Assembly (NCBI GenBank): GCA_018896645.1
Contig: JAHIMF010000087.1
Coordinates: 1-52,438, forward strand
Length of the DNA: 52,438 bases
DNA from: Patescibacteria group bacterium
GTDB lineage: Bacteria > Patescibacteriota > Patescibacteriia > UBA2591 > JABMQE01
Direction: 5' to 3'
Shown piece after piece: positions 1-52,438 of the stretch; the first letter of the stretch is position 1, and each line of letters opens with the position of its first letter. The notes beneath the pieces are model-generated. The model was not told the DNA's origin and did no database searches. It was given only the letters and a program-made list of their open reading frames with translations. Position numbers and translations under genes: made by a program.

Positions 1-384
1 ATGAGCGCCAACGCCGTCAGTGCCATCGCAATCCTCATAGCCATCATTTAAAGGACCGCCAGTACCTACTTGGTTAGGAGACTGTTTTGCGCCATCACCA
101 CAAAAGGTTTGGTCATGATGTTCGCATAAACATAAATCGCAAACATCAACAGTGTAAGGATTTTGGTCGCCGCAATCTGTATTAACTTCACACTGCTCAG
201 CAAATCCATCATCATTAGGGTTCTGAATAGTGCCGTCACCGCAAAAAGTTAAATCTTGTAAAATACATTGGCTATTACATTCTTGATGAGCGCCAACGCC
301 GTCAGTGCCATCGCAATCCTCATAGCCATCATTTAAAGGACCGCCAGTACCTACTTGGTTAGGAGACTGTTTTGCGCCATCACC
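1..384. repeat. Direct repeat inside the Cys-rich protein gene (285-bp period)
   Basis: Bases 1-99 recur exactly at 286-384, an offset of 285 bp or 95 codons. The repeat encodes the CGDG...DGVGAH unit. Such near-identity points to recent duplication or gene conversion, and more copies may lie beyond the window edge. Confidence 0.9.
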
Positions 385-900
385 GCAAAAAGATGGGACA
401 AAAACGGTTGTATCTGTGGTACTATCTTTTGGACTGGTTTGGTCAGTATCAATAACAGCCGTATTAGCAATCACTGTCCCGTCAGCAACACCCTGATTAA
501 CTTTTACCACTAAGGTTACTGTGCCGTTCTTGGTATTATTTGAACTCACATTACCAAGTTGCCATGTGACTATGCCACTGCTTTCAACTCCGGGAACAGA
601 AGCGGAAACAAAACTAACTTCCGAAGGAAGTTGGTCAGTAATTATAACATTTGTAGCGTCATAGCCAACTGCTTCTACTGTATAACTGATACTATAAGTA
701 ATTTCTTGGCCCGGTTGGACTGGGTCTGGAGAGTCAGTTTTATCAATACTTAAATTAACATGACAGCCAAAAACTAAATTAGCTGCCAATAAATTTAAAA
801 ACAACACCAGAATTACTGCTAAAACCGATTTTTTCTTTAATTGTTTAAAAATGCCGTAAAACAGACTTTTTCGCGGTTTAAATGGTTCTTTGTAAAGCAT
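1..900 (-). CDS. Secreted DUF11 / Cys-rich repeat protein (5' part, runs off the window)
   Basis: The frame opens with ATG at 900 and stays open to base 1, so 300 residues are visible and the C-terminus is missing. A hydrophobic segment at about residues 25-44 follows a basic N-terminus and looks like a signal peptide or anchor; Cys46 follows but the lipobox is poor. Residues 48-165 resemble a DUF11 domain (KTDSPDPVQPGQEITYSISY, typical of adhesin-like surface proteins). From residue 171 come Cys-rich 'FCGDG...EDCDGTDGVGAH' units, resembling Myxococcus-type Cys-rich repeats, with a 95-residue period. Likely a cell-surface adhesin or stalk protein; the ligand is unknown. Confidence 0.8.
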   Translation of the reverse strand, partial: MLYKEPFKPRKSLFYGIFKQLKKKSVLAVILVLFLNLLAANLVFGCHVNLSIDKTDSPDPVQPGQEITYSISYTVEAVGYDATNVIITDQLPSEVSFVSASVPGVESSGIVTWQLGNVSSNNTKNGTVTLVVKVNQGVADGTVIANTAVIDTDQTSPKDSTTDTTVFVPSFCGDGAKQSPNQVGTGGPLNDGYEDCDGTDGVGAHQECNSQCILQDLTFCGDGTIQNPNDDGFAEQCEVNTDCGDQNPYTVDVCDLCLCEHHDQTFCGDGAKQSPNQVGTGGPLNDGYEDCDGTDGVGAH

Positions 901-1019
901 AAGAATGTTGAATTAAGATTAATTTTTAACCTCCAATCTTAGCATATCCCCAAAAAAATGTCAAGGGGTAGAATAAGAAAAATATCGTTTTTTGACTAAT
1001 ATTAGGCGAAAACATACTA

Positions 1020-1058
1020 AAAAACCCCGCACCTTATAGCTCTAAAGTGTGGGTTTTT
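1020..1058. terminator. Hairpin with T-tract in the divergent intergenic region
   Basis: An imperfect stem AAAAACCC...CAC / GTG-TGGGTTTTT with a 13-nt loop lies between two divergent genes, so it has no obvious upstream gene to terminate. It may close a short RNA or be a repeat remnant. The rest of 901-1260 shows no gene. Confidence 0.4.
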
Positions 1059-1264
1059 AAATTTTGAAGTAAGAAAAGAAGATCAACAGTATTGCTAACA
1101 ATAATCCCATTGGCCTTCTATAAATAGTAACCAAAAAACCACCCTATCAAAGAGTGGATTCTGGTAATTTTAAACTGATTCAAGTACCAGGCTTATCACC
1201 TGATTATATTATATTATATTTATATTATTTCAATACTAACTTATGCAAATATTATTTTCGCTTC

Positions 1265-1294
1265 TTGACAATTTGTTAATTTATAACATATAAT
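1265..1294 (+). promoter_or_regulatory. Promoter of clpB
   Basis: TTGACA at 1265-1270 and TATAAT at 1289-1294 are separated by 18 bp, a consensus housekeeping promoter. The predicted start point, about 1300, falls on the first half-site of the adjacent CIRCE element, so a bound repressor would block initiation. Confidence 0.85.
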
Positions 1295-1298
1295 GATA

Positions 1299-1325
1299 TT
1301 AGCAGTCTACGGTTGAGAGTGCTAA
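1299..1325 (+). promoter_or_regulatory. CIRCE operator (HrcA binding site)
   Basis: TTAGCAGTC, a 9-nt spacer and GAGTGCTAA form the classical CIRCE inverted repeat (consensus TTAGCACTC-N9-GAGTGCTAA) with one substitution in the left arm. It lies between the promoter and clpB. This implies heat-shock control by an HrcA repressor encoded elsewhere. Confidence 0.9.
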
Positions 1326-1365
1326 CGCACAAATTTAGCACAAATCGCACAAATTGATTATATTT

Positions 1366-3963
1366 ATGTTAAACCAAAATTTCACAACCAAATCCCAAGA
1401 AGCTTTGCAAAACGCGCAAACATTAGCAAGCGACAAGGGCCAACAACAGATTGATATTTCTCATCTCACCTACGCTCTGCTTTCTCAAGAAGAAAGTGTG
1501 GTGCTTTCGGTTTTGCGGAAATTGGGCGTGAATATAGAAATGATAAAATCCCAACTGGATACAGAAATAAATAAACTGCCAAAAGTAGAAACCTCTGGCG
1601 GGATTGCTGAAATTTATGTTTCCCAAGATTTTAAAAAAGTTTTAAATGAATCATCAAATCAAGCTAAAAAATTTGGGGATGAGTTTATATCTACTGAACA
1701 TTTGTTTTTGGGAATTTTAACAGTTGACTCCCCCACCAAAATCATTTTGGAACAGAGCAATATAAAATATGAGGAAGTTTTAAAAATCCTTTCCGAGGTT
1801 CGGGGCACCCAACGAGTAATTGACCCCGAACCGGAAGCTAAATACCAGGCCCTGGAAAAATACGCTCTCAATTTGACGGAAACCGCCCGACAAGAAAAAC
1901 TTGACCCAATAATTGGCCGGGATGATGAAATCAGACGGGTGATGCAAGTGCTCTCCAGGCGCACTAAAAATAATCCGGTTCTAATCGGCGAAGCCGGGAC
2001 TGGTAAAACCGCCATTGCTGAAGGTTTGGCCCAAAGGATTGTGGCTGGCGATGTGCCTGAAAGTTTGAAAGATAAAGAAATAATTTCGCTTGATATGGGC
2101 TCACTCGTTGCCGGCACCAAGTTCCGCGGCGAGTTTGAAGACCGACTCAAAGCCGTGCTTCGGGAGATTAAAGAAGCGGCTGGCAAAATAATTTTATTTA
2201 TGGACGAACTTCATACAATTGTCGGCGCTGGAAGCGCCGAGGGCTCCGTTGATGCTTCCAATATGTTAAAACCGGCCTTAGCTCGGGGTGAATTGCATGC
2301 GATTGGCGCCACTACGCTCAAAGAATATCAAAAATATATTGAAAAAGACGCGGCTTTGGAACGTCGGTTCCAGCCCGTATACGTGAGTGAACCGAGCTTG
2401 GAAGATACTATTGCTATTTTGCGCGGCATCAAAGAGAAATATGAAGTTCATCATGGAGTAAGGATTACAGATTCTGCTTTGATTGCCGCGGCAGAACTTT
2501 CTAACCGTTATATTTCTGACCGTAAATTACCGGATAAAGCCATTGACTTGATTGATGAAGCAACTTCTGCTTTGCGTATGGAGATTGATTCCATGCCCGA
2601 GGAGCTGGATAAATTTAAGCGCAAGGAAATGCAATGGGAAATTGAAAAACGAGCTTTAAAAAAAGAAGGTTCGCGCGAAGCTAAAGCCAGAATTAAGAAC
2701 TTAGATAAAGATTTAGCCGAACTTAAAGAACAATCTCGCGAACTGGAAGTCCAGTGGAAAGCGGAAAAAGAAGTCATTTCTAAAACTCAAAAGATTAAAA
2801 AACGAATTGACGGCTTAAAACAGGATGCAGAAATTGCTGAACGAAATTCAGAGCTCCAAAAAGTAGCCGAAATTAGATACGGCAAAATTCCAGAATTAGA
2901 AAAAGAGCTTAAAGCCAAAGCCGCCGAATTAGCTAAACTGCAAAAAGAAAAACAAATTTTAAAAGAAGAGGTCAGTGAAGAAGATATTGCCGCGGTTGTC
3001 AGCCGCTGGACAGGAGTGCCTATAACTCGCCTGCTTGAGGAGGAAAGCGAAAAATTAACCCGCATGGAAAAAGAGATTGGGAAACGAGTGCTCGGACAGA
3101 AGGAAGCCATTCAATCAGTAAGCAATGCGGTGCGGCGCTCACGAGCCGGGATAAGCGAAGAAAATCGACCTATTGGCTCGTTCATATTTTTGGGCCCTAC
3201 GGGCGTTGGCAAGACCGAACTTGCCCGAGCTTTGGCAGAATTCATGTTTAATGATGAGGATTCAATGGTGCGCATCGACATGAGTGAATACCTGGAAAAA
3301 CACGCTGTAGCCAAATTGATTGGTTCACCGCCCGGTTATGTTGGCTATGAAGAAGGCGGACAATTAACCGAAGCTGTTCGCCGCCGGCCGTATAGCGTGA
3401 TTTTGTTTGATGAAATTGAAAAAGCGCATCCCGAAGTGTTCAATATTTTACTTCAAGTTTTGGATGACGGACAACTAACCGATGCCAAGGGCCGCCGAGT
3501 TAACTTTAAAAACGCGATTATCATTATGACTTCTAATATCGGCAGTGATATTATTCAAAAAGAAGCTATCGGCTTTAGCGACCACAAATTTAAAAATGAA
3601 ACTAAAGATAAGATTATGGATCTGGTGCGGGAGCAGTTTAAGCCCGAGTTTTTAAATCGCGTGGATGAAATTATCATGTTTCACAGTTTGACTAAAAATG
3701 ACATTAAGCAAATTGTTGAACTGCAATTGGCCCAAGCTGCCAAGCGTCTTGAAGCTAAAAATATCAAACTGGAATTTAGCGACAAACTTAAAGAATTCAT
3801 TACTAATAAGGGTTATGATCCGGTTTATGGGGCACGGCCATTAAAACGAGTCATTCAAACTATGATTATGGATGAGTTGGCTTTGCGGATTATTGAGGGG
3901 AGGGTTAAAGAAGGAGCTAAAGTTAAAATTGATACAGAAAAAGGAAAGGTGGTGATAAAATAA
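1366..3963 (+). CDS. clpB: ATP-dependent chaperone ClpB
   Basis: An 865-aa AAA+ disaggregase that, with DnaK, pulls apart heat-aggregated proteins in the cytoplasm. The N-terminal Clp domain is at about 1-150; NBD1 has Walker A GEAGTGKT at 208-215 and Walker B ILFMDELH; a long charged coiled coil at about 400-520 is the M-domain that separates ClpB from ClpA/C; NBD2 has GPTGVGKT at 610-617 and [12 protein letters not shown]. Length is normal. The frame also offers a TTG at 1354, but ATG 1366 ([14 protein letters not shown]) matches the family N-terminus. No SD is visible. It follows a promoter and CIRCE site and appears monocistronic. Confidence 0.97.
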
Positions 3964-4091
3964 TTTATCATTTATCCCGCCAAAGGCGGACAGGCATTTA
4001 TCATTTAGTGATTGGTGGATAAAGCGATGTTTGACAAAAATACTCTTATAATGATACCATTAAAGCAGATTAAATTTTAACTTTCAAATCC
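3964..4091. other. Intergenic spacer with a short dispersed repeat
   Basis: Contains a small palindrome CCCGCC-aa-aGGCGGacagg between two copies of 'atttatcattt'. Similar GC-rich 'cctgccc/gcggg' repeats recur between and inside other genes here. No gene seen. Confidence 0.4.
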
Positions 4092-4430
4092 ATGGAAAAA
4101 GATATGAATCAACCAGTTACCATGAAAGACCTCGGTGAATTTACTGATGAGGTTTTATTGCCTGGAGTGGAGCTGACGATCAAACAATCAGAGAAAAGAT
4201 TAGGACAAAAAATTGAAACAAATTATAACGGTATCCAAGCAAACTATAACGGCATTCAAGAAATTATGAAAACTCTAAAAGAAATGCAAAAAAGTATTCA
4301 AAGACTCGAAATCAGGCAAGATAAAGAGAGCTTGGAAATTAGAGTTATTGATTGGTTGACTAACAGGGTTGTGGTTTTAGAAAAAAAGTTGGGCATAGTA
4401 CCGGAACCAATGCCGCAGGAGCAGAATTAA
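4092..4430 (+). CDS. Small coiled-coil protein, function unknown
   Basis: A 112-aa soluble protein. After a short N-terminus (TMKDLGEFTDEVLLPGVE) it is a predicted coiled coil, with a direct repeat NYNGIQ-A-NYNGIQ at about residues 38-50 followed by heptad-like MKTLKEMQKSIQRLE. The C-terminus is acidic and Pro-rich. No SD precedes ATG 4092; 4101 (MNQPV) is an alternative start. Such proteins occur in this phylum without known function. A bidirectional terminator follows at once. Confidence 0.7.
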   Translation: MEKDMNQPVTMKDLGEFTDEVLLPGVELTIKQSEKRLGQKIETNYNGIQANYNGIQEIMKTLKEMQKSIQRLEIRQDKESLEIRVIDWLTNRVVVLEKKLGIVPEPMPQEQN

Positions 4431-4455
4431 ATTAATTTCAAATTTTGAAAAAGAA

Positions 4456-4487
4456 AAAAGCCCTCTCTGAAACCGGAGGGGGCTTTA
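4456..4487. terminator. Bidirectional rho-independent terminator
   Basis: Stem AAAGCCCTC / GGGGGCTTT with a T-rich tract on either side. It ends the coiled-coil gene on plus and the two-gene cassette arriving on minus (TTTTTTCTTTTT after the stem). Confidence 0.85.
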
Positions 4488-4508
4488 GTTTTCTCTAGTT
4501 AGTTTTCT

Positions 4509-4946
4509 CTATAGCCAAGGAGGTGAAACATCCCTGGGCGCCAAAGCCTGTTCACGTTCAGTTTTAATTTCCTCTCTTTTAGACCTTATATAATTATCCC
4601 ACTCCTCCTTTTGCTCCATAGTTCTAACGGTTAATATCACCTCATCCGCGTCATAGTAACCAAGGGCAAATATCCACCAATCATTGACAGTCAAAAGAGT
4701 CCCAATGGCAGTTGAGTCAACCTTCACCTGAATTTTCGCATTAATAAGAGAGGCATAAATTGATCCCTCTATTCCAGCAACCTCAAAGGATACTTCTTCA
4801 AGCCAAGATGATGCCCCAATAAGGGGTTTATCTTCAAAGCCAAACATCAAAGGTCCTGTAATCAACATTGCAAATATCACGAGTATTACTACTACGAAAA
4901 TCATGAAAATGCTATAAATTCCCGGAGAAACTAATTTAACTGCCAC
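4509..4946 (-). CDS. Single-pass membrane protein, unknown
   Basis: GTG at 4946 is chosen as start because AAAGGAGG lies 8 nt upstream; a longer frame reaches 5042 without such a site. The 145-aa product has one strong membrane segment (YSIFMIFVVVILVIFAMLI, about residues 11-30), then a globular domain with a probable beta-rich core and a charged C-terminus (EEWDNYIRSKREEIKTERE). No family recognised. It is the second gene of a minus-strand pair, 67 bp after the preceding stop, and ends at the shared terminator. Confidence 0.7.
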   Translation of the reverse strand: MAVKLVSPGIYSIFMIFVVVILVIFAMLITGPLMFGFEDKPLIGASSWLEEVSFEVAGIEGSIYASLINAKIQVKVDSTAIGTLLTVNDWWIFALGYYDADEVILTVRTMEQKEEWDNYIRSKREEIKTEREQALAPRDVSPPWL

Positions 4947-5013
4947 GGCTCCATCCTCCTTTAAAATGGGTGAAAGTAAAAAGGAACGATTTGACAAGCT
5001 CAACCATACTTTA

Positions 5014-5232
5014 TCATCGCCCGTTTTTCTTGTCAATCTCAATCATCCGATTGAGCGCTTTTTGCGCCAATACTTTCCAACCCTCACATCTCTTATGGAT
5101 AATGGTTTCTTGGGCATATTTTACTGGCCTCCGAATAACATACTCATACTTGTCATCACCTAAAGACTTTTTGCGTACAATCCCCAGACTATCTATCTGC
5201 TCAAAGTTCACATAAACCTCTAATCTTAACAT
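5014..5232 (-). CDS. Small hypothetical protein (72 aa)
   Basis: ATG 5232 has GGAGG five bases upstream; the frame extends to 5280 but without an SD. The basic 72-aa product (MLRLEVYVNFEQIDSLGIV...) is soluble, has one cysteine, and no recognised domain. First gene of the minus-strand pair with the membrane protein at 4509-4946. Confidence 0.65.
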   Translation of the reverse strand: MLRLEVYVNFEQIDSLGIVRKKSLGDDKYEYVIRRPVKYAQETIIHKRCEGWKVLAQKALNRMIEIDKKNGR

Positions 5233-5285
5233 AATATCCTCCACAGCAATGTGTTTAAAAGAACAAACCACCACCCACAACTATT

Positions 5286-5313
5286 ACTTTAACTTATTAC
5301 ATTAATTTGTCAA
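5286..5313 (-). promoter_or_regulatory. Candidate promoter of the 5.2-4.5 kb pair
   Basis: On the minus strand TTGACA (5313-5308) and TAAAGT (5291-5286) are 16 bp apart, upstream of the SD of the first gene. The -35 is perfect, the -10 weak. Confidence 0.5.
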
Positions 5314-5396
5314 CCCTTTTACTTCCTGCTATAATAACTGTAACAAAACGTTAGAAAAAAAGTCTAATTAATTGAACCTAGTTTTAACTAAGACCT

Positions 5397-6776
5397 ATGC
5401 GAATCAAATTTATTATTGTTGCCTTGTTACCTTGCTTCATTGTTTCATTGTTTTGGACCACAACTGCCAACGCCCAGGACTTCAACCCCCATTACATCCT
5501 CTCCAACACCGAAATGACTGATTACGCGTCTATGGGAATGTTTGATATTGTTCAGTTTATAAAAAACAAGGGCGGCACTCTTTACACGGCTCGATTTGAA
5601 GATATTGACGGCAAAACCAAGTCTGCCCCAGCTTTGATTTATAATGCGGCAAAAAATTATGAAATCAACCCCAAAGTTTTATTGGTAACTCTACAAAAAG
5701 AACAAAGTTTGGTTGATAATCCGGCTCCCACTCAAAAAAACTATGACTGGGCTACTGGCTGGGCCGTGTGTGATGGCTGTAGTTTAAGCGATCCTAAAGT
5801 CGCTAAATATAAAGGCTTTGCTAAACAAATTGACGGGACGGCCGGAGGTTACAATTGGTATCTGGAGCAATTTGCGAGCGGCGGAAACACCTGGCTCATC
5901 TGGCCTAAAAAAACCACAACTATTGACAACGAATCCGTAACCCCAGCCAATGAAGCAACCGCGGCTTTATATAATTACACTCCTCATCTTCACGGCAACG
6001 AAAATTTTTGGAAACTTTGGGATAAATGGTTTTCCATAAACTATCCTGATGACTCTTTACTGCAGACTGAAGGCGAAGATGGCGTTTGGCTGATTCAAAA
6101 CGGCTACAGGCGTCCGTTTAAATCCAAAGCTGCGTTTATCTCCAGTTATGATATTAATAATATCCTTTTGGTCTCTAAAACTGAAATAGAAAAATTTCCC
6201 GCCGGCAAAGAAATAAAATTTGCTAACTATTCCCTACTCCGCTCGCCTGCTGGCACCATTTATCTTTTGGTAGATGATAATCTTCGGGGCATTCAATCGA
6301 TGGAAGTCTTTAGAACTATTGGTTTTAATCTAGAAGAAGTTATCAAAGTAACCAATGAAGACCTGCAAGAATACACTGAAATTGAGCCTATTACTATGGA
6401 AAGCGCTTATCCTACTGGCGCGCTTTTGCAAAACCGTCAGACTGGCGGGGTTTATTATGTTAGGAACGGCGCCAAACAAGGCTTAATTGACCGCTCGGTT
6501 ATGGATATCAATTTTAAGGGTTGGCATATTACTCCTGTGACTACTGAAGAACTTTCTAAATATCCTAATCTGCCGCCAGTGAAAATTAAAGATGGCAAAC
6601 TAATCAAATCAGAAACTGCTAGCGCGGTTTATGTGATTTCTGATGGCCAGCGCCGCCCCATTACCTCGGCCGAGACTTTTGAAAAAATGGGGTATAAGTG
6701 GAAAAATATTTTAAGTGTGCCGCAGAAAGTTGTTGATTTGCATGAGGAAGGCGAAGTTGTGAGTGTGGCTTATTGA
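5397..6776 (+). CDS. Secreted wall-lytic-like protein with four repeated surface modules
   Basis: A 459-aa exported protein. A signal peptide (residues 1-26, ending TTANAQ) precedes an alpha-helical domain at about 70-220, where 'NPKVLLVTLQKEQSLV' has the glutamate and spacing of lysozyme-like or glucosaminidase-like cores; GGYNWYLEQFASG and NEATAALYNYTPH also fit. From about 225 a module recurs roughly four times ('GVWLIQNGYRRPF', 'TIYLLVDDNLRGI', 'GVYYVRNGAKQGL', 'AVYVISDGQRRPI'), perhaps wall- or glycan-binding. Likely acts in the envelope on peptidoglycan; catalysis is inferred from the Glu motif alone. No SD. Confidence 0.75.
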   Translation: MRIKFIIVALLPCFIVSLFWTTTANAQDFNPHYILSNTEMTDYASMGMFDIVQFIKNKGGTLYTARFEDIDGKTKSAPALIYNAAKNYEINPKVLLVTLQKEQSLVDNPAPTQKNYDWATGWAVCDGCSLSDPKVAKYKGFAKQIDGTAGGYNWYLEQFASGGNTWLIWPKKTTTIDNESVTPANEATAALYNYTPHLHGNENFWKLWDKWFSINYPDDSLLQTEGEDGVWLIQNGYRRPFKSKAAFISSYDINNILLVSKTEIEKFPAGKEIKFANYSLLRSPAGTIYLLVDDNLRGIQSMEVFRTIGFNLEEVIKVTNEDLQEYTEIEPITMESAYPTGALLQNRQTGGVYYVRNGAKQGLIDRSVMDINFKGWHITPVTTEELSKYPNLPPVKIKDGKLIKSETASAVYVISDGQRRPITSAETFEKMGYKWKNILSVPQKVVDLHEEGEVVSVAY

Positions 6777-6848
6777 TTTAGTATTTATTTGACTGCTGCC
6801 CATTACTATGACAAAAATTCATCATCATGATATAAATATTCATTAAGA

Positions 6849-6854
6849 TATAAT
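6849..6854 (+). promoter_or_regulatory. Possible -10 box of the 6.9-7.4 kb cassette
   Basis: TATAAT lies 45 bp before the start of the tiny membrane gene at 6894. No good -35 is visible at the usual spacing, so this is tentative. Confidence 0.35.
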
Positions 6855-6893
6855 GTTTTCAGCTCATTTCATTCATTAGAAGGAGGGTTGAAT

Positions 6894-7058
6894 ATGCCTG
6901 CCACTCGACTGAACAGATTTTTTGACTGGCTGGAACAAGAATCATTTTGGGCTTGTGTTATTGATAGTGTTGGTTGTTTTGTATTGAGCGTGTTAGAATT
7001 TTGCGGAGTTATATTTTTGGCTTCTAAACTAATGGGCTCTACTAATCGTAAAAGTTGA
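6894..7058 (+). CDS. Tiny membrane protein (54 aa)
   Basis: ATG 6894 is preceded by AAGGAGGG with a 6-nt gap, one of the best ribosome sites in the window. The product, MPATRLNRFFDWLEQESFWA..., has one hydrophobic span (ACVIDSVGCFVLSVLEFCGVI) with three cysteines and a basic tail. No known family. It lies 41 bp before a zinc-ribbon membrane gene and probably shares its transcript. Confidence 0.65.
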   Translation: MPATRLNRFFDWLEQESFWACVIDSVGCFVLSVLEFCGVIFLASKLMGSTNRKS

Positions 7059-7099
7059 ATTAGCAAAAACTCTCGCCAAACACTGAAAGGAGAGGACGA

Positions 7100-7369
7100 A
7101 TGGAAGGACGAGTTAAATTTCCGCCAGATAGTTGTCAAGGGTGTGAGTTCCCTGTTTGCTATCCTGATGATAGAATTTGCGATGAATGCCGGAAGATGCG
7201 GTGGCAAGCCCTGCCAAGGCACAAAAAGGCTTTGTCTCGGCTTTCAGAACTTCCATGTTACATCGCCGCAGTTTTGGGAATACTTTTTGTTCTTGGACCC
7301 GCTATAGTTGCCGGTGTCCTAACATTGGGGGTTGCCAGCATTGCCTGGGGGACAGATAAGGTCCTCTAG
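7100..7369 (+). CDS. Small zinc-ribbon membrane protein (89 aa)
   Basis: ATG 7100 follows AAAGGAGAGG by 5 nt. Residues 12-31 hold four cysteines (C-x2-C...C-x2-C) resembling a zinc ribbon. Residues about 50-85 are hydrophobic and could form one or two membrane spans (YIAAVLGILFVLGPAIVAG). The layout, tiny membrane protein then CxxC membrane protein, repeats at 34512-35208. Function unknown; perhaps a membrane-tethered metal or redox protein. Confidence 0.7.
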   Translation: MEGRVKFPPDSCQGCEFPVCYPDDRICDECRKMRWQALPRHKKALSRLSELPCYIAAVLGILFVLGPAIVAGVLTLGVASIAWGTDKVL

Positions 7370-7442
7370 TGCCTGAACCTATTAGAACGGCCTCATGCCG
7401 TGTTGGGGATGAAGTTTTTTATACCTTTATGGTATGATTTTT

Positions 7443-7483
7443 ACGGAAGAATGTGAGTTTTACTTGCATCTTCCGTTTTTATT
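7443..7483 (+). terminator. Rho-independent terminator of the 6.9-7.4 kb cassette
   Basis: ACGGAAGA / TCTTCCGT stem (18-nt loop) followed by TTTTTATTTTTTT. Confidence 0.8.
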
Positions 7484-7518
7484 TTTTTAGTGAAGCTAAA
7501 ATTATCCACAATTAAAAA

Positions 7519-7546
7519 TTGACAAAAAAATTAGACATGCTATACT
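7519..7546 (+). promoter_or_regulatory. Promoter of the structured leader before priA
   Basis: TTGACA (7519-7524), 16 bp, TATACT (7541-7546). Transcription would start about 7553, exactly at the AAAGGTAGG segment that is complementary to the downstream tRNA-like anticodon arm. Confidence 0.8.
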
Positions 7547-7552
7547 TATATC

Positions 7553-7632
7553 AAAGGTAGGAGATCTGATTACATTTCAGGTCTACCCACTTGCTAGCAA
7601 AAAGCCACTGGAATTCCCAGCGGTTTTTTGCT
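7553..7632 (+). ncRNA. Leader RNA ending in an intrinsic terminator-like hairpin
   Basis: From the predicted start, GGTAG..ATCTGA pairs with TCAGGT..CTACC to give hairpin one. A second hairpin, AGCAAAAAGCCACTGG / CCCAGCGGTTTTTTGCT (7596-7632), has its T-run in the 3' arm like a terminator. AAAGGTAGGA (7553-7562) and CCCACTTGCTA (7586-7596) are exact complements of adjoining halves of the tRNA-like anticodon arm (7687-7706). This suggests an attenuator or small RNA; the function is inferred. Confidence 0.5.
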
Positions 7633-7659
7633 ATATTAAAGTTGGGCGTGGTGGTCTTC

Positions 7660-7734
7660 GGGCCTGTGGTGTAAGTCAGGTTAACATCCTACCTTTAGCA
7701 AGTGGGGCTAGGGGTTCAAATCCCCTCGGGTCCA
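7660..7734 (+). tRNA. tRNA-like cloverleaf, anticodon UAG, atypical
   Basis: Acceptor GGGCCTG / CGGGTCC (7 bp, two wobbles), D-stem GTGT/ACAT with GG in the loop, and T-arm AGGGG-TTCAAAT-CCCCT are intact. The anticodon arm is odd: either 5 bp with a C-A mismatch and loop TTTAGCA (C at position 37), or CCTAC/GTGGG with a 9-nt loop. The central triplet is TAG (would read CUA, Leu), yet there is no long variable arm as in tRNA-Leu. No CCA is encoded, unlike every other tRNA here. Flanks GGGCGT (7644-7649) and GCGCCC (7737-7742) also pair. Either a degenerate tRNA or a tRNA mimic regulating priA. Confidence 0.4.
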
Positions 7735-7756
7735 TTGCGCCCTTAATTTATCTTCC

Positions 7757-9724
7757 ATGATTGCCAAAATAATCCCTAAAATTAAACTCCCCCGTTCTGC
7801 AAACTCTATATTTGATTATCAAGTTCCCAGAGAAATGGAACTAGATATTAAAATTGGGCAGATGGTGGAGGTGCCGTTTAGAAATAAGAAAGTTGAGGGA
7901 ATCATTATAGAAATAAAGAAACAGAGACCTTCAACAAGTTCAGATTCTAACGAAAATAAAGAAATAAGGAGATTAAAACCAATCATCAAAATTTTGGATG
8001 AAAAACCGATTTTGTATCCACGGCAAATTGAAGCGCTGAACTGGATTGCCGAGTATTATTATGCTCCTTTAGCTTTGGTGTTGAAAACATTTGCACCGGA
8101 TGTGCCGAAAACAAAAAATCAAGATATCAAGATATCAAGATATCAAGATATTGGGTTCAAACTGACTGTGCTGAAGTCGCGGTTGCCAGAGATTAAAAAA
8201 GCTATTGACGAAATCATTAACTCCCAAAAAAATGTTCTTTTTCAATGGAATGATTTGCGGGAAAAGATTACTGTTTACATTAAGCTGGCTGAACACTGCA
8301 TCCGCGAAAAAAAACAAATTCTAATTATTTTGCCCCAAATTACTGACGTTGAATTCTTGCATAACTATTTATACCCCCAATTTCGTTCAAAAATAGTGCT
8401 TTTACACGCCCAATTAGCAAAGACTGCTTGTTATAATAATTGGACTAAGATACGCGGGAATAAGGCAAAAATTATCTTAGGAACCCGGTCGGCGATTTTA
8501 GCGCCAATGAAAAACCCGGAGTTAATTATTATTGATGACGAGGAAGCTAGCGACCACAAACAATCTGACATGAATCCGAGATATGATGTGCGGAAAATTG
8601 CGGAAAAGTTAGGAGTCAAGGTGATGTTTGCGAGCAAAGCGCCGCGGATTGATACCAGATACCAGATACAAGATACAAGGATACAAAAAAATTTCAAATT
8701 TCAAATTTCAAATTTCAAACTCGAATTTGTAAAATTGATTAATCAGAAAACCGCGGTAGAATTAATAGATATGGTGAATGAGTTGAGTAGGGATGAATAT
8801 TCGCCAATTAGTTTGAAAATGGAGGAAAGGATGAAGGAGACATTAGAGCAAGGTGAAAAGGTTGTTCTTTTTTTAAACCGCAAGGGCACGGCGACAATGG
8901 CAGTATGCAAAGATTGCAATTATTTATATAAATGTCCGCATTGTAATCTGCCATTCGCCTATCACGAAACCGAGAAACAACTAATTTGCCATCATTGCGG
9001 CTTTAAGACTGATGCCCCGCTCACTTGTCCAGCCTGTAAGGGACATAATATAAAATTCCCGGGTACGGGCACCCAAAAAATTGAACAAGAGGCGCGTAAA
9101 CTATTTCCTGATAAAAAAATTATCCGCATTGACAAAGACGCTTCTTACTATCGCCTAGATATTGCTAAATATGACATCATTATTGGCACGCAATTGTTTT
9201 TTAAATTATTTCCCAACCTGGAAAATGTGGGTCTGGTGGGGATTGTTTCAAGCGATGCTTTGCTTCACCGTCCAAGTTTTCGCTCTTGCGAGAAAACTTT
9301 TCAAATGATAAGTAAAATTTTAGTTTGGGCGGGGTTTAATAAGGCCAAGCAAGTGCTGATCCAAAGCTATACGCCAGAACATTATTCTATCAGATATGCC
9401 GTAGCCCAAAATTATGACCAATTTTTTGAACAAGAAATTGAATCTAGACGGCAACTCGGGTATCCTCCTTTTATCAAACTAATTAAATTAATTTATAAAA
9501 ATGAAAATCAAAACCAAGGAGTTAGTGAAGCCGAGCGCCTTGCTAACCAATTGCAAAAAATCAAAAGTATTCAAGTTATTGGGCCAGCTTCTCCCTATGT
9601 TTCAAAAATCCGCGGCCGTTTCCATCAAGAAATAATTTTAAAAACCTCCTTGGATTTTAAACTACCCATTGCTGTTATCCCCAATAATTGGCTGATTGAT
9701 GTGGAGCCGGAGGAAATTCTATAG
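7757..9724 (+). CDS. priA: PriA-like primosomal protein N' with degenerate helicase motifs
   Basis: A 655-aa homologue of PriA, which reloads the replisome at stalled forks. The N-terminal DNA-binding domain (1-105) and four CxxC pairs of the zinc domain (coding 8907-9045) are intact, as is the C-terminal 'FEQEIESRRQLGYPPF' region. The ATPase core is eroded: Walker A GxxGxGKT is replaced by 'FQWNDLREKI' (162-171), Walker B reads IIIDDEEAS, and motif VI QxxGRAGR reads KILVWAGF. It probably binds DNA and partners without unwinding. Two repeat-derived insertions (coding about 8105-8150 and 8653-8725) add low-complexity peptide. No SD; ATG 7757 lies 22 nt after the tRNA-like element. Confidence 0.88.
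   Translation: MIAKIIPKIKLPRSANSIFDYQVPREMELDIKIGQMVEVPFRNKKVEGIIIEIKKQRPSTSSDSNENKEIRRLKPIIKILDEKPILYPRQIEALNWIAEYYYAPLALVLKTFAPDVPKTKNQDIKISRYQDIGFKLTVLKSRLPEIKKAIDEIINSQKNVLFQWNDLREKITVYIKLAEHCIREKKQILIILPQITDVEFLHNYLYPQFRSKIVLLHAQLAKTACYNNWTKIRGNKAKIILGTRSAILAPMKNPELIIIDDEEASDHKQSDMNPRYDVRKIAEKLGVKVMFASKAPRIDTRYQIQDTRIQKNFKFQISNFKLEFVKLINQKTAVELIDMVNELSRDEYSPISLKMEERMKETLEQGEKVVLFLNRKGTATMAVCKDCNYLYKCPHCNLPFAYHETEKQLICHHCGFKTDAPLTCPACKGHNIKFPGTGTQKIEQEARKLFPDKKIIRIDKDASYYRLDIAKYDIIIGTQLFFKLFPNLENVGLVGIVSSDALLHRPSFRSCEKTFQMISKILVWAGFNKAKQVLIQSYTPEHYSIRYAVAQNYDQFFEQEIESRRQLGYPPFIKLIKLIYKNENQNQGVSEAERLANQLQKIKSIQVIGPASPYVSKIRGRFHQEIILKTSLDFKLPIAVIPNNWLIDVEPEEIL
8653..8725 (+). repeat. Dispersed repeat inserted in frame in priA
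   Basis: Runs of 'gataccagatacaagata' followed by three copies of 'tttcaaa' encode IDTRYQIQDTRIQKNFKFQI, unlike any PriA. The 'aaggatacaaaaaatttc' part recurs in the palindromic element just after priA (9729-9837), so one repeat type occurs both inside and beside the gene. Confidence 0.7.
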
Positions 9725-9728
9725 AATA

Positions 9729-9837
9729 ACAAGGATACAAAAAATTTCCAAATAACAAATTCCAAGACACAAAAACAGTTCAAAATTTGTTATTTGTGTT
9801 TTGAGGTTTTTTTGTAATTTGTCTCTTGTATCCTTGT
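9729..9837. repeat. Palindromic MITE-like element between priA and fmt
   Basis: Outer arms ACAAGGATACAA (9729-9740) and TTGTATCCTTGT (9826-9837) and inner arms CAAATAACAAATT (9749-9761) / AATTTGTTATTTG (9784-9796) are exact inverted repeats, so the segment folds into a long hairpin. Confidence 0.7.
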
Positions 9838-9919
9838 ATCTTGTGATTGCAAATGTTATACTGTAAACAGATTCCCCTTGCTACCGCTAAAATATGTTAA
9901 AAAATCTAATCTTAAATTA

Positions 9920-10939
9920 ATGAAATTTCCTCAAATTAAAATTCCTTTTCCTTGGTTTAAACCAAAACCGCAGATTTCGGATTTTCGGATAATTTTTATG
10001 GCCAGCGATGAATTTGCCGTACCGATTCTAAAACAACTTCTGGATTTAGAGCGGCTTCTTTCGGAAGGCAACATCATCACAGCTGTCTTTACCCAACCAG
10101 ATAAGCCGGCCGGCAGAAACAAAAAAGTCTCCCCCACTCCCATTAAAGAATTAGCCTTGAAATATAAAGTACCGGTGATGACACCCGAAAAAATCGATTC
10201 AGGTGAATGGATAAAAAAAATAAAAAACTTAAGGCCCGACTTAATCATTGTCTGTGCTTACGGCCAACTGATTCCTAAAGAAATTCTTAACATTCCAAAA
10301 TTTGGCTGTATTAACATCCACCCCTCTCTTTTGCCAAAATACCGTGGTTCCTCACCTATGCAGCGGGTGATTCTTGATGGAGAGAAAAATACTGGCGTTA
10401 CCATAATGCTTTTAGACGAAAAATTGGACCATGGACCAATTTTGGCTAGTAGAAAAGAAAAGGTAAAGATTGATGATACTACGGGAAGCTTAGCTAAACG
10501 GCTATCAGGCATTGGGGGTAAATTGCTAATTAATTTTTTGCCAAACTATTTAAGCGGCAATTATAAACCCAAACCCCAAGACCACAAAATAGCAATAGTC
10601 ACGCGCGAGCTTGCGAAAAAAGACGGTAAAATTGATTGGAATAAAAGCGCAGAAGAAATTGAGCGCCAAATCCGCGCCTTTGCGCCTTGGCCCGGCACTT
10701 GGAGTCTCTGGAATTCCAAAATTCTAAAAATCATCCAAGTGCAAAAATGCGATGGTTGTAAAAAAAGCAAACCCGGCAAAGTGTTTTTAACCAAGAAGAA
10801 AAAATTAGCTGTTAATTGCGGTAAAGATGCTCTGATTATTGAGGAACTTCAATTGGAGGGCAAGAGAGCTATGGGTGCTGAAGAATTTTTAAGAGGGCAT
10901 GGGAAGATTGTGGGGAGTGTGTTGAGTGTTAGAAATTAG
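9920..10939 (+). CDS. fmt: Methionyl-tRNA formyltransferase
   Basis: Transfers the formyl group of 10-formyl-THF to initiator Met-tRNA. After an unusual 16-residue N-terminus comes the Rossmann start 'FRIIFMASDEFAVPIL'. The catalytic region 'CINIHPSLLPKYRGSSPMQ' and 'LDEKLDHGPIL' carries the conserved Asn, His and Asp. The C-terminal tRNA-binding domain follows (WPGTWSLW...). ATG 9920 is preferred over the TTG at 9878 because homologues begin near here. No SD. TATACT at 9857-9862 could be its -10 box. A palindrome and terminator follow. Confidence 0.94.
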   Translation: MKFPQIKIPFPWFKPKPQISDFRIIFMASDEFAVPILKQLLDLERLLSEGNIITAVFTQPDKPAGRNKKVSPTPIKELALKYKVPVMTPEKIDSGEWIKKIKNLRPDLIIVCAYGQLIPKEILNIPKFGCINIHPSLLPKYRGSSPMQRVILDGEKNTGVTIMLLDEKLDHGPILASRKEKVKIDDTTGSLAKRLSGIGGKLLINFLPNYLSGNYKPKPQDHKIAIVTRELAKKDGKIDWNKSAEEIERQIRAFAPWPGTWSLWNSKILKIIQVQKCDGCKKSKPGKVFLTKKKKLAVNCGKDALIIEELQLEGKRAMGAEEFLRGHGKIVGSVLSVRN

Positions 10940-10996
10940 TAACAAGAAACAAGAAACTAGTAACTAGGAAAAATAATAAAAATCTTAAAAAAATAA

Positions 10997-11034
10997 AGCC
11001 GTTATCAGCTCGAGTAAGCTGATAACGGTTTTTT
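10997..11034 (+). terminator. Rho-independent terminator after fmt
   Basis: CCGTTATCAGC / GCTGATAACGG, 11-bp perfect stem with an 8-nt loop, then TTTTTTATT. Confidence 0.9.
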
Positions 11035-11120
11035 ATTAATGTCATTCCGGACACTTACCCAGCTCCTATCCTTTTCCGTCACCCAAAAACCGGAACTAAA
11101 GCTCGATAGAAGTCGTGGGC

Positions 11121-11149
11121 TTTACAGACCCCTCCCCCCATGCTATCAT
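11121..11149 (+). promoter_or_regulatory. Candidate promoter of the activator gene
   Basis: TTTACA (11121-11126), 17 bp, TATCAT (11144-11149), about 64 bp before the start codon. Confidence 0.6.
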
Positions 11150-11212
11150 CGTAATACAGTAACTCTGATATTACCCAAGTCTGACTCACAACATCAACCT
11201 TAGGAGGCGAAA

Positions 11213-14200
11213 ATGATTGTCATAGGAATAGATATTGGCTCAATCAGTATTAAAATGGCACTGGTAGGCGAAGAAGAAGATCGGGTACGGCTAGAACAGG
11301 CATTGACCAAAGTAGGGGTTGATTGCAATCAACCCCTACTGCACGAAAACGGGCTTTCATCTATCGCTGGTCACCTGCTGGTAGTAACCAAGTATCAACG
11401 CATTGCTGGGAACCCGACAGATGTTACGCGAGAAATGCTAAAATCCTTGTTAGGGCTGGTTCCAAAAGACTGCATTGGAGGCATCCGCATAACTGGATCA
11501 GGTGGAAAGTTGATTAGTGGGTTATTAGATGCTCCGTTTGAAAATGAATTTCGGGCTATTACCCAAGGGATCTCCTCCCTTTATGGGGAAGTAAAAACTG
11601 TCTTTGAAATGGGTGGCGAGACTTCCAAGTTTATCCAGTTAGAGCGAGATGTCGTGTCGGACCGCATTGGGATTGCTGATTACGAAACCAGTGGTGATTG
11701 TGCCGCTGGTACCGGCTCCTTTATGGATCAACAAGCCACCCGATTGCTCTTTAAAATTGAAGATGTCGGAGATATTGTTATGGGAGCAGGCAAAGCCGCC
11801 ACCATTGCTGGACGTTGTTCGGTCTTTGCCAAATCTGATATGATTCATGCCCAGCAAAAAGGTTACGAGCCGCCAGAAGTTCTCAAAGGTCTGTGCGAGG
11901 CAGTGGCTCGTAATTTTAAAGGAAGCATCACCAAGGGTAAAAAAATCAAACCACCTATTGCTTTTATCGGCGGGGTGGCTGCTAATCAAGGTGTGGTCCA
12001 GGCCATGCGCACTGTGTTCAAACTAGAGGAAAATGACCTTTTTGTACCAACATACTATGCCTGGATAGGCGCCATTGGTGCGGCCTTATTGGAAATGCAA
12101 AGCTATCAAGAAAAAACAACCATTGCTTTGCCTAAAGTAGTGGATTTAAGTCGATTCCAAGCCCCACAGGAAGCAACTTTTCCTTTTACTGAACCTCTAG
12201 ATCTTGATAAAGCGATCTTGCTAAGAGACCGGGTCAAACCCTATCGTTTCCAAAAGTCTGGGAAAGTAGATGCCTATCTGGGCCTTGACATCGGGTCAGT
12301 CAGCACTAAATTAGTCATCATTGACCAAGCTGGTGATCTTATTTATGAAATCTATACTACGACCGATGCTCGGCCCATTGAGAAAGTTCACAAAGGACTT
12401 CAGGAAATCGAACAAGCCATTGGCGACCGAATCACAATCTGCGGTGTAGGTACCACTGGCTCGGGCCGAGAACTAATCGGCGAGTTAGTAGGGGCCGATA
12501 CTATCAATGATGAGATTACTGCTCATAAAACCGGAGCGATATACATCGGACAAAAACTTATTGACCAAAAGGTAGACACTATTTTTGATATCGGTGGCCA
12601 GGATTCCAAATTTATTAGTATTCAGGACGGTGTGGTAGTAGATTTCACCATGAACGAAGCCTGCGCTGCTGGCACTGGTTCCTTTTTGGAAGAACAGGCA
12701 GAAAAATTGGAAATTAACATCATCGGTCAGTTTGCCGAGATGGCTCTCCGATCTCGCCAGCCCATTCGTTTAGGTGAACGTTGCACAGTATTCATGGAAC
12801 GCGACCTAACCTCCTTTCTCCAACACGGAGCTATAAAGGATGACCTGGTAGCCGGCTTAGCTTATTCAGTGGTCTATAACTATTTGAATCGCGTAGTGCG
12901 GGATCGCAAGATTGGTGAAGTGATTTATTTTCAGGGCGGCACGGCGTACAATGATTCGGTAACTGCGGCTTTTTCCAAAGTACTCGGTAAGCCAATTATT
13001 GTTCCACCGCACAATGGGGTGGTTGGCGCTATTGGTATGGCTCTTTTGGCTAGAGAAAAAGTATCCCTGACCAAAAAACCCACCACCTTCCGGGGGTATA
13101 GCCTGGAAGCAGTGGATTATACAATCAGAGAATTTACTTGTCGGGCTTGCTCAAACTTTTGTGAAATGCGCGAGTTTAATATAGAAGGAGAGCGCACCTA
13201 TTGGGGTGACAAGTGTTCGTACCAGTTTCGCAAACGAGCTAAAGTTGAAAAAAAGCCGATGCTTCCGGACCTGATGGCCAAACGTATGGAACTTCTGATG
13301 GCGGGATATGATGAGCAAGAGGCTGTAGAAGGCCAGATTAAAATCGGTTTGCCAAGGAGCATGTACTTTTTTGATCGGTTTCCTTTTTGGAATGCCTATC
13401 TAAAGGAATTGGGCTTTAAAGTAGTGGTGTCCGAGCCAACGAACAAGCAAATCACTGAGGCCGGTATTGAAGCCCTAGTGGCTGAACCTTGTTTTCCGAT
13501 TAAGGTAGCTCATGGGCACATCACTGACCTAATTGCTAAAGGCGTGGATTATATTCTTCAGCCAAATATGCTTAATGAAGAAACCGATGTTCCTGAAATA
13601 GCGTCTCATGTCTGTCCCTGGGGCCAAACCCTGCCCTTTGTTATCCGACAGGCTCCGCTGTTTGCAGACTACCATGATACGTTTCTAGTACCTACTATTC
13701 ATTTCCGGGAAGGGTCAAAACAAGTAAAGAAAGAATTGAGAGGATTGGCTAGACGTTTTGGGATCTCCAATAAACGCAGTGACGCGGCTATAGACCAAGC
13801 ATACCTGGCCCAGCAACAATTTTGGGCGGACCTCGGGACGGCTGGTCAAGAAGCGCTGGAGCTACTGGCTACCCATAATGAACGCGCAATTGTCTTAGTG
13901 GGCCGGTCATATAACGTAAATGACCGAGGGATCAACATGGATATCCCTGATAAACTTCGCCGATACTATGGCGTTAATATTATCCCCATGGATATGCTTC
14001 CTATTCAAGGAATAGACATCTCAGATATCAATCCTAATATGTATTGGAGCTATGGTCGTAAGATTCTCCAAACCGCTAAGCTGGTGGCTAAATATCCCAA
14101 CCTCCACATTATCTATATTACCAACTTTAAATGTGGTCCGGATTCCTGTATCAAGCACTATGTCCGTGAGGCATCCGGAAAGCCTTTTCTTTCCCTTCAG

Positions 14201-14278
14201 TTTGATGAGCATAGCAATGATGCTGGGATCATGACCCGGTGTGAGGCTTATTTAGATAGTAAGGGATTTTTGAGATGA
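11213..14278 (+). CDS. BcrA/BadF/HgdC-type acyl-CoA dehydratase activator fused to DUF2229
   Basis: A 1021-aa protein with two tandem ASKHA ATPase domains (GIDIGSISIK near residue 4; LGLDIGSVSTK near 357), each with the iron-sulfur signature CAAGTGSF (Cys163 and Cys484). A Cys-rich linker (FTCRACSNFCEMREF) leads to a DUF2229-like region (GLPRSMYFFDRFPFWNAYL; AEPCFPIKVAHGH) and C-terminal CGPDSC. Relatives use ATP to energise an electron for 2-hydroxyacyl-CoA dehydratases or benzoyl-CoA reductases; no such partner is in the window. Strong SD AGGAGG, own promoter and terminator, and absence from most reduced genomes suggest acquisition. A 30-bp palindrome is embedded at residues 33-43. Confidence 0.9.
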   Translation: MIVIGIDIGSISIKMALVGEEEDRVRLEQALTKVGVDCNQPLLHENGLSSIAGHLLVVTKYQRIAGNPTDVTREMLKSLLGLVPKDCIGGIRITGSGGKLISGLLDAPFENEFRAITQGISSLYGEVKTVFEMGGETSKFIQLERDVVSDRIGIADYETSGDCAAGTGSFMDQQATRLLFKIEDVGDIVMGAGKAATIAGRCSVFAKSDMIHAQQKGYEPPEVLKGLCEAVARNFKGSITKGKKIKPPIAFIGGVAANQGVVQAMRTVFKLEENDLFVPTYYAWIGAIGAALLEMQSYQEKTTIALPKVVDLSRFQAPQEATFPFTEPLDLDKAILLRDRVKPYRFQKSGKVDAYLGLDIGSVSTKLVIIDQAGDLIYEIYTTTDARPIEKVHKGLQEIEQAIGDRITICGVGTTGSGRELIGELVGADTINDEITAHKTGAIYIGQKLIDQKVDTIFDIGGQDSKFISIQDGVVVDFTMNEACAAGTGSFLEEQAEKLEINIIGQFAEMALRSRQPIRLGERCTVFMERDLTSFLQHGAIKDDLVAGLAYSVVYNYLNRVVRDRKIGEVIYFQGGTAYNDSVTAAFSKVLGKPIIVPPHNGVVGAIGMALLAREKVSLTKKPTTFRGYSLEAVDYTIREFTCRACSNFCEMREFNIEGERTYWGDKCSYQFRKRAKVEKKPMLPDLMAKRMELLMAGYDEQEAVEGQIKIGLPRSMYFFDRFPFWNAYLKELGFKVVVSEPTNKQITEAGIEALVAEPCFPIKVAHGHITDLIAKGVDYILQPNMLNEETDVPEIASHVCPWGQTLPFVIRQAPLFADYHDTFLVPTIHFREGSKQVKKELRGLARRFGISNKRSDAAIDQAYLAQQQFWADLGTAGQEALELLATHNERAIVLVGRSYNVNDRGINMDIPDKLRRYYGVNIIPMDMLPIQGIDISDINPNMYWSYGRKILQTAKLVAKYPNLHIIYITNFKCGPDSCIKHYVREASGKPFLSLQFDEHSNDAGIMTRCEAYLDSKGFLR
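11311..11340. repeat. 30-bp perfect palindrome inside the activator ORF
   Basis: AGTAGGGGTTGATTG followed by its exact reverse complement, encoding KVGVDCNQPL between the first beta strands. A near-identical palindrome follows the stop codon. Confidence 0.9.
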
Positions 14279-14284
14279 TGGGTT

Positions 14285-14320
14285 AGTAGTAAGGGTTGAT
14301 TGCAACCAACCCTTACTACT
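14285..14320. repeat. 36-bp near-perfect palindrome after the activator ORF
   Basis: AGTAGTAAGGGTTGATTG and its complement with one mismatch, 6 bp after the stop. It shares 'AGGGGTTGATTGCAA' or a close variant with the palindrome at 11311-11340. Confidence 0.85.
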
Positions 14321-14341
14321 TCGTTCTTTTAACCACATCAG

Positions 14342-14371
14342 CCCTCATCAATATCATTTGATGGGGGTTTT
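14342..14371 (+). terminator. Rho-independent terminator of the activator gene
   Basis: CCCTCATCAA / TTGATGGGGG stem, short loop, then TTTTTATT. Confidence 0.85.
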
Positions 14372-14447
14372 TATTAACTAATTTATTTATAGCAACCATT
14401 CTCTCTCGAAGATATAACACACCTCCTTTCGTTCGGGGTGTCACTCC

Positions 14448-15989
14448 TCATTTCCGCGCCTTCTCGGTCACCCAAAACCCCAGATACTTACCTATCATCA
14501 ACCGGGTTTGAGCTTCGCACGCAGGAATGCAGCCAAACAAAATCAAGGTCACTGGCAAAAAAATCCATTGCAAAATCATCACCAAAATTTTATATTTTGA
14601 CTGGGTTTTTGGCCGCGGCGGTAAAATTAACACGCTCAAAATTGCTGCTACTAAAAGGCCAATCATCGCAAAAGTCATAAGCCACTCTAAAACCAAAGGC
14701 GCATTCTGCGCCACCACGGTTTTTTGAACTGTTTCTGGAGCAAGCGCTAAAGGCAGGCGCCCAAGAACAAAAATTAAAATCGGCGCCGTAGCCCAGGAAT
14801 ACATGCCTTCCCCTAAATTCCAACCGTACTTAAATTTTTTCCAAAAAGAAATTTTTTTATTTTTTAAAAAATGCCAAAGCATATAGGGAAAATGCTCTAC
14901 TCCCCAAGCCCAACGCCGTTGTTGCTTATATAAATTAACAAAGCTTCGCCAATAACTTTTAGCTAAAACTGTGTCCATAGAAACCGGCACGTAAATCGGC
15001 GTCACTGCAAAATCTCCGTCATAATGCATGAGTCCTTGCAAAAAAATTCTGGAGTCATCAGTTACAATATCTTTTTGCCAAAAACCAACCCCGACTAAAG
15101 GTTTATAACCCATACTATGAGACGAGAAAGTGAACATCCGCTCTGGTTTAAGCAACTCGGTCATTAACCAAAAGATCGTACCAAAAGCAGTAACCCGCAT
15201 CGCGGCCGGCGCATCCCAGATATTATTATTATAATTAACAATCGGCTGATAGCAAGTTCGCAAAGCATCGGGATGAGTTAGATATTTATAAGCCACGCAG
15301 GAAAAATACTCTGGATGAGCGCAAGTGTCGCAGTCAAAGTAAGAAACAATTATATCTTCATAAGGGATCTCCAGTTCATCAATAAATTCTTTACTTTTAT
15401 GACCTGCGTAATGAGCATTAGCGCCCTTGCCTTTTATCTCACCAGCAACATTATCAGGATGTAGGGTGAATAGAATTTTATAAAAAACTCCTTCAAATTC
15501 TTTTTTTAAAATCTTAACATTGTCTTGAAAAATCGCTTTTTTTCGCTCTTCACCAGCTAAAACAATAATGAATTTGTCTAAAGGATAGGCGTTATTTTGA
15601 ATACTTTTGAATGTGGTGCGTAAAACTTCAATTGACTCGCCACAAGTTGGTAAAAGCGCCAAATGATAAATCCGTTCCCAGCCAGAAATGGTTTTGACTT
15701 TAGTAAACCAATCAACCTTAATCGCCTGTTTGTATTTTCTCCAAGCCAGAATTACATAAAAAACAAAATAACTGACCCGAAAGAGCCAGTATAAATCAAA
15801 AATGATAATAAAATAAATAACCCATAAGGGTTTTATAAATGAGAGCGCGATTGCCAGGGTAAAAGTTAACCAAACCAGACTGCCAGGGATAATCTCTAAC
15901 AGACGATACTGTCGACGCTCTTTTGGGTTGAATTTTTTGAGATGTTCGGGGATCATAACTACAAATACACCTGCACCTTTTAAGGACAT
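14448..15989 (-). CDS. Membrane glycosyltransferase, family 2 (cellulose-synthase-like)
   Basis: A 513-aa processive-type GT2 enzyme. Two membrane spans (about 33-80) precede the catalytic domain, with a nucleotide-sugar region (ALLPTCGESIEVLRTTFKSI), DCD at 'YFDCDTCAHPEYF', TDDSR acid and QQRRWAWG product-site motif. Three or four membrane spans close the C-terminus. It likely polymerises or transfers a sugar at the inner face of the membrane for envelope polysaccharide; the sugar is unknown. ATG 15989 has GGAG 6 nt upstream; an internal ATG (MIPEHLKKF, 15956) is possible. Confidence 0.9.
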   Translation of the reverse strand: MSLKGAGVFVVMIPEHLKKFNPKERRQYRLLEIIPGSLVWLTFTLAIALSFIKPLWVIYFIIIFDLYWLFRVSYFVFYVILAWRKYKQAIKVDWFTKVKTISGWERIYHLALLPTCGESIEVLRTTFKSIQNNAYPLDKFIIVLAGEERKKAIFQDNVKILKKEFEGVFYKILFTLHPDNVAGEIKGKGANAHYAGHKSKEFIDELEIPYEDIIVSYFDCDTCAHPEYFSCVAYKYLTHPDALRTCYQPIVNYNNNIWDAPAAMRVTAFGTIFWLMTELLKPERMFTFSSHSMGYKPLVGVGFWQKDIVTDDSRIFLQGLMHYDGDFAVTPIYVPVSMDTVLAKSYWRSFVNLYKQQRRWAWGVEHFPYMLWHFLKNKKISFWKKFKYGWNLGEGMYSWATAPILIFVLGRLPLALAPETVQKTVVAQNAPLVLEWLMTFAMIGLLVAAILSVLILPPRPKTQSKYKILVMILQWIFLPVTLILFGCIPACEAQTRLMIGKYLGFWVTEKARK

Positions 15990-16050
15990 CGCTAACTCCG
16001 GGGAGATATAACTTACTTTACCAATTTTATTGCAGTATTTAAAAAATGAC

Positions 16051-16124
16051 TGGCTGCCGGGCAGGGATTCGAACCCCGATAGCCAGGACCAAAACCTGGA
16101 GTCCTACCATTAGACGACCCGGCA
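16051..16124 (-). tRNA. tRNA-Gln (UUG)
   Basis: Acceptor TGCCGGG/CCCGGCA, T-loop TTCGAAT, anticodon loop TTTTGGT with anticodon TTG, and encoded CCA. Confidence 0.95.
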
Positions 16125-16159
16125 TTATCAAATAATTATAATTTAAATTTAAGTCTCTG

Positions 16160-17092
16160 TCAAACCCTTAAGTATCGCCTTATTGCAATATTAGAAGAAA
16201 TCATTGAAAGTAAAACAATCAAAACTAATTGGAAACCAAAGATTGAAAGAAAATTTTCTTGAAAATAAACCACGATATCAAATCCTTCGGAAGCTTGAGT
16301 GCCTAAAAAAATCATTAGATGCGGCCTCGCAAAATTTAAAAACGGGAAAATAATCGTCATGGTAATGCCCCAAGCAAATAAACCGTAAAGCGCGCTTTCC
16401 ATCAAAAACGGACCTCGAATAAACCAGGAAGTGGCCCCAACCAAACGCATGATAGAAATCTCCTCCTGGTGAGTATAAATCGCTATCCTGATGGTGTTAA
16501 AAATAATTAGAATAGTAATCAATAAAAAAATTCCAATCACCACTATCCCCACTGTCTGAACTTTTTTGGAAAATTTATTGAGTTTCCCAATAACCAGTTC
16601 GTAATCATTAAAATTCGTTTCTTGAATAAAATTAGCATACTCCCCAAACTCGGGACCCTGAATTTTAGCTAAAATTGAGGCGTAGTCCTCTAAATTTTTA
16701 GCTTTTATAACAAGGGTCGCGCCCAATGGGTTACCGTCCAGTTCGTCAAGAGAGGCCATTAACAAGGGATTATCCTCATGCCGCGCCCTAAATTCAACTA
16801 AAGCCTGGTCTGGTGAGATATAGTCAACATTGGCTACTTTATCAAAGGTTTCAATCTTGGCTTTGACCGTGTAAACTTGGTCCCCGCTGACTTCGGGTTT
16901 AAAATAAAGACTAATGTCTATCTTGTCTTTTATGGTCTCAACGGCAGTATTGGTTAGAACATTCAGGGTAATCAAAATGTTTATAGAAATTAAAGCCAAT
17001 ATCACAATAGTCAAAGTAACGATTGAAAGCCAAATGTTTCTGAAAAAGTTCTGAAGAGTGAGTTTGGTAAGACGGAATAAAGATATAAACAT
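16160..17092 (-). CDS. ftsX: Cell division ABC transporter permease FtsX
   Basis: 310 aa. Membrane span at about 21-46, an extracellular domain (about 47-175, including YISPDQALVEFRARHEDNP), then three spans with the typical 'HQEEISIMRLVGATSWFIRGPFLMESALYG' motif. FtsX works with FtsE to activate peptidoglycan hydrolases at the septum. It follows ftsE by 115 bp; the gap holds an AT-rich hairpin that may cut expression. Confidence 0.95.
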   Translation of the reverse strand: MFISLFRLTKLTLQNFFRNIWLSIVTLTIVILALISINILITLNVLTNTAVETIKDKIDISLYFKPEVSGDQVYTVKAKIETFDKVANVDYISPDQALVEFRARHEDNPLLMASLDELDGNPLGATLVIKAKNLEDYASILAKIQGPEFGEYANFIQETNFNDYELVIGKLNKFSKKVQTVGIVVIGIFLLITILIIFNTIRIAIYTHQEEISIMRLVGATSWFIRGPFLMESALYGLFAWGITMTIIFPFLNFARPHLMIFLGTQASEGFDIVVYFQENFLSIFGFQLVLIVLLSMISSNIAIRRYLRV

Positions 17093-17109
17093 ATATAACG
17101 TTTAGCATA

Positions 17110-17172
17110 TTTTATTTATCAATTATTAATTATTTTCTGATGTTAGATAATTGATAATTGATAAATAATAAT
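17110..17172. repeat. AT-rich inverted repeat between ftsE and ftsX
   Basis: Left arm 'tttatttatcaattattaat' and right arm 'taattgataattgataaata' fold back across 'tattttctgatgttaga'. Similar 'attattaattat' tracts occur near 32400 and 43920. Confidence 0.55.
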
Positions 17173-17207
17173 TAAATAACTAATTAATACCTAAAAAATA
17201 CTCAAAT

Positions 17208-17888
17208 TTATATCATATACTTTCCCCGCTCCCGATCACTCACAATCTTCCCTTCATCCATAGTAATCACGCGCTTTTTAAGATAATTTACCACCTCGCG
17301 ATTATGGGTGACTAAAACAACCGTGGTCCCAAATTCATTAATTTTTTTCAGTAAATTAATAATATCACGGGTATTGATGGAATCCAAATTTCCGGTTGGT
17401 TCATCAGCAATCAAAATTTTTGGCCGATGACACAAAGAACGGGCAATGACAACCCGCTGCTGTTCCCCGCCCGAAAGTTCTTCTGGAAAACGTTGCTGTT
17501 TATCTTCCAGCCCAACGATTCTTAATACTTTTGGCACAATAGTTTTAATACGAGCAGGCGGCGCTCCGCAAACATGCAAAGCAAAAACTATATTTTCAAA
17601 CACGGTTTTCTTTTTTAATAATTTAAAATCCTGAAACACTACCCCAATTTGACGCCGTAAAACTGGTACTTCGTTTTGTTTAATATCAGTAATATCCCAA
17701 CCGCCTACAATTACCCTGCCCTTGGTTGGCTTTTCTTCAGCGATTAACATCTTAACTAAGGTTGACTTACCAGCGCCAGATCTTCCAACAAGGGAAACCA
17801 TTTCTTTGGGTTTAATATGAAAACTGACATCTTTAACCGCATAGATATCTGGCGGATAGACCTTTGAAATATTTCTAAATTTAATCAT
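17208..17888 (-). CDS. ftsE: Cell division ATP-binding protein FtsE
   Basis: 226-aa ABC ATPase paired with FtsX. Walker A GRSGAGKST (35-43), signature LSGGEQQR, Walker B ILIADEPTGNLD, and H-switch VTHNRE are all present; length is normal. Its ATP cycle is transmitted through FtsX to wall hydrolases. No SD; the start region faces the divergent tRNA pair. Confidence 0.96.
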   Translation of the reverse strand: MIKFRNISKVYPPDIYAVKDVSFHIKPKEMVSLVGRSGAGKSTLVKMLIAEEKPTKGRVIVGGWDITDIKQNEVPVLRRQIGVVFQDFKLLKKKTVFENIVFALHVCGAPPARIKTIVPKVLRIVGLEDKQQRFPEELSGGEQQRVVIARSLCHRPKILIADEPTGNLDSINTRDIINLLKKINEFGTTVVLVTHNREVVNYLKKRVITMDEGKIVSDRERGKYMI

Positions 17889-17910
17889 GGTGAGTACGTA
17901 ATAAGCAAGC

Positions 17911-17939
17911 TTTTCATGTTTATAAAAATAAGCTATACT
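17911..17939 (+). promoter_or_regulatory. Candidate promoter of the tRNA-Gly/tRNA-Thr pair
   Basis: TTTTCA (17911-17916), 17 bp, TATACT (17934-17939), 28 bp before tRNA-Gly. The -35 is weak. Confidence 0.5.
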
Positions 17940-17966
17940 ATGAACAGCCGAAGAATAACTACCCTT

Positions 17967-18041
17967 GCGGGTGTCGTATAACGGTTATTATATTAGCTTC
18001 CCAAGCTAAGGACGGCGGTTCGACTCCGCTCACCCGCTCCA
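17967..18041 (+). tRNA. tRNA-Gly (CCC)
   Basis: Acceptor GCGGGTG/CACCCGC, anticodon arm TTAGC-TTCCCAA-GCTAA with anticodon CCC, discriminator T and encoded CCA. Confidence 0.95.
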
Positions 18042-18044
18042 CAA

Positions 18045-18120
18045 GCCAACGTAGCTCAGTTGGTAGAGCAAGCGCTTCGTAAGCGTTAGGTCGTCGGTTC
18101 GAGTCCGACCGTTGGCTCCA
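18045..18120 (+). tRNA. tRNA-Thr (CGU)
   Basis: Acceptor GCCAACG/CGTTGGC, anticodon loop TTCGTAA (CGT), T-loop TTCGAGT, encoded CCA. Only three bases after tRNA-Gly, so co-transcribed. Confidence 0.95.
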
Positions 18121-18127
18121 ACTTCTC

Positions 18128-18517
18128 CTACCGAGCCTTAAGAATTAAAGCAAAAACAATAATCCATAACACCAGCGCGATTAGCCATAATGCCGCTTTT
18201 TTGCATTTCGTTGATTTAAAAAAACCAAACAACGGTTTTTTCTTTTTTAGCGAATCGTTCTGTTTGAGTGGTTTCGGGATTAAAACCTTTTTCTGAAATT
18301 TAACGGTGGGCGCGGGCTTTACTTCGGAGGTTGACATTGGCTTTAGGACTACTTCCCTCTTTTTGCGTGGAGTGATGGCATCAAGTACAATTCTCCGCCA
18401 TTTTTGCATATCACCAGTAAGGGGGGCTCCCGAATCAATTTTATTCTCGGGCATCTCTTGGGATGGTTTTTCTGTGGGTTGTTGTTTCTCTTTGTTGTTT
18501 AAATTTTCTTCAGGCAT
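18128..18517 (-). CDS. Tail-anchored membrane protein, unknown
   Basis: 129 aa from ATG 18517 (MPEENLNNKEKQQ); an open frame reaches 18700 but crosses a repeat hairpin and overlaps the FtsB-like gene. A charged, Pro/Lys-rich, probably disordered region (1-100) ends in one C-terminal membrane span (ALWLIALVLWIIVFALIL) with a short basic tail. It lies downstream of the FtsB/DivIC-like gene, so a septal role is possible; no domain is recognised. Confidence 0.6.
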   Translation of the reverse strand: MPEENLNNKEKQQPTEKPSQEMPENKIDSGAPLTGDMQKWRRIVLDAITPRKKREVVLKPMSTSEVKPAPTVKFQKKVLIPKPLKQNDSLKKKKPLFGFFKSTKCKKAALWLIALVLWIIVFALILKAR

Positions 18518-18533
18518 AGTTTTACTGTTTATT

Positions 18534-18593
18534 ATTCCAGCCAGAAGGTGCCTGCCCGCCTTTGGAGGGGTCAGCCTTTGGCTGGAATAGCAA
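18534..18593. repeat. Palindromic repeat element
   Basis: 'TATTCCAGCCA' and 'TGGCTGGAATA' bracket a GC-rich centre with 'gcctgcccgcctttggagg'. This is one of several 'cctgcc' type repeats in the window. Confidence 0.65.
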
Positions 18594-18617
18594 ATAGGTA
18601 AACGGTAAATTTTATGA

Positions 18618-19043
18618 TTACCTTGCTTCAGTCCCAAAAAAATATCGCCACCATTTAATTGGGTTATACGGCTCTTCAACTTCCGGCTCACTAGTATCAT
18701 TCATGGATTCTTGTATCTGAATCATTTCAAGAGAAGTGGCTGCTGGTGAGGATATTATCACCACTTCCTCCCCTGGTTTTTTAAGGCCCAGCTGCAACCT
18801 GGCGCTCTCTTCTTCAAAAGTATCTGTATGCAAATAATCAATCAAATAGGTTAATTCTATATTGCGCCCCTCCAGTTCATTTATTTTATTTTCCAGCTCG
18901 GCAATCTCTCGATTGACTTCCATCTTTCTGGTCACCACTCTCACTAATGTCAAAGAAGCCAAAATTAAAAAAATCAGACTGGCAAATAAAAAAAGTTTTG
19001 ACGCTAAAATTGTTTTAAGGGTTGAACCTGGGGTACCTCTCAT
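18618..19043 (-). CDS. FtsB/DivIC-like septum formation protein
   Basis: 141 aa. One membrane span (FLFASLIFLILASLTLVRVV, about 18-37), then a coiled coil (KMEVNREIAELENKINELEGRNIELTYLIDYL) and the 'EEESARLQLGLKKPGEEVVII' motif characteristic of the DivIC/FtsB family. Such proteins bridge early and late divisome parts via FtsL and FtsQ. Placed near ftsE/ftsX. Confidence 0.85.
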   Translation of the reverse strand: MRGTPGSTLKTILASKLFLFASLIFLILASLTLVRVVTRKMEVNREIAELENKINELEGRNIELTYLIDYLHTDTFEEESARLQLGLKKPGEEVVIISSPAATSLEMIQIQESMNDTSEPEVEEPYNPIKWWRYFFGTEAR

Positions 19044-19080
19044 ATAAATTATAGCAAATTATAAATATAATTCAAATAAA

Positions 19081-19191
19081 TATAATTCAAATCTACGAAT
19101 GAATGCTAATCTACGAATGCTACCCGTCTCGCCGACGAGGCAGACAAATTTTATTTGCGGCATTTGAATACATTTGTAGATTTGAATTATA
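19081..19191. repeat. Inverted-repeat element, 'CAAATCTACGAATG' family, copy 1
   Basis: TATAATTCAAATCTAC (19081-19096) is exactly complementary to 19176-19191. The centre contains a second 'aatctacgaatg' and 'tttgcggcattTg'. A relative lies at 36772-36843. Confidence 0.75.
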
Positions 19192-19201
19192 TCAGGCGCT
19201 C

Positions 19202-19230
19202 TTGCAATTAAACTTCGCATTTGATATACT
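19202..19230 (+). promoter_or_regulatory. Promoter of the 32-aa membrane peptide
   Basis: TTGCAA (19202-19207), 17 bp, TATACT (19225-19230); the start codon is 39 bp downstream. Confidence 0.7.
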
Positions 19231-19268
19231 TGAATCAACCGACAGTAGAAAATTCCCAGCTAACTTCA

Positions 19269-19367
19269 ATGAAAAAACAAAAAAAGCACAAAATATTTTG
19301 GATATTCGCCGCTGTCTTTATTATTCTCTCAATGGTCTTTATGCTGGTGGCACCGGCTCTTTTTTAA
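19269..19367 (+). CDS. 32-aa single-span membrane peptide
   Basis: MKKQKKHKIFWIFAAVFIIL... then SMVFMLVAPALF: a lysine-rich N-terminus and one hydrophobic helix. It has its own good promoter but no clear SD, and converges on lepA. Short membrane peptides of this look occur in related genomes; the role is unknown. Confidence 0.55.
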   Translation: MKKQKKHKIFWIFAAVFIILSMVFMLVAPALF

Positions 19368-19375
19368 ATCCCAAC

Positions 19376-21349
19376 TTATCTCTTTAGCACCGCCAAATAA
19401 GCCTCAGTTGGAATATCTACCCGACCATGGCTTTTCATTTTTTTCTTGCCTTTTTTCTGCTTCTCCAGTAATTTTCTTTTCCGAGTCACATCACCGCCAT
19501 AAAGTTTAGCAGTAACATCTTTACGCATTGCTGAAATCCGCTCACTGGCAATAATTTTTCCTCCGCCCTCATTTCCCCTGGCTTCCTGATACCCAACTGC
19601 GGCTTGAATTTTTACCTCAAACATTTGGCGGGGTATTGCCTCTTTTAGTTTCTTAACTATTGCTCGAGCCTCTTGGTAGGCTCTTTTTTTATAAACAATT
19701 GCGGAAAGGGCTTCTATTTTTTCTTCAGCCACCAAAATATCTATCTTTTCAAGTTCAGCCAACCGATATTCCAAAAACTCATAATTCATAGAAGCATAAC
19801 CGCTGGTCGCACTTTTAAGTTTATCATAAAAATCCGTCAAAAGAAATGAAAGCGGTATTTCATAATGAAGAATAACCCGCGCACCATATCCGCCTTGCGC
19901 CTCGGTGCGGGGTACTGCCCCCTCGCTTTGGCCATGGGTTAAATATTCGGTGGTTTTATAAACACCGCTGCGATCTTGCAAAAGTTTCATTACATTGCCA
20001 AAATAATCTTCTGGGGTGATGATATCAATTTTCATCCAGGGCTCCGAGACGGTTTCATAATCATTAGGATTGGGCAGCTCTTGCGGGCTATGAATCACAA
20101 CTTGCTTTCCGTTTTTAAGGTTAATTTTGTAAGCCACAGATGGTGTAGTAACTACCAACTCCAGTTCATACTCGCGGCGAAGGCGCTCTTGGATAATTTC
20201 TAAATGCAATAAACCCAAGAAGCCGCACCTAAATCCAAAACCCAGGGCTGGAGAATTTTCTGGCTCAAAGTTTAAGGCAGCATCAGTAAGCTTGAGCTTC
20301 TGTAAAGCCTCGCGGAGTTTATTAAAATCACTCCCCTCTTTACAATGTATTCCGGCAAAAACCATGGGTTTCACTTCTTTATAGCCTGGCAATGGATTAA
20401 CTCCAGTCCCCACAATAGTATCCCCAACCCTGCAAACTTCAACCTGTTTAAGTCCGGTGACCACATAACCAATCTCGCCGGCCTCCAATTGTTCGGTTTT
20501 CTTTAGCTTGGGCGTGAATACCCCAACTTCAAGCACCTCGCTCTCTTTACCCGTGGCCGCGAATTTGACTTTATCACCCGCTCTCATCTGACCGTCAAAC
20601 ACTCGGACATATGCTAGTACGCCTTTGTATTCATCAAACTGTGAATCGAAAATCAATGCCCGCACAGGATCAAGGGCGCCTGTGCTGCCCCTCGCCGATG
20701 GCTGCTCACCAGCCCTCTTTGAGCTTGAGATAGCCCGAAAGCTTGCTGGTGAGATCGGTGCCGGCACATCCCTAACAACCCGCTCCAAAACTTTTTCCAC
20801 ACCTGTCCCCTTCTTAGCGGAAACCTCTAAAATCTCCAACTCGTCCACTCCCAATAAACTCGCCATCTCTTTTTTTGTCTTAGCCACATCAGCATTGGGT
20901 AAATCTATTTTATTAACCACTAGGATAATTGCCAAGTCTTGCTCCAGAGCTAAATAAAGATTTGACAATGTCTGCGCCTGTATGCCCTTCGTCGCATCAA
21001 CGAGCAAAATTGCACCTTCAACCGCCGCTAGACTTCGCGAGACCTCATAAGTAAAATCAACATGGCCAGGGGTGTCAATCAAGTTTAGTATGTATTCTTT
21101 GCCTGATGCCTGATAGTTGAGGCTTGAGTTGCTCAAGGACAGCGGTATATATTTCATTCGGACAGGTGTCAATTTTATAGTAATCCCCTTTTCCCTTTCA
21201 AGCTCCATCTGATCTAAAACTTGCTCTTTCATGTCCCGCTGGCTGACGGTATGGGTTAATTCTAAAAAACGGTCCGCGAGAGTGGACTTTCCATGGTCTA
21301 TATGGGCGATGATACAAAAGTTGCGGATGTTGAATGCGGGGGTTGACAT
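19376..21349 (-). CDS. lepA: Elongation factor 4 (LepA)
   Basis: 657-aa ribosome-bound GTPase, longer than the usual 600. G1 AHIDHGKST (15-23), EREKGITIK, DTPGHVDF and NKIDLPNA are intact, and the C-terminal 'YGGDVTRKRKLLEKQKKGKKKMK' is diagnostic. Two inserts explain the extra length: PLSLSNSSLNYQASGKEY in the G domain, and a repeat-derived 'SSKRAGEQPSARGSTGALDP' near residue 215, before the beta-barrel. ATG 21349 gives the standard N-terminus without SD. Confidence 0.96.
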   Translation of the reverse strand: MSTPAFNIRNFCIIAHIDHGKSTLADRFLELTHTVSQRDMKEQVLDQMELEREKGITIKLTPVRMKYIPLSLSNSSLNYQASGKEYILNLIDTPGHVDFTYEVSRSLAAVEGAILLVDATKGIQAQTLSNLYLALEQDLAIILVVNKIDLPNADVAKTKKEMASLLGVDELEILEVSAKKGTGVEKVLERVVRDVPAPISPASFRAISSSKRAGEQPSARGSTGALDPVRALIFDSQFDEYKGVLAYVRVFDGQMRAGDKVKFAATGKESEVLEVGVFTPKLKKTEQLEAGEIGYVVTGLKQVEVCRVGDTIVGTGVNPLPGYKEVKPMVFAGIHCKEGSDFNKLREALQKLKLTDAALNFEPENSPALGFGFRCGFLGLLHLEIIQERLRREYELELVVTTPSVAYKINLKNGKQVVIHSPQELPNPNDYETVSEPWMKIDIITPEDYFGNVMKLLQDRSGVYKTTEYLTHGQSEGAVPRTEAQGGYGARVILHYEIPLSFLLTDFYDKLKSATSGYASMNYEFLEYRLAELEKIDILVAEEKIEALSAIVYKKRAYQEARAIVKKLKEAIPRQMFEVKIQAAVGYQEARGNEGGGKIIASERISAMRKDVTAKLYGGDVTRKRKLLEKQKKGKKKMKSHGRVDIPTEAYLAVLKR

Positions 21350-21370
21350 AAAATTATCTTGTGATAAAGT
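21343..21370 (+). promoter_or_regulatory. Promoter of the deoxyribosyltransferase-like gene
   Basis: TTGACA (21343-21348), 16 bp, TAAAGT (21365-21370). It overlaps the lepA start codon on the other strand. Confidence 0.7.
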
Positions 21371-21427
21371 TATCTTAACAGTCCAAGTTTATTCCACCAC
21401 AATCTTATTATCGCACAGGAGGACAAA

Positions 21428-21904
21428 ATGAAACCTTTAGTTTATTTGGCTGGTCCAATACTTGGTACGAGTTATAAAGAGTGCACCGGCTGGAGAGAAG
21501 GCGTAGCCGAACAATTAGCAATTGCTGGAATAGCCACTGCTTCGCCAATGCGAGGCAAGGATTTTCTCAAAAAGGAATTAAAAATAGGGAGTAAAGCAAG
21601 TAGATGTTTTCTTGAAAGTCATCCTTTGTCTACTCGGAAAGGGACGGTCTGCCGTGATCGATTTGATACTTCAAGATGTGATGTTCTATTTGTGAATTTT
21701 CTTGAAGCTAAGAGGGTCTCAATCGGTACCGTGATGGAAATAGCCTGGGCCGATATGCTTAGGAAACCCATCATTGTTATTATGGAGGAGAATAATATTC
21801 ACAGGCACGGGATGCTTGAGGAAGTAACAGGGTTTATTGTGCAAACATTAGGAGAAGGAGTCGAACTTACAAAGGCAATTCTTTGTACAAATTTGCCATC
21901 ATAG
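21428..21904 (+). CDS. Nucleoside 2-deoxyribosyltransferase-like protein
   Basis: 158 aa. 'MKPLVYLAGPILGTSYKECTGWREGVAEQL' and 'DTSRCDVLFVNFLEAKRVSIGTVMEIAWA' match the nucleoside 2-deoxyribosyltransferase fold: AGP substrate loop, D-x-x-x-x-D, and catalytic-type Glu in GTVMEIAWA. Likely cleaves or swaps bases of (deoxy)nucleosides for salvage, though specificity is unclear. SD AGGAGG is 7 nt before ATG. Own promoter and terminator, single gene. Confidence 0.8.
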   Translation: MKPLVYLAGPILGTSYKECTGWREGVAEQLAIAGIATASPMRGKDFLKKELKIGSKASRCFLESHPLSTRKGTVCRDRFDTSRCDVLFVNFLEAKRVSIGTVMEIAWADMLRKPIIVIMEENNIHRHGMLEEVTGFIVQTLGEGVELTKAILCTNLPS

Positions 21905-21934
21905 ATAGTTTGTTTCGTTCATTGTTCTTATTTT

Positions 21935-21969
21935 GGCCCCGACCTTGAAAAGTTGGGGCTCTTTTTTTC
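21935..21969 (+). terminator. Rho-independent terminator
   Basis: GCCCCgaCCTT / AAGttGGGGC with a GAAA loop, then CTTTTTTTCT. Confidence 0.88.
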
Positions 21970-22023
21970 TAAAACTTTAGTATGATAGTCCATACTATCA
22001 AGCTAACTCTCAATTTTATTAGT

Positions 22024-22045
22024 GAACCATTCGCGCGAATAGTTC
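22024..22045. repeat. REP-like palindrome downstream of the RAYT gene
   Basis: 22-bp palindrome, halves GAACCATTCGC and GCGAATAGTTC, one mismatch. It matches the element on the other side of the transposase. Confidence 0.8.
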
Positions 22046-22058
22046 CACGATAAAATCT

Positions 22059-22730
22059 CTACATTTCTGGAACATCAACTTTTATCACCGAATTATCTCC
22101 AAAACAACGACTCCTATATGATGACCACTTGTAATTTTCCAATTCTTTTTGGGTTTTGACTAATCTGTGTTTGACGGGATTTTTAATCTCAATGTAGTTG
22201 ATTTTTTGAAAAAACTTCTCTTCGGTGTAGACATTAAAGTCATAATAATCTTCTTCAAAAACTTGAAATTTACGTGTTCTTTTCCGCCTCGCCGTTGCTC
22301 TACCCTTTGGCCCGCACACGGTCCTCAGACCGTGTGCGTTCAGGGTCTGAGGACCCTGAACGGCCGAGGAGTAGCGGACGCCCAACGTTGATTTATAATC
22401 AGGAATGCCATCCTGCAAAGAAAATTTCTGAAGTAAGTCAATCCTTTCATCCTTTTTCAACTGTTGCACAATCTGTACCGCTGAATATTTCTTAAAATCT
22501 CTCATCACATCTTGAATTTTGATCCCTTCTAACAACTCCAACAACAAATGAATATGCCAGGGAATAATCACCCAAGCGTATAATTTAAACTTATACTTAT
22601 TCCGATAAAATTTCAAATTATCAACAATAATCTGGCAATACTGCTCGCGATTAAATAAAAAAATATTATTATTTACATTGGTCGTTACAAAATGAATCGG
22701 ATATTCGTTTAAATTACTTCTTTTGGACAT
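22059..22730 (-). mobile_element. REP-associated tyrosine transposase (RAYT, Y1 HUH family)
   Basis: 223 aa. The HUH motif is 'PWHIH' (His59, His61); the C-terminal 'INYIEIKNPVKHRLV' holds the candidate catalytic Tyr, followed by 'YKWSSYRSR' typical of RAYTs. Such single-copy enzymes cut and copy REP palindromes. Residues about 117-152 (GVRYSSAVQGPQTL...RKRTRK) are an in-frame insert encoded by two GC-rich hairpins, so activity may be affected. Matching 22-bp palindromes lie 13 bp past its end and 22 bp before its start. Confidence 0.88.
22313..22362. repeat. Two adjacent GC-rich hairpins inside the RAYT gene
   Basis: GCACACGGTCctcaGACCGTGTGC followed immediately by GTTCAGGGTCctgagGACCCTGAAC-type arms, both sharing the 'GTCCTCAGAC' core. 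They are translated as part of the 36-residue insert. Confidence 0.85.
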
Positions 22731-22752
22731 GATTTACTTATAATCTAATATT

Positions 22753-22774
22753 GAACTATTTGCGCAAATAGTTC
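22753..22774. repeat. REP-like palindrome upstream of the RAYT gene
   Basis: Perfect 22-bp palindrome: GAACTATTTGC plus its reverse complement. Partner of 22024-22045. Confidence 0.85.
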
Positions 22775-22786
22775 ATAAAACCTTAA

Positions 22787-24343
22787 CTAAACTTTTAGTT
22801 TTTTTATCACTCCAATTTCTTCACACTTGAACACCAAAGCCAAGCCCAGATACACTAGTCCTCCAACTCCAGCCGCGACCAGGAATTGCAGTAAAACTTG
22901 GCCAAATGTCGTCAAATCAAATATTGAGCCAACGACCATTTTACTAATCTGAACGGCAACGCCGGCCAAAACAGAAATCATGCTGACTTTCAAAAGTGAA
23001 AAAATGATTTTTTTCTCGTCTAAAAAACCCAGCTTGCACCTTAATAAAACAAACAATAAAATCACATTTACAATACTGGCTATAGAAAAAGCTAAGGCTA
23101 AACCCGCCACACCCAGTATCCTACTTAAATATAGTCCGCCAAAGATATTAATTAATACCGAAACTATACTGACAAAGACCGGGGTCTTGGTATCTTGAAA
23201 AGCATAAAAAGCTCGGGCAAGGAGCGGGATTAAGGCTTGGGCAAAAAGTGAAATTGAAAAAAAACCCAAAGTCTCCAAGGTCATCACGGTGTCCTGCCAA
23301 TCAAATCTTCCGGCCCCCAGAACTAGCCGCACAACCTGGGCCCGGAGTAACAAAATAAACACGGAGGCAGGAATGATTAAAAACAAAATCCGGCGCAAAG
23401 TAACCGAAAAATGCGCAATAAACTCCTTTAAATCCTTCTTGGCTGCGCTTTCGCTAAAATAAGGAAACGAGGCAACAGCCAAAGAAATCGCGAAAATGCC
23501 AATAGGAAATGATTGTAAATTAAAAGCAAAATTAAACACTGCCACACTGCCAACAACCAATGTAGAAGCAATAACATTTATTACCAGCTGATTGATTTGA
23601 TTGACTGCCAAGCCAAAAGTGCGCGGCAGCATCAGTAATCCCACTCGTTGAACCGCCCTGTCTTTGAATGCTAAAACTGCTTGCCACCTAAAACCTGCTT
23701 TTAAAACAGATGGAATTTGAATTAATAAGTGTAAAAAGGCGCCCAAAACCACGCCCCAAGCCAACCCCTTGATCCCGAACCTTGGTACTAAAAATAAGAC
23801 ACCGGCAATAATCCCCAGGTTATAAAATATCGGAGCCAAGCTATAAGCCACAAACCGTTTAAAAGAATTCAAAATACCGCTAAAAACATTGCTGGCTCCA
23901 AAAAAGATAATGCTAAAAAGCATTATCCTGGTGAGTTCGGCTACTGCCCTTTGTTTTTCTGGATCAAAACCCGGCACTAATAAAGGAACAATGCGCGGCG
24001 CAAAAATAAAAAAGATTCCCGCTAAAATCGCTAAGGCTAAAACAATGCAATGCAGAATTGAATTGGCAATTCGAAACGCCTCTTCTTTATCTTTTTGCAG
24101 ACATTTGATAAAAATGGGAATAAAAGCCGAGGATAAAGCTCCAAGCACCAGAGTATTAAAAATCAAATCCGGCAGCCGGAAAGACGCAAAGTAAATGTCA
24201 GTGATATCCCCGGCGCCAAAATTTGAGGCAATCAGCCGGTCGCGCAAAAGCCCGATGAATTTAGACAAAACAGAAAAACTAGCGATAACAATTGCGCCGC
24301 CGGTGATTGTGTTTTTTAGTTTGTGGATAAACTTTTGGAACAT
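22787..24343 (-). CDS. murJ: Lipid II flippase MurJ (MviN)
   Basis: 518 aa from ATG 24343 (MFQKFIHKLKNTITGG); a TTG six codons upstream is less likely. About 14 membrane spans; the N-terminal 'GAIVIASFSVLSKFIGLLRDRLIASNFGAGDITDIYFASFRLPDL' is diagnostic of the MviN family, with conserved Arg in LLRDR. It moves the peptidoglycan precursor lipid II across the membrane, so this organism builds its own wall. Confidence 0.95.
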   Translation of the reverse strand: MFQKFIHKLKNTITGGAIVIASFSVLSKFIGLLRDRLIASNFGAGDITDIYFASFRLPDLIFNTLVLGALSSAFIPIFIKCLQKDKEEAFRIANSILHCIVLALAILAGIFFIFAPRIVPLLVPGFDPEKQRAVAELTRIMLFSIIFFGASNVFSGILNSFKRFVAYSLAPIFYNLGIIAGVLFLVPRFGIKGLAWGVVLGAFLHLLIQIPSVLKAGFRWQAVLAFKDRAVQRVGLLMLPRTFGLAVNQINQLVINVIASTLVVGSVAVFNFAFNLQSFPIGIFAISLAVASFPYFSESAAKKDLKEFIAHFSVTLRRILFLIIPASVFILLLRAQVVRLVLGAGRFDWQDTVMTLETLGFFSISLFAQALIPLLARAFYAFQDTKTPVFVSIVSVLINIFGGLYLSRILGVAGLALAFSIASIVNVILLFVLLRCKLGFLDEKKIIFSLLKVSMISVLAGVAVQISKMVVGSIFDLTTFGQVLLQFLVAAGVGGLVYLGLALVFKCEEIGVIKKLKV

Positions 24344-24451
24344 ATAAAATAAATCAGACAAAAAATTGCCTGAGGTGGGCCTGTAATTATTCTATCATCT
24401 TTTCAATAAAAAAACAACCTGAAGTGGTTGTAAAAAGTTGTAAAAAAAGAA

Positions 24452-24494
24452 GGGAGTCTTATCAACTTGCTCTCAAGTTGATCAGCACACTCCC
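24452..24494 (-). terminator. Rho-independent terminator of the zinc-finger/membrane cassette
   Basis: On the minus strand GGGAGT..ATCAACTT / AAGTTGAT..ACTCCC forms a two-part stem followed by TTCTTTTTTT. Confidence 0.85.
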
Positions 24495-24580
24495 CAAGAC
24501 TGGGCCCAGTTTATTTATCTCTGCTCTGAGCGAAGCAGCCACGGTATATTAGGTTATCACTACTCGCGCGAGACACAAGA

Positions 24581-25030
24581 TTATCTGCCAATATCCTTCC
24601 TTTTGAAGTTGAAGGATATTTTAACCCCGCTTAAAGCGCGAAGAAGGAATAGTCCTCCAATAATGACTTTCCAAAGTACCGGAGCGGCTGGCACTGCTCC
24701 CTGCCAAAAAAAGTAAGCCCCCACGATAAAAAAGACGTGTCGCCAGAGAAATGTCAAAACTATTCCCAAAGATATTTTTTTACTTCTTGACAAAGGCTCT
24801 GGTAATATTCCATTGAACCCTTGTTTTCGCAAAAACTCTTGCAAGGCGCCAACACCCAGAACCGCTAACGAGGCGGGAAAAATTAATAATAATCCCACCA
24901 AAGGTGTAGTCACAATATACCACCAAAAAAGAAAGTGGCTACCATTGACCAGAGCCTGAGCAAATGTACTCGGCACCCCAAAAATATAAACACAGGCGCC
25001 AATTAATACAGCAATAATCAACCCAATCAT
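24581..25030 (-). CDS. Polytopic small membrane protein, unknown
   Basis: 149 aa from ATG 25030, with GGAGGGG 4-5 nt upstream; a longer frame to 25075 lacks a site. Four hydrophobic segments (MIGLIIAVLIGACVYIFG; FLFWWYIVTTPLVGLLLIFPASLAVLG; IVLTFLWRHVFFIVGAYFF; VIIGGLFLLRALSG). No recognised family. It follows the Cys-containing gene by 82 bp and ends at the terminator near 24490, so the two probably form an operon. Confidence 0.7.
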   Translation of the reverse strand: MIGLIIAVLIGACVYIFGVPSTFAQALVNGSHFLFWWYIVTTPLVGLLLIFPASLAVLGVGALQEFLRKQGFNGILPEPLSRSKKISLGIVLTFLWRHVFFIVGAYFFWQGAVPAAPVLWKVIIGGLFLLRALSGVKISFNFKRKDIGR

Positions 25031-25112
25031 TTTTCCCCTCCATTTGATGGATGTGAAAAGAGGGGCAGGCACCATAAAGTACAGGTACCATACCCCTCGA
25101 GTTTCTCCTCTA

Positions 25113-25739
25113 TTATTTTCTCCGCTTCAGGCGCCCGTCGGCCACTCGTGTGGCCTTGGGGGCTCCCCTTTGCGGTCTCTGCTGACTTTCCCGGATTCGG
25201 GCGAATAACTTCTTCGCCCGGGCAGGACCCTGCTCAATGTAGCGGCGCAGGGACTCAATCTCCCTGCCCACCCGAGGATCCTCGCGGCCACCATTTTCAA
25301 CCAACTCGGCCGCAAAGGTCTCCATGTGGGACAAGGCGTCATCCGCATGTCCCCCGATACGGAGTCTGCGCGCCTGGTTCAAGGCCCCCTGGATATCCCG
25401 CTCGCGATCCTCTTTAGCATCGAGGATCTTTTTGAGGACTTCCCAGGGAATGGTAGCCTTGGGAGACCCAGTGGCCTCCCGCAACTGCTGCCCATGCCCC
25501 GAGCAGAACAGGGAAACCGACTCCCCGTCCTTCGGGTAGACGAGCTTTTCAAGAGCCTTGATTTGCTCGCGCAAATCTTCGGCTATGTCTCCCTCGGCCG
25601 CCTTCGCCGCGATACGGAGACGTGAGATTACCCCCTTCAATTCGTTCCGATTAGGGGCCCAGGCATTCCCCGGCTTGAGCTCCTTCTTACAGGCACAGCA
25701 CACCATGGGCTGGTCATCCGTACGATGTTTCTCATTCAT
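25113..25739 (-). CDS. GC-rich CxxC zinc-finger-like protein
   Basis: 208 aa from ATG 25739, five bases after AAGGAGGCT; an ATG directly before it is too close to the SD. N-terminal 'VCCACKKELKPGNAW' holds CxxC, and 'SLFCSGHGQQ' near residue 95 could complete a metal site (C..H). The rest is charged and helical (IQGALNQARRLRIGGHADDALSHMETFAAELVENGG), with a basic C-terminus that may bind nucleic acid. Its GC content is clearly above all neighbours, a sign of recent transfer. Confidence 0.65.
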   Translation of the reverse strand: MNEKHRTDDQPMVCCACKKELKPGNAWAPNRNELKGVISRLRIAAKAAEGDIAEDLREQIKALEKLVYPKDGESVSLFCSGHGQQLREATGSPKATIPWEVLKKILDAKEDRERDIQGALNQARRLRIGGHADDALSHMETFAAELVENGGREDPRVGREIESLRRYIEQGPARAKKLFARIRESQQRPQRGAPKATRVADGRLKRRK

Positions 25740-25833
25740 CATAGCCTCCTTGCATAAACGCCCCATGTGGGGCTTAAATGGAAAAAAATTGAACCGTGAA
25801 CGAACTATTGGCTAAAACATCAGTCAATAAAAA

Positions 25834-25973
25834 GGAGGATTAGGAAATCCAGATAGAATCTGGACCCCCCCACCACTTTTGCTTTCTATATCTTCATAAT
25901 CTTCATAAATATAAACTTAGCAAAAGTGGTGGGGGGCACAGAGAGCAGGAGGAGGGCTCTCTGCTAATCCTCC
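25834..25973 (-). ncRNA. Four-way-junction RNA with anti-SD loop
   Basis: Read on minus: closing stem GGAGGATTAG/CTAATCCTCC (10 bp); arm C CAGAGAGC-loop-GCTCTCTG (8 bp) whose 9-nt loop is CCTCCTCCT; arm B CCCCCCACCACTTTTGCT and its complement (18 bp); arm A TCCAGA-TTCTA-TCTGGA (6 bp). Arms abut with at most a few unpaired bases, and the closing stem is followed by TTTTTATT. Tandem promoters lie just upstream and the zinc-finger gene 95 bp downstream, so it is either a terminated small RNA or a leader. No known RNA class recognised. Confidence 0.6.
25866..25936. repeat. Inverted repeat sharing the rnpB P3 sequence (short copy)
   Basis: CCCCCCACCACTTTTGCT (25866-25883) and its exact complement (25919-25936) around a 35-bp AT-rich loop. 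The first 15 bases are identical to the arms of the 311-bp hairpin in rnpB (37295-37605), and similarity continues as 'CTTTYTATA'. Looks like an internally deleted, MITE-like relative. Confidence 0.8.
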
Positions 25974-25994
25974 ATTTCATTGGCCAATCATAAT

Positions 25995-26066
25995 ATCTTA
26001 GAACCAATAAACCCTGTTTGTCAAATTACAATACTTTATCTTAGCATAAATAAAAAAAATTGTCAA
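25995..26066 (-). promoter_or_regulatory. Tandem promoters of the 26-24.5 kb cassette
   Basis: Distal: TTGACA (26066-26061), 17 bp, TAAGAT (26043-26038). Proximal: TTGACA (26024-26019), 18 bp, TAAGAT (26000-25995). Both face the four-way RNA and the zinc-finger gene. Confidence 0.8.
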
Positions 26067-26114
26067 TAGCTTTAAATTGACAATTTTGTTATTTTGGCTA
26101 ATATTAGATATTCT

Positions 26115-26162
26115 ATGTCATTGCGAGGTAATCGATGTCATTGCTATATCGCTCGCAATGAC
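26115..26162. repeat. Palindrome 'TGTCATTGCGAG ... CTCGCAATGACA'
   Basis: 12-bp exact arms separated by 23 bp that include another 'tgtcattg'. This motif is a widespread bacterial intergenic repeat type. It lies downstream of the DUF4012 gene. Confidence 0.75.
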
Positions 26163-26235
26163 AGGAAGTTACAATGACGGAGTTGTGCCCAAGTCTACAG
26201 GAAATCCAGCGGGATCTCTCCACTCGTTCGTCGTT

Positions 26236-29067
26236 TCACTCCTCACTCGGTCGAGATGACAGGGGTCTCAACACCGCCCCAAAATACTTATCAGTATTTA
26301 AAATGGACTTAAACTTGATTGAATTTTTATATTGGCCAATGCTTTCGTCTATTGGGTAAAGCCAGCTGACAGACAAGTCTGCCGGAAAAATCAAAGAGCT
26401 TTCCAGCTGATCATATTTACTGCCCGGCTGTTTTTGCACCAAAAGAGTATAAGCACTGGCAGTCAATGTCGGATTCAGCTTCTGTGATATCTTAGTCAGC
26501 AATCCATCACCGGAACTTTCACTAGCATCAGAATAGAGATTGAAGGTAAACGGCAGACGATATCTAAATTTACAAATTGCGGTCTCGCCCGGCTCCAAAA
26601 TTATCCAATTGCCAAAAACCGTCTTTCCAAATTCATTAGTAATGCGGGTGCCTGTCAGTTCGTCCACAAGGACCTGGCCCTCGATTTCTTTAAGGTCAAT
26701 ATCCTCCTCAATGTTTTCTTCCAAGTCTCTAAAATGACCAGGACCTAGGGGGGTAAAGCCCTGACCCTCTAAAAGCACGCTTCCCCGCGGTACATAAACC
26801 CTGATATAATTTATATTTTCCTGGGACAGAAAAATATCTTCGCCTACCCCTTTGTGGGTCCGCTGAATAGTTACGGTATTAATAATCCTGCCATCAATGG
26901 CAGAGATCTCGGTTTGATGATATATCTTTTGTTCAATAACGTTATCGGTTTTACCGCCGCCAATATTAGTATTAACCACGAATAAATAATCGTCCTCTGG
27001 CCCTATGGACTTAATCTGTCCGGCCCAATCTCGGCTACAGACCTCTTCCTGCAGCTCGGGGTTTAGAAAATAAAAAAGCACCCTTTTTTCACTAAGACTC
27101 TTGTCTATCAAAGTCAACAACTGGAATGCCTGCTCTACGGAAATGGTGAGTAAGCTATTTAAAAGTTTTGGCGTTAAATCAGCAATAAATTGCTTAGGCT
27201 TATTCTCTTCTCGATCATATTCCACCTCAACGGCAAGCTGGGTTTCTTGCTGAAAATTTTGGGCATCAATCACTTTGCCATACTCCAACATTTCTATGGG
27301 CCCGATAATCTCCAGAAGGTCCGAAACCAACCCCGAATTTAAAGCAATCACTCCATCAACCGAAGGCCCGCCCGAATTTTCATAAAACCAAATTATTTTT
27401 TCAGCTGAAGTTGGAAAATCCGGGAACCAATTGGCATCCTGCAGCTGCCAAAGCCCATTGATCTTTTGCAAGGGCCTTGGCGGAGCCACGCGTTTCAGGA
27501 GTGAACCTTGAAGATCATAGGGTCCGCCCCCGGGAATTTCCAGTTTTTTTATGTTGCCCTGGGCAACATCTATCAAAGCAAAACTGCCTATAAATCCGCC
27601 AGTAGGACGAATTTCGGCCTCGTTCTGAAAAATCACCAAATAACGACGCGAACCATGGACCCCCAAAATTTCTCCTAAAACTAGAGTAAAAGAACGCAAT
27701 TTTCCTATAGCCGCCTCCAGTTGTTCAACCTTATCCTTTATTTTCTTAAAGCTTTCCTGATTAGCCTCGGGTATTGCGTCTTGAGCCACTTCTTGCAAAT
27801 TATACCGGGCACTGGTAATCAAGGGATAAGCTTGGTCCAGACTTTGTTCCAAAGTAAGCAGTTTCGTGGCCAAGTCGGTTTTATAAACTTCGGTTTCCTG
27901 GCCTTGTTCCGTGGTTAAAGCCTGCTCTGTGCCGGTAATCATAAAATTTAAACCATACATCAAATGCTCCCCAGCCGCAGCTACTGCCTGACCCGCTTCC
28001 AGTAAATGATTGGCGCTAATGCCTTGGGGCAATACTTTAAGCATGCCGGATATTAGAAAATCAAGTTGATTTAACTCGTCTTTGGCCGAGTTAAAATCTT
28101 GATTAGCGATTTTAAATTCCTGGTGAGCTTGGCCAAAATCAAAACCCGTAGTGGCCTGCTCGGCATTTTGCAAATGTTCGTAAGCCGAGGTGGCTGCTCC
28201 TAAAACCAGGCCTTGGGTTTTTTTTAGTTTGGTTAGATATAAGTAGGACTGAAACGGTAAAATTATGGCCAAACAAATCCCAATAAAAGCAGCCACAGCC
28301 CGACCCCAACCAAGCGGCGGCTGGGGTTTTACAAAAACATCTCTTCTAAAGAATCTAAAAATGCGTCCGTATATCCGTCGCAGAACATAGCAATAATTTT
28401 GGCAACTCCAAGATGCAAACTCGACAAAACGAACGACTAATTTGATAAGGGGCGACAAAATCTTCTCAAAAATAGATAACCCAAACAAAACAAGCAAAAG
28501 AATTCCACCAACAATTCTCAAAGGAGCCCGACCCATGGTTTCCAAATTCCATTGGACCATTTGACCAAACAAAAATGCCTCTTCATAAACAAATTTTGAT
28601 AAAGCTTTGAGAATATTTTTATAAAACAGTAAAAAATCTCTGGGAAGAGAGATTATGAAATCTGTTAAAGTTTCTTTTTGAGTAATAAGATTAACCTTAG
28701 AACCGCCGCCAGAAAAATAATTATCTCTAACACCCACCGTAGTTTCTTCAGGATAAGATTTCTCTTGGTTTTGCCCATTAGACTCAAAAAACTGGTCCCA
28801 GGTTAATTCCTGCGGCGCGTATTTGCTCTCATGAAAGGCGACCTCCTCCTTGCCAATCAGGGGCTCTAGATAAGTTTGGGACATTGGAAAAACCCGGCGT
28901 TGAATTCCAGCCACTTGCTTTTTGTTGGGCTTCATTCCATTTTTTAGTTTTGCCTTGGCTTTTCTGTTTCCCACTACCTTCTTTTTCGCCCCCTTATTCT
29001 TGGAACAAGTTGTTCTCTTCTTTTTAGCCCGCTCTAAATAACGGCGGGATGATTTTCTCTTTGGCAT
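26236..29067 (-). CDS. Large DUF4012 membrane/extracellular protein
   Basis: 943 aa. A very basic N-terminus (1-50) precedes a long linker, hydrophobic segments near 165-200 and near 260-280 (AVAAFIGICLAIILPFQSYL), an extracellular helical region, and the DUF4012 core near 460-620: 'YLVIFQNEAEIRPTGGFIGSFALIDVAQG', 'WQLQDANWFPDFPTSAEKIIWFYE'. The family is frequent in Patescibacteria and some Actinobacteria next to polysaccharide genes; activity is unknown, but the context suggests envelope glycan assembly. No SD. Confidence 0.88.
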   Translation of the reverse strand: MPKRKSSRRYLERAKKKRTTCSKNKGAKKKVVGNRKAKAKLKNGMKPNKKQVAGIQRRVFPMSQTYLEPLIGKEEVAFHESKYAPQELTWDQFFESNGQNQEKSYPEETTVGVRDNYFSGGGSKVNLITQKETLTDFIISLPRDFLLFYKNILKALSKFVYEEAFLFGQMVQWNLETMGRAPLRIVGGILLLVLFGLSIFEKILSPLIKLVVRFVEFASWSCQNYCYVLRRIYGRIFRFFRRDVFVKPQPPLGWGRAVAAFIGICLAIILPFQSYLYLTKLKKTQGLVLGAATSAYEHLQNAEQATTGFDFGQAHQEFKIANQDFNSAKDELNQLDFLISGMLKVLPQGISANHLLEAGQAVAAAGEHLMYGLNFMITGTEQALTTEQGQETEVYKTDLATKLLTLEQSLDQAYPLITSARYNLQEVAQDAIPEANQESFKKIKDKVEQLEAAIGKLRSFTLVLGEILGVHGSRRYLVIFQNEAEIRPTGGFIGSFALIDVAQGNIKKLEIPGGGPYDLQGSLLKRVAPPRPLQKINGLWQLQDANWFPDFPTSAEKIIWFYENSGGPSVDGVIALNSGLVSDLLEIIGPIEMLEYGKVIDAQNFQQETQLAVEVEYDREENKPKQFIADLTPKLLNSLLTISVEQAFQLLTLIDKSLSEKRVLFYFLNPELQEEVCSRDWAGQIKSIGPEDDYLFVVNTNIGGGKTDNVIEQKIYHQTEISAIDGRIINTVTIQRTHKGVGEDIFLSQENINYIRVYVPRGSVLLEGQGFTPLGPGHFRDLEENIEEDIDLKEIEGQVLVDELTGTRITNEFGKTVFGNWIILEPGETAICKFRYRLPFTFNLYSDASESSGDGLLTKISQKLNPTLTASAYTLLVQKQPGSKYDQLESSLIFPADLSVSWLYPIDESIGQYKNSIKFKSILNTDKYFGAVLRPLSSRPSEE

Positions 29068-29222
29068 GGGTCAACAATAGTCTAAAATCTAAAATTAAAA
29101 ATTAATTCAAAGAATATACAGTCTAAAAATCTTTAACTGAAAATCCAACTTTTAACTTTAGATTTTTGCCCGCCTTGCCGAAGGCTGTGGCGAGGCAGGA
29201 CACTAGACTATCTACATTTTTA

Positions 29223-30428
29223 TTATACAGCTTTCCCGTGGTTCAGTAAATGTGCATAAGTCTCAAGTGTCTGCCTAGCACACCCTTCCCAACTATATTT
29301 TTTTATCTGTTCCAAGCCTTTGTTTATCAATTCTTCACGTAAAGACTCATCTTCAATAATCTGACAAATCTTTTCGGTCATGTCATTAATATCGGTTGGC
29401 TTAAAATACAACGCCGCTTCTCCATAAATCTCCGGTAAACATGAGGCCTTGGATGATGCCACGGGCAAGCCATAGCTCATAGCTTCCAGGCCCGGCAAGC
29501 CAAAACCTTCGTATAATGATGGGAAAACGTAGACTGATGCGTTTTTATAAAGTTCTGTGAGTCCACCGTTTGAGATGTGGTTTGTGAAGATGACTTCATT
29601 GTTCCATTGTTTCATTGTTAAATTGCTAAATTGTTTTAATTGTTCATAAAAATAATCATCCTTGCCAACTAACATTAACTGTAAATTTGGATATTTCAAT
29701 CTCACCGACTCAAACGCCTTAATCAACCGCTCCAAATTCTTATGCGGATAAGCATTCCCAACATACAAAAGATACGGCTTCCTGATATTAAATTTAATTA
29801 AAACTTCATTTGTTTCTTGTTTCTTGTTTCTTGTTTCTTGTTCTTGACTCACCTCATATCCAAGATAAATCACACTAATTTTATTCTCAACTATTCCAAA
29901 TTCTTTTACCAAATCACGCTTTGTATGTTTAGACACCGCAATAATCTGCTCCGCGCGTTTCACGGCTGACTTAACTACCACCCCATGCAACCAATACTTA
30001 ATTTTATATAAAAATTTATTCCTAGTCGTTGCCCGCTCATTTGGAAATTTATACATTATCAAATCATGAATCGTTACCACAAACTTTCCCCGATATAATA
30101 ACGGCACATTAAAATGCGGAAAATGCACTAAATCAACTTTCAGCCGCCATAATTTAATCGGCAAAAAAATCTGTTCTGTCAATGAATACCATTTGTAATC
30201 AGCTAACACTTTTTTAAAATTTAAACTTCTGGGTTGATACTCGTCCCAATTATCTTTACGTAACAAAATAATGTACTCATTGGACTTGCCCTGAACCGAG
30301 CTCTGCTCTGGTTCAGGGTCAACGAGCTCAAGGTTTTTGACTAATTGTTCAACATACCGGCCCAGACCCTTATTTTTAGCGGGGCCGTAGAGGCGGGCGT
30401 CGATGGCAATGCGCATATTAATAGCCAT
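29223..30428 (-). CDS. Glycosyltransferase family 4
   Basis: 401 aa. N-terminal Rossmann start MRIAIDARLYGPAKNKGLGRYVEQL and C-terminal 'YVFPSLYEGFGLPGLEAMSYGLPV' with the E-x7-E catalytic pair. Transfers a nucleotide-activated sugar to an envelope glycan at the membrane face. A tandem-repeat-derived insert, SQEQETRNKKQETNEV, follows the 'VIYLGYE' strand between the two domains. Homologous to the next gene (30530-31732). Confidence 0.92.
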   Translation of the reverse strand: MAINMRIAIDARLYGPAKNKGLGRYVEQLVKNLELVDPEPEQSSVQGKSNEYIILLRKDNWDEYQPRSLNFKKVLADYKWYSLTEQIFLPIKLWRLKVDLVHFPHFNVPLLYRGKFVVTIHDLIMYKFPNERATTRNKFLYKIKYWLHGVVVKSAVKRAEQIIAVSKHTKRDLVKEFGIVENKISVIYLGYEVSQEQETRNKKQETNEVLIKFNIRKPYLLYVGNAYPHKNLERLIKAFESVRLKYPNLQLMLVGKDDYFYEQLKQFSNLTMKQWNNEVIFTNHISNGGLTELYKNASVYVFPSLYEGFGLPGLEAMSYGLPVASSKASCLPEIYGEAALYFKPTDINDMTEKICQIIEDESLREELINKGLEQIKKYSWEGCARQTLETYAHLLNHGKAV

Positions 30429-30484
30429 AAAGCTTAAAGCTATAGAGTTCTAAAACTCTAAAGATAACAATTTTATTACTATTG

Positions 30485-30523
30485 TATTACGCGAACCGAG
30501 CGACAGCGAGGCGAGCTTATTAC
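30485..30523. repeat. 'TATTACGCGA...GAGCTTATTAC' element, copy 1
   Basis: Conserved ends TATTACGCGA and GAGCTTATTAC flank an 18-bp GC-rich variable centre. Preceded by 'ttactattg'. Copies at 42772-42810 and 44664-44704. Confidence 0.75.
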
Positions 30524-30529
30524 AACAAA

Positions 30530-31732
30530 CTAAAATAACCCGCCAACCCTATTTATCACTTCTAATGTCCTATCAGCGCAACTTCGCCATAAAAATTTCT
30601 TCACCTGCTCTCTCCCCTTTTCTATAAAATCCTGTCTCAACTTATCATCCCCCAACATCACCCGCATCGCCTCCGCCAACTCATTCACATTATACGGGTC
30701 AACCAACAACCCGGCATCCTCCACCACCTCTGGCAAAGACGAGGCATTACTCGCAATCACTGCTGTGCCGCAAGCCATGGCCTCCAACGGCGGCAAGCCA
30801 AACCCCTCGTAAATTGAAGGAAATACAAAAAGCGAGGCCAAGCTATAAAGCGCTGGTTTGTCTTCTTTATCAACATACCCAATAAATTTAATTTTATCAC
30901 GATGTTTAGCTTGTTTATAAATGTCATATATTTGCTCATTATTCCAACCTTTCCCCCCGGCTAGTATAAGCTTGAGGCTTGGGGCTTGGGGCGTGTTGCA
31001 AACTTTGTCAAAAGCCCTGATTATGGCCTCTATATTTTTCCTTGGTTCAATGGTTCCCAAAAACAAAATAAATTCCTCCGGTAAATCATACTTCCCCACA
31101 ACTTTTCGCATATTCGCGTCGTCCTTTATTTCTTTATTTTCCTGGCCTGAGTTTGTCGAATGGCTTAATTTCTCTGTTTCTTTAAAATATTCCTCACCCA
31201 CACCTTCGTAAATCACATCAATCTTATCATTAGAAATCCCGTATAATTCAATCAAGTCATTCTTAGTATTTTCGCTCACCGCAATAATCTTTGCCGCTCC
31301 CCGCGCCATCCTCCGACAATCAATCAACTTATGCCAAAGCCGATGCGCCGGCGTAAAAAACTCCGGATACCGCTCAAAACTTAAATCATGCACTGTCAAA
31401 ACATAAGGCACTTTAATATTAAAATTCATAAATCCAAAATTAGGAAACCACATCAAATCTGGGTCACCACTCAACTTTTCCAGTCTTGGCCGACCAAAAT
31501 ACCTCAAAGACAAATTCAGCCAGCGATTTGGATATTGATATCCAAGAGTTTTCACATTGGGGTAGTCAAACTTAGGTGGTTTAGTTTTTACCGAATGCCG
31601 AATATTATAAAACAAATTAAACTGATTTTCTTTATCAGCTTCTAAAATTCGCTTTAATACATTGTAACTATATTCGCCTATCCCACTCATGCAGGGCTCT
31701 AAAAGGGAACGAATATCAATGGCGATGCGCAT
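30530..31732 (-). CDS. Glycosyltransferase family 4
   Basis: 400 aa from ATG 31732 (MRIAIDIRSLLEPCMSGIGEY); an upstream frame to 31792 overlaps the opposite promoter and is unlikely. GT-B fold with E-x7-E motif 'PSIYEGFGLPPLEAMACGTAV'. A repeat-type insert 'KLSHSTNSGQENKEIK' sits in the interdomain region. Probably acts in the same polysaccharide pathway as the neighbouring GT4. Confidence 0.92.
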   Translation of the reverse strand: MRIAIDIRSLLEPCMSGIGEYSYNVLKRILEADKENQFNLFYNIRHSVKTKPPKFDYPNVKTLGYQYPNRWLNLSLRYFGRPRLEKLSGDPDLMWFPNFGFMNFNIKVPYVLTVHDLSFERYPEFFTPAHRLWHKLIDCRRMARGAAKIIAVSENTKNDLIELYGISNDKIDVIYEGVGEEYFKETEKLSHSTNSGQENKEIKDDANMRKVVGKYDLPEEFILFLGTIEPRKNIEAIIRAFDKVCNTPQAPSLKLILAGGKGWNNEQIYDIYKQAKHRDKIKFIGYVDKEDKPALYSLASLFVFPSIYEGFGLPPLEAMACGTAVIASNASSLPEVVEDAGLLVDPYNVNELAEAMRVMLGDDKLRQDFIEKGREQVKKFLWRSCADRTLEVINRVGGLF

Positions 31733-31733
31733 C

Positions 31734-31762
31734 TTGACAAAAATTTTTAGATATGATAATTT
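31734..31762 (+). promoter_or_regulatory. Promoter of the 93-aa membrane protein
   Basis: TTGACA (31734-31739), 17 bp, TAATTT (31757-31762), directly adjoining the divergent GT4 start. Confidence 0.75.
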
Positions 31763-31817
31763 TATATAACCCACGAAAACTGGCCGTCTCACACTCTAAA
31801 TCAAGGAGGAAACCAAG

Positions 31818-32099
31818 ATGAAAAACAAGCAAAAAATGTGGGGTGAGGTGTCCGCTATATCATTTGGGATATCTATTGTTCTTCTCTTGTCCGGCAACGG
31901 TGTGGCTTTTTTCACCGCAGTTGGGAAAATGGCTGACTGCCTGATGGATTCAATTGCGTGGGGATACTCATGGTGGTGGGTAGGATTACCAATCTTGATT
32001 GGCGACATTGGCTGCATTGTAATGGTTATTATGGCGTACATATGTGAGCATTTGTCGTACAATGCAAGATGGAAGACAGTGATTACAAAACCCAATTAA
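31818..32099 (+). CDS. Two-span small membrane protein (93 aa)
   Basis: ATG 31818 follows AAGGAGGAAACCAAG. Two hydrophobic spans (SFGISIVLLLSGNGVAFFTAV and VGLPILIGDIGCIVMVIMAYI) with an intervening Trp-rich turn (GYSWWW). No recognised family. Single gene with its own promoter and terminator, standing between core glycosyltransferase genes on the opposite strand. Confidence 0.7.
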   Translation: MKNKQKMWGEVSAISFGISIVLLLSGNGVAFFTAVGKMADCLMDSIAWGYSWWWVGLPILIGDIGCIVMVIMAYICEHLSYNARWKTVITKPN

Positions 32100-32147
32100 A
32101 CTGGCTACTTTACATAGCTTTGTAACCATCACAGACATACCTCACGA

Positions 32148-32187
32148 GGCCCCCATCCAAGCAATTGGATTGCAGGGGGTCTTTTTT
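32148..32187 (+). terminator. Rho-independent terminator
   Basis: GGCCCCCATCCAA / TTGGAT..GGGGGTC then TTTTTTATT. Confidence 0.88.
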
Positions 32188-32423
32188 ATTTCAAAAAGTA
32201 TTGTACTATTCACCCGATTAGTCCACTTTATTCTTCACATTATGATAGTCCATAACATCATAACATAAAATTACAATATTTATGATATTACATTATCCCG
32301 AAGGGATGACCTTGTCATATCAAACCAAACAAGATGATAAATGGAAAATGCTAAATGAAAATATAATCACAATATGACGGTTCCAACCGTCAAACCGTAA
32401 AATTATTAATTATTAATTATCAG
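32188..32423. other. AT-rich spacer with small repeats, no gene
   Basis: Contains 'tatgatagtccata' (also at 21981), a CCCGAAGGG hairpin, GACGGTTccAACCGTC, and an 'attattaattat' tract. Nothing coding is seen. Confidence 0.5.
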
Positions 32424-33524
32424 TTATCCTGCCTGAAACTCTTTCCACTTTTTCTCCACAAATTCCACCATTTCCCTCTTAAACCTGTCTTTACCAAATC
32501 CCAAAGCATGTTCTCGGATTTTAACAGGATCAAAATTTGACGGCTCAAACCTAATCACCGCGTCCGCCAAGGCCTCCCATTCCTGCTCTTCAAAAAATAC
32601 ACCAGTTTCACCGTCAATCACTGTCTCTAAAGCCCCGCCCTTTTTGTAGGCAATCACTGGCCGGCCAGCCGCCATTGATTCCACTGCGGTAATCCCAAAA
32701 TCTTCTTCGTGCGGATGGATAAAACCCAAAGCCCGGGAATAAAGCTCGGCTTTTTTATTATCAGACACTTGACCTAAAAATTCAATGTTATTCTTGGCCA
32801 TCTTCCTCAACTTTTCTTCTTCCGGCCCGGTTCCAAAAATTTTCAACGGAATGCCCAATTTATTAAAAGCTTTTATTGCTAAATCAAATCGTTTATATGA
32901 AACCAACCGTCCGCCAATCAAATAATATTTTCCCAATTCATCCGCAATTTTAAAATGCTCCACTTCCACTGGCGGATATATAACATCACTCTCTCGGCGA
33001 TAATATTTTTTAATTCTTTTTTGGACATTGCAAGAATTAGCAATAAAATTATCAACTCGTTGCGCTGCTTGATAATCCCAAGCGCGAAGCTTATTTAAAA
33101 CCAACGGTAAAATTTTTTTTATAAGCCATCCTTGTTTTAATTCCTTAACATATTGATGAGTATCGCTCCATAAATACCGTGTCGGTGTATGACAATAACA
33201 AATATGCAAGCTACCAGAGCTAACAATAGCGCCCTTGGCAAACGCCGAAGCATCAGATAAAACCACATCATAACCAGTCAAATCCAAACTCTCAAAAGCT
33301 GCTGGCATCCAAGATAAATACCACCGCATGTGACGCAATCCTCCAGGCATTTTTTGCAAAAAAGATGTCTTAATATTTAATTTATCAAAAACCCCGCGAG
33401 CGCTTCGTGAGTCGTGGATTAAAGTATAAATCGGCGCCCTGGGGTAAACTTCATGAAAAGCAAAAAGAACCTTTTCCGCTCCTCCAAGTTGATTTAGATG
33501 GTCATGCGCTAATGCTATTTTCAT
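32424..33524 (-). CDS. Glycosyltransferase family 4 (mannosyltransferase-like)
   Basis: 366 aa from ATG 33524 (MKIALAHDHLNQLGGAEKVL); the frame upstream to 33632 overlaps the next gene. The 'HDHLNQLGGAEKV' loop and C-terminal 'FIHPHEEDFGITAVESMAAGRPV' (E-x7-E) define GT4. It lies 10 bp downstream of the winged-helix gene and is probably co-transcribed with it. Confidence 0.9.
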   Translation of the reverse strand: MKIALAHDHLNQLGGAEKVLFAFHEVYPRAPIYTLIHDSRSARGVFDKLNIKTSFLQKMPGGLRHMRWYLSWMPAAFESLDLTGYDVVLSDASAFAKGAIVSSGSLHICYCHTPTRYLWSDTHQYVKELKQGWLIKKILPLVLNKLRAWDYQAAQRVDNFIANSCNVQKRIKKYYRRESDVIYPPVEVEHFKIADELGKYYLIGGRLVSYKRFDLAIKAFNKLGIPLKIFGTGPEEEKLRKMAKNNIEFLGQVSDNKKAELYSRALGFIHPHEEDFGITAVESMAAGRPVIAYKKGGALETVIDGETGVFFEEQEWEALADAVIRFEPSNFDPVKIREHALGFGKDRFKREMVEFVEKKWKEFQAG

Positions 33525-33534
33525 TTGTTTATTG

Positions 33535-34371
33535 TTAAAACTTAACACCAAAAAATCTACTAAATCTACCACTAATCTGCTGGGCTTTCTTGGAATTCTT
33601 TTCCAACCAGATACTGGCATTAATCTTACCATGAAAGACGTCCATAATGGATGCGATGTCTATATCATCAGCTGATGTTGTATTCTTATATAAATCATCT
33701 ATTATCCTAGCTGTCTTTTTATCAATTTTTACTGTTAAGACATAATCATCAATAACATTAATATAATGAGGTGAACATTCTGTCCCGCAGGCGCTTCTGC
33801 CAAAAGAATATTCCACAATTTTTTTATCAAAAAACTTTTCTGCCCATCTATCCAAATAAGTGCTGCCACCAACAATTAGATACAACTTACCCTTAGCTAA
33901 TCCTAATGATTTGATATACTGCTCTTCTTGTTTGGTCTGCGCTAAATGAAACCATGGATGGGGATTCCAACCTAATAATATCTTTTTTTCAGACTGTTGA
34001 ATTAAAATTAACAGAATATGCGACCAGAAATTATTCATTTTTAAAAGATTATTAAAATGCCAAATTTCCTTTTTATTTCTTTCTGGCAGAATGGAAGCGA
34101 TCCTCGGAGAATCAATGTAGGTCTGCGAAATAATATCAGCTAATGACACAAAGTCCAAGGCCCAAGGCAAACGTAAGCCGTACTTCTGTTTAATTTTTGA
34201 AACCACTCCATTATTCTGTAATTTCCGTAATTCTTTGTATACAGCCTGCAAGCTGTATTTTTTGTTTTTCTCCTTAATCTCCTGCCTCACTTGAGTAGCT
34301 GTCAAGATAGGTCTTTCTGCCAGTAACTTTACGATTAAATCTTCTAATTTTTCTTTTGTTTGTAAGAGCAT
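33535..34371 (-). CDS. Winged-helix-like protein, unknown
   Basis: 278 aa. Residues 1-70 (KLEDLIVKLLAERPILTATQVRQEIKEK...YSLQAVYKELRKLQNNGVV) read as a winged helix-turn-helix. The C-terminal 200 residues form an unrecognised domain with GWNPHPWFH, VGGSTYLDRW and CGTECSPHYINV. Located directly before a GT4 gene; may be a regulator with a ligand-binding domain. No SD. Confidence 0.65.
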   Translation of the reverse strand: MLLQTKEKLEDLIVKLLAERPILTATQVRQEIKEKNKKYSLQAVYKELRKLQNNGVVSKIKQKYGLRLPWALDFVSLADIISQTYIDSPRIASILPERNKKEIWHFNNLLKMNNFWSHILLILIQQSEKKILLGWNPHPWFHLAQTKQEEQYIKSLGLAKGKLYLIVGGSTYLDRWAEKFFDKKIVEYSFGRSACGTECSPHYINVIDDYVLTVKIDKKTARIIDDLYKNTTSADDIDIASIMDVFHGKINASIWLEKNSKKAQQISGRFSRFFGVKF

Positions 34372-34511
34372 ATTAAACTAACAGTTTAAAAATTAGGTAT
34401 TTTTAGCAATTTTGTTGAATATATGGTTAGTGTATATTATATTTGGAGTAGAAGTCAAACAGAGTCAAAAATGAACATTAACAACTTCATAACACAGAGG
34501 GGAGGAAAATC

Positions 34512-34706
34512 ATGTTTGCAGAAATTGCGGGTATAGTTTTCATGCTTTTGCAAATAGTCGGATGTCTGTATCTCCTAGTCATCGTTATGGCGCTCGCAAT
34601 ATTATTCTTTTGTGGGGTTATCCCGAGTTTGTTCATTGCGACGATCGTCTGCGGTGATGAAAAGTTCAACTCGAAAGAAAGTGAGGAAAATCATGATTGT
34701 ATGTAA
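34512..34706 (+). CDS. Tiny membrane protein (64 aa)
   Basis: ATG 34512 follows GGGGAGGAAAATC. Two hydrophobic spans (EIAGIVFMLLQIVGCLYLLVI and ALAILFFCGVIPSLFIATIV) and a polar tail rich in Glu, Asn and Cys. Its 3' end overlaps the next start by 14 bp, implying translational coupling. Same arrangement as 6894-7369. Confidence 0.68.
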   Translation: MFAEIAGIVFMLLQIVGCLYLLVIVMALAILFFCGVIPSLFIATIVCGDEKFNSKESEENHDCM

Positions 34707-35208
34707 TTCCTGCGGGAAACAGAATTTAATCACTGAGTATTGTCAGTTTTGTGGTGCTCGCATTATGAAGGAATGTCCGGTTTGTGATCACCTGCATCCT
34801 ATCGATGCAATCTTCTGCCCAGTCGAAGGACGGAATATTACTGAGTTTATCCAGAAAAAAGAAAAGGAGGAAAAAAAGCGCGCCCAAGAAAAGGCCGAAA
34901 AAATAGCTAAACGAACGGAGCTTGAAAATCGTTATCGCGAATCTTATAAAAAAATCTGCGAGAAACGCTTCTTCTACGATATTGGATCACTGTTTGTAAG
35001 TTCAATGGGATCAATAATTCTATTCATCAGCTGGATTGAGCCTAAATCGATCCCTGATTACATTTTGACAATTTTTATAGCACTCGCTATAGCAGGCATA
35101 CTTTCCATGTTTATTGAATACTTCTTGCTTAACCGTCCAGCAAGATTGGAAGCCTGGGGACCAAAACCCCGCTGGCCAGAAATGCCAGGCTGGATCAGCA
35201 AAAAGTAA
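34693..35208 (+). CDS. Double zinc-ribbon membrane protein
   Basis: 171 aa from ATG 34693, behind GTGAGGAAAATC; the frame upstream to 34612 lies within the previous gene. N-terminal CNSCGKQNLITEYCQFCG and CPVCDHLHPIDAIFCPVEG are two zinc ribbons; a charged coiled coil (65-95) leads to two membrane spans (about 105-150) and a Pro/Trp tail. Probably a membrane-anchored zinc-ribbon scaffold; function unknown. Confidence 0.75.
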   Translation: MIVCNSCGKQNLITEYCQFCGARIMKECPVCDHLHPIDAIFCPVEGRNITEFIQKKEKEEKKRAQEKAEKIAKRTELENRYRESYKKICEKRFFYDIGSLFVSSMGSIILFISWIEPKSIPDYILTIFIALAIAGILSMFIEYFLLNRPARLEAWGPKPRWPEMPGWISKK

Positions 35209-35216
35209 ACCCGTTA

Positions 35217-35254
35217 GGGGCTCAAATTCATTTTCTTGGGCCCTTTTTTATTTT
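35217..35254 (+). terminator. Rho-independent terminator
   Basis: GGGCTCAA / TTGGGCCC stem (10-nt loop), then TTTTTTATTTT. Confidence 0.85.
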
Positions 35255-35355
35255 AAAAAACATCAAACAGATATCAAATGAATATATAAAAATATGTAAA
35301 TATTTCACACTTGAGCTAAAGCTCCCCGACCCCCGCTAAAGCGGGGTAGAAACGT

Positions 35356-36756
35356 TTACCCCCTTACACGTTTCCGAAGAACAACGAACGGCGTCTTAAA
35401 TAAAATCTGCAAATCTAGTTTCAAACTCCAATTTTCAATATAATAAGTGTCTAATTTTACCTCGTCTTCAAAGTCCAAATCGCTCCGCCCCGAAATCTGC
35501 GCCAAACCGGTAATGCCCGGCTTCAAAGTTAGAACTTTTTTATGGCGCTTTTGATATTTTTCCACTTCTTCCGGCTCATGCGGCCGCGGGCCGACCAAAC
35601 TCATAGTTCCAATAAGCGAACAGAAAAAATTAGGCAACTCGTCAATTGATGTCTTGCGGATAAACTTTCCAACTCGCGTAATACGAGGATCATTCTTGAA
35701 TTTCATCATTGGAGTGCCATCACGCATATTTTCTTGTTCTTTTAAAAACTCCTCGTCAAACCTCAGTTTATGAGCATTCTTTGTCATTGAACGAAATTTA
35801 ATAAAAGTAAACGGCTTGCCTTGCTCGCCGATTCGGCTGTAAGTAAAAAATATCGGCCCCCGGCTATCAAGCTTAATCGCGATTGCCGCAATAATCATAA
35901 CCGGAGAAAGTAAAATTATAAAAAAAAGCGAACCAAAAATATCAAAAATACGCTTTACTACCCGCCCCCAACCATCAAGCGGAGTTCTCTTTATCTCAAT
36001 CACTGGAATACTATTCATCATCGTAATATCAACATTTATAGTCCTGGCGTTAAAAATATCAGCCGCATATTTATAAGTGATATGAAGTTCATTGCAAATA
36101 TCAAGAAGCTTTAAAGATTCTCTTCGCGAGATATTAGGATCAGCCAAAATTACTTCGTCAACCTCTTTGTCCATATTTCCAATTTTGTCTCGAACTGATT
36201 CATTCAGCTCCTCAAAAAATTTTACAATTTTAAAACCAAGCGATAAATTATTTTCTATCTCAAAAATAATATTTTTAGTTGTTTTGTCATTACCAATAAC
36301 CACCACTCTTTTTATTCCATATCCCCTTTTAACAAAATATTGTTGGATTTTCCGCATAATAAATCTGCCAATGCTCACATATAAAATTGCCAAAATCCAA
36401 GCCGCCAAAACAATAAAACGCGAATCAAAAAGTTCGCGCTTAAAAAACACTAAAAAAGTTATCAAGGCCAAACCCGCGCTGCAACCCACAAAAATCTTAG
36501 AAAATTCATCAATAAACTTTCGCCTTACTCCAATCGTATAAAGCCCCGTCAAAGCAAAAATCCCCACCCAAAAAATTCCCACCCCTAAAATAGTCGCAAA
36601 ATAACCGTTAAATGGCAAGTCAAAAACAATCTCTCTAATATTCTCCTGATAAAACTTTGAATAACGCAAAAAATACGCTGACATTCCTGCCAGCAAAATC
36701 ATAATATAGTCCAAGGGGACAAGGACCACTGAAAATGTGAGTTCTGACTTTTTCAT
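35356..36756 (-). CDS. Polyprenyl-phosphate sugar-1-phosphate transferase (WcaJ/WbaP type)
   Basis: 466 aa. Four N-terminal spans, a soluble nucleotide-binding-like domain (VVVIGNDKTTKNIIFEIE, about 150-240), a re-entrant hydrophobic helix (IFDIFGSLFFIILLSPVMIIAAIAIKL) and the catalytic bacterial-sugar-transferase domain: KFRSM, 'RKTSIDELPNFFCSLIGTMSLVGPRPHEP', 'LKPGITGLAQISGRSDLDFEDEV'. It links the first sugar phosphate to undecaprenyl phosphate, starting glycan synthesis that the nearby GT4 enzymes extend. No SD. Confidence 0.94.
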   Translation of the reverse strand: MKKSELTFSVVLVPLDYIMILLAGMSAYFLRYSKFYQENIREIVFDLPFNGYFATILGVGIFWVGIFALTGLYTIGVRRKFIDEFSKIFVGCSAGLALITFLVFFKRELFDSRFIVLAAWILAILYVSIGRFIMRKIQQYFVKRGYGIKRVVVIGNDKTTKNIIFEIENNLSLGFKIVKFFEELNESVRDKIGNMDKEVDEVILADPNISRRESLKLLDICNELHITYKYAADIFNARTINVDITMMNSIPVIEIKRTPLDGWGRVVKRIFDIFGSLFFIILLSPVMIIAAIAIKLDSRGPIFFTYSRIGEQGKPFTFIKFRSMTKNAHKLRFDEEFLKEQENMRDGTPMMKFKNDPRITRVGKFIRKTSIDELPNFFCSLIGTMSLVGPRPHEPEEVEKYQKRHKKVLTLKPGITGLAQISGRSDLDFEDEVKLDTYYIENWSLKLDLQILFKTPFVVLRKRVRG

Positions 36757-36771
36757 AGATATAATGCTAAT

Positions 36772-36843
36772 CTACGAATGAAATGCAAATCTACGAATTG
36801 CGAATCATATTTGCGGCATTCGTGTATATTTGTAGATTTGCAT
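36772..36843. repeat. Inverted-repeat element, 'CAAATCTACGAATG' family, copy 2
   Basis: ATGCAAATCTAC (36783-36794) is complementary to 36832-36843; the centre has 'tttgcggcattcg' as in copy 1 at 19081-19191, and another 'aatctacgaatg' precedes it. Confidence 0.72.
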
Positions 36844-36927
36844 TTTGACTATAGATCTGGATTATGTCTAAATCTTAACGAATTTTAGAGCCTTTGTAAA
36901 GCTCTTATCGCCCAAAAAAACATAAAA

Positions 36928-36945
36928 CCGAGGTTAAGGCCTCGG
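36928..36945 (-). terminator. Terminator of rnpB
   Basis: CCGAGG-CCTTAA-CCTCGG on the minus strand followed by TTTTATGTTTTTTT. Confidence 0.85.
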
Positions 36946-37294
36946 ATTTATGATAATGCCCAAGCAAGCAATAAGCCGGATTCTGTTTTAAACGGTCATC
37001 TATCTAGACCTGATGTTGCCATCAGATTCTAACGGCCTACCAATTTTGGCCTTTCACCCGAGCAGAAGTTTACCCCGCCTGAATGTCACCATTCAAACGC
37101 GTGAGCTCTTACCTCACGATTTCACCTTTGCCTCGCATAATACAAGGTAGTTTGTTTCTGTTGCACTGGTCCTGGGCTTCAATTAAATAAAAACTCTCTA
37201 GAGATGTCTTTACTCAACCTACTCCCGGTCCGTGTTACGGACTGCTCTTTTACCAACACATAAATTATGTGCTGGTGAGTGTCCGGACTTTCCT

Positions 37295-37605
37295 CCCCCC
37301 ACCACTTTTACCGTCTATAGCTCAACACTATTCACAATTCTTTTACGTAATTCCTTATAACCATTCTTAAAATGTTTTAGTCTCCTTTCTCTAATCAATG
37401 CATCCTTTTTACTTTTATAAGCTTCATAATATACAAGTTCTAATGGCAACCAATTTCGAGTGGACTTTACTTGTCCCGTCTTATGTTCTAATATCCGCCT
37501 CTTCAAATTTTCCGTAAAACCTATATAAAACTTACCTACTTTGATGCTTTTTAAAACATAAACATAGAACATGCATAGTGTATAAAAAGTAAAAGTGGTG
37601 GGGGG
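37295..37605 (-). mobile_element. 311-bp inverted-repeat element with GIY-YIG ORF inside rnpB
   Basis: 17-bp perfect terminal arms, CCCCCCACCACTTTTAC and complement, enclose 277 bp of which 258 bp are the ORF. The arms double as rnpB helix P3. No target duplication is visible. A short relative without ORF lies at 25866-25936. Whether the arms belong to a mobile element or to P3 itself is unresolved. Confidence 0.6.
37315..37572 (-). CDS. GIY-YIG nuclease-like protein encoded in the rnpB P3 loop
   Basis: 85 aa, single-domain GIY-YIG (UPF0213/YhbQ-like). 'FYVYVLKSIKVGKFYIGFTENLKRRILEH' gives the two motif tyrosines (YVYVL, FYIGF) and catalytic Arg; Glu at 'RERRLKHFKNGYKELRKRI' supplies the metal ligand. 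Such small nucleases resemble the catalytic half of homing endonucleases. No SD precedes ATG 37572; it can only be read from the RNase P transcript or from a cryptic promoter. All catalytic positions look intact. Confidence 0.9.
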   Translation of the reverse strand: MFYVYVLKSIKVGKFYIGFTENLKRRILEHKTGQVKSTRNWLPLELVYYEAYKSKKDALIRERRLKHFKNGYKELRKRIVNSVEL

Positions 37606-37633
37606 CGACCATCTTGCTTACTTGAGCCTTATT

Positions 37634-37662
37634 ATCATAGCGCAAATTACTAAAAAAGTCAA
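37634..37662 (-). promoter_or_regulatory. Promoter of rnpB
   Basis: TTGACT (37662-37657), 17 bp, TATGAT (37639-37634); the start point would be about 37627, the first base of P1. Confidence 0.85.
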
Positions 37663-37666
37663 GAAC

Positions 37667-37987
37667 TCAAGGTTTCAACTTCTTCTTACTATTCACCGCT
37701 TTCAAATATCCGCCCCAGCCAAAATCAAGAAAGTACTTAACATTTTTTATATTGTCATATCCAACTTTGAGTTTTGACTTAATATCTTCATATGTGCAAT
37801 CATTCAACAACATTTTAGCAATCTGTAATCTTCGAGCAATCATCACTTCTTCACTCTCGGTTAAAAGGTCTTTTAAAAAATTATAAATTTCTTTTGGACT
37901 TTCTAATTTAAAAAGAATGGCGCTTAGCTCATTTAATAACGCATCTCGATGTTTTTTAGAAAGGTTGTTTGGGTCATATTTAGCCAT
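37667..37987 (-). CDS. TrpR/YerC-like DNA-binding protein
   Basis: 106 aa from ATG 37987 (MAKYDPNNLSKKHRDALLNEL), seven bases after AAGGAGA. 'LLTESEEVMIARRLQIAKMLLNDCTYEDIKSKLKVGYDNIKNVKYFL' matches the YerC/TrpR-like helix-turn-helix family. A 34-bp perfect palindrome lies between the likely promoter region and the SD, suitable as an autoregulatory operator. Target genes unknown. Confidence 0.85.
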   Translation of the reverse strand: MAKYDPNNLSKKHRDALLNELSAILFKLESPKEIYNFLKDLLTESEEVMIARRLQIAKMLLNDCTYEDIKSKLKVGYDNIKNVKYFLDFGWGGYLKAVNSKKKLKP

Positions 37988-38006
37988 AAAAAATTCTCCT
38001 TGTTGC

Positions 38007-38040
38007 ACTCCTATATTCCGATATATCGGAATATAGGAGT
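38007..38040. promoter_or_regulatory. 34-bp perfect palindrome, candidate operator of the TrpR-like gene
   Basis: ACTCCTATATTCCGATA joined to its exact reverse complement, 20 bp upstream of the start codon. No T-tract follows in the gene's direction, so an operator is more likely than a terminator. Confidence 0.6.
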
Positions 38041-38083
38041 AAAATTATTTTTTTAAAAAATTATCAAAATTACCAAACAAAAT

Positions 38084-38548
38084 CTATCCTGCCTTCCTAT
38101 CCAACTCCTCATTAACCAACCTATCCGCTTCCTTGTTCTTACTCCTGGGCACATGAATAAAACTCACCCTCCCAATCCCCTGCCGCAAATTCCAAATCTT
38201 TAAAAACCACTTGCCTAATTCTTGATTTTTAACTTTATATTTTTGGTTTAGCTGATTAACAATCAACTCACTGTCTGAATAAATTTCAATCTCCGAAGGC
38301 CCTGTCGCGGACCTCGAGTCAGACCGAGAGGAATTGTGTTGAATGGCGCTATCCTTAAGTTCCTTGGCTTTTTGCATAGCAAAATCAACCGCTTGATATT
38401 CTGCCTGATTATTTGTTGTCTCACCAATATATTTTGAATATTCACCAATTTTCTTGCCACCTTCATCATAAATAACAACACCATAAGCAGCTGGACCAGG
38501 GTTACCCCTTGCTCCGCCGTCGGTATAAATTTTTAGTTTTTTTGGCAT
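38084..38548 (-). CDS. Ribonuclease H-like protein
   Basis: 154 aa. YTDGGARGNPGPAAYG (Asp1), NNQAEYQAV (Glu), 'YSDSELIVNQL' (Asp2) and 'HVPRSKNKEADRLVNEEL' (Asp3) give the complete RNase HI active site. It degrades RNA in RNA-DNA hybrids. Residues about 66-84 (DSAIQHNSSRSDSRSATGPS) are a repeat-derived insert just before the second Asp strand, absent from relatives. Confidence 0.93.
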   Translation of the reverse strand: MPKKLKIYTDGGARGNPGPAAYGVVIYDEGGKKIGEYSKYIGETTNNQAEYQAVDFAMQKAKELKDSAIQHNSSRSDSRSATGPSEIEIYSDSELIVNQLNQKYKVKNQELGKWFLKIWNLRQGIGRVSFIHVPRSKNKEADRLVNEELDRKAG

Positions 38549-38556
38549 AAAATTTT

Positions 38557-38639
38557 GTTTAAAACCGAATTCGGTAAATTCGTAATTCGTATTATTCGTG
38601 TACCAATTCGTGCAAATTCGTCTATTACGAATTCGTCTA
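38557..38639. repeat. 'ATTCGT' repeat cluster
   Basis: ACCGAATTCGGT palindrome plus five further 'attcgt/acgaat' hexamers in about 80 bp. It resembles parts of the 'CTACGAATG' elements. No gene. Confidence 0.5.
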
Positions 38640-40139
38640 TTATTTTAACTCCCCCATCGCCGCCTCCACCCGTGCCAACTCATCCTCCGCCGCCATCGTC
38701 ATCGGCGCTTCTTTTCTGGGAATTGGATAACCCTTGTCATCAAGTTTCGCCTCGCCCTTCTCATCCGACTCGTACGGCACCCATTTTCTAAGCATTTCCA
38801 AATATTCTTTGCTCCCCTTCTCCGGTGCATCTTTTTTACCCAACATTATCCCCTCAAAATTCCTCTCGTACCAATTTCTGTCTTCTTCATCTTTTTGATA
38901 ATATCTTAAAGCTATTTTGACTTTTTGGGAAAGATATTCAATGCGTTGAGCGGATTGGATAATACGTTCATTCGAAGATTCTCCCCCTTTATTAAGCTCA
39001 AAAACTCGATCACGATGTCCAAACTCTTTACCAAATTTACCATATAACTGCGGAAAATTATCAAACCATTGAAACCATTCTTTTCCTGTCTTCATCGATT
39101 TTGATGATGTAACATCTAAAAATCCCCACTTTTCACGACGAAAATCAGTTTCATTTACCGCATATTTTACAGACCTTTTTATCTCGACACCTGGCTCCAT
39201 TAATTCGGTAAATTCAAAACCTCTGTCTGCTCCCTGACGAGCCATTTCGCTGTCGATTGCCGAAAATGAGTGTGGAAAATCTAATGTTTGACGGAATTTA
39301 GCAGATGCATCAATGAATACAACACTACATAGATCATCCTCCAACATTTTAACACACTCTTTCATTACAGCTTCTTCTCGAGGATTAAAAGCATGCCTGT
39401 AATCAGATGATGCGTCAGCCGTTGCCGAAGATACTCTAAATCTTTTCAATCCTAAAGATAAATATTCTATCTTACCTTGATTCATCCAATTTTTTGCAGT
39501 TTCGATTAAAGCTAGATTTTTATTCATCTTGTAATGCGGATTTTCCTTTAATCCGCGAGCAAACTCATTCCTTAATTCTTGGACACTTTTCTCCTCTTTG
39601 ACAGTAATTTTCTCAAGCTGCGTATTGAGTTGGGTACTCAATGTATCCATACCATAAGAAAAAATTGTCCCATTGCGTGCGTTAAAAATACAAAACATCG
39701 GTTTTTTGTAATGCTTGGAAAATTCTTCTGCAAATTCATTAACTAACTCTAATCCTTCAGCAGTTTTCACAAACTCCTGCTGATTAGGGATTTCTTTGTT
39801 TAACTCTTCCGGATCATAGAAAAAATGCTCAACTTCTAAATTATATTTTTTAGCCAAATCAATTCTTTTCTTAATTTCTTCCTTAACAGCAAAACCCTCT
39901 CTTTTAGCAAATCTTAAGGCTTCTTCCCATGCCAAGGGAAGCGCCTCTTTAAGCATCTCTTCAACCGTCTTCTCTTCCATCTCTTTCTCCTCCATCATCT
40001 CCACCGCCTCCTGCTTGCTTTTCACTTCACCTTTTTCAACCATCTCGCGAGCCTTCTCGTCCATTTCCAAAGCCTCCTCCTGTTTTTTCCCGAATTCCGA
40101 TTCTGAAAAATTTGGTTGTTTTGGTTCTCTTTCTCCCAT
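38640..40139 (-). CDS. Hypothetical 499-aa protein
   Basis: A soluble acidic protein. Residues 1-70 are Glu/Met/Lys-rich and likely coiled or disordered (EEALEMDEKAREMVEKGE...). The remaining part looks globular, with 'PMFCIFNARNGTIFSYGMDTLS', 'CVKMLEDDLCSVVFIDASAKFRQTLDFPHSF', and 'VKIALRYYQKDEEDRNWYERNFEGIM'. No membrane segment, signal or family recognised. It lies between rnhA-like and recJ genes on the same strand. No SD before ATG 40139. Confidence 0.75.
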   Translation of the reverse strand: MGEREPKQPNFSESEFGKKQEEALEMDEKAREMVEKGEVKSKQEAVEMMEEKEMEEKTVEEMLKEALPLAWEEALRFAKREGFAVKEEIKKRIDLAKKYNLEVEHFFYDPEELNKEIPNQQEFVKTAEGLELVNEFAEEFSKHYKKPMFCIFNARNGTIFSYGMDTLSTQLNTQLEKITVKEEKSVQELRNEFARGLKENPHYKMNKNLALIETAKNWMNQGKIEYLSLGLKRFRVSSATADASSDYRHAFNPREEAVMKECVKMLEDDLCSVVFIDASAKFRQTLDFPHSFSAIDSEMARQGADRGFEFTELMEPGVEIKRSVKYAVNETDFRREKWGFLDVTSSKSMKTGKEWFQWFDNFPQLYGKFGKEFGHRDRVFELNKGGESSNERIIQSAQRIEYLSQKVKIALRYYQKDEEDRNWYERNFEGIMLGKKDAPEKGSKEYLEMLRKWVPYESDEKGEAKLDDKGYPIPRKEAPMTMAAEDELARVEAAMGELK

Positions 40140-40246
40140 AAAATCATTTTTAAAAAGTTAAAAATTAGCGTACAAATTCGTGAATATTAGTACCCAACCA
40201 TCACAAGCTCAAAAACCATCTTTAAACAAACCCTAGTGACCAGTGA

Positions 40247-41965
40247 CTAGTGACCAGTTACTAATTTCATATCCACAATCTTCATCTGCAATTCCCGATT
40301 CCCGTTCCACTCATTCACATCAACCTCAAACACCATATCTACCTTATCGCCTACTTTAAGTCGCCCGCACCAATCACCAAAGCCAAATCCAATCGTCTTT
40401 CGATTCTTAACCTCGCATTGATTCAACATCAACCTCATATGTTTGCCATCACTGCCCACTGCTGAAAAATCAGCCACTTCCAAATCTTTTGCCAAAAATC
40501 GGGGTTTAAGATTATCATCGCCAAACGGCTCAAAATTTTCTAATTGCTCAAATAATTCCCAGCTTACTTCCCTTAATCCAACTTGAGCATCAACCTCCAA
40601 TACCGGACTTGGTTCAATATCTTTAAGCTGACTTTCGGCAATTTCTATCATTTTTTGTTTAAACGGTTCTGTATCGCCATCCGATTTTATAGTAAATCCG
40701 CAAGCGCCGGAATGCCCCCCAAAATGAGATAAATATTCGCTCGCCTCTGTCACGGCCTTAATAATATTAAACTCGTCAATTGAACGGCCAGAACCAACAA
40801 GTTTCCCGTCCTCGCTTCTGCCTAGGGCTAATGTCGGCCGATGGTACTGCTCGCATAGTTTTCCCGCGACTAACCCGACAACTCCGGGCGGCCAATCCCC
40901 TTTCTCTGGATTGATAACAAAAATTAATTTTGCCTCTTCACGGAAGGGCTCAATTTGGGCTTTCGCTTCGGTCACCATCCTGTCAGTCAGTTTTTGGCGC
41001 TCAACATTTTCTTTGTTTAAGCCCAAAGCTAATTTCTCGGCTTCTGCCGCATTTTTAGATATCAATAATTTAAAAGCTCCATTCGCGTGATTCATCCGAC
41101 CGGCCGCATTGATCCTAGGCGCAAGTTGATACCCAATCGCATAAGTATCAATCTTGCCCAGTTCTCTGCCTGCGGCCTTAATCAGCTCCTGCAAACCAAG
41201 CCGTTTTGTCTTATTTAAAACCACCATTCCCCATTTTACTAAAGTCCGATTCTCGCCAAGCAAAGAACAGCAATCAGCCACGGTTGCCAAGGCCACCAAA
41301 TCCAAAAACCATTTTTCCTGCCCTTGTTTCAGCTTACCTTTACTGACTAACGCTTGCACAAATTTAAACGCCACCCCCACTCCTGCTAACTCTTTAAATG
41401 GATAAATTTCTCCCTCAACTTTAGCATCAATAATTGCGTATGCCTTGGGTAATTTTGCTGGCGGATGATGATGGTCTAAAATTATCACATCAATACCGGC
41501 ATCCTGCAATTTTTTAATCTCATCTTTATTACTGATCCCGCAATCCACTGTTACTGCTAATTTTACTCCTTGTCCAATAATATAATCGCACGCTTTCATG
41601 TTTAAACCATAGCCCTCTTTCTCCCGATGCGGTAAATACACTTCCACATCCAAATCCAATTTCTTAAATATCTCATACAACACCACGCTGCTGCACACGC
41701 CATCAGCGTCATAATCGCCATAGACTAATACTTTATCATCGCGTTCAATTGCCTGCCCAATCCTAGCCACTGCTTTCTCCATGTCTTTAAACAAAAAAGG
41801 ATCATGGCTATCCTGGCCATAATCTGGATTTAAAAATTCATCAACATCTTTTTGCTTAGTCAACCCGCGATTATAAAGCAATTGTAAAATAATCGAGTTC
41901 ACCTCTGGGAACTCGTTTTTTATTTTATCGCTGATTTTTTCTTTAATTTTCCATTGTTTTTGCAT
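40247..41965 (-). CDS. recJ: Single-stranded-DNA exonuclease RecJ
   Basis: 572 aa from ATG 41965; a TTG six codons upstream is less likely. DHH motifs YGDYDADG (82-89) and DHHHPP (164-169), VDCGIS, and DHHA1 motif 'FGGHSGACGFTI' are intact, followed by the OB-fold. A 5'-3' exonuclease for recombination and mismatch repair. No SD. Confidence 0.95.
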   Translation of the reverse strand: MQKQWKIKEKISDKIKNEFPEVNSIILQLLYNRGLTKQKDVDEFLNPDYGQDSHDPFLFKDMEKAVARIGQAIERDDKVLVYGDYDADGVCSSVVLYEIFKKLDLDVEVYLPHREKEGYGLNMKACDYIIGQGVKLAVTVDCGISNKDEIKKLQDAGIDVIILDHHHPPAKLPKAYAIIDAKVEGEIYPFKELAGVGVAFKFVQALVSKGKLKQGQEKWFLDLVALATVADCCSLLGENRTLVKWGMVVLNKTKRLGLQELIKAAGRELGKIDTYAIGYQLAPRINAAGRMNHANGAFKLLISKNAAEAEKLALGLNKENVERQKLTDRMVTEAKAQIEPFREEAKLIFVINPEKGDWPPGVVGLVAGKLCEQYHRPTLALGRSEDGKLVGSGRSIDEFNIIKAVTEASEYLSHFGGHSGACGFTIKSDGDTEPFKQKMIEIAESQLKDIEPSPVLEVDAQVGLREVSWELFEQLENFEPFGDDNLKPRFLAKDLEVADFSAVGSDGKHMRLMLNQCEVKNRKTIGFGFGDWCGRLKVGDKVDMVFEVDVNEWNGNRELQMKIVDMKLVTGH

Positions 41966-42065
41966 ATACAAAAAACTTGACAAAATATTTCTAATATGAC
42001 AACTTAAATTTGATGTATGTCCTTACATTCTACTCTGAAACTAAATCTAAGGAGGAAGAGGTAAT

Positions 42066-42263
42066 ATGGAGGACTTATTAAAAAAATTCAAAAAAGTAGT
42101 AGGAGACGACAAGCCATCGATAGAAGAGATAAAAACTGCCATGCTCAACACCTTTATGAATCATCCTGTGGGGATATACTTTGGAGCGATGATTGTGCTG
42201 ATCCGCAAAAGACGCGGGTCAGAGGTAGCCTTGCAGGTCGAAACAAGCTTGACGGCTACCTGA
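42066..42263 (+). CDS. Small hypothetical protein (65 aa)
   Basis: ATG 42066 follows AAGGAGGAAGAGGTAAT. Basic N-terminus (MEDLLKKFKKVVGDDKPSIEEIK), a short hydrophobic stretch (HPVGIYFGAMIVLI), then RKRRG. No family recognised. Stands alone with a terminator, opposite in strand to its neighbours. Confidence 0.62.
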   Translation: MEDLLKKFKKVVGDDKPSIEEIKTAMLNTFMNHPVGIYFGAMIVLIRKRRGSEVALQVETSLTAT

Positions 42264-42289
42264 TAATACGCAGTCATAACCAGTTCTCG

Positions 42290-42320
42290 CCTTGGTCAAA
42301 TATTGATCAGGGCTTTTTTT
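42290..42320 (+). terminator. Rho-independent terminator
   Basis: GCCttGGTCAA / TTGATCagGGC, then TTTTTTTATT. Confidence 0.85.
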
Positions 42321-42346
42321 ATTACAAAAAATATTAACTCTATTAA

Positions 42347-42655
42347 CTACTTATTAACCTTATTAACTTTTTCCCTCTCCTCACACAGCTCATCCAACTC
42401 TTTCTTTTCCTCCTTATTCAATTCCTCTTTTACCTTGTTAACTAATCGCCCCAGTTTAACCGTAGCCAACACCACAATCACGGTCACAATAATCGCATAC
42501 CCAAACATGGCAATTAAATTAGACTGTTTGCCAAAAATCGTCTCAAATAATTTCTTTATGGCCTCATTCCAAGCCAAAGCCGCTACTAAACCAAAACCCG
42601 CGGTCACTAAGGTTGACATTTTTTCTAAAATTTCTAATTTAAGTTCTTTATTCAT
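42347..42655 (-). CDS. DUF5654 family membrane protein
   Basis: 102 aa. Two membrane spans (MSTLVTAGFGLVAALAWNEAIKKLF and LIAMFGYAIIVTVIVVLATVKLG) and a charged coiled C-terminus. The 'FGLVAALAWNEAIKKLF' signature fits DUF5654, a family seen in archaea and Patescibacteria. Function unknown. Confidence 0.75.
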   Translation of the reverse strand: MNKELKLEILEKMSTLVTAGFGLVAALAWNEAIKKLFETIFGKQSNLIAMFGYAIIVTVIVVLATVKLGRLVNKVKEELNKEEKKELDELCEEREKVNKVNK

Positions 42656-42771
42656 GCAGATTGATTTATTGCGCTCATCCTCACTTCGTTCGGATTCGCT
42701 TTTATTGATTTATTAGTTTATTCCAAAAATAACAACTCTATTACTATTGAGTTACTATTGTATTACAATTG

Positions 42772-42810
42772 TATTACGCGACCCCGGTCGCAACCGGGGG
42801 AGCTTATTAC
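42772..42810. repeat. 'TATTACGCGA...GAGCTTATTAC' element, copy 2
   Basis: Ends TATTACGCGA and GAGCTTATTAC with centre CCCCGGTcgcAACCGGGG. Preceded by 11-bp tandem units 'gttactattgt'. Confidence 0.75.
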
Positions 42811-42841
42811 TATTAGTTGCCAATCCTTATTTTAAAACTAG

Positions 42842-43900
42842 CTATGATTCATCACTCCCTGTTTTCAACGCCTCACTCACTTCCCGGGCTATCATCAGCT
42901 CTTCATCACTGGGAATCACCAATATCTTCACCCCCCTCAAAACCTTCAAGTTCTTAGTTATCTTCTCTTTGGTAATCGGTTTACCGGCGCCAATTTTGCC
43001 AGTAAAAACTATGGCATCAACTCCGCCAAGTATTGCTAAATAAGCGCCAAGATACTTTTGAATGCGGTACACAAAAATATTAAATGCTAACAAGGCTCGG
43101 CTATCTTTACGTTTGACTGCCTCGAGTAAATCCAAATAATCACCTATTCCACAGATTCCTTTAATGCCACTAGTCCTGTTTAATAATCCAGAAACCATTC
43201 CCTTATCATTGCCATTCATTGAATTTTTTAAGTGCAGCACGATGCCTGCATCAATATCACCAGGACGGGTCATCATTACCAGCCCCTCAAGCGGGGTGTA
43301 CCCCATAGAAGTATCAACTGGTTTGCCTTGCCTAATGGCAGTAATACTGGCTCCGCCGCCCAAATGACAAGTAATGAGATTAATTTTAGAAAGAGGTTTA
43401 CCTAATTTTTCAGCGGCTTGCTGGGCCACAAACTTATGAGAAATACCATGAAAACCAAAACGCTGAATGCCATGCTCTTTATAAAACTCAAAAGGAATAG
43501 CATAAATCTTGGCTTTGTCTGGCAAGTCTTTAAAAAAAGCAGTATCAAAAACTGCAATATTAGGAATACCCGGCAGATATTCTAAACAAGCCCTGATGCC
43601 CGCGATGTTATAAGGATTATGCAGGGGGGCAAGTTTATTATAGGCCTCTAATCGTCCAATGTTATCTTTGATAATCTCTGTCGGCTCGCTAAATTCTGCG
43701 CCGCCATGCACTACCCGATGGCCAATGGCTACCAGAGTTGAAAGATTGCCAATTTCGCGCAAGGCCTGTTTTATAGCTTCATCATGATTTTCCACGCCAG
43801 CAAAATCATTCAAAGCTAAAACTCTAAAACTTTCTAAATCAAAAAGTTTATATTTAAGTGAAGTGGAACCGGTGTTGATGACGAGAATTGAGCTGGGCAT
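42842..43900 (-). CDS. ackA: Acetate kinase (short form)
   Basis: 352 aa against about 400 in most bacteria; some loops are trimmed. 'ILVINTGSTSLKYKLFDLE', 'HRVVHGG', 'VFDTAFF', 'FGFHGISHKFV', 'NLITCHLGGGASITAI', 'SMGYTPLEGLVMMTRPGDIDAG' cover the catalytic Asp, Arg and phosphate-binding residues. Makes ATP and acetate from acetyl phosphate; pduL just upstream on the same strand supplies that substrate. Confidence 0.94.
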   Translation of the reverse strand: MPSSILVINTGSTSLKYKLFDLESFRVLALNDFAGVENHDEAIKQALREIGNLSTLVAIGHRVVHGGAEFSEPTEIIKDNIGRLEAYNKLAPLHNPYNIAGIRACLEYLPGIPNIAVFDTAFFKDLPDKAKIYAIPFEFYKEHGIQRFGFHGISHKFVAQQAAEKLGKPLSKINLITCHLGGGASITAIRQGKPVDTSMGYTPLEGLVMMTRPGDIDAGIVLHLKNSMNGNDKGMVSGLLNRTSGIKGICGIGDYLDLLEAVKRKDSRALLAFNIFVYRIQKYLGAYLAILGGVDAIVFTGKIGAGKPITKEKITKNLKVLRGVKILVIPSDEELMIAREVSEALKTGSDES

Positions 43901-44023
43901 GGGTGATTTAATTTATTAGTTTATTTATTTATTAATTTATTAAACAAAAAATCAGTGAATCACGGCTAATAAACCAATAAATTAATAAATCTCACAGAAA
44001 AAAATATCTCTACCTGAAATGTC

Positions 44024-44590
44024 TTAAATAACCTCCCCGCGCATAGTCCTTACAACACCCGCCGCATTCCCCTCATCCGTATCCACATGCATGCGCCAGA
44101 CATACTCATCATGAACTCTGACAACCACCTTATGAAAAGTTACCTCGCGCCTACCCGCAACTTTAACTGATACTTCTTGGCCATCAGAAACACTAAACTT
44201 TTTAGCATCACTATGATCCGCATGAATGTGGCGTTTTGCTAATATAACACCTTGTTCCAGACTAACTTCACCTTTAGGACCAATAATCTTTATCCCCGGT
44301 GAATCTTTAATATCGCCTGACAAACGCAGGGGTGGCTTAATTCTTAAAATATAAGCATCAGTAGCGCTTAACTCTACTTGGGTTTGCTCGCGGACGGGGC
44401 CTAAAATCCTCACCTTTTCAATCTCCGCTTGTTTAGTTTGCAGTGTTAAATTTTCTTCTGCCGCAAACTGGCCTTTTTGTGAAAGTTCTTTTAAGGGTTT
44501 TAATTCATATCCCCGGCCAAAAAGTTTTTCCAAGTGTTCTTGGGATAAATGCACATGCCGAGCGGAAACTTCAATTAAAATTTTAGACAT
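44024..44590 (-). CDS. pduL: PduL-type phosphotransacylase
   Basis: 188 aa. 'VSARHVHLSQEHLEKLFG' and 'LAKRHIHADHSDAKKF' provide the zinc-binding histidines, with the terminal 'RMHVDTDEGNAAG' of the family. Converts acetyl-CoA (or propionyl-CoA) and phosphate to acyl phosphate. With acetate kinase 123 bp downstream it gives a complete route from acetyl-CoA to ATP. Lacks a microcompartment-targeting extension. The upstream leader is duplicated before the gene at 45340. Confidence 0.92.
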   Translation of the reverse strand: MSKILIEVSARHVHLSQEHLEKLFGRGYELKPLKELSQKGQFAAEENLTLQTKQAEIEKVRILGPVREQTQVELSATDAYILRIKPPLRLSGDIKDSPGIKIIGPKGEVSLEQGVILAKRHIHADHSDAKKFSVSDGQEVSVKVAGRREVTFHKVVVRVHDEYVWRMHVDTDEGNAAGVVRTMRGEVI

Positions 44591-44593
44591 CTT

Positions 44594-44657
44594 GACAAAA
44601 ATTAAAGGTTAAAAAATCAAACCTTGGGCTTTTTTTCTTTTCCAAAAACAATGAGTT
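44594..44657. repeat. Duplicated leader sequence, copy 1
   Basis: About 60 bp ending in 'cttttccaaaaacaatgag' is near-identical to 45344-45411; with the adjacent 'ATGTCTAAAAT' start-codon regions it brackets the toxin-antitoxin-like pair as direct repeats. Confidence 0.8.
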
Positions 44658-44663
44658 ACAATA

Positions 44664-44704
44664 AATTACGCGAAGGTGAGCCGCAGGCGAACCGAGCTTA
44701 TTAC
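44664..44704. repeat. 'AATTACGCGA...GAGCTTATTAC' element, copy 3
   Basis: Same ends as copies 1 and 2 with a different GC-rich centre (aggtgagccgcaggcgaacc). Confidence 0.72.
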
Positions 44705-44726
44705 AATAAGTTACTTTTCATTTTTT

Positions 44727-45026
44727 CTAACTTCTTGATTTCTTATCCACTCCCAACTTTATCCCTACGGGCAACTCCCCGCTCTTCAACAACTTCATCG
44801 GATTCTTTACATATCTCATCGGATCAAGCTCATCAGGAAAAAAGCCAATCTTTTCAAAGCCAATTGGCACCCTCTTTTTATTAAAGGCAATTACATCCCA
44901 AGAGTCATCTGCTTCTTCAGATATAAAAGAATCTTTTGGGTTGCCCCACCAAACATTAATTGTGTTCCCGTAAGGATCAATAAAAATTTGAATTTTCTTT
45001 TTTTTATTACTCATTTTTTTGGCCAT
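44727..45026 (-). CDS. DUF2283-like small protein (putative antitoxin)
   Basis: 99 aa; Lys-rich start, then 'IFIDPYGNTINVWWGNPKDSFISEEADDSWDVIAFNKKRVPIGFEKIGF', the short beta-rich pattern of DUF2283, which often pairs with DUF4258 or RelE-like toxins. Its start overlaps the preceding gene by 16 bp, so the pair is translationally coupled. Antitoxin role is inferred from pairing and size. Confidence 0.6.
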   Translation of the reverse strand: MAKKMSNKKKKIQIFIDPYGNTINVWWGNPKDSFISEEADDSWDVIAFNKKRVPIGFEKIGFFPDELDPMRYVKNPMKLLKSGELPVGIKLGVDKKSRS

Positions 45027-45340
45027 ATTTTCTTCCCCTTTCTCTTGGATTTGCTTGTTAAATATACGGTCACAATAAATCCATCATTATTCAAGTGGCG
45101 CGTTACAACGCAAACCCAATGCTTATTAATTTTATGATAATAAATATGAACATCTTTCTTTTTCCAAACTTCATTCGCCTTAGTCAAACATAATAAAACT
45201 AAATCAAGCTTACCAGCTAAATCCGCATGTTTTGTCTCCGAGATATATCTCCAGTAATTTTTAGTCGTTCTAATTTTTTTACCCAAAACACAAATAACTT
45301 CATAAATCTCTGCAATTTCTGGTAACATTATTTTAGACAT
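45011..45340 (-). CDS. DUF4258-like small protein (putative toxin)
   Basis: 109 aa, basic. 'WRYISETKHADLAGKLDLVLLCLTKANEV', 'HIYYHKINKHWVCVVTRHLNNDGFIVTVYLTSK' resemble a DUF4258/RelE-type mRNase fold with a histidine-rich core and C-terminal strand. First gene of a coupled pair flanked by ~60-bp direct repeats. The toxin role is inferred. Confidence 0.6.
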   Translation of the reverse strand: MSKIMLPEIAEIYEVICVLGKKIRTTKNYWRYISETKHADLAGKLDLVLLCLTKANEVWKKKDVHIYYHKINKHWVCVVTRHLNNDGFIVTVYLTSKSKRKGKKIWPKK

Positions 45341-45343
45341 TTT

Positions 45344-45411
45344 AATAAAAAATTAAAGATTGAAATCAAACCCTGGGCCTTTTTTTCTTTTCCAAAAACA
45401 ATGAGTTACCA
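45344..45411. repeat. Duplicated leader sequence, copy 2
   Basis: Partner of 44594-44657; immediately followed by tandem 11-mers (45406-45468). Confidence 0.8.
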
Positions 45412-45468
45412 TTGTGTTGCCATTGTGTTACTATTGTGTTACTATGAGTTACAACGAGTTACTATAAA
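45406..45468. repeat. Tandem 11-mer array 'gttactattgt'
   Basis: About six degenerate units (gttaccattgt, gttgccattgt, gttactattgt, gttactatga, gttacaacga, gttactataa). Similar runs flank the 'TATTACGCGA' elements near 30480 and 42740. Confidence 0.7.
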
Positions 45469-46511
45469 TTACTTCCCAACTTTTTAATATCTGACAACCT
45501 TAGAAGTCCCTTCTGCGTCCCAATCTCCGCCACCACCGAAGCGCTATTTATCAATGCCAATTTTAAAGCTTTTTCAATATTATTATACAAATGCAGGCCA
45601 GCTATAAACGACGAACCAAAAGCATCGCCGGCACCAGTGGTATCAACCGCTTTTGTCTTGCGCGCTCTTTTATGATAAAGTTTGTCACCGTCATACGCAT
45701 AAACTCCTTTTTCTCCAGCCGTGATAACTACCATGCCAACACCCCAGCCATAAATCGTTTCTAATAAATATTCGGCTTTTTTAATGTGAGAATTTGGTTT
45801 GCCAATGGTTTTGTCAGAAAGCACCAACTCTATCGCCTCGTCCTGATTTAAAATTAAAACATCTGTTAAACGCAAAAATTTATCTAAAATTTTCTTTCCA
45901 CCTTCAAGTTGAGTACTGCCAGGATTCCAGGCCAGCTTAGTGCCTGACCGTTTCCGCCAACCACCAGGCGGAAATTTTGATTTTTGAACATAGGAAATAA
46001 TAGTTTTTAAAATTGATTGCCAATCCGCCCCGGTTAAAGACGACAAATACACCCACTTACTATTGGCTTTCTTTAAATCGTCCTTACTGATGTCTAGGCC
46101 GTTGTTAGCTCCTCGATACAAAAAAGCCGCGTGTTCTTGCTCGTGGCTACGGGTTATGGCGATAAAAGAAAACCCAGTGGCCCCATCCTTATTAACTTGA
46201 ACAAATGATGTATCAACTCCCTCGGTTTTTAAATCCTCTTTTACTTTTTCACCTTCCTTATCATCTCCAATGCAGGCAATAGTAATGGTTTTTAGCCCTA
46301 ATCGCGAAAAAGCCACGGCGGTATTGCAAGCTCCGCCGCCAGTGGAAAAATAAGCTTCCTCAATATTAATCTTGGCTCCCTGCTCAAAACAAACCAACCT
46401 TTGACGGGTTGGGTCTTTTTTATTATTCGCTACCTGACCCTCGTCAGTATAAAAAATAATATCCCGGGTAGCCCCGCCGATTGTTAGAATGTCAAGTTTC
46501 TTGATAGGCAT
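45462..46511 (-). CDS. PfkB-family carbohydrate/nucleoside kinase
   Basis: 349 aa. Substrate motif 'YFSTGGGACNTAVAFSRLG' and ATP/anion-hole motif 'VDTTGAGDAFGSSFIAGLHL' with catalytic Asp define the ribokinase/PfkB family; the substrate (ribose, adenosine or fructose derivative) cannot be told. A repeat-like insert 'KFPPGGWRKRSGTK' sits before 'LAWNPGSTQL'. Start ATG 46511; no SD. Confidence 0.9.
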   Translation of the reverse strand: MPIKKLDILTIGGATRDIIFYTDEGQVANNKKDPTRQRLVCFEQGAKINIEEAYFSTGGGACNTAVAFSRLGLKTITIACIGDDKEGEKVKEDLKTEGVDTSFVQVNKDGATGFSFIAITRSHEQEHAAFLYRGANNGLDISKDDLKKANSKWVYLSSLTGADWQSILKTIISYVQKSKFPPGGWRKRSGTKLAWNPGSTQLEGGKKILDKFLRLTDVLILNQDEAIELVLSDKTIGKPNSHIKKAEYLLETIYGWGVGMVVITAGEKGVYAYDGDKLYHKRARKTKAVDTTGAGDAFGSSFIAGLHLYNNIEKALKLALINSASVVAEIGTQKGLLRLSDIKKLGSNL

Positions 46512-46657
46512 AGGTTATTATTTATTATTCAGCTATTTATTTATTCATTGTTCAAAAAATTGATAAAACATATCTGTGAACTGCGGCTATCCGCTTTAAT
46601 CGGTGGCAATCCGTGTACTATAATTATACAAAAAAATAAAAACTATAGCAAATAAAA

Positions 46658-46689
46658 AAGCGGAGAGGCATGAAAAAACCTTTCCGCTT
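46658..46689 (-). terminator. Rho-independent terminator of the VIT/VWA gene
   Basis: AAGCGGAaAGG / CCTcTCCGCTT on the minus strand followed by TTTTTTATT. It lies just past the gene end at 46712. Confidence 0.85.
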
Positions 46690-46711
46690 ACTTTTTTATT
46701 CTAAGGAACAA

Positions 46712-49054
46712 TCAGGGAATCAACGACCATTCTCCATCTTCGGGCCGCTTCCCCGTACCAAACTTCCAAGCAATATATTCAGAAGCCTCATCACCAGCTG
46801 GCAAGATTGCCGGGCTCGGACGGCCTTCCTCTCTCAAAGCCAAATTATACCAAGCCAGAGCTAATTCAGATTTGGGTTTGGCCCGAAGCTCGGCCACAAC
46901 ATGCCTGTCCAATTTCAAGCCATAGCTGGCTAAACGAACTGCAAAATAGTAGGCCATTGCCTTTTTATCTTCGGGCAGCTTACCGGCTTCTTCTGGGATG
47001 AACTCCTGCCCCACACCAGCAAAAGCCTTTTCCGTTGCTTCGCGGTCTTCTTTAATATTGGATAGAATGGCTACTAAACGGTCCACAACATCTTTGGCAT
47101 CAAGAGTGAATCTGACTGCTGTCGGTATTACTGGTTGAGGCCTGGGCAGTACTGGTGGTCTGGGAATTGGCGGAATGCGCCGGATAACTCCTCGGCCTGT
47201 GGGAAAACCAAGATAGGTTAACTCCTTGGCTGTCCCCCTTTTTACTCCACCAGCTTGAATCCGACGGGCTCCCATTAATCCCAAATAAACCCCAGTAGTC
47301 CCCCAACCTTCTTCCCATTCCCAAACAGTTGGCAAATTAACAGGAATCTCTATTCTCTCGGGCTTCTTGCCGGGAATTTCCTTTAAGGACACGGCCACAA
47401 ACGAGGTGTACCTACAAATAACGCCATACTTTAGGCTCGTTTCGGTCTGGGTATCTTTATCCGGATTTTCCCGAATATAATCCCTGGCCCAAACATGGGT
47501 AGCGAAGTTGCACTCATCGGCCGTTGCAATGTGCAAATCCCATGAAAGCACTTCACCAACTGGATTCTTACCCTTGATGATGATCTGACCTGGCTCGGCC
47601 TTGAAGCGAAGGCTAATAGTCGCTGGCCTGGCCTTAAAGACATCAGAAAGACCAACAACATCAGCACCTTTGGCTTCCACGGAAACACCTTCAAGAACCG
47701 GACCAGAAATATAACCCGTCATCCTACCAGCCACTGCATCATAACCCTCACCAGGATAAACACATTCCCATGTACCCCCGGTTTCTTTAGCCAACATTTT
47801 AATAACTTCATCGTTTACAGCCGTATCAATACCCACCGAGATAATACGGACACCTTTGCCAGTGTAACGCAGACTTTCGGTCTGGCCATCTGTCACCAGC
47901 AGTATTACACCTGGCCGGCCAGAATCAGTGAACATCTGGTGTGCTTGAGTAAGCGCCGGCCCCAGGTCCGTACCACCACTGGCCTTCAGCCTATCAATGA
48001 ACTTCTCTGTGGCTTCGGTAATCTCTCCAATGGGATGACTGGGCCAAACCATCTCTTTATTACTAAAAGGCAGGATACCTAATCGGTGATCAACATTCTG
48101 CGCTCTAAGATTTCCCGCAATCTTTTTAGCAATAACCTTAAGACCTTCAATCTTAGCACCAGACATAAAACCCATACTACCCGAACAATCCAAAACCGCC
48201 ACGATATCTGAACCAACTGGTGTCACCTCTCCAGGAGGCACAATGCTGGCCAGAACAAAGCTTTCGCTGTCAAACTCTCCCTTATGGACCGCGACCTCCG
48301 GCACTTCAGACAAAGATTCATAAACTAATATAACATCCCTGTCTGTTCGAATGTCGCCAGTCTGGATTTCAACCGTCTCGTCCGCGCCTACTTCTCTTTC
48401 CTCAACAATAGCAGGATGCGAAGGACTGGAAAGCTGGCATCTGAATCCAGGTGAAAATCTAACCGTGATGTCTGCATTGTAAGGTACACCCTCCTTGGCA
48501 ACTACCGGCGTAATCCGCGAAGCGTCTGGCACCTCGTCTGTATCTGGTGACCAGCCGCCAGCTTGCTGCCCAGTAGGCTCCCCCGGAATAAATCTTGGCG
48601 CCACTACCAGGGGGATAACAAACCGGCCGCCGCCTGCCTGCCAAGGAACTCGCTGGACATACTTCACTTCAACATTTATTTCTTCACCCGGCTCAATACC
48701 ACCAACATTCATAGTGAAAATATTAACTCTCTCCTGCTCCAGCAGTGAAGCATGATGTCCGGTCTCAATGGCCTCTTCATACTTCTTGCGAGCTTTTTCC
48801 CGTTCTTTGAGTTCCGCCTCAACCCTACGTTCACCAATCTGCATAGCGCAGCCTGTCGCACTTGCCTCTTCGGGCATTGGGAAAACATAAACTGCTTCTA
48901 TTGATTCTTGAGCCTCATTCTTAAACTGCTGGCTGCACTTCACGCCAGCAAAGATGCCATCAACTTCTGCACTGTAGCTAATATGCTTCAAGGGGATGGT
49001 GGACGGTGCTTTCGCCTCTTTCTCTGCTCCCCCCTGAACCTTTTTCTCGGCCAT
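46712..49054 (-). CDS. VIT and von Willebrand A domain protein
   Basis: 780 aa. An N-terminal VIT domain (about 18-150: PLKHISYSAEVDGIFAGVKCSQQF, YVFPMPEEASATGC), then a VWA domain with MIDAS 'VLDCSGSMGF' (Asp289) and 'GGTDLGPAL'. A Pro-rich linker (RRIPPIPRPPVLPRPQPVIP, about 640) and C-terminal helical region follow. No signal peptide. Relatives of inter-alpha-trypsin-inhibitor heavy chains occur in bacteria as metal-dependent adhesion or chaperone-like proteins. Purine-rich SD (AAGGAAAGGAAAGAAGG), own terminator, higher GC than neighbours: probably acquired. Confidence 0.9.
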   Translation of the reverse strand: MAEKKVQGGAEKEAKAPSTIPLKHISYSAEVDGIFAGVKCSQQFKNEAQESIEAVYVFPMPEEASATGCAMQIGERRVEAELKEREKARKKYEEAIETGHHASLLEQERVNIFTMNVGGIEPGEEINVEVKYVQRVPWQAGGGRFVIPLVVAPRFIPGEPTGQQAGGWSPDTDEVPDASRITPVVAKEGVPYNADITVRFSPGFRCQLSSPSHPAIVEEREVGADETVEIQTGDIRTDRDVILVYESLSEVPEVAVHKGEFDSESFVLASIVPPGEVTPVGSDIVAVLDCSGSMGFMSGAKIEGLKVIAKKIAGNLRAQNVDHRLGILPFSNKEMVWPSHPIGEITEATEKFIDRLKASGGTDLGPALTQAHQMFTDSGRPGVILLVTDGQTESLRYTGKGVRIISVGIDTAVNDEVIKMLAKETGGTWECVYPGEGYDAVAGRMTGYISGPVLEGVSVEAKGADVVGLSDVFKARPATISLRFKAEPGQIIIKGKNPVGEVLSWDLHIATADECNFATHVWARDYIRENPDKDTQTETSLKYGVICRYTSFVAVSLKEIPGKKPERIEIPVNLPTVWEWEEGWGTTGVYLGLMGARRIQAGGVKRGTAKELTYLGFPTGRGVIRRIPPIPRPPVLPRPQPVIPTAVRFTLDAKDVVDRLVAILSNIKEDREATEKAFAGVGQEFIPEEAGKLPEDKKAMAYYFAVRLASYGLKLDRHVVAELRAKPKSELALAWYNLALREEGRPSPAILPAGDEASEYIAWKFGTGKRPEDGEWSLIP

Positions 49055-49248
49055 AACCTTCTTTCCTTTCCTTTTTTGGCGTTAGATGATTGATTGCCAT
49101 ATTAGACGACTGATAGGTTTTCCCACCTCCTTTCTTGATTTATAAATGAACGTTCTATACCCGCAATTTTTTATATTATCAAACTTCAATATAAATGTCA
49201 AAGGATAAAAAAAATCATTAAAATAAGTATTTAAAATCAGTATTTCTT

Positions 49249-49322
49249 TGGCAGGCGATGAGGGAATCGAACCCCCGATCTCGGTTTTGGAAACCGATGT
49301 TATACCACTTAACTAATCGCCC
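49249..49322 (-). tRNA. tRNA-Trp (CCA)
   Basis: Acceptor GGGCGAT/ATCGCCT, anticodon arm TCGGT-TTCCAAA-ACCGA (anticodon CCA), T-loop TTCGATT, encoded CCA. Confidence 0.93.
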
Positions 49323-49461
49323 CCTTTATTATTTATTATTCACTTAATAACTAAGCGAAAATAAAAGCAGAAAAATAGTAAATAACTGGATAATAAATAG
49401 TAAATTAAAATATTCCTCAACCCCCGACTACCAATTAAGAAACAAAACATCAAAAAGGAGT

Positions 49462-49617
49462 TTATTTGGTTTCCTTGTGCACCGTGTGTTTTCGACACCA
49501 CTTACAATACTTTTTCAATTCCAACCTATCCTTCACGGTTTTTTTATTTTTCCGGGAATGATAATTAATTCGTTTGCACTCGGTGCATTCTAATTTTATG
49601 AGGTTATCTTGGGACAT
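49462..49617 (-). CDS. rpmG: Ribosomal protein L33
   Basis: 51 aa, [20 protein letters not shown]... ending [15 protein letters not shown]. Two CxxC pairs show the zinc-binding form. Lies between tRNA-Trp and tRNA-Thr genes, a common neighbourhood for rpmG. Confidence 0.94.
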
Positions 49618-49649
49618 ACGTTTAATAGTTAATAATTAATAATTTACTC

Positions 49650-49724
49650 TGGAGCCGAGAAGAGGATTCGAACCCCCAACCTACTGTTTACAAAACAGTT
49701 GCTCTACCATTGAGCTATCTCGGC
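49650..49724 (-). tRNA. tRNA-Thr (UGU)
   Basis: Acceptor GCCGAGA/TCTCGGC, anticodon arm ACTGT-TTTGTAA-ACAGT (anticodon TGT), T-loop TTCGAAT, encoded CCA. Confidence 0.95.
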
Positions 49725-49776
49725 ATTACTTATTATTATCATAAAAAAAGAAAAATGTCAAACATAACTTGGCTCG

Positions 49777-51256
49777 TGTCGTAGCAACATGATAATGTCC
49801 TAGTAGAGCAAAATAGAAATGTCCTACCCGACTAAATTTGTGTCATAATTCTTTGCAGGTTAATTAACTAGCTAAACAAGGAAAATTATGACCCAAGAAC
49901 TAATCGCTATGTCGTCCAAAGAATTATCAAGGTATGACATTATCAAAGATTTGATCGCCGGGAAAATCAACGGCGCAGAAGCGGCAAGGCAGATTAATTT
50001 ATCGGTCCGGCAAATAAGAAGGTTGAAAAGAAAAGTTAACAATTCCGGAGCCCAAGGTTTAATCCACGGCAGCCGCGGCCGAGCCGGCAACCGTAAAATC
50101 CCCGATGAGACAATTGAAAAAGCCAAAGATTTTTTAAAGAAAAAGTATGCTGATTTCAAGCCCGCTTTCGCGGCGGAGAAATTGGAAGAGAATTATGGGA
50201 TAAAATTATCTAAAGAAAAGATTAGACAAATAATGATAGCGGAAAAATTATGGCAGCCGAAACCAAGAAAGAAAAATAAGGAGCATCGATATTGGCGACC
50301 AAGGAAAGAGGCCTGCGGCGAGCTGGAACAATTCGACGGTTCTTACCATGATTGGCTTGAAGGCCGAGCGCCGGTGTGCTGTCTTCTGGCGGCAATTGAT
50401 GACGGCAAAGGCGAGATAACCAAAGCCAGCTTTACCACTGACGAGGACGTTGTCCCGGTTTTCTCCTTTTGGCAAGATTATGTCAGCCAACACGGCAAAC
50501 CCCTTGAAATCTACTTGGATAAGCATTCTACCTACAAAGTCAATGCCAGGCGCCTCTTAGACGACTCCAGCGCCTTAACCCAATTTGAGCGGGCAATGAG
50601 AGATTTAAACATCGCGGTAATTCACGCTCATTCGCCCCAAGCCAAGGGCCGGATTGAAAGATTGTTCGGCACCCTGCAAGATCGGCTAATTAAAGAATTG
50701 CGGCTGGCCAATATTTCAACGATTGACGAAGCTAATGAGTTTTTAGAAAAAGTTTTCATTCCTAAATTCAACGCCAAGTTTGCGGTCGTTCCGAGAAGCA
50801 AAAATAATCTTCATCGCGTTTTGAATAAAGTTGAAAAAGAAAATTTAGAACAGATATTTTCGTTTCAAGATACGAGAATTGTCAATAACGATTTTACAAT
50901 CAGCTACGAAAGCAGATGGTACCAATTAGACGAAATCCAACCAGCCACAATCTGCCGAAAAGATAAAGTCAAAATTGAAAAAAGATTAGATGGAAAAATC
51001 TTTATCAGTTTAAGAAACAAATATCTTAATTTCAAAGAGCTTGAGAAAAGACCGGAAAAGATAAAAATGAAAGTGAAATTCTTAACCAAGGCCGAGCCCG
51101 CCTGGAAACCGCCGATTGATCATCCATGGCGAAAACCTTTCATCTTTTCGCCTCAATATGCTCGCCAATTAAAGGTCGAACCAATCAACGTCTAAACCCT
51201 CGGGTAGGACATTTCTAAATTGCTACAAGTAGGACATTTCTATTTTGCCTTGACAA
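49777..51256 (+). mobile_element. Insertion sequence, ISNCY/IS1202-like, 1.48 kb
   Basis: Imperfect terminal inverted repeats begin TGTCgtaGCAAcATgAtAAT.. (left) and TGTCaagGCAAaATAgAaAT.. (right, complement), each with two subterminal ATGTCCTA motifs (49795, 49819; 51205-51212, 51230-51237). AACTTGGCTCG occurs at 49766-49776 and 51257-51267 as an 11-bp flanking repeat, consistent with the long target duplications of this IS group. The right copy includes the 3' end of tRNA-Gln, so the element targeted the tRNA end. It carries one intact transposase gene. Confidence 0.8.
49888..51195 (+). CDS. DDE transposase (ISNCY/IS1202 type)
   Basis: 435 aa. N-terminal helix-turn-helix (IIKDLIAGKINGAEAARQINLSVRQIRRLKRKV), a second HTH region (KPAFAAEKLEENYGIKLSKEKIRQIM), and an rve-type core with D150 (EQFDGSYHDWL), D211 (IYLDKHSTYKVNA) and E257 (GRIERLFGTLQDRLIKEL). 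Complete frame and intact acids suggest it is active. ATG 49888 lacks an obvious SD, although 'aaggaaaatt' lies before it. Ends 61 bp before the right IS end. Confidence 0.93.
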   Translation: MTQELIAMSSKELSRYDIIKDLIAGKINGAEAARQINLSVRQIRRLKRKVNNSGAQGLIHGSRGRAGNRKIPDETIEKAKDFLKKKYADFKPAFAAEKLEENYGIKLSKEKIRQIMIAEKLWQPKPRKKNKEHRYWRPRKEACGELEQFDGSYHDWLEGRAPVCCLLAAIDDGKGEITKASFTTDEDVVPVFSFWQDYVSQHGKPLEIYLDKHSTYKVNARRLLDDSSALTQFERAMRDLNIAVIHAHSPQAKGRIERLFGTLQDRLIKELRLANISTIDEANEFLEKVFIPKFNAKFAVVPRSKNNLHRVLNKVEKENLEQIFSFQDTRIVNNDFTISYESRWYQLDEIQPATICRKDKVKIEKRLDGKIFISLRNKYLNFKELEKRPEKIKMKVKFLTKAEPAWKPPIDHPWRKPFIFSPQYARQLKVEPINV

Positions 51257-51260
51257 AACT

Positions 51261-51334
51261 TGGCTCGGGGGCAGGGATTCGAACCCCGATTAGTGGGACC
51301 AGAACCCACTGTCCTGCCATTAGACGACCCCCGA
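51261..51334 (-). tRNA. tRNA-Gln (CUG)
   Basis: Acceptor TCGGGGG/CCCCCGA, anticodon arm GTGGG-TTCTGGT-CCCAC (anticodon CTG), T-loop TTCGAAT, encoded CCA. Its last bases form part of the IS flanking repeat, and the gene stays intact. Confidence 0.94.
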
Positions 51335-51337
51335 ATA

Positions 51338-52438
51338 TTATTCTTCCACCAACTCCCCGCCAAACACTTCCAAAGCATCTTCTATAACACGGTTAGTTTT
51401 CCCGGCATTATTATTCACCTCTAGTGTTTTAAATTCCAGTTTAACTGGCTGGCCCACGACTTGAGAAATGCATTGTTCCACTATCCGCTTATTCTTAACA
51501 TCTTTAATTCTGTCTTGGTGAAATTTATATGAAAACCTGATTTGTAAAATCTGATTGCTAAAAGCAATTAATTGACCAGTTTTTAAAAATGCAGAAATTG
51601 AATGGTTCTGTTTTTTTATTTCCAGCAATATTTTATCCCAATTATTTTTGATTGAGTCGAAGCTTATATCACCCGCTCTTTCATTAACATTACTAACATC
51701 TTTGTCCTTATTTATATCGTTGTCCAGTGATATATTGTTCGACCCGCCTGCCTCGCTTGCGCGAGCATTGCGGGCAGATTGTTCAATTGCCTGCCCTGAG
51801 CCTGCTGAATGGGTTTGATTGTTTTTTTGATTTTCACCCAAGGGGTGATCAGTCTTTGGCTGGATTGATTTCTTGTTTTCTTGATTTTCGCAAAACTCAA
51901 CCACTAATAACTCCAAAGGAAGCGGGGGTATTTCGGCTTGTTTGATTTCTCTTTTTTTATCAATAAATAGAGAAATTAGAAAAGCAATTCGCGGGGTTTT
52001 GGTTTGGGTATTTAAATTCTTTAGTTTCTCTTCAATATCTTCATCCAGCTCTGCTTTCAGTGTTGCGAGTTCGGGATCAACGCTATAGACTAGAAGTTTT
52101 CTTAAAAACTCAATAGTATCACCAACAAACTGTTCCAAATCAACCCCCTCTTCTAGCAAATTATTAACCAATTGTAAAGCCCCAGATATCTCATTTTTAA
52201 ATAAGTGCTCGCAAAAATTGATGACTAATTTTATGTCCGAACGCGGCAAAACCAAACTGGCTTCATCCATGGTTATCCTTTTTTCCCCCAAAGACAAAAT
52301 CTGCTGCAACAAACTTTCCGCATCCCGAATACAGCCCTCGCTCCGCGCGGCAATCGTGACCAAGACATCTTTATCAATCTTTAATCCCTCTTGTTTGGCA
52401 AGATGGCTAAGCCTTTCTGTTAATTCTTTAACCCCTAC
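51338..52438 (-). CDS. dnaX: DNA polymerase III gamma/tau subunit (3' part)
   Basis: Open from the window edge at 52438, so the N-terminal ATPase domain is missing; 366 residues are visible. 'LVTIAARSEGCIRDAESLLQQILSLG' is the end of the AAA+ module (sensor 2 Arg in GCIRDAESLL), followed by the collar domain (EHLFKNEISGALQLVNNLLEEGVDLEQFVGDTIEFLRKLLV) and a tau-like C-terminus. A repeat-derived stretch, 'THSAGSGQAIEQSARNARAS', interrupts the linker. Loads the sliding clamp and couples polymerase to helicase. Confidence 0.92.
   Translation of the reverse strand, partial: VGVKELTERLSHLAKQEGLKIDKDVLVTIAARSEGCIRDAESLLQQILSLGEKRITMDEASLVLPRSDIKLVINFCEHLFKNEISGALQLVNNLLEEGVDLEQFVGDTIEFLRKLLVYSVDPELATLKAELDEDIEEKLKNLNTQTKTPRIAFLISLFIDKKREIKQAEIPPLPLELLVVEFCENQENKKSIQPKTDHPLGENQKNNQTHSAGSGQAIEQSARNARASEAGGSNNISLDNDINKDKDVSNVNERAGDISFDSIKNNWDKILLEIKKQNHSISAFLKTGQLIAFSNQILQIRFSYKFHQDRIKDVKNKRIVEQCISQVVGQPVKLEFKTLEVNNNAGKTNRVIEDALEVFGGELVEE

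Follow-up and report, generated by a model that had tools for sequence, protein, structure and literature searches.

Our results point to a family of two-RNA elements in Patescibacteria, in which a short antisense leader RNA would mask the anticodon arm of the tRNA encoded directly behind it. The combination of a tRNA with a cognate antisense RNA is a real and recurrent arrangement and, as far as we searched, an undescribed one: full-text searches with partial coverage of the literature found no description of such a two-RNA family, and no dedicated antisense RNA for any tRNA turned up in the literature covered. On balance, we slightly favour the full explanation that the leader masks a mis-sense tRNA and that the two likely form a toxin-antitoxin-like or selfish pair.

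The element was found in a window of 52,438 nucleotides (i.e., the whole stretch of DNA that was analysed), where its parts and the neighbouring gene are located as follows:

7519..7546, forward strand: promoter P1 of the leader RNA (TTGACA, 16 nt, TATACT), with TG preceding the second hexamer and a predicted start at ~7553
7553..7632, forward strand: leader RNA of ~80 nt, presumed antisense, with an intrinsic terminator at its end; relatives have covariance-model matches of the same span
7553..7561, forward strand: segment P, AAAGGTAGG, complement of the 5' half of the anticodon arm (7688-7696)
7562..7584, forward strand: small hairpin AGATCTGA-TTACATT-TCAGGTCT between P and Q
7586..7596, forward strand: segment Q, CCCACTTGCTA, complement of U33, anticodon and A37 plus the 3' strand of the anticodon stem (7696-7706)
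7596..7632, forward strand: terminator hairpin (-13.5 kcal/mol) with a U run at 7624-7629
7632..7637, forward strand: candidate -10 hexamer TATATT, extended by a preceding TGC, of the tRNA promoter P2, weaker than P1
7644..7651, forward strand: 5' flank GGGCGTGG, complement of CCA...CGCCC (7732-7734 and 7738-7742)
7660..7734, forward strand: tRNA with an alanine-type acceptor (G1-C72, G2-C71, G3:U70, A73), called by ARAGORN and Rfam
7688..7706, forward strand: anticodon arm, target of the leader (P' 7688-7696, Q' 7696-7706)
7757..9724, forward strand: priA-like ORF of 655 aa, a neighbour only and outside the system

The initial annotation had described two leader segments as exact complements of the adjoining halves of the anticodon arm, in permuted order and behind a consensus promoter. 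The promoter, the segment coordinates, the exact matches and the permuted order were all reproduced, with P:P' consisting of AAAGGTAGG and CCTACCTTT and Q:Q' of CCCACTTGCTA and TAGCAAGTGGG. The pairing potential of the window leader extends to more of the 5' half of the tRNA than these two segments, and the 190-nt segment folds far better than its shuffled versions (z = -6.85). Summed complementarity between leader and arm was 52.5 in the window, versus at most 42 at the genome's own 45 ordinary tRNA genes and at most 41 at 83 ordinary tRNA genes of related loci.

Conservation of this complementarity in homologues had been set beforehand as a check. Two distant relatives, G042 and G034, showed compensatory changes (AAAGGTAGT/ACTACCTTT with ACCACTTGTCA/TGACAAGTGGT, and AAAGGCAG/CTGCCTTT with CTGCGTGTCA/TGACACGCAG, respectively), and no homologue turned out to be an ordinary tRNA. 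Covariation was quantified in the 46 members with the permuted layout, one of which (L055) is mis-anchored at P and lowers the counts. Positions 3-9 of P:P' formed Watson-Crick pairs in 34-43 of these members, where 13-20 would be expected with independent columns, and the pairs of Q:Q' were Watson-Crick in 40-45. A variant layout, in which the P complement spans the whole loop and Q aims at the variable region, occurs with GAU anticodons (L054, L072, L205). Thus, the earlier suggestion of a strange tRNA with a masking leader was right in outline, since relatives compensate and the pairing with the arm is conserved.

The complementarity is not only conserved by covariation but also specific. 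Its own arm was the best match for 45 of 48 leaders, and the remaining three have near-identical arms in common. In genomes with several copies, the mean score was 53 for cognate and 27 for non-cognate combinations, with values up to 45 for a related pair in G310. Predicted binding energies followed the same order, at -10.6 kcal/mol for a leader with its own tRNA, -1.8 with other members and -0.9 with ordinary tRNAs. We also considered ordinary tRNAs as the targets. However, the best ordinary tRNA of the window's own genome scored 36, compared to 52.5 for the cognate tRNA, and no good fit was found between the leaders of this genome and its ordinary tRNAs. Judging from these patterns, the leader very probably pairs with its tRNA in the cell.

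The P:P' and Q:Q' pairings cross, because the order of the strands is permuted. Therefore, they can form jointly only if the two helices abut at a junction, which is sterically constrained, and partial pairing between leader and tRNA may be the working state. An H/ACA-like guide was rejected, as the order of the two guide halves is opposite to that topology.

Most members combine the body of one tRNA with the anticodon of another. The acceptor features G1-C72, G2-C71, G3:U70 and A73 are kept, while pairs 4-69 and 6-67 vary. G3:U70 was present in at least 65 of 70 members and A73 in 66 of 70, whatever the anticodon, although the covariance models were built from alanine-type members, so that the G3:U70 count is biased and other bodies are under-counted. 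Five exceptions at pairs 1 and 3 stem from a one-base register shift in the tRNA call. The anticodon itself consists of three variable bases between U33 and A37 in 43 of 46 members. It was GAC in 25 members, GGU in four, GUC in three and GCG in three, whereas GCC, AGC, GAU, AAC, GCA, ACC and GAG were seen once or twice; two entries called as 'TTG' are register shifts of GAC.

The base pair G3:U70 is an established determinant of alanyl-tRNA synthetase, which does not read the anticodon. Seryl-tRNA synthetase is also anticodon-blind, and serine identity is conferred by the long variable arm. Serine-like tRNAs with a class II body, G73 and anticodon GAU occur at two loci (G214/G227 and G240). 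These loci have the same design in another sequence (CTTATCAGGTAATG versus CATTACCTGATAAG, and GTATCAGACAAAG versus CTTTGTCTGATAC). The coordinates of the serine-type tRNAs are:

L212, 1417-1503, reverse strand: class II tRNA with G73 and GAU, with an antisense leader
L218, 1504-1591, reverse strand: class II tRNA with G73 and GAU, with an antisense leader

Since the synthetases of both recurring bodies are blind to the anticodon, most members would be mis-sense tRNAs if unmasked. From these identity features, it seems reasonably likely that alanine or serine is loaded onto the tRNA, which would decode codons of other amino acids once unmasked.

The window copy departs from this picture in its anticodon. 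Its tRNA (7660-7734) scored 36.7 bits in Rfam, above the RF00005 gathering score of 29 but weak compared to the 56-74 bits of the other six tRNAs in the window, and tRNA was the sole Rfam family matched at this locus. Elsewhere in the window (36957-37318, reverse strand), Rfam recognised a bacterial class A RNase P RNA (143.6 bits). The acceptor GGGCCTG/CGGGTCC with A73 has the G3:U70 and A73 that mark alanine identity. The initial annotation had proposed anticodon UAG without a long variable arm and without an encoded CCA. The missing long arm (the variable region is 5 nt) and the missing CCA hold, and ARAGORN likewise gave 'tag', but AGC (7697-7699) in the 9-nt loop CUUUAGCAA appears the better reading because of the family-wide U33/A37 rule. 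A tRNA-Leu(UAG) was rejected on account of the short variable region, and the genome has a proper tRNA-Leu(UAG). A tmRNA was rejected too, with 17 bits at the locus and a true tmRNA gene elsewhere in the genome.

With AGC, the window copy and one other member would decode in the sense way with alanine, and the anticodon of the window copy would not be foreign to its body. Possibly, this copy has been disarmed, or its nine-nucleotide loop may be read some other way, as 9-nt anticodon loops may not support normal decoding. The genome contains a full set of 45 ordinary tRNAs, including the alanine and valine sets, and hence its two copies of the element are supernumerary. The second copy (G000:C5:55746-55927, L090) has a GAC anticodon and its own matching leader, which does not match the window tRNA.

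The family was collected in steps. The first search led to G042 and G034, a covariance model of three sequences to many more members, and a second model was built from 36 members. With the model R2 and a literal E-value cut, members and ordinary alanine tRNAs were inseparable below ~80 bits. We found 72 members with a tRNA callable by ARAGORN, all in Patescibacteria, and saw further ones with uncallable tRNAs. In the window's class, matches above 80 bits occurred in 36 of 362 genomes from many families, with 1-5 copies each, while no other genome sampled from the window's family or order exceeded 80 bits. Members are also present in other classes of the phylum, and the records carrying them include Uhrbacteria and Magasanikbacteria. 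The element had no match in phages or plasmids and was not found in viral collections either; eight pattern hits in IMG/VR were chance matches. Such a patchy distribution of multi-copy, mutually specific loci resembles that of toxin-antitoxin systems.

Several individual loci deserve mention. A 20-kb contig (L208, G045:C28) carries four copies (2870-3057, 18828-19010, 19168-19359 and 19463-19657), of which three stand in tandem, and their anticodon arms differ. At L092 (G054:C10, 976-1115, reverse strand), leader, terminator and P2 are intact, but the tRNA lacks the acceptor 5' strand, the D arm and the anticodon arm. Conversely, L086, L214 (G290) and L207 (G054:C23) have family tRNAs without an intact leader, which is decayed or absent. 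The two G290 copies also have in common an unusual promoter-like stretch of ~50 nt upstream. Because copies lacking the leader (G054:C23 and two in G290) or the tRNA (L092) exist, the pair is not strictly obligatory. Either some loci can do without masking, or these copies are defunct.

The same parts could also serve regulated mistranslation. As has been suggested for tRNAProX, the cell would profit from having alanine or serine inserted at a controlled share of its codons, with the tRNA masked during normal growth and freed by stress. The tRNAProX genes of Streptomyces and others encode dual-identity tRNAs that mistranslate and are toxic in E. coli, and they confer carbenicillin resistance besides this toxicity (PMC10365949). 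Like tRNAProX, most of our members are extra tRNA genes with the body of one amino acid and the anticodon of another, and the retention of U33 and A37 points to decoding. They differ in that their bodies are of the alanine or serine type, a partner synthetase gene is lacking, and an antisense leader that covaries with the arm has not been described for tRNAProX. Yet, the patchy occurrence, the several copies per genome, their unrelated anticodons and their non-matching leaders look more like a selfish or toxin-antitoxin-like unit, and we regard a mistranslation device that benefits the cell as rather unlikely.

Known tRNA-dependent transferases use alanine and serine tRNA bodies. Hence, another explanation might be a dedicated alanyl- or seryl-tRNA outside the ribosome, for instance as donor for modification of the wall, lipids or peptides, whose leader bars it from entering the ribosome. 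Odd 9-nt loops would fit such a donor, and masking of the anticodon would spare translation. However, a linked transferase or other common neighbour was lacking, and the diversity of anticodons and the conserved U33 and A37 would be unneeded, which makes a non-ribosomal donor improbable.

The members examined have the same order of parts: P1, P at the predicted 5' end, the small hairpin, Q, the terminator, a candidate P2, the 5' flank and the tRNA. The -35 hexamer of P1 matched at least five of six consensus positions in 41 of 45 members, with the start at the P segment. The -10 element of P2 did so in 26 of 45; on average it was weakly above shuffled sequence, and the P2 of the window copy was below the threshold of the promoter consensus scan. 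The consensus scan placed the window terminator on the opposite strand. Folded alone, the leaders inspected (mean length 73 nt) consist of a 5' stem-loop, a single-stranded linker with the complement of the anticodon, and the terminator. In the window leader, the small hairpin tops a weak P:Q stem, and the 3' part of Q is the linker. A terminator and a second promoter between leader and tRNA suggest two RNAs rather than a single switch transcript, and from P1, the terminator and the candidate P2 the leader is predicted to be a separate transcript.

The terminator between leader and tRNA, with Q abutting its stem, would also suit feedback attenuation, in which binding of the tRNA to the growing leader would determine how often the terminator is passed, a T-box-like autoregulation of the tRNA level. 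As in a T-box riboswitch, a terminator follows a leader RNA that would recognise the anticodon of a tRNA. In contrast to T-box riboswitches, however, the pairing involves the entire anticodon arm of a tRNA encoded next to the leader, and there is neither a T-box, of which Rfam recognised no sequence, nor an aminoacyl-tRNA-related gene downstream. Moreover, the overlap of Q with the stem is too small for an antiterminator, and many members have the second promoter behind the terminator. We therefore give attenuation little credence.

In 29 of 48 members, versus 9 of 83 ordinary tRNAs, the 5' flank is a complement of the acceptor's 3' strand and the CCA region, and serine-type members keep this pairing with another sequence. 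In the window, the flank would tie up the 3' end of the tRNA precursor.

As one alternative, the initial annotation proposed a tRNA mimic within a regulatory RNA switch before priA. Control of priA by such a mimic in its 5' leader fits the start of this gene 22 nt behind the window tRNA without a terminator in between, but is highly improbable and contradicted as a general role, because a same-family genome has priA without the element, a terminator-like hairpin lies right behind the tRNA in 39 of 72 members, and relatives stand by other, unrelated genes. For instance, G042 has smpB and G034 a terminator beside the element; an smpB-linked role was rejected, as smpB was adjacent in one relative only. 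At most 4 of the 58 loci had any neighbour gene in common, and the biggest cluster consisted of short reading frames over the element itself. The adjacency of priA is incidental.

The two genomes sampled from the window's family (window 4092-7757 versus L161 in G001) differ in the arrangement of the genes upstream of priA, where a 459-aa ORF and a small 'DLGEF' ORF swap places. Behind priA, a 1021-aa ORF (11213-14278) resembles, by eye, a BadF/BadG-type activator fused to a dehydratase-activating part.

Returning to the masked mis-sense tRNA, the shared architecture, covariation, specificity and alanine or serine identity features of the family suggest how the element would work. The strong promoter would yield a short leader RNA that stops at its own terminator, and the weaker promoter directly behind it would yield the tRNA. 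As an antisense RNA dedicated to the adjoining tRNA, the leader would pair through its linker with U33, anticodon and A37, after which its stem strands could swap partners with both strands of the anticodon stem, which would keep the tRNA off the ribosome. A similar course is known from CopA/CopT-type antisense RNAs, where hairpin meets hairpin and stem strands may then exchange. Our leaders differ in their permuted strand order and in that single-stranded tails, instead of a loop, would contact the target loop. Since the pairing has survived many coordinated changes, silencing of the tRNA by this small RNA is probable, and we are fairly confident that the leader is a separate antisense RNA that blocks it. 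Unmasked, most tRNAs of the family would insert alanine or serine where the codons specify other amino acids. Pairing of the precursor's 5' flank with the 3' acceptor strand might act as a second lock.

In the type I toxin-antitoxin system hok/Sok, a strong promoter drives a short antisense RNA and a weaker one the target RNA, and 5'-3' pairing may lock the precursor. Our elements invite the comparison because their antisense promoter is strong, their target promoter is weaker, and a 5'-3' pairing might lock the precursor. In the manner of hok/Sok, the stable mis-sense tRNA would be the toxin and the labile antisense RNA the antitoxin, which would make the host addicted to the pair. Unlike in hok/Sok, the target is a tRNA instead of an mRNA, no toxic peptide is involved, and antisense and target stand in tandem on the same strand without overlap. 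In the RNA-RNA toxin-antitoxin system CreTA, the toxin also acts as RNA and concerns tRNA supply (PMC8501985). CreA works via CRISPR-Cas, however, and CreT sequesters a host tRNA, whereas in our elements Cas is absent and the presumed toxin is itself a tRNA. By analogy with these systems, a toxin-antitoxin-like or selfish nature of the pair is a serious but slightly less than even prospect. Somewhat more tentatively still, it could represent a new RNA-only class of toxin-antitoxin systems in Patescibacteria, with a tRNA charged by an anticodon-blind synthetase as toxin and a cognate antisense RNA against the anticodon arm as antitoxin.

If this reading holds, odd tRNA predictions in such genomes should not all be dismissed as annotation noise, and the family offers ready-made, mutually specific antisense/tRNA pairs. 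It would also mean that, among some of the smallest bacterial genomes, tRNAs can serve as toxins or as tightly kept mistranslation devices that are ruled by base pairing alone.

Follow-up and report, generated by a model that had tools for sequence, protein, structure and literature searches.

A GIY-YIG nuclease gene enclosed by the P3 stem of a patescibacterial RNase P RNA: a probable palindromic element

The window analysed here is a 52,438-nt stretch of Patescibacteria DNA. On its minus strand, the gene for RNase P RNA (rnpB) carries a complete GIY-YIG nuclease ORF inside helix P3. The locus raises the question of how a protein-coding gene comes to sit in an essential structural RNA, and how that RNA keeps its fold around it.

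Anatomy of the rnpB locus

The Rfam model RF00010 matched the core of the gene at 36957–37318 on the minus strand (143.6 bits, E 3e-44, cut-off 100), and the gene is a complete bacterial class A RNase P RNA gene. The alignment begins only at 37318 and wrongly takes the ORF tail as P1–P3; the true 5′ strands lie upstream of the ORF. Forcing the ORF tail into P1 in this way hides the insertion. P1 (14 bp) and P2 (6 bp) close around the insertion (Table 1). P3 consists of 17 perfect pairs, extends imperfectly to 37581 (25 nt at 88%) and holds a loop of 277 nt. An MFE fold of the whole 716-nt transcript formed P1 and P3 around the ORF. The first-pass annotation, made from the letters alone, had described P1, P2, the conserved core and a perfect 17-bp P3 whose loop contains an intact 85-codon GIY-YIG ORF in the same direction. 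The covariance model, the coordinates and a Pfam match to GIY-YIG (PF01541, 51.3 bits, cut-off 22.6) agree with that description.

Table 1. Features of the rnpB locus, in window coordinates.
Feature	Position	Strand	Details
rnpB promoter, TTGACT-17 nt-TATGAT	37634–37662	−	Consensus scan; sigma-70-like, 10/12 matches
P1 5′ strand	37614–37627	−	14 pairs, including G-U, with 36958–36971
P2 5′ strand, ATGGTC	37607–37612	−	Pairs with GACCGT, 36992–36997 (6 bp)
P3 5′ arm (left inverted repeat), CCCCCCACCACTTTTAC	37589–37605	−	Perfect 17-bp complement of 37295–37311
GIY-YIG nuclease ORF inside P3 loop	37315–37572	−	85 codons; Pfam PF01541 match
P3 3′ arm (right inverted repeat), GTAAAAGTGGTGGGGGG	37295–37311	−	Perfect 17-bp pairing with 37589–37605; adjoins universal core AGGAAAGTCC
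Class A core, AGGAAAGTCC (37294) ... ACAGAATCCGGCTTA, then P1 3′ strand	36957–37294	−	RF00010
Hairpin ACCAGCACATAA/TTTATGTGTTGGT	37252–37276	−	Resembles Balneolota P3 stems (CCAGCACATAA)
Intrinsic rnpB terminator	36928–36945	−	

The promoter is also present in the sister genome G001. No group I or group II intron was found around the ORF: the window has no intron family match, and the ORF flanks form P3 itself. The hairpin at 37252–37276 is possibly an ORF-less copy of another stem type, as its resemblance to Balneolota stems at most suggests. The window's genome (96% complete) has a single rnpB; a second, intact copy, which would have spoken against the first description, was absent from it. 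No further copy of the element was found in that genome, and its copy number there is one. Because this is the only rnpB of the genome, its RNA is presumed to be catalytically active with the insert.

An RNase HI gene lies upstream of rnpB in the window (37667–38548), with a Trp-repressor-like ORF between. Read by eye, an RNase HI gene is directly upstream of rnpB in G001 (L212), G005 (L213) and G034 (L211), and the rnhA–rnpB neighbourhood is conserved among these three genomes and the window. An imperfect 43-nt inverted repeat (74%) is found at 36756–36870, between rnpB and a sugar-transferase gene. The genome bin encodes two full-length RNase III genes (G000:C79 and G000:C23), by duplication or contamination.

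The nuclease and its recurrence in RNase P RNAs

Catalytic residues Y5, Y16, R26 and E62 are invariant across 35 rnpB homologues, and the AlphaFold (AF2) model of the 85-aa protein has a pLDDT of 93.7. By fold and sequence, the protein is nearest to UPF0213 and to SLX1, a branched-DNA nuclease, then to I-TevI and UvrC. Among homologue pairs with unsaturated dS, dN/dS was 0.03 to 0.23, with synonymous change far exceeding non-synonymous change. These ratios indicate that the homologues are under strong purifying selection, which leads us to regard the ORF as encoding a working protein. Of 145 genomes sampled from the phylum, 96 encode members of the family, with up to 12 members per genome. A phage origin was considered and rejected: tblastn of the protein against 50,697 phage records gave no match, and the eight viral-contig matches to the search pattern described below contain no RNase P RNA.

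About 85,000 genomes were scanned with a pattern that joins the GIY-YIG signature to the rnpB core at a distance of 171–231 nt and requires sense orientation and the P3 position. The scan matched 74 stretches. In 36 of them the ORF lies between P3-pairing arms beside the rnpB core, which with the window makes 37 rnpB genes. Two further P3 carriers were recognised later (L084 and L096) and one was found by protein search (L121). Together, the pattern scan and protein searches bring the number of RNase P RNAs whose P3 contains a GIY-YIG ORF to about 40. Stem length is 16–30 bp in every carrier except L082, where the contig ends within the flank. The ORFs are mostly of 80–88 codons; L050, L063 and L079 run on without a stop or clear start. 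Hosts named in the records are Falkow-, Saccharibacteria, Doudna-, Moranii-, Lipton-, Yanofsky-, Berkel- and Kazan bacteria, other Parcubacteria, and Balneolota. Every carrier checked has one rnpB.

Within the window's own class, 3 of 286 sampled genomes match the pattern, a lower bound because decayed or displaced copies escape it. The pattern is sense-only and P3-only, so the excess of sense copies in P3 is partly ascertainment. In the ORF tree, the rnpB ORFs need several separate entries, and a single rnpB-specific ORF clade was ruled out by the several changes that the tree needs. In the relatives G016, G018, G020, G022, G030, G036 and G046, neither Rfam nor the core motif detected an RNase P RNA; rnpB may have been missed there for other reasons. 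A search of the open-access literature found no report of an ORF inside a bacterial RNase P RNA.

Recurrence in about 40 independent genomes makes the arrangement neither chance nor a chimera, the latter raised at first pass as an objection. An artefact of assembly or binning is scarcely credible: the bin has an estimated contamination of 3.6% and holds two RNase III genes, but the same anatomy occurs in about 40 independent assemblies, several of them with a single rnpB.

The stem, its ORF and their sites

Similarity of the P3 stem followed similarity of the ORF among 32 carriers (Mantel r 0.55; 0.52 given the rnpB core), and the correlation of stem with core similarity was 0.14 given the ORF. 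The rnpB core of Doudnabacterium L108 is nearest to that of L105, and its ORF and stem are nearest to those of Parcubacterium L052; the stem and ORF of L105 match those of Doudnabacterium L065. Several stem types occur within one phylum. Of 512 P3 cells, 505 are paired, and compensating pairs of many types occur. These counts are somewhat inflated, as the stem helices were picked for best pairing, although the outer end is fixed by the core. Because the stem tracks the ORF and not rnpB, the long P3 stem is taken to be part of the element and not the host's own helix.

Comparison of close relatives gives the same-genus pair G107 and G078, in which promoter, P1, P2 and core align. P3 is empty of an ORF in G078 and has been swapped for stem and ORF in G107; the two also differ by two further hairpins. 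G001, from the window's sister genus, has a conserved promoter and P1, with an unrelated, ORF-free hairpin as its P3. No target-site duplication was evident in the G107/G078 comparison or in flanks read by eye.

The ORF is not confined to the sense strand of P3. It is antisense within P3 in L138 (G413). In L186 (G362) the ORF, which contains one TGA, lies in P12, and the same stem forms two hairpins that lack an ORF elsewhere in that RNA. This in-frame TGA would read as glycine under genetic code 25, and L186 is either decayed or from a recoded lineage. In L213 (G005, of the window's order) the ORF lies near the rnpB 3′ end and has one in-frame stop; it is enclosed by a hairpin of 25 bp that lies between P2 and the last conserved motif, and the P3 of G005 is an ORF-less stem of the same type. 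Decay is seen as well, with L201 a decayed copy and the P3 ORF frameshifted in G250. L152 (G358) is a stem-enclosed GIY-YIG ORF inside 23S rRNA near the 3′ end, at about model position 2820. The stem of L152 resembles Saccharibacterial P3 stems.

A protein search supplied a sample of 50 family members, of which three lie in rnpB and one in 23S rRNA. Strong flanking inverted repeats were found in 44% of the 50 versus 5% of 193 control ORFs; clear stems are absent from the other 56%. Common ends outside rnpB are (A)CCCCGTTAGA...TCTAACGGGGT, CCCGCACC... and CCAGGTAGTG..., which resemble P3 in being C-rich at the outer end. The P3 stem CCCCGTGAGATAA and its ORFs nest within intergenic relatives with stem CCCCGTTAGAGATA, the joining forks being modestly supported. 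In L134 (G314), a stem-enclosed GIY-YIG ORF runs in frame into seemingly prepilin-type sequence and has long outer inverted repeats. The two other small GIY-YIG genes of the window's genome have no significant stems and were ruled out as stem elements.

Copies of the stem also occur without the ORF. Of 36 carriers, 12 have a repeat of at least 10 nt of their own P3 stem at another place in their rnpB; in the control with stems of unrelated carriers, recurrence was seen in 10 of 1072 comparisons (0.9%). L101 has a second perfect palindrome of the same 16–17 nt. At the G107 locus, L104, the carrier's own stem recurs in two more hairpins, and G107 has one more stem copy outside rnpB. No ORF-less repeat of the window's own P3 stem was found. 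Dispersed ORF-less perfect palindromes of the form CCCGTTAGA...TCTAACGGG number nine in G381 and five in G388. They form a REP-like family, in genomes that have GIY-YIG genes of similar stem type. Gene conversion or template switching could also produce ORF-less stem copies, with no part played by the nuclease.

These comparisons show a hairpin element whose inverted repeats act as an RNA helix and which, as a stem–ORF unit, has changed hosts and sites in the course of evolution; the nuclease would have driven that movement. A site-specific homing endonuclease is an unlikely agent. It would cut ORF-less rnpB at P3 beside AGGAAAGTCC, repair would copy the ORF in, and P3 would be merely a tolerated site. 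Consistent with this are the shared site in about 40 rnpB genes, which adjoins a motif conserved universally, the patchy distribution (3 of 286 genomes of the class) and the cross-phylum spread, but the P3 recurrence is partly a product of the search pattern. Homing at P3 also fits poorly with ORFs in P12, near the rnpB 3′ end and in 23S rRNA, with stems common to intergenic relatives, with ORF-less stem copies in other helices and with the antisense copy.

A domesticated host gene is a very improbable alternative. In that case the nuclease would serve RNase P, tRNA or DNA repair and be kept in rnpB for co-expression, as strong purifying selection and the shared rnpB promoter would allow; its distribution is rare and patchy even within a genus, antisense and decayed copies exist, and several stem types occur in one phylum.

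Several views in the first-pass annotation change with these results. There is good support for a parasite-like P3 insertion that spares the core, but homing directed at P3 of rnpB is too narrow a reading, since relatives lie in P12, near the rnpB 3′ end, in 23S rRNA and in intergenic DNA, and one is antisense. For the same reason, use of the rnpB promoter to drive the nuclease cannot be essential. The helix had been seen as a host P3 with an oversized loop; the stem instead comes with the element and tracks the ORF rather than rnpB. Nor is the ORF a one-off, as about 40 P3 carriers are known from many Patescibacteria lineages and Balneolota. The other first-pass suggestion, a processed bifunctional transcript, may still apply. 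The suggested comparison of sister genomes found P3 both with the ORF (G107) and without it (G078, G001).

A proposed element and known systems

We consider it likely that the locus is a selfish, intron-less palindromic element, composed of an inverted-repeat stem and an SLX1/UPF0213-like nuclease, that sits in rnpB without splicing. In this reading one small UPF0213/SLX1-like GIY-YIG gene is flanked by terminal inverted repeats, which form a stem whose outer ends are C-rich, and the whole has taken the place of the usual P3 hairpin in rnpB. The inverted repeats fold as the P3 helix, with the nuclease message as the 277-nt terminal loop. As the ends of the element become an RNA helix, no splicing would be needed for the RNase P RNA to keep its core fold. 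The rnpB transcript probably serves as the message for the nuclease, which probably cuts DNA at palindromic, branched or hairpin structures. The nuclease would help the palindrome to be copied into other hairpins, whether or not the ORF goes with it. The loop may be kept, or nicked by RNase III, while the RNA works; RNase III is encoded, so nicking as in rRNA intervening sequences is possible.

An intervening sequence with a fragmented product is a substantial though tentative possibility, and is compatible with the palindromic element as its RNA side. RNase III would cut the stem to give a two-piece RNase P RNA and a released nuclease message. The stem length suits RNase III substrates and the genome has an RNase III gene, but the window's 17 perfect pairs are near the lower substrate limit of RNase III, and fragmentation leaves the spread unexplained. 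A precedent is the 23S intervening sequence (IVS) of Coxiella burnetii, which has an S23p ORF, a 28-bp inverted-repeat stem and RNase III cleavage (PMC4990558).

A broader proposal, on which we are evenly divided, is that the palindromic element represents an undescribed class of mobile element. In this class a GIY-YIG nuclease would mobilise palindromic hairpins and colonise many helices of essential structural RNAs, and ORF-less satellite hairpins would reshape RNase P RNA across Patescibacteria and Balneolota. The rnpB element is grouped here with intervening-sequence-like insertions; a class of its own depends on nuclease-driven movement. With protein-coding parasites nested repeatedly and in more than one helix, an essential RNA has been invaded without introns. 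Some of the unusual length and structure of patescibacterial RNase P RNAs, whose genes go undetected by models in some genomes, may be due to the element. UPF0213/SLX1-like nucleases are a widespread family whose role is poorly known, and the stem as substrate with the 85-aa enzyme provides a concrete test of hairpin-directed movement by such a nuclease.

Two known systems come closest, the intervening sequences of rRNA and the intron-less insertions with GIY-YIG ORFs that occur in CPR rRNA genes. Like the 23S IVS, the rnpB element has an ORF in a hairpin closed by terminal inverted repeats, occupies a peripheral helix of an essential RNA and involves no self-splicing intron. Stem-forming terminal inverted repeats are shared with rRNA-type intervening sequences; the host gene of the window is rnpB rather than 23S. 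Unlike the 23S IVS, the window protein is GIY-YIG rather than S23p, the host is RNase P RNA, RNase III cutting is a possibility, and the rnpB element family includes ORF-less stem copies and intergenic relatives.

For CPR rRNA genes, the passages drawn on here from a 2024 study place all GIY-YIG proteins in intron-unlike insertions, where they are sparse and apparently outside homing, and most insertions at the top or base of stem-loops (PMC11270868). The window's rnpB shares with these cases a GIY-YIG ORF in a structural RNA gene, in the same bacteria and in an intron-unlike insertion. The same passages contain no RNase P, inverted-repeat stems, ORF-less copies or intergenic relatives, and the element structure is proposed here. 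CPR genomes have diverged RNase P RNAs with unusual helix extensions, in which no ORF or GIY-YIG was reported (PMC8172020). The window rnpB is like them in its unusual helix extension and unlike them in the ORF inside it.

The catalytic fold is shared with I-TevI, a GIY-YIG homing endonuclease of a group I intron. Unlike I-TevI, the 85-aa protein has no intron at its locus and no separate DNA-binding domain, and its sequence is closer to UPF0213 and SLX1. REP palindromes are dispersed in the genome, and the related RAYT, a Y1 tyrosine transposase, is a single-gene copy enclosed by the same palindrome. REPs are not known to serve as RNase P RNA helices. As with REP/RAYT, ORF-less palindrome copies occur in the element family (within rnpB in 12 of 36 carriers, and nine plus five dispersed; none of the window's own stem). 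Unlike RAYT, the protein enclosed here is a GIY-YIG nuclease and not a Y1 transposase.
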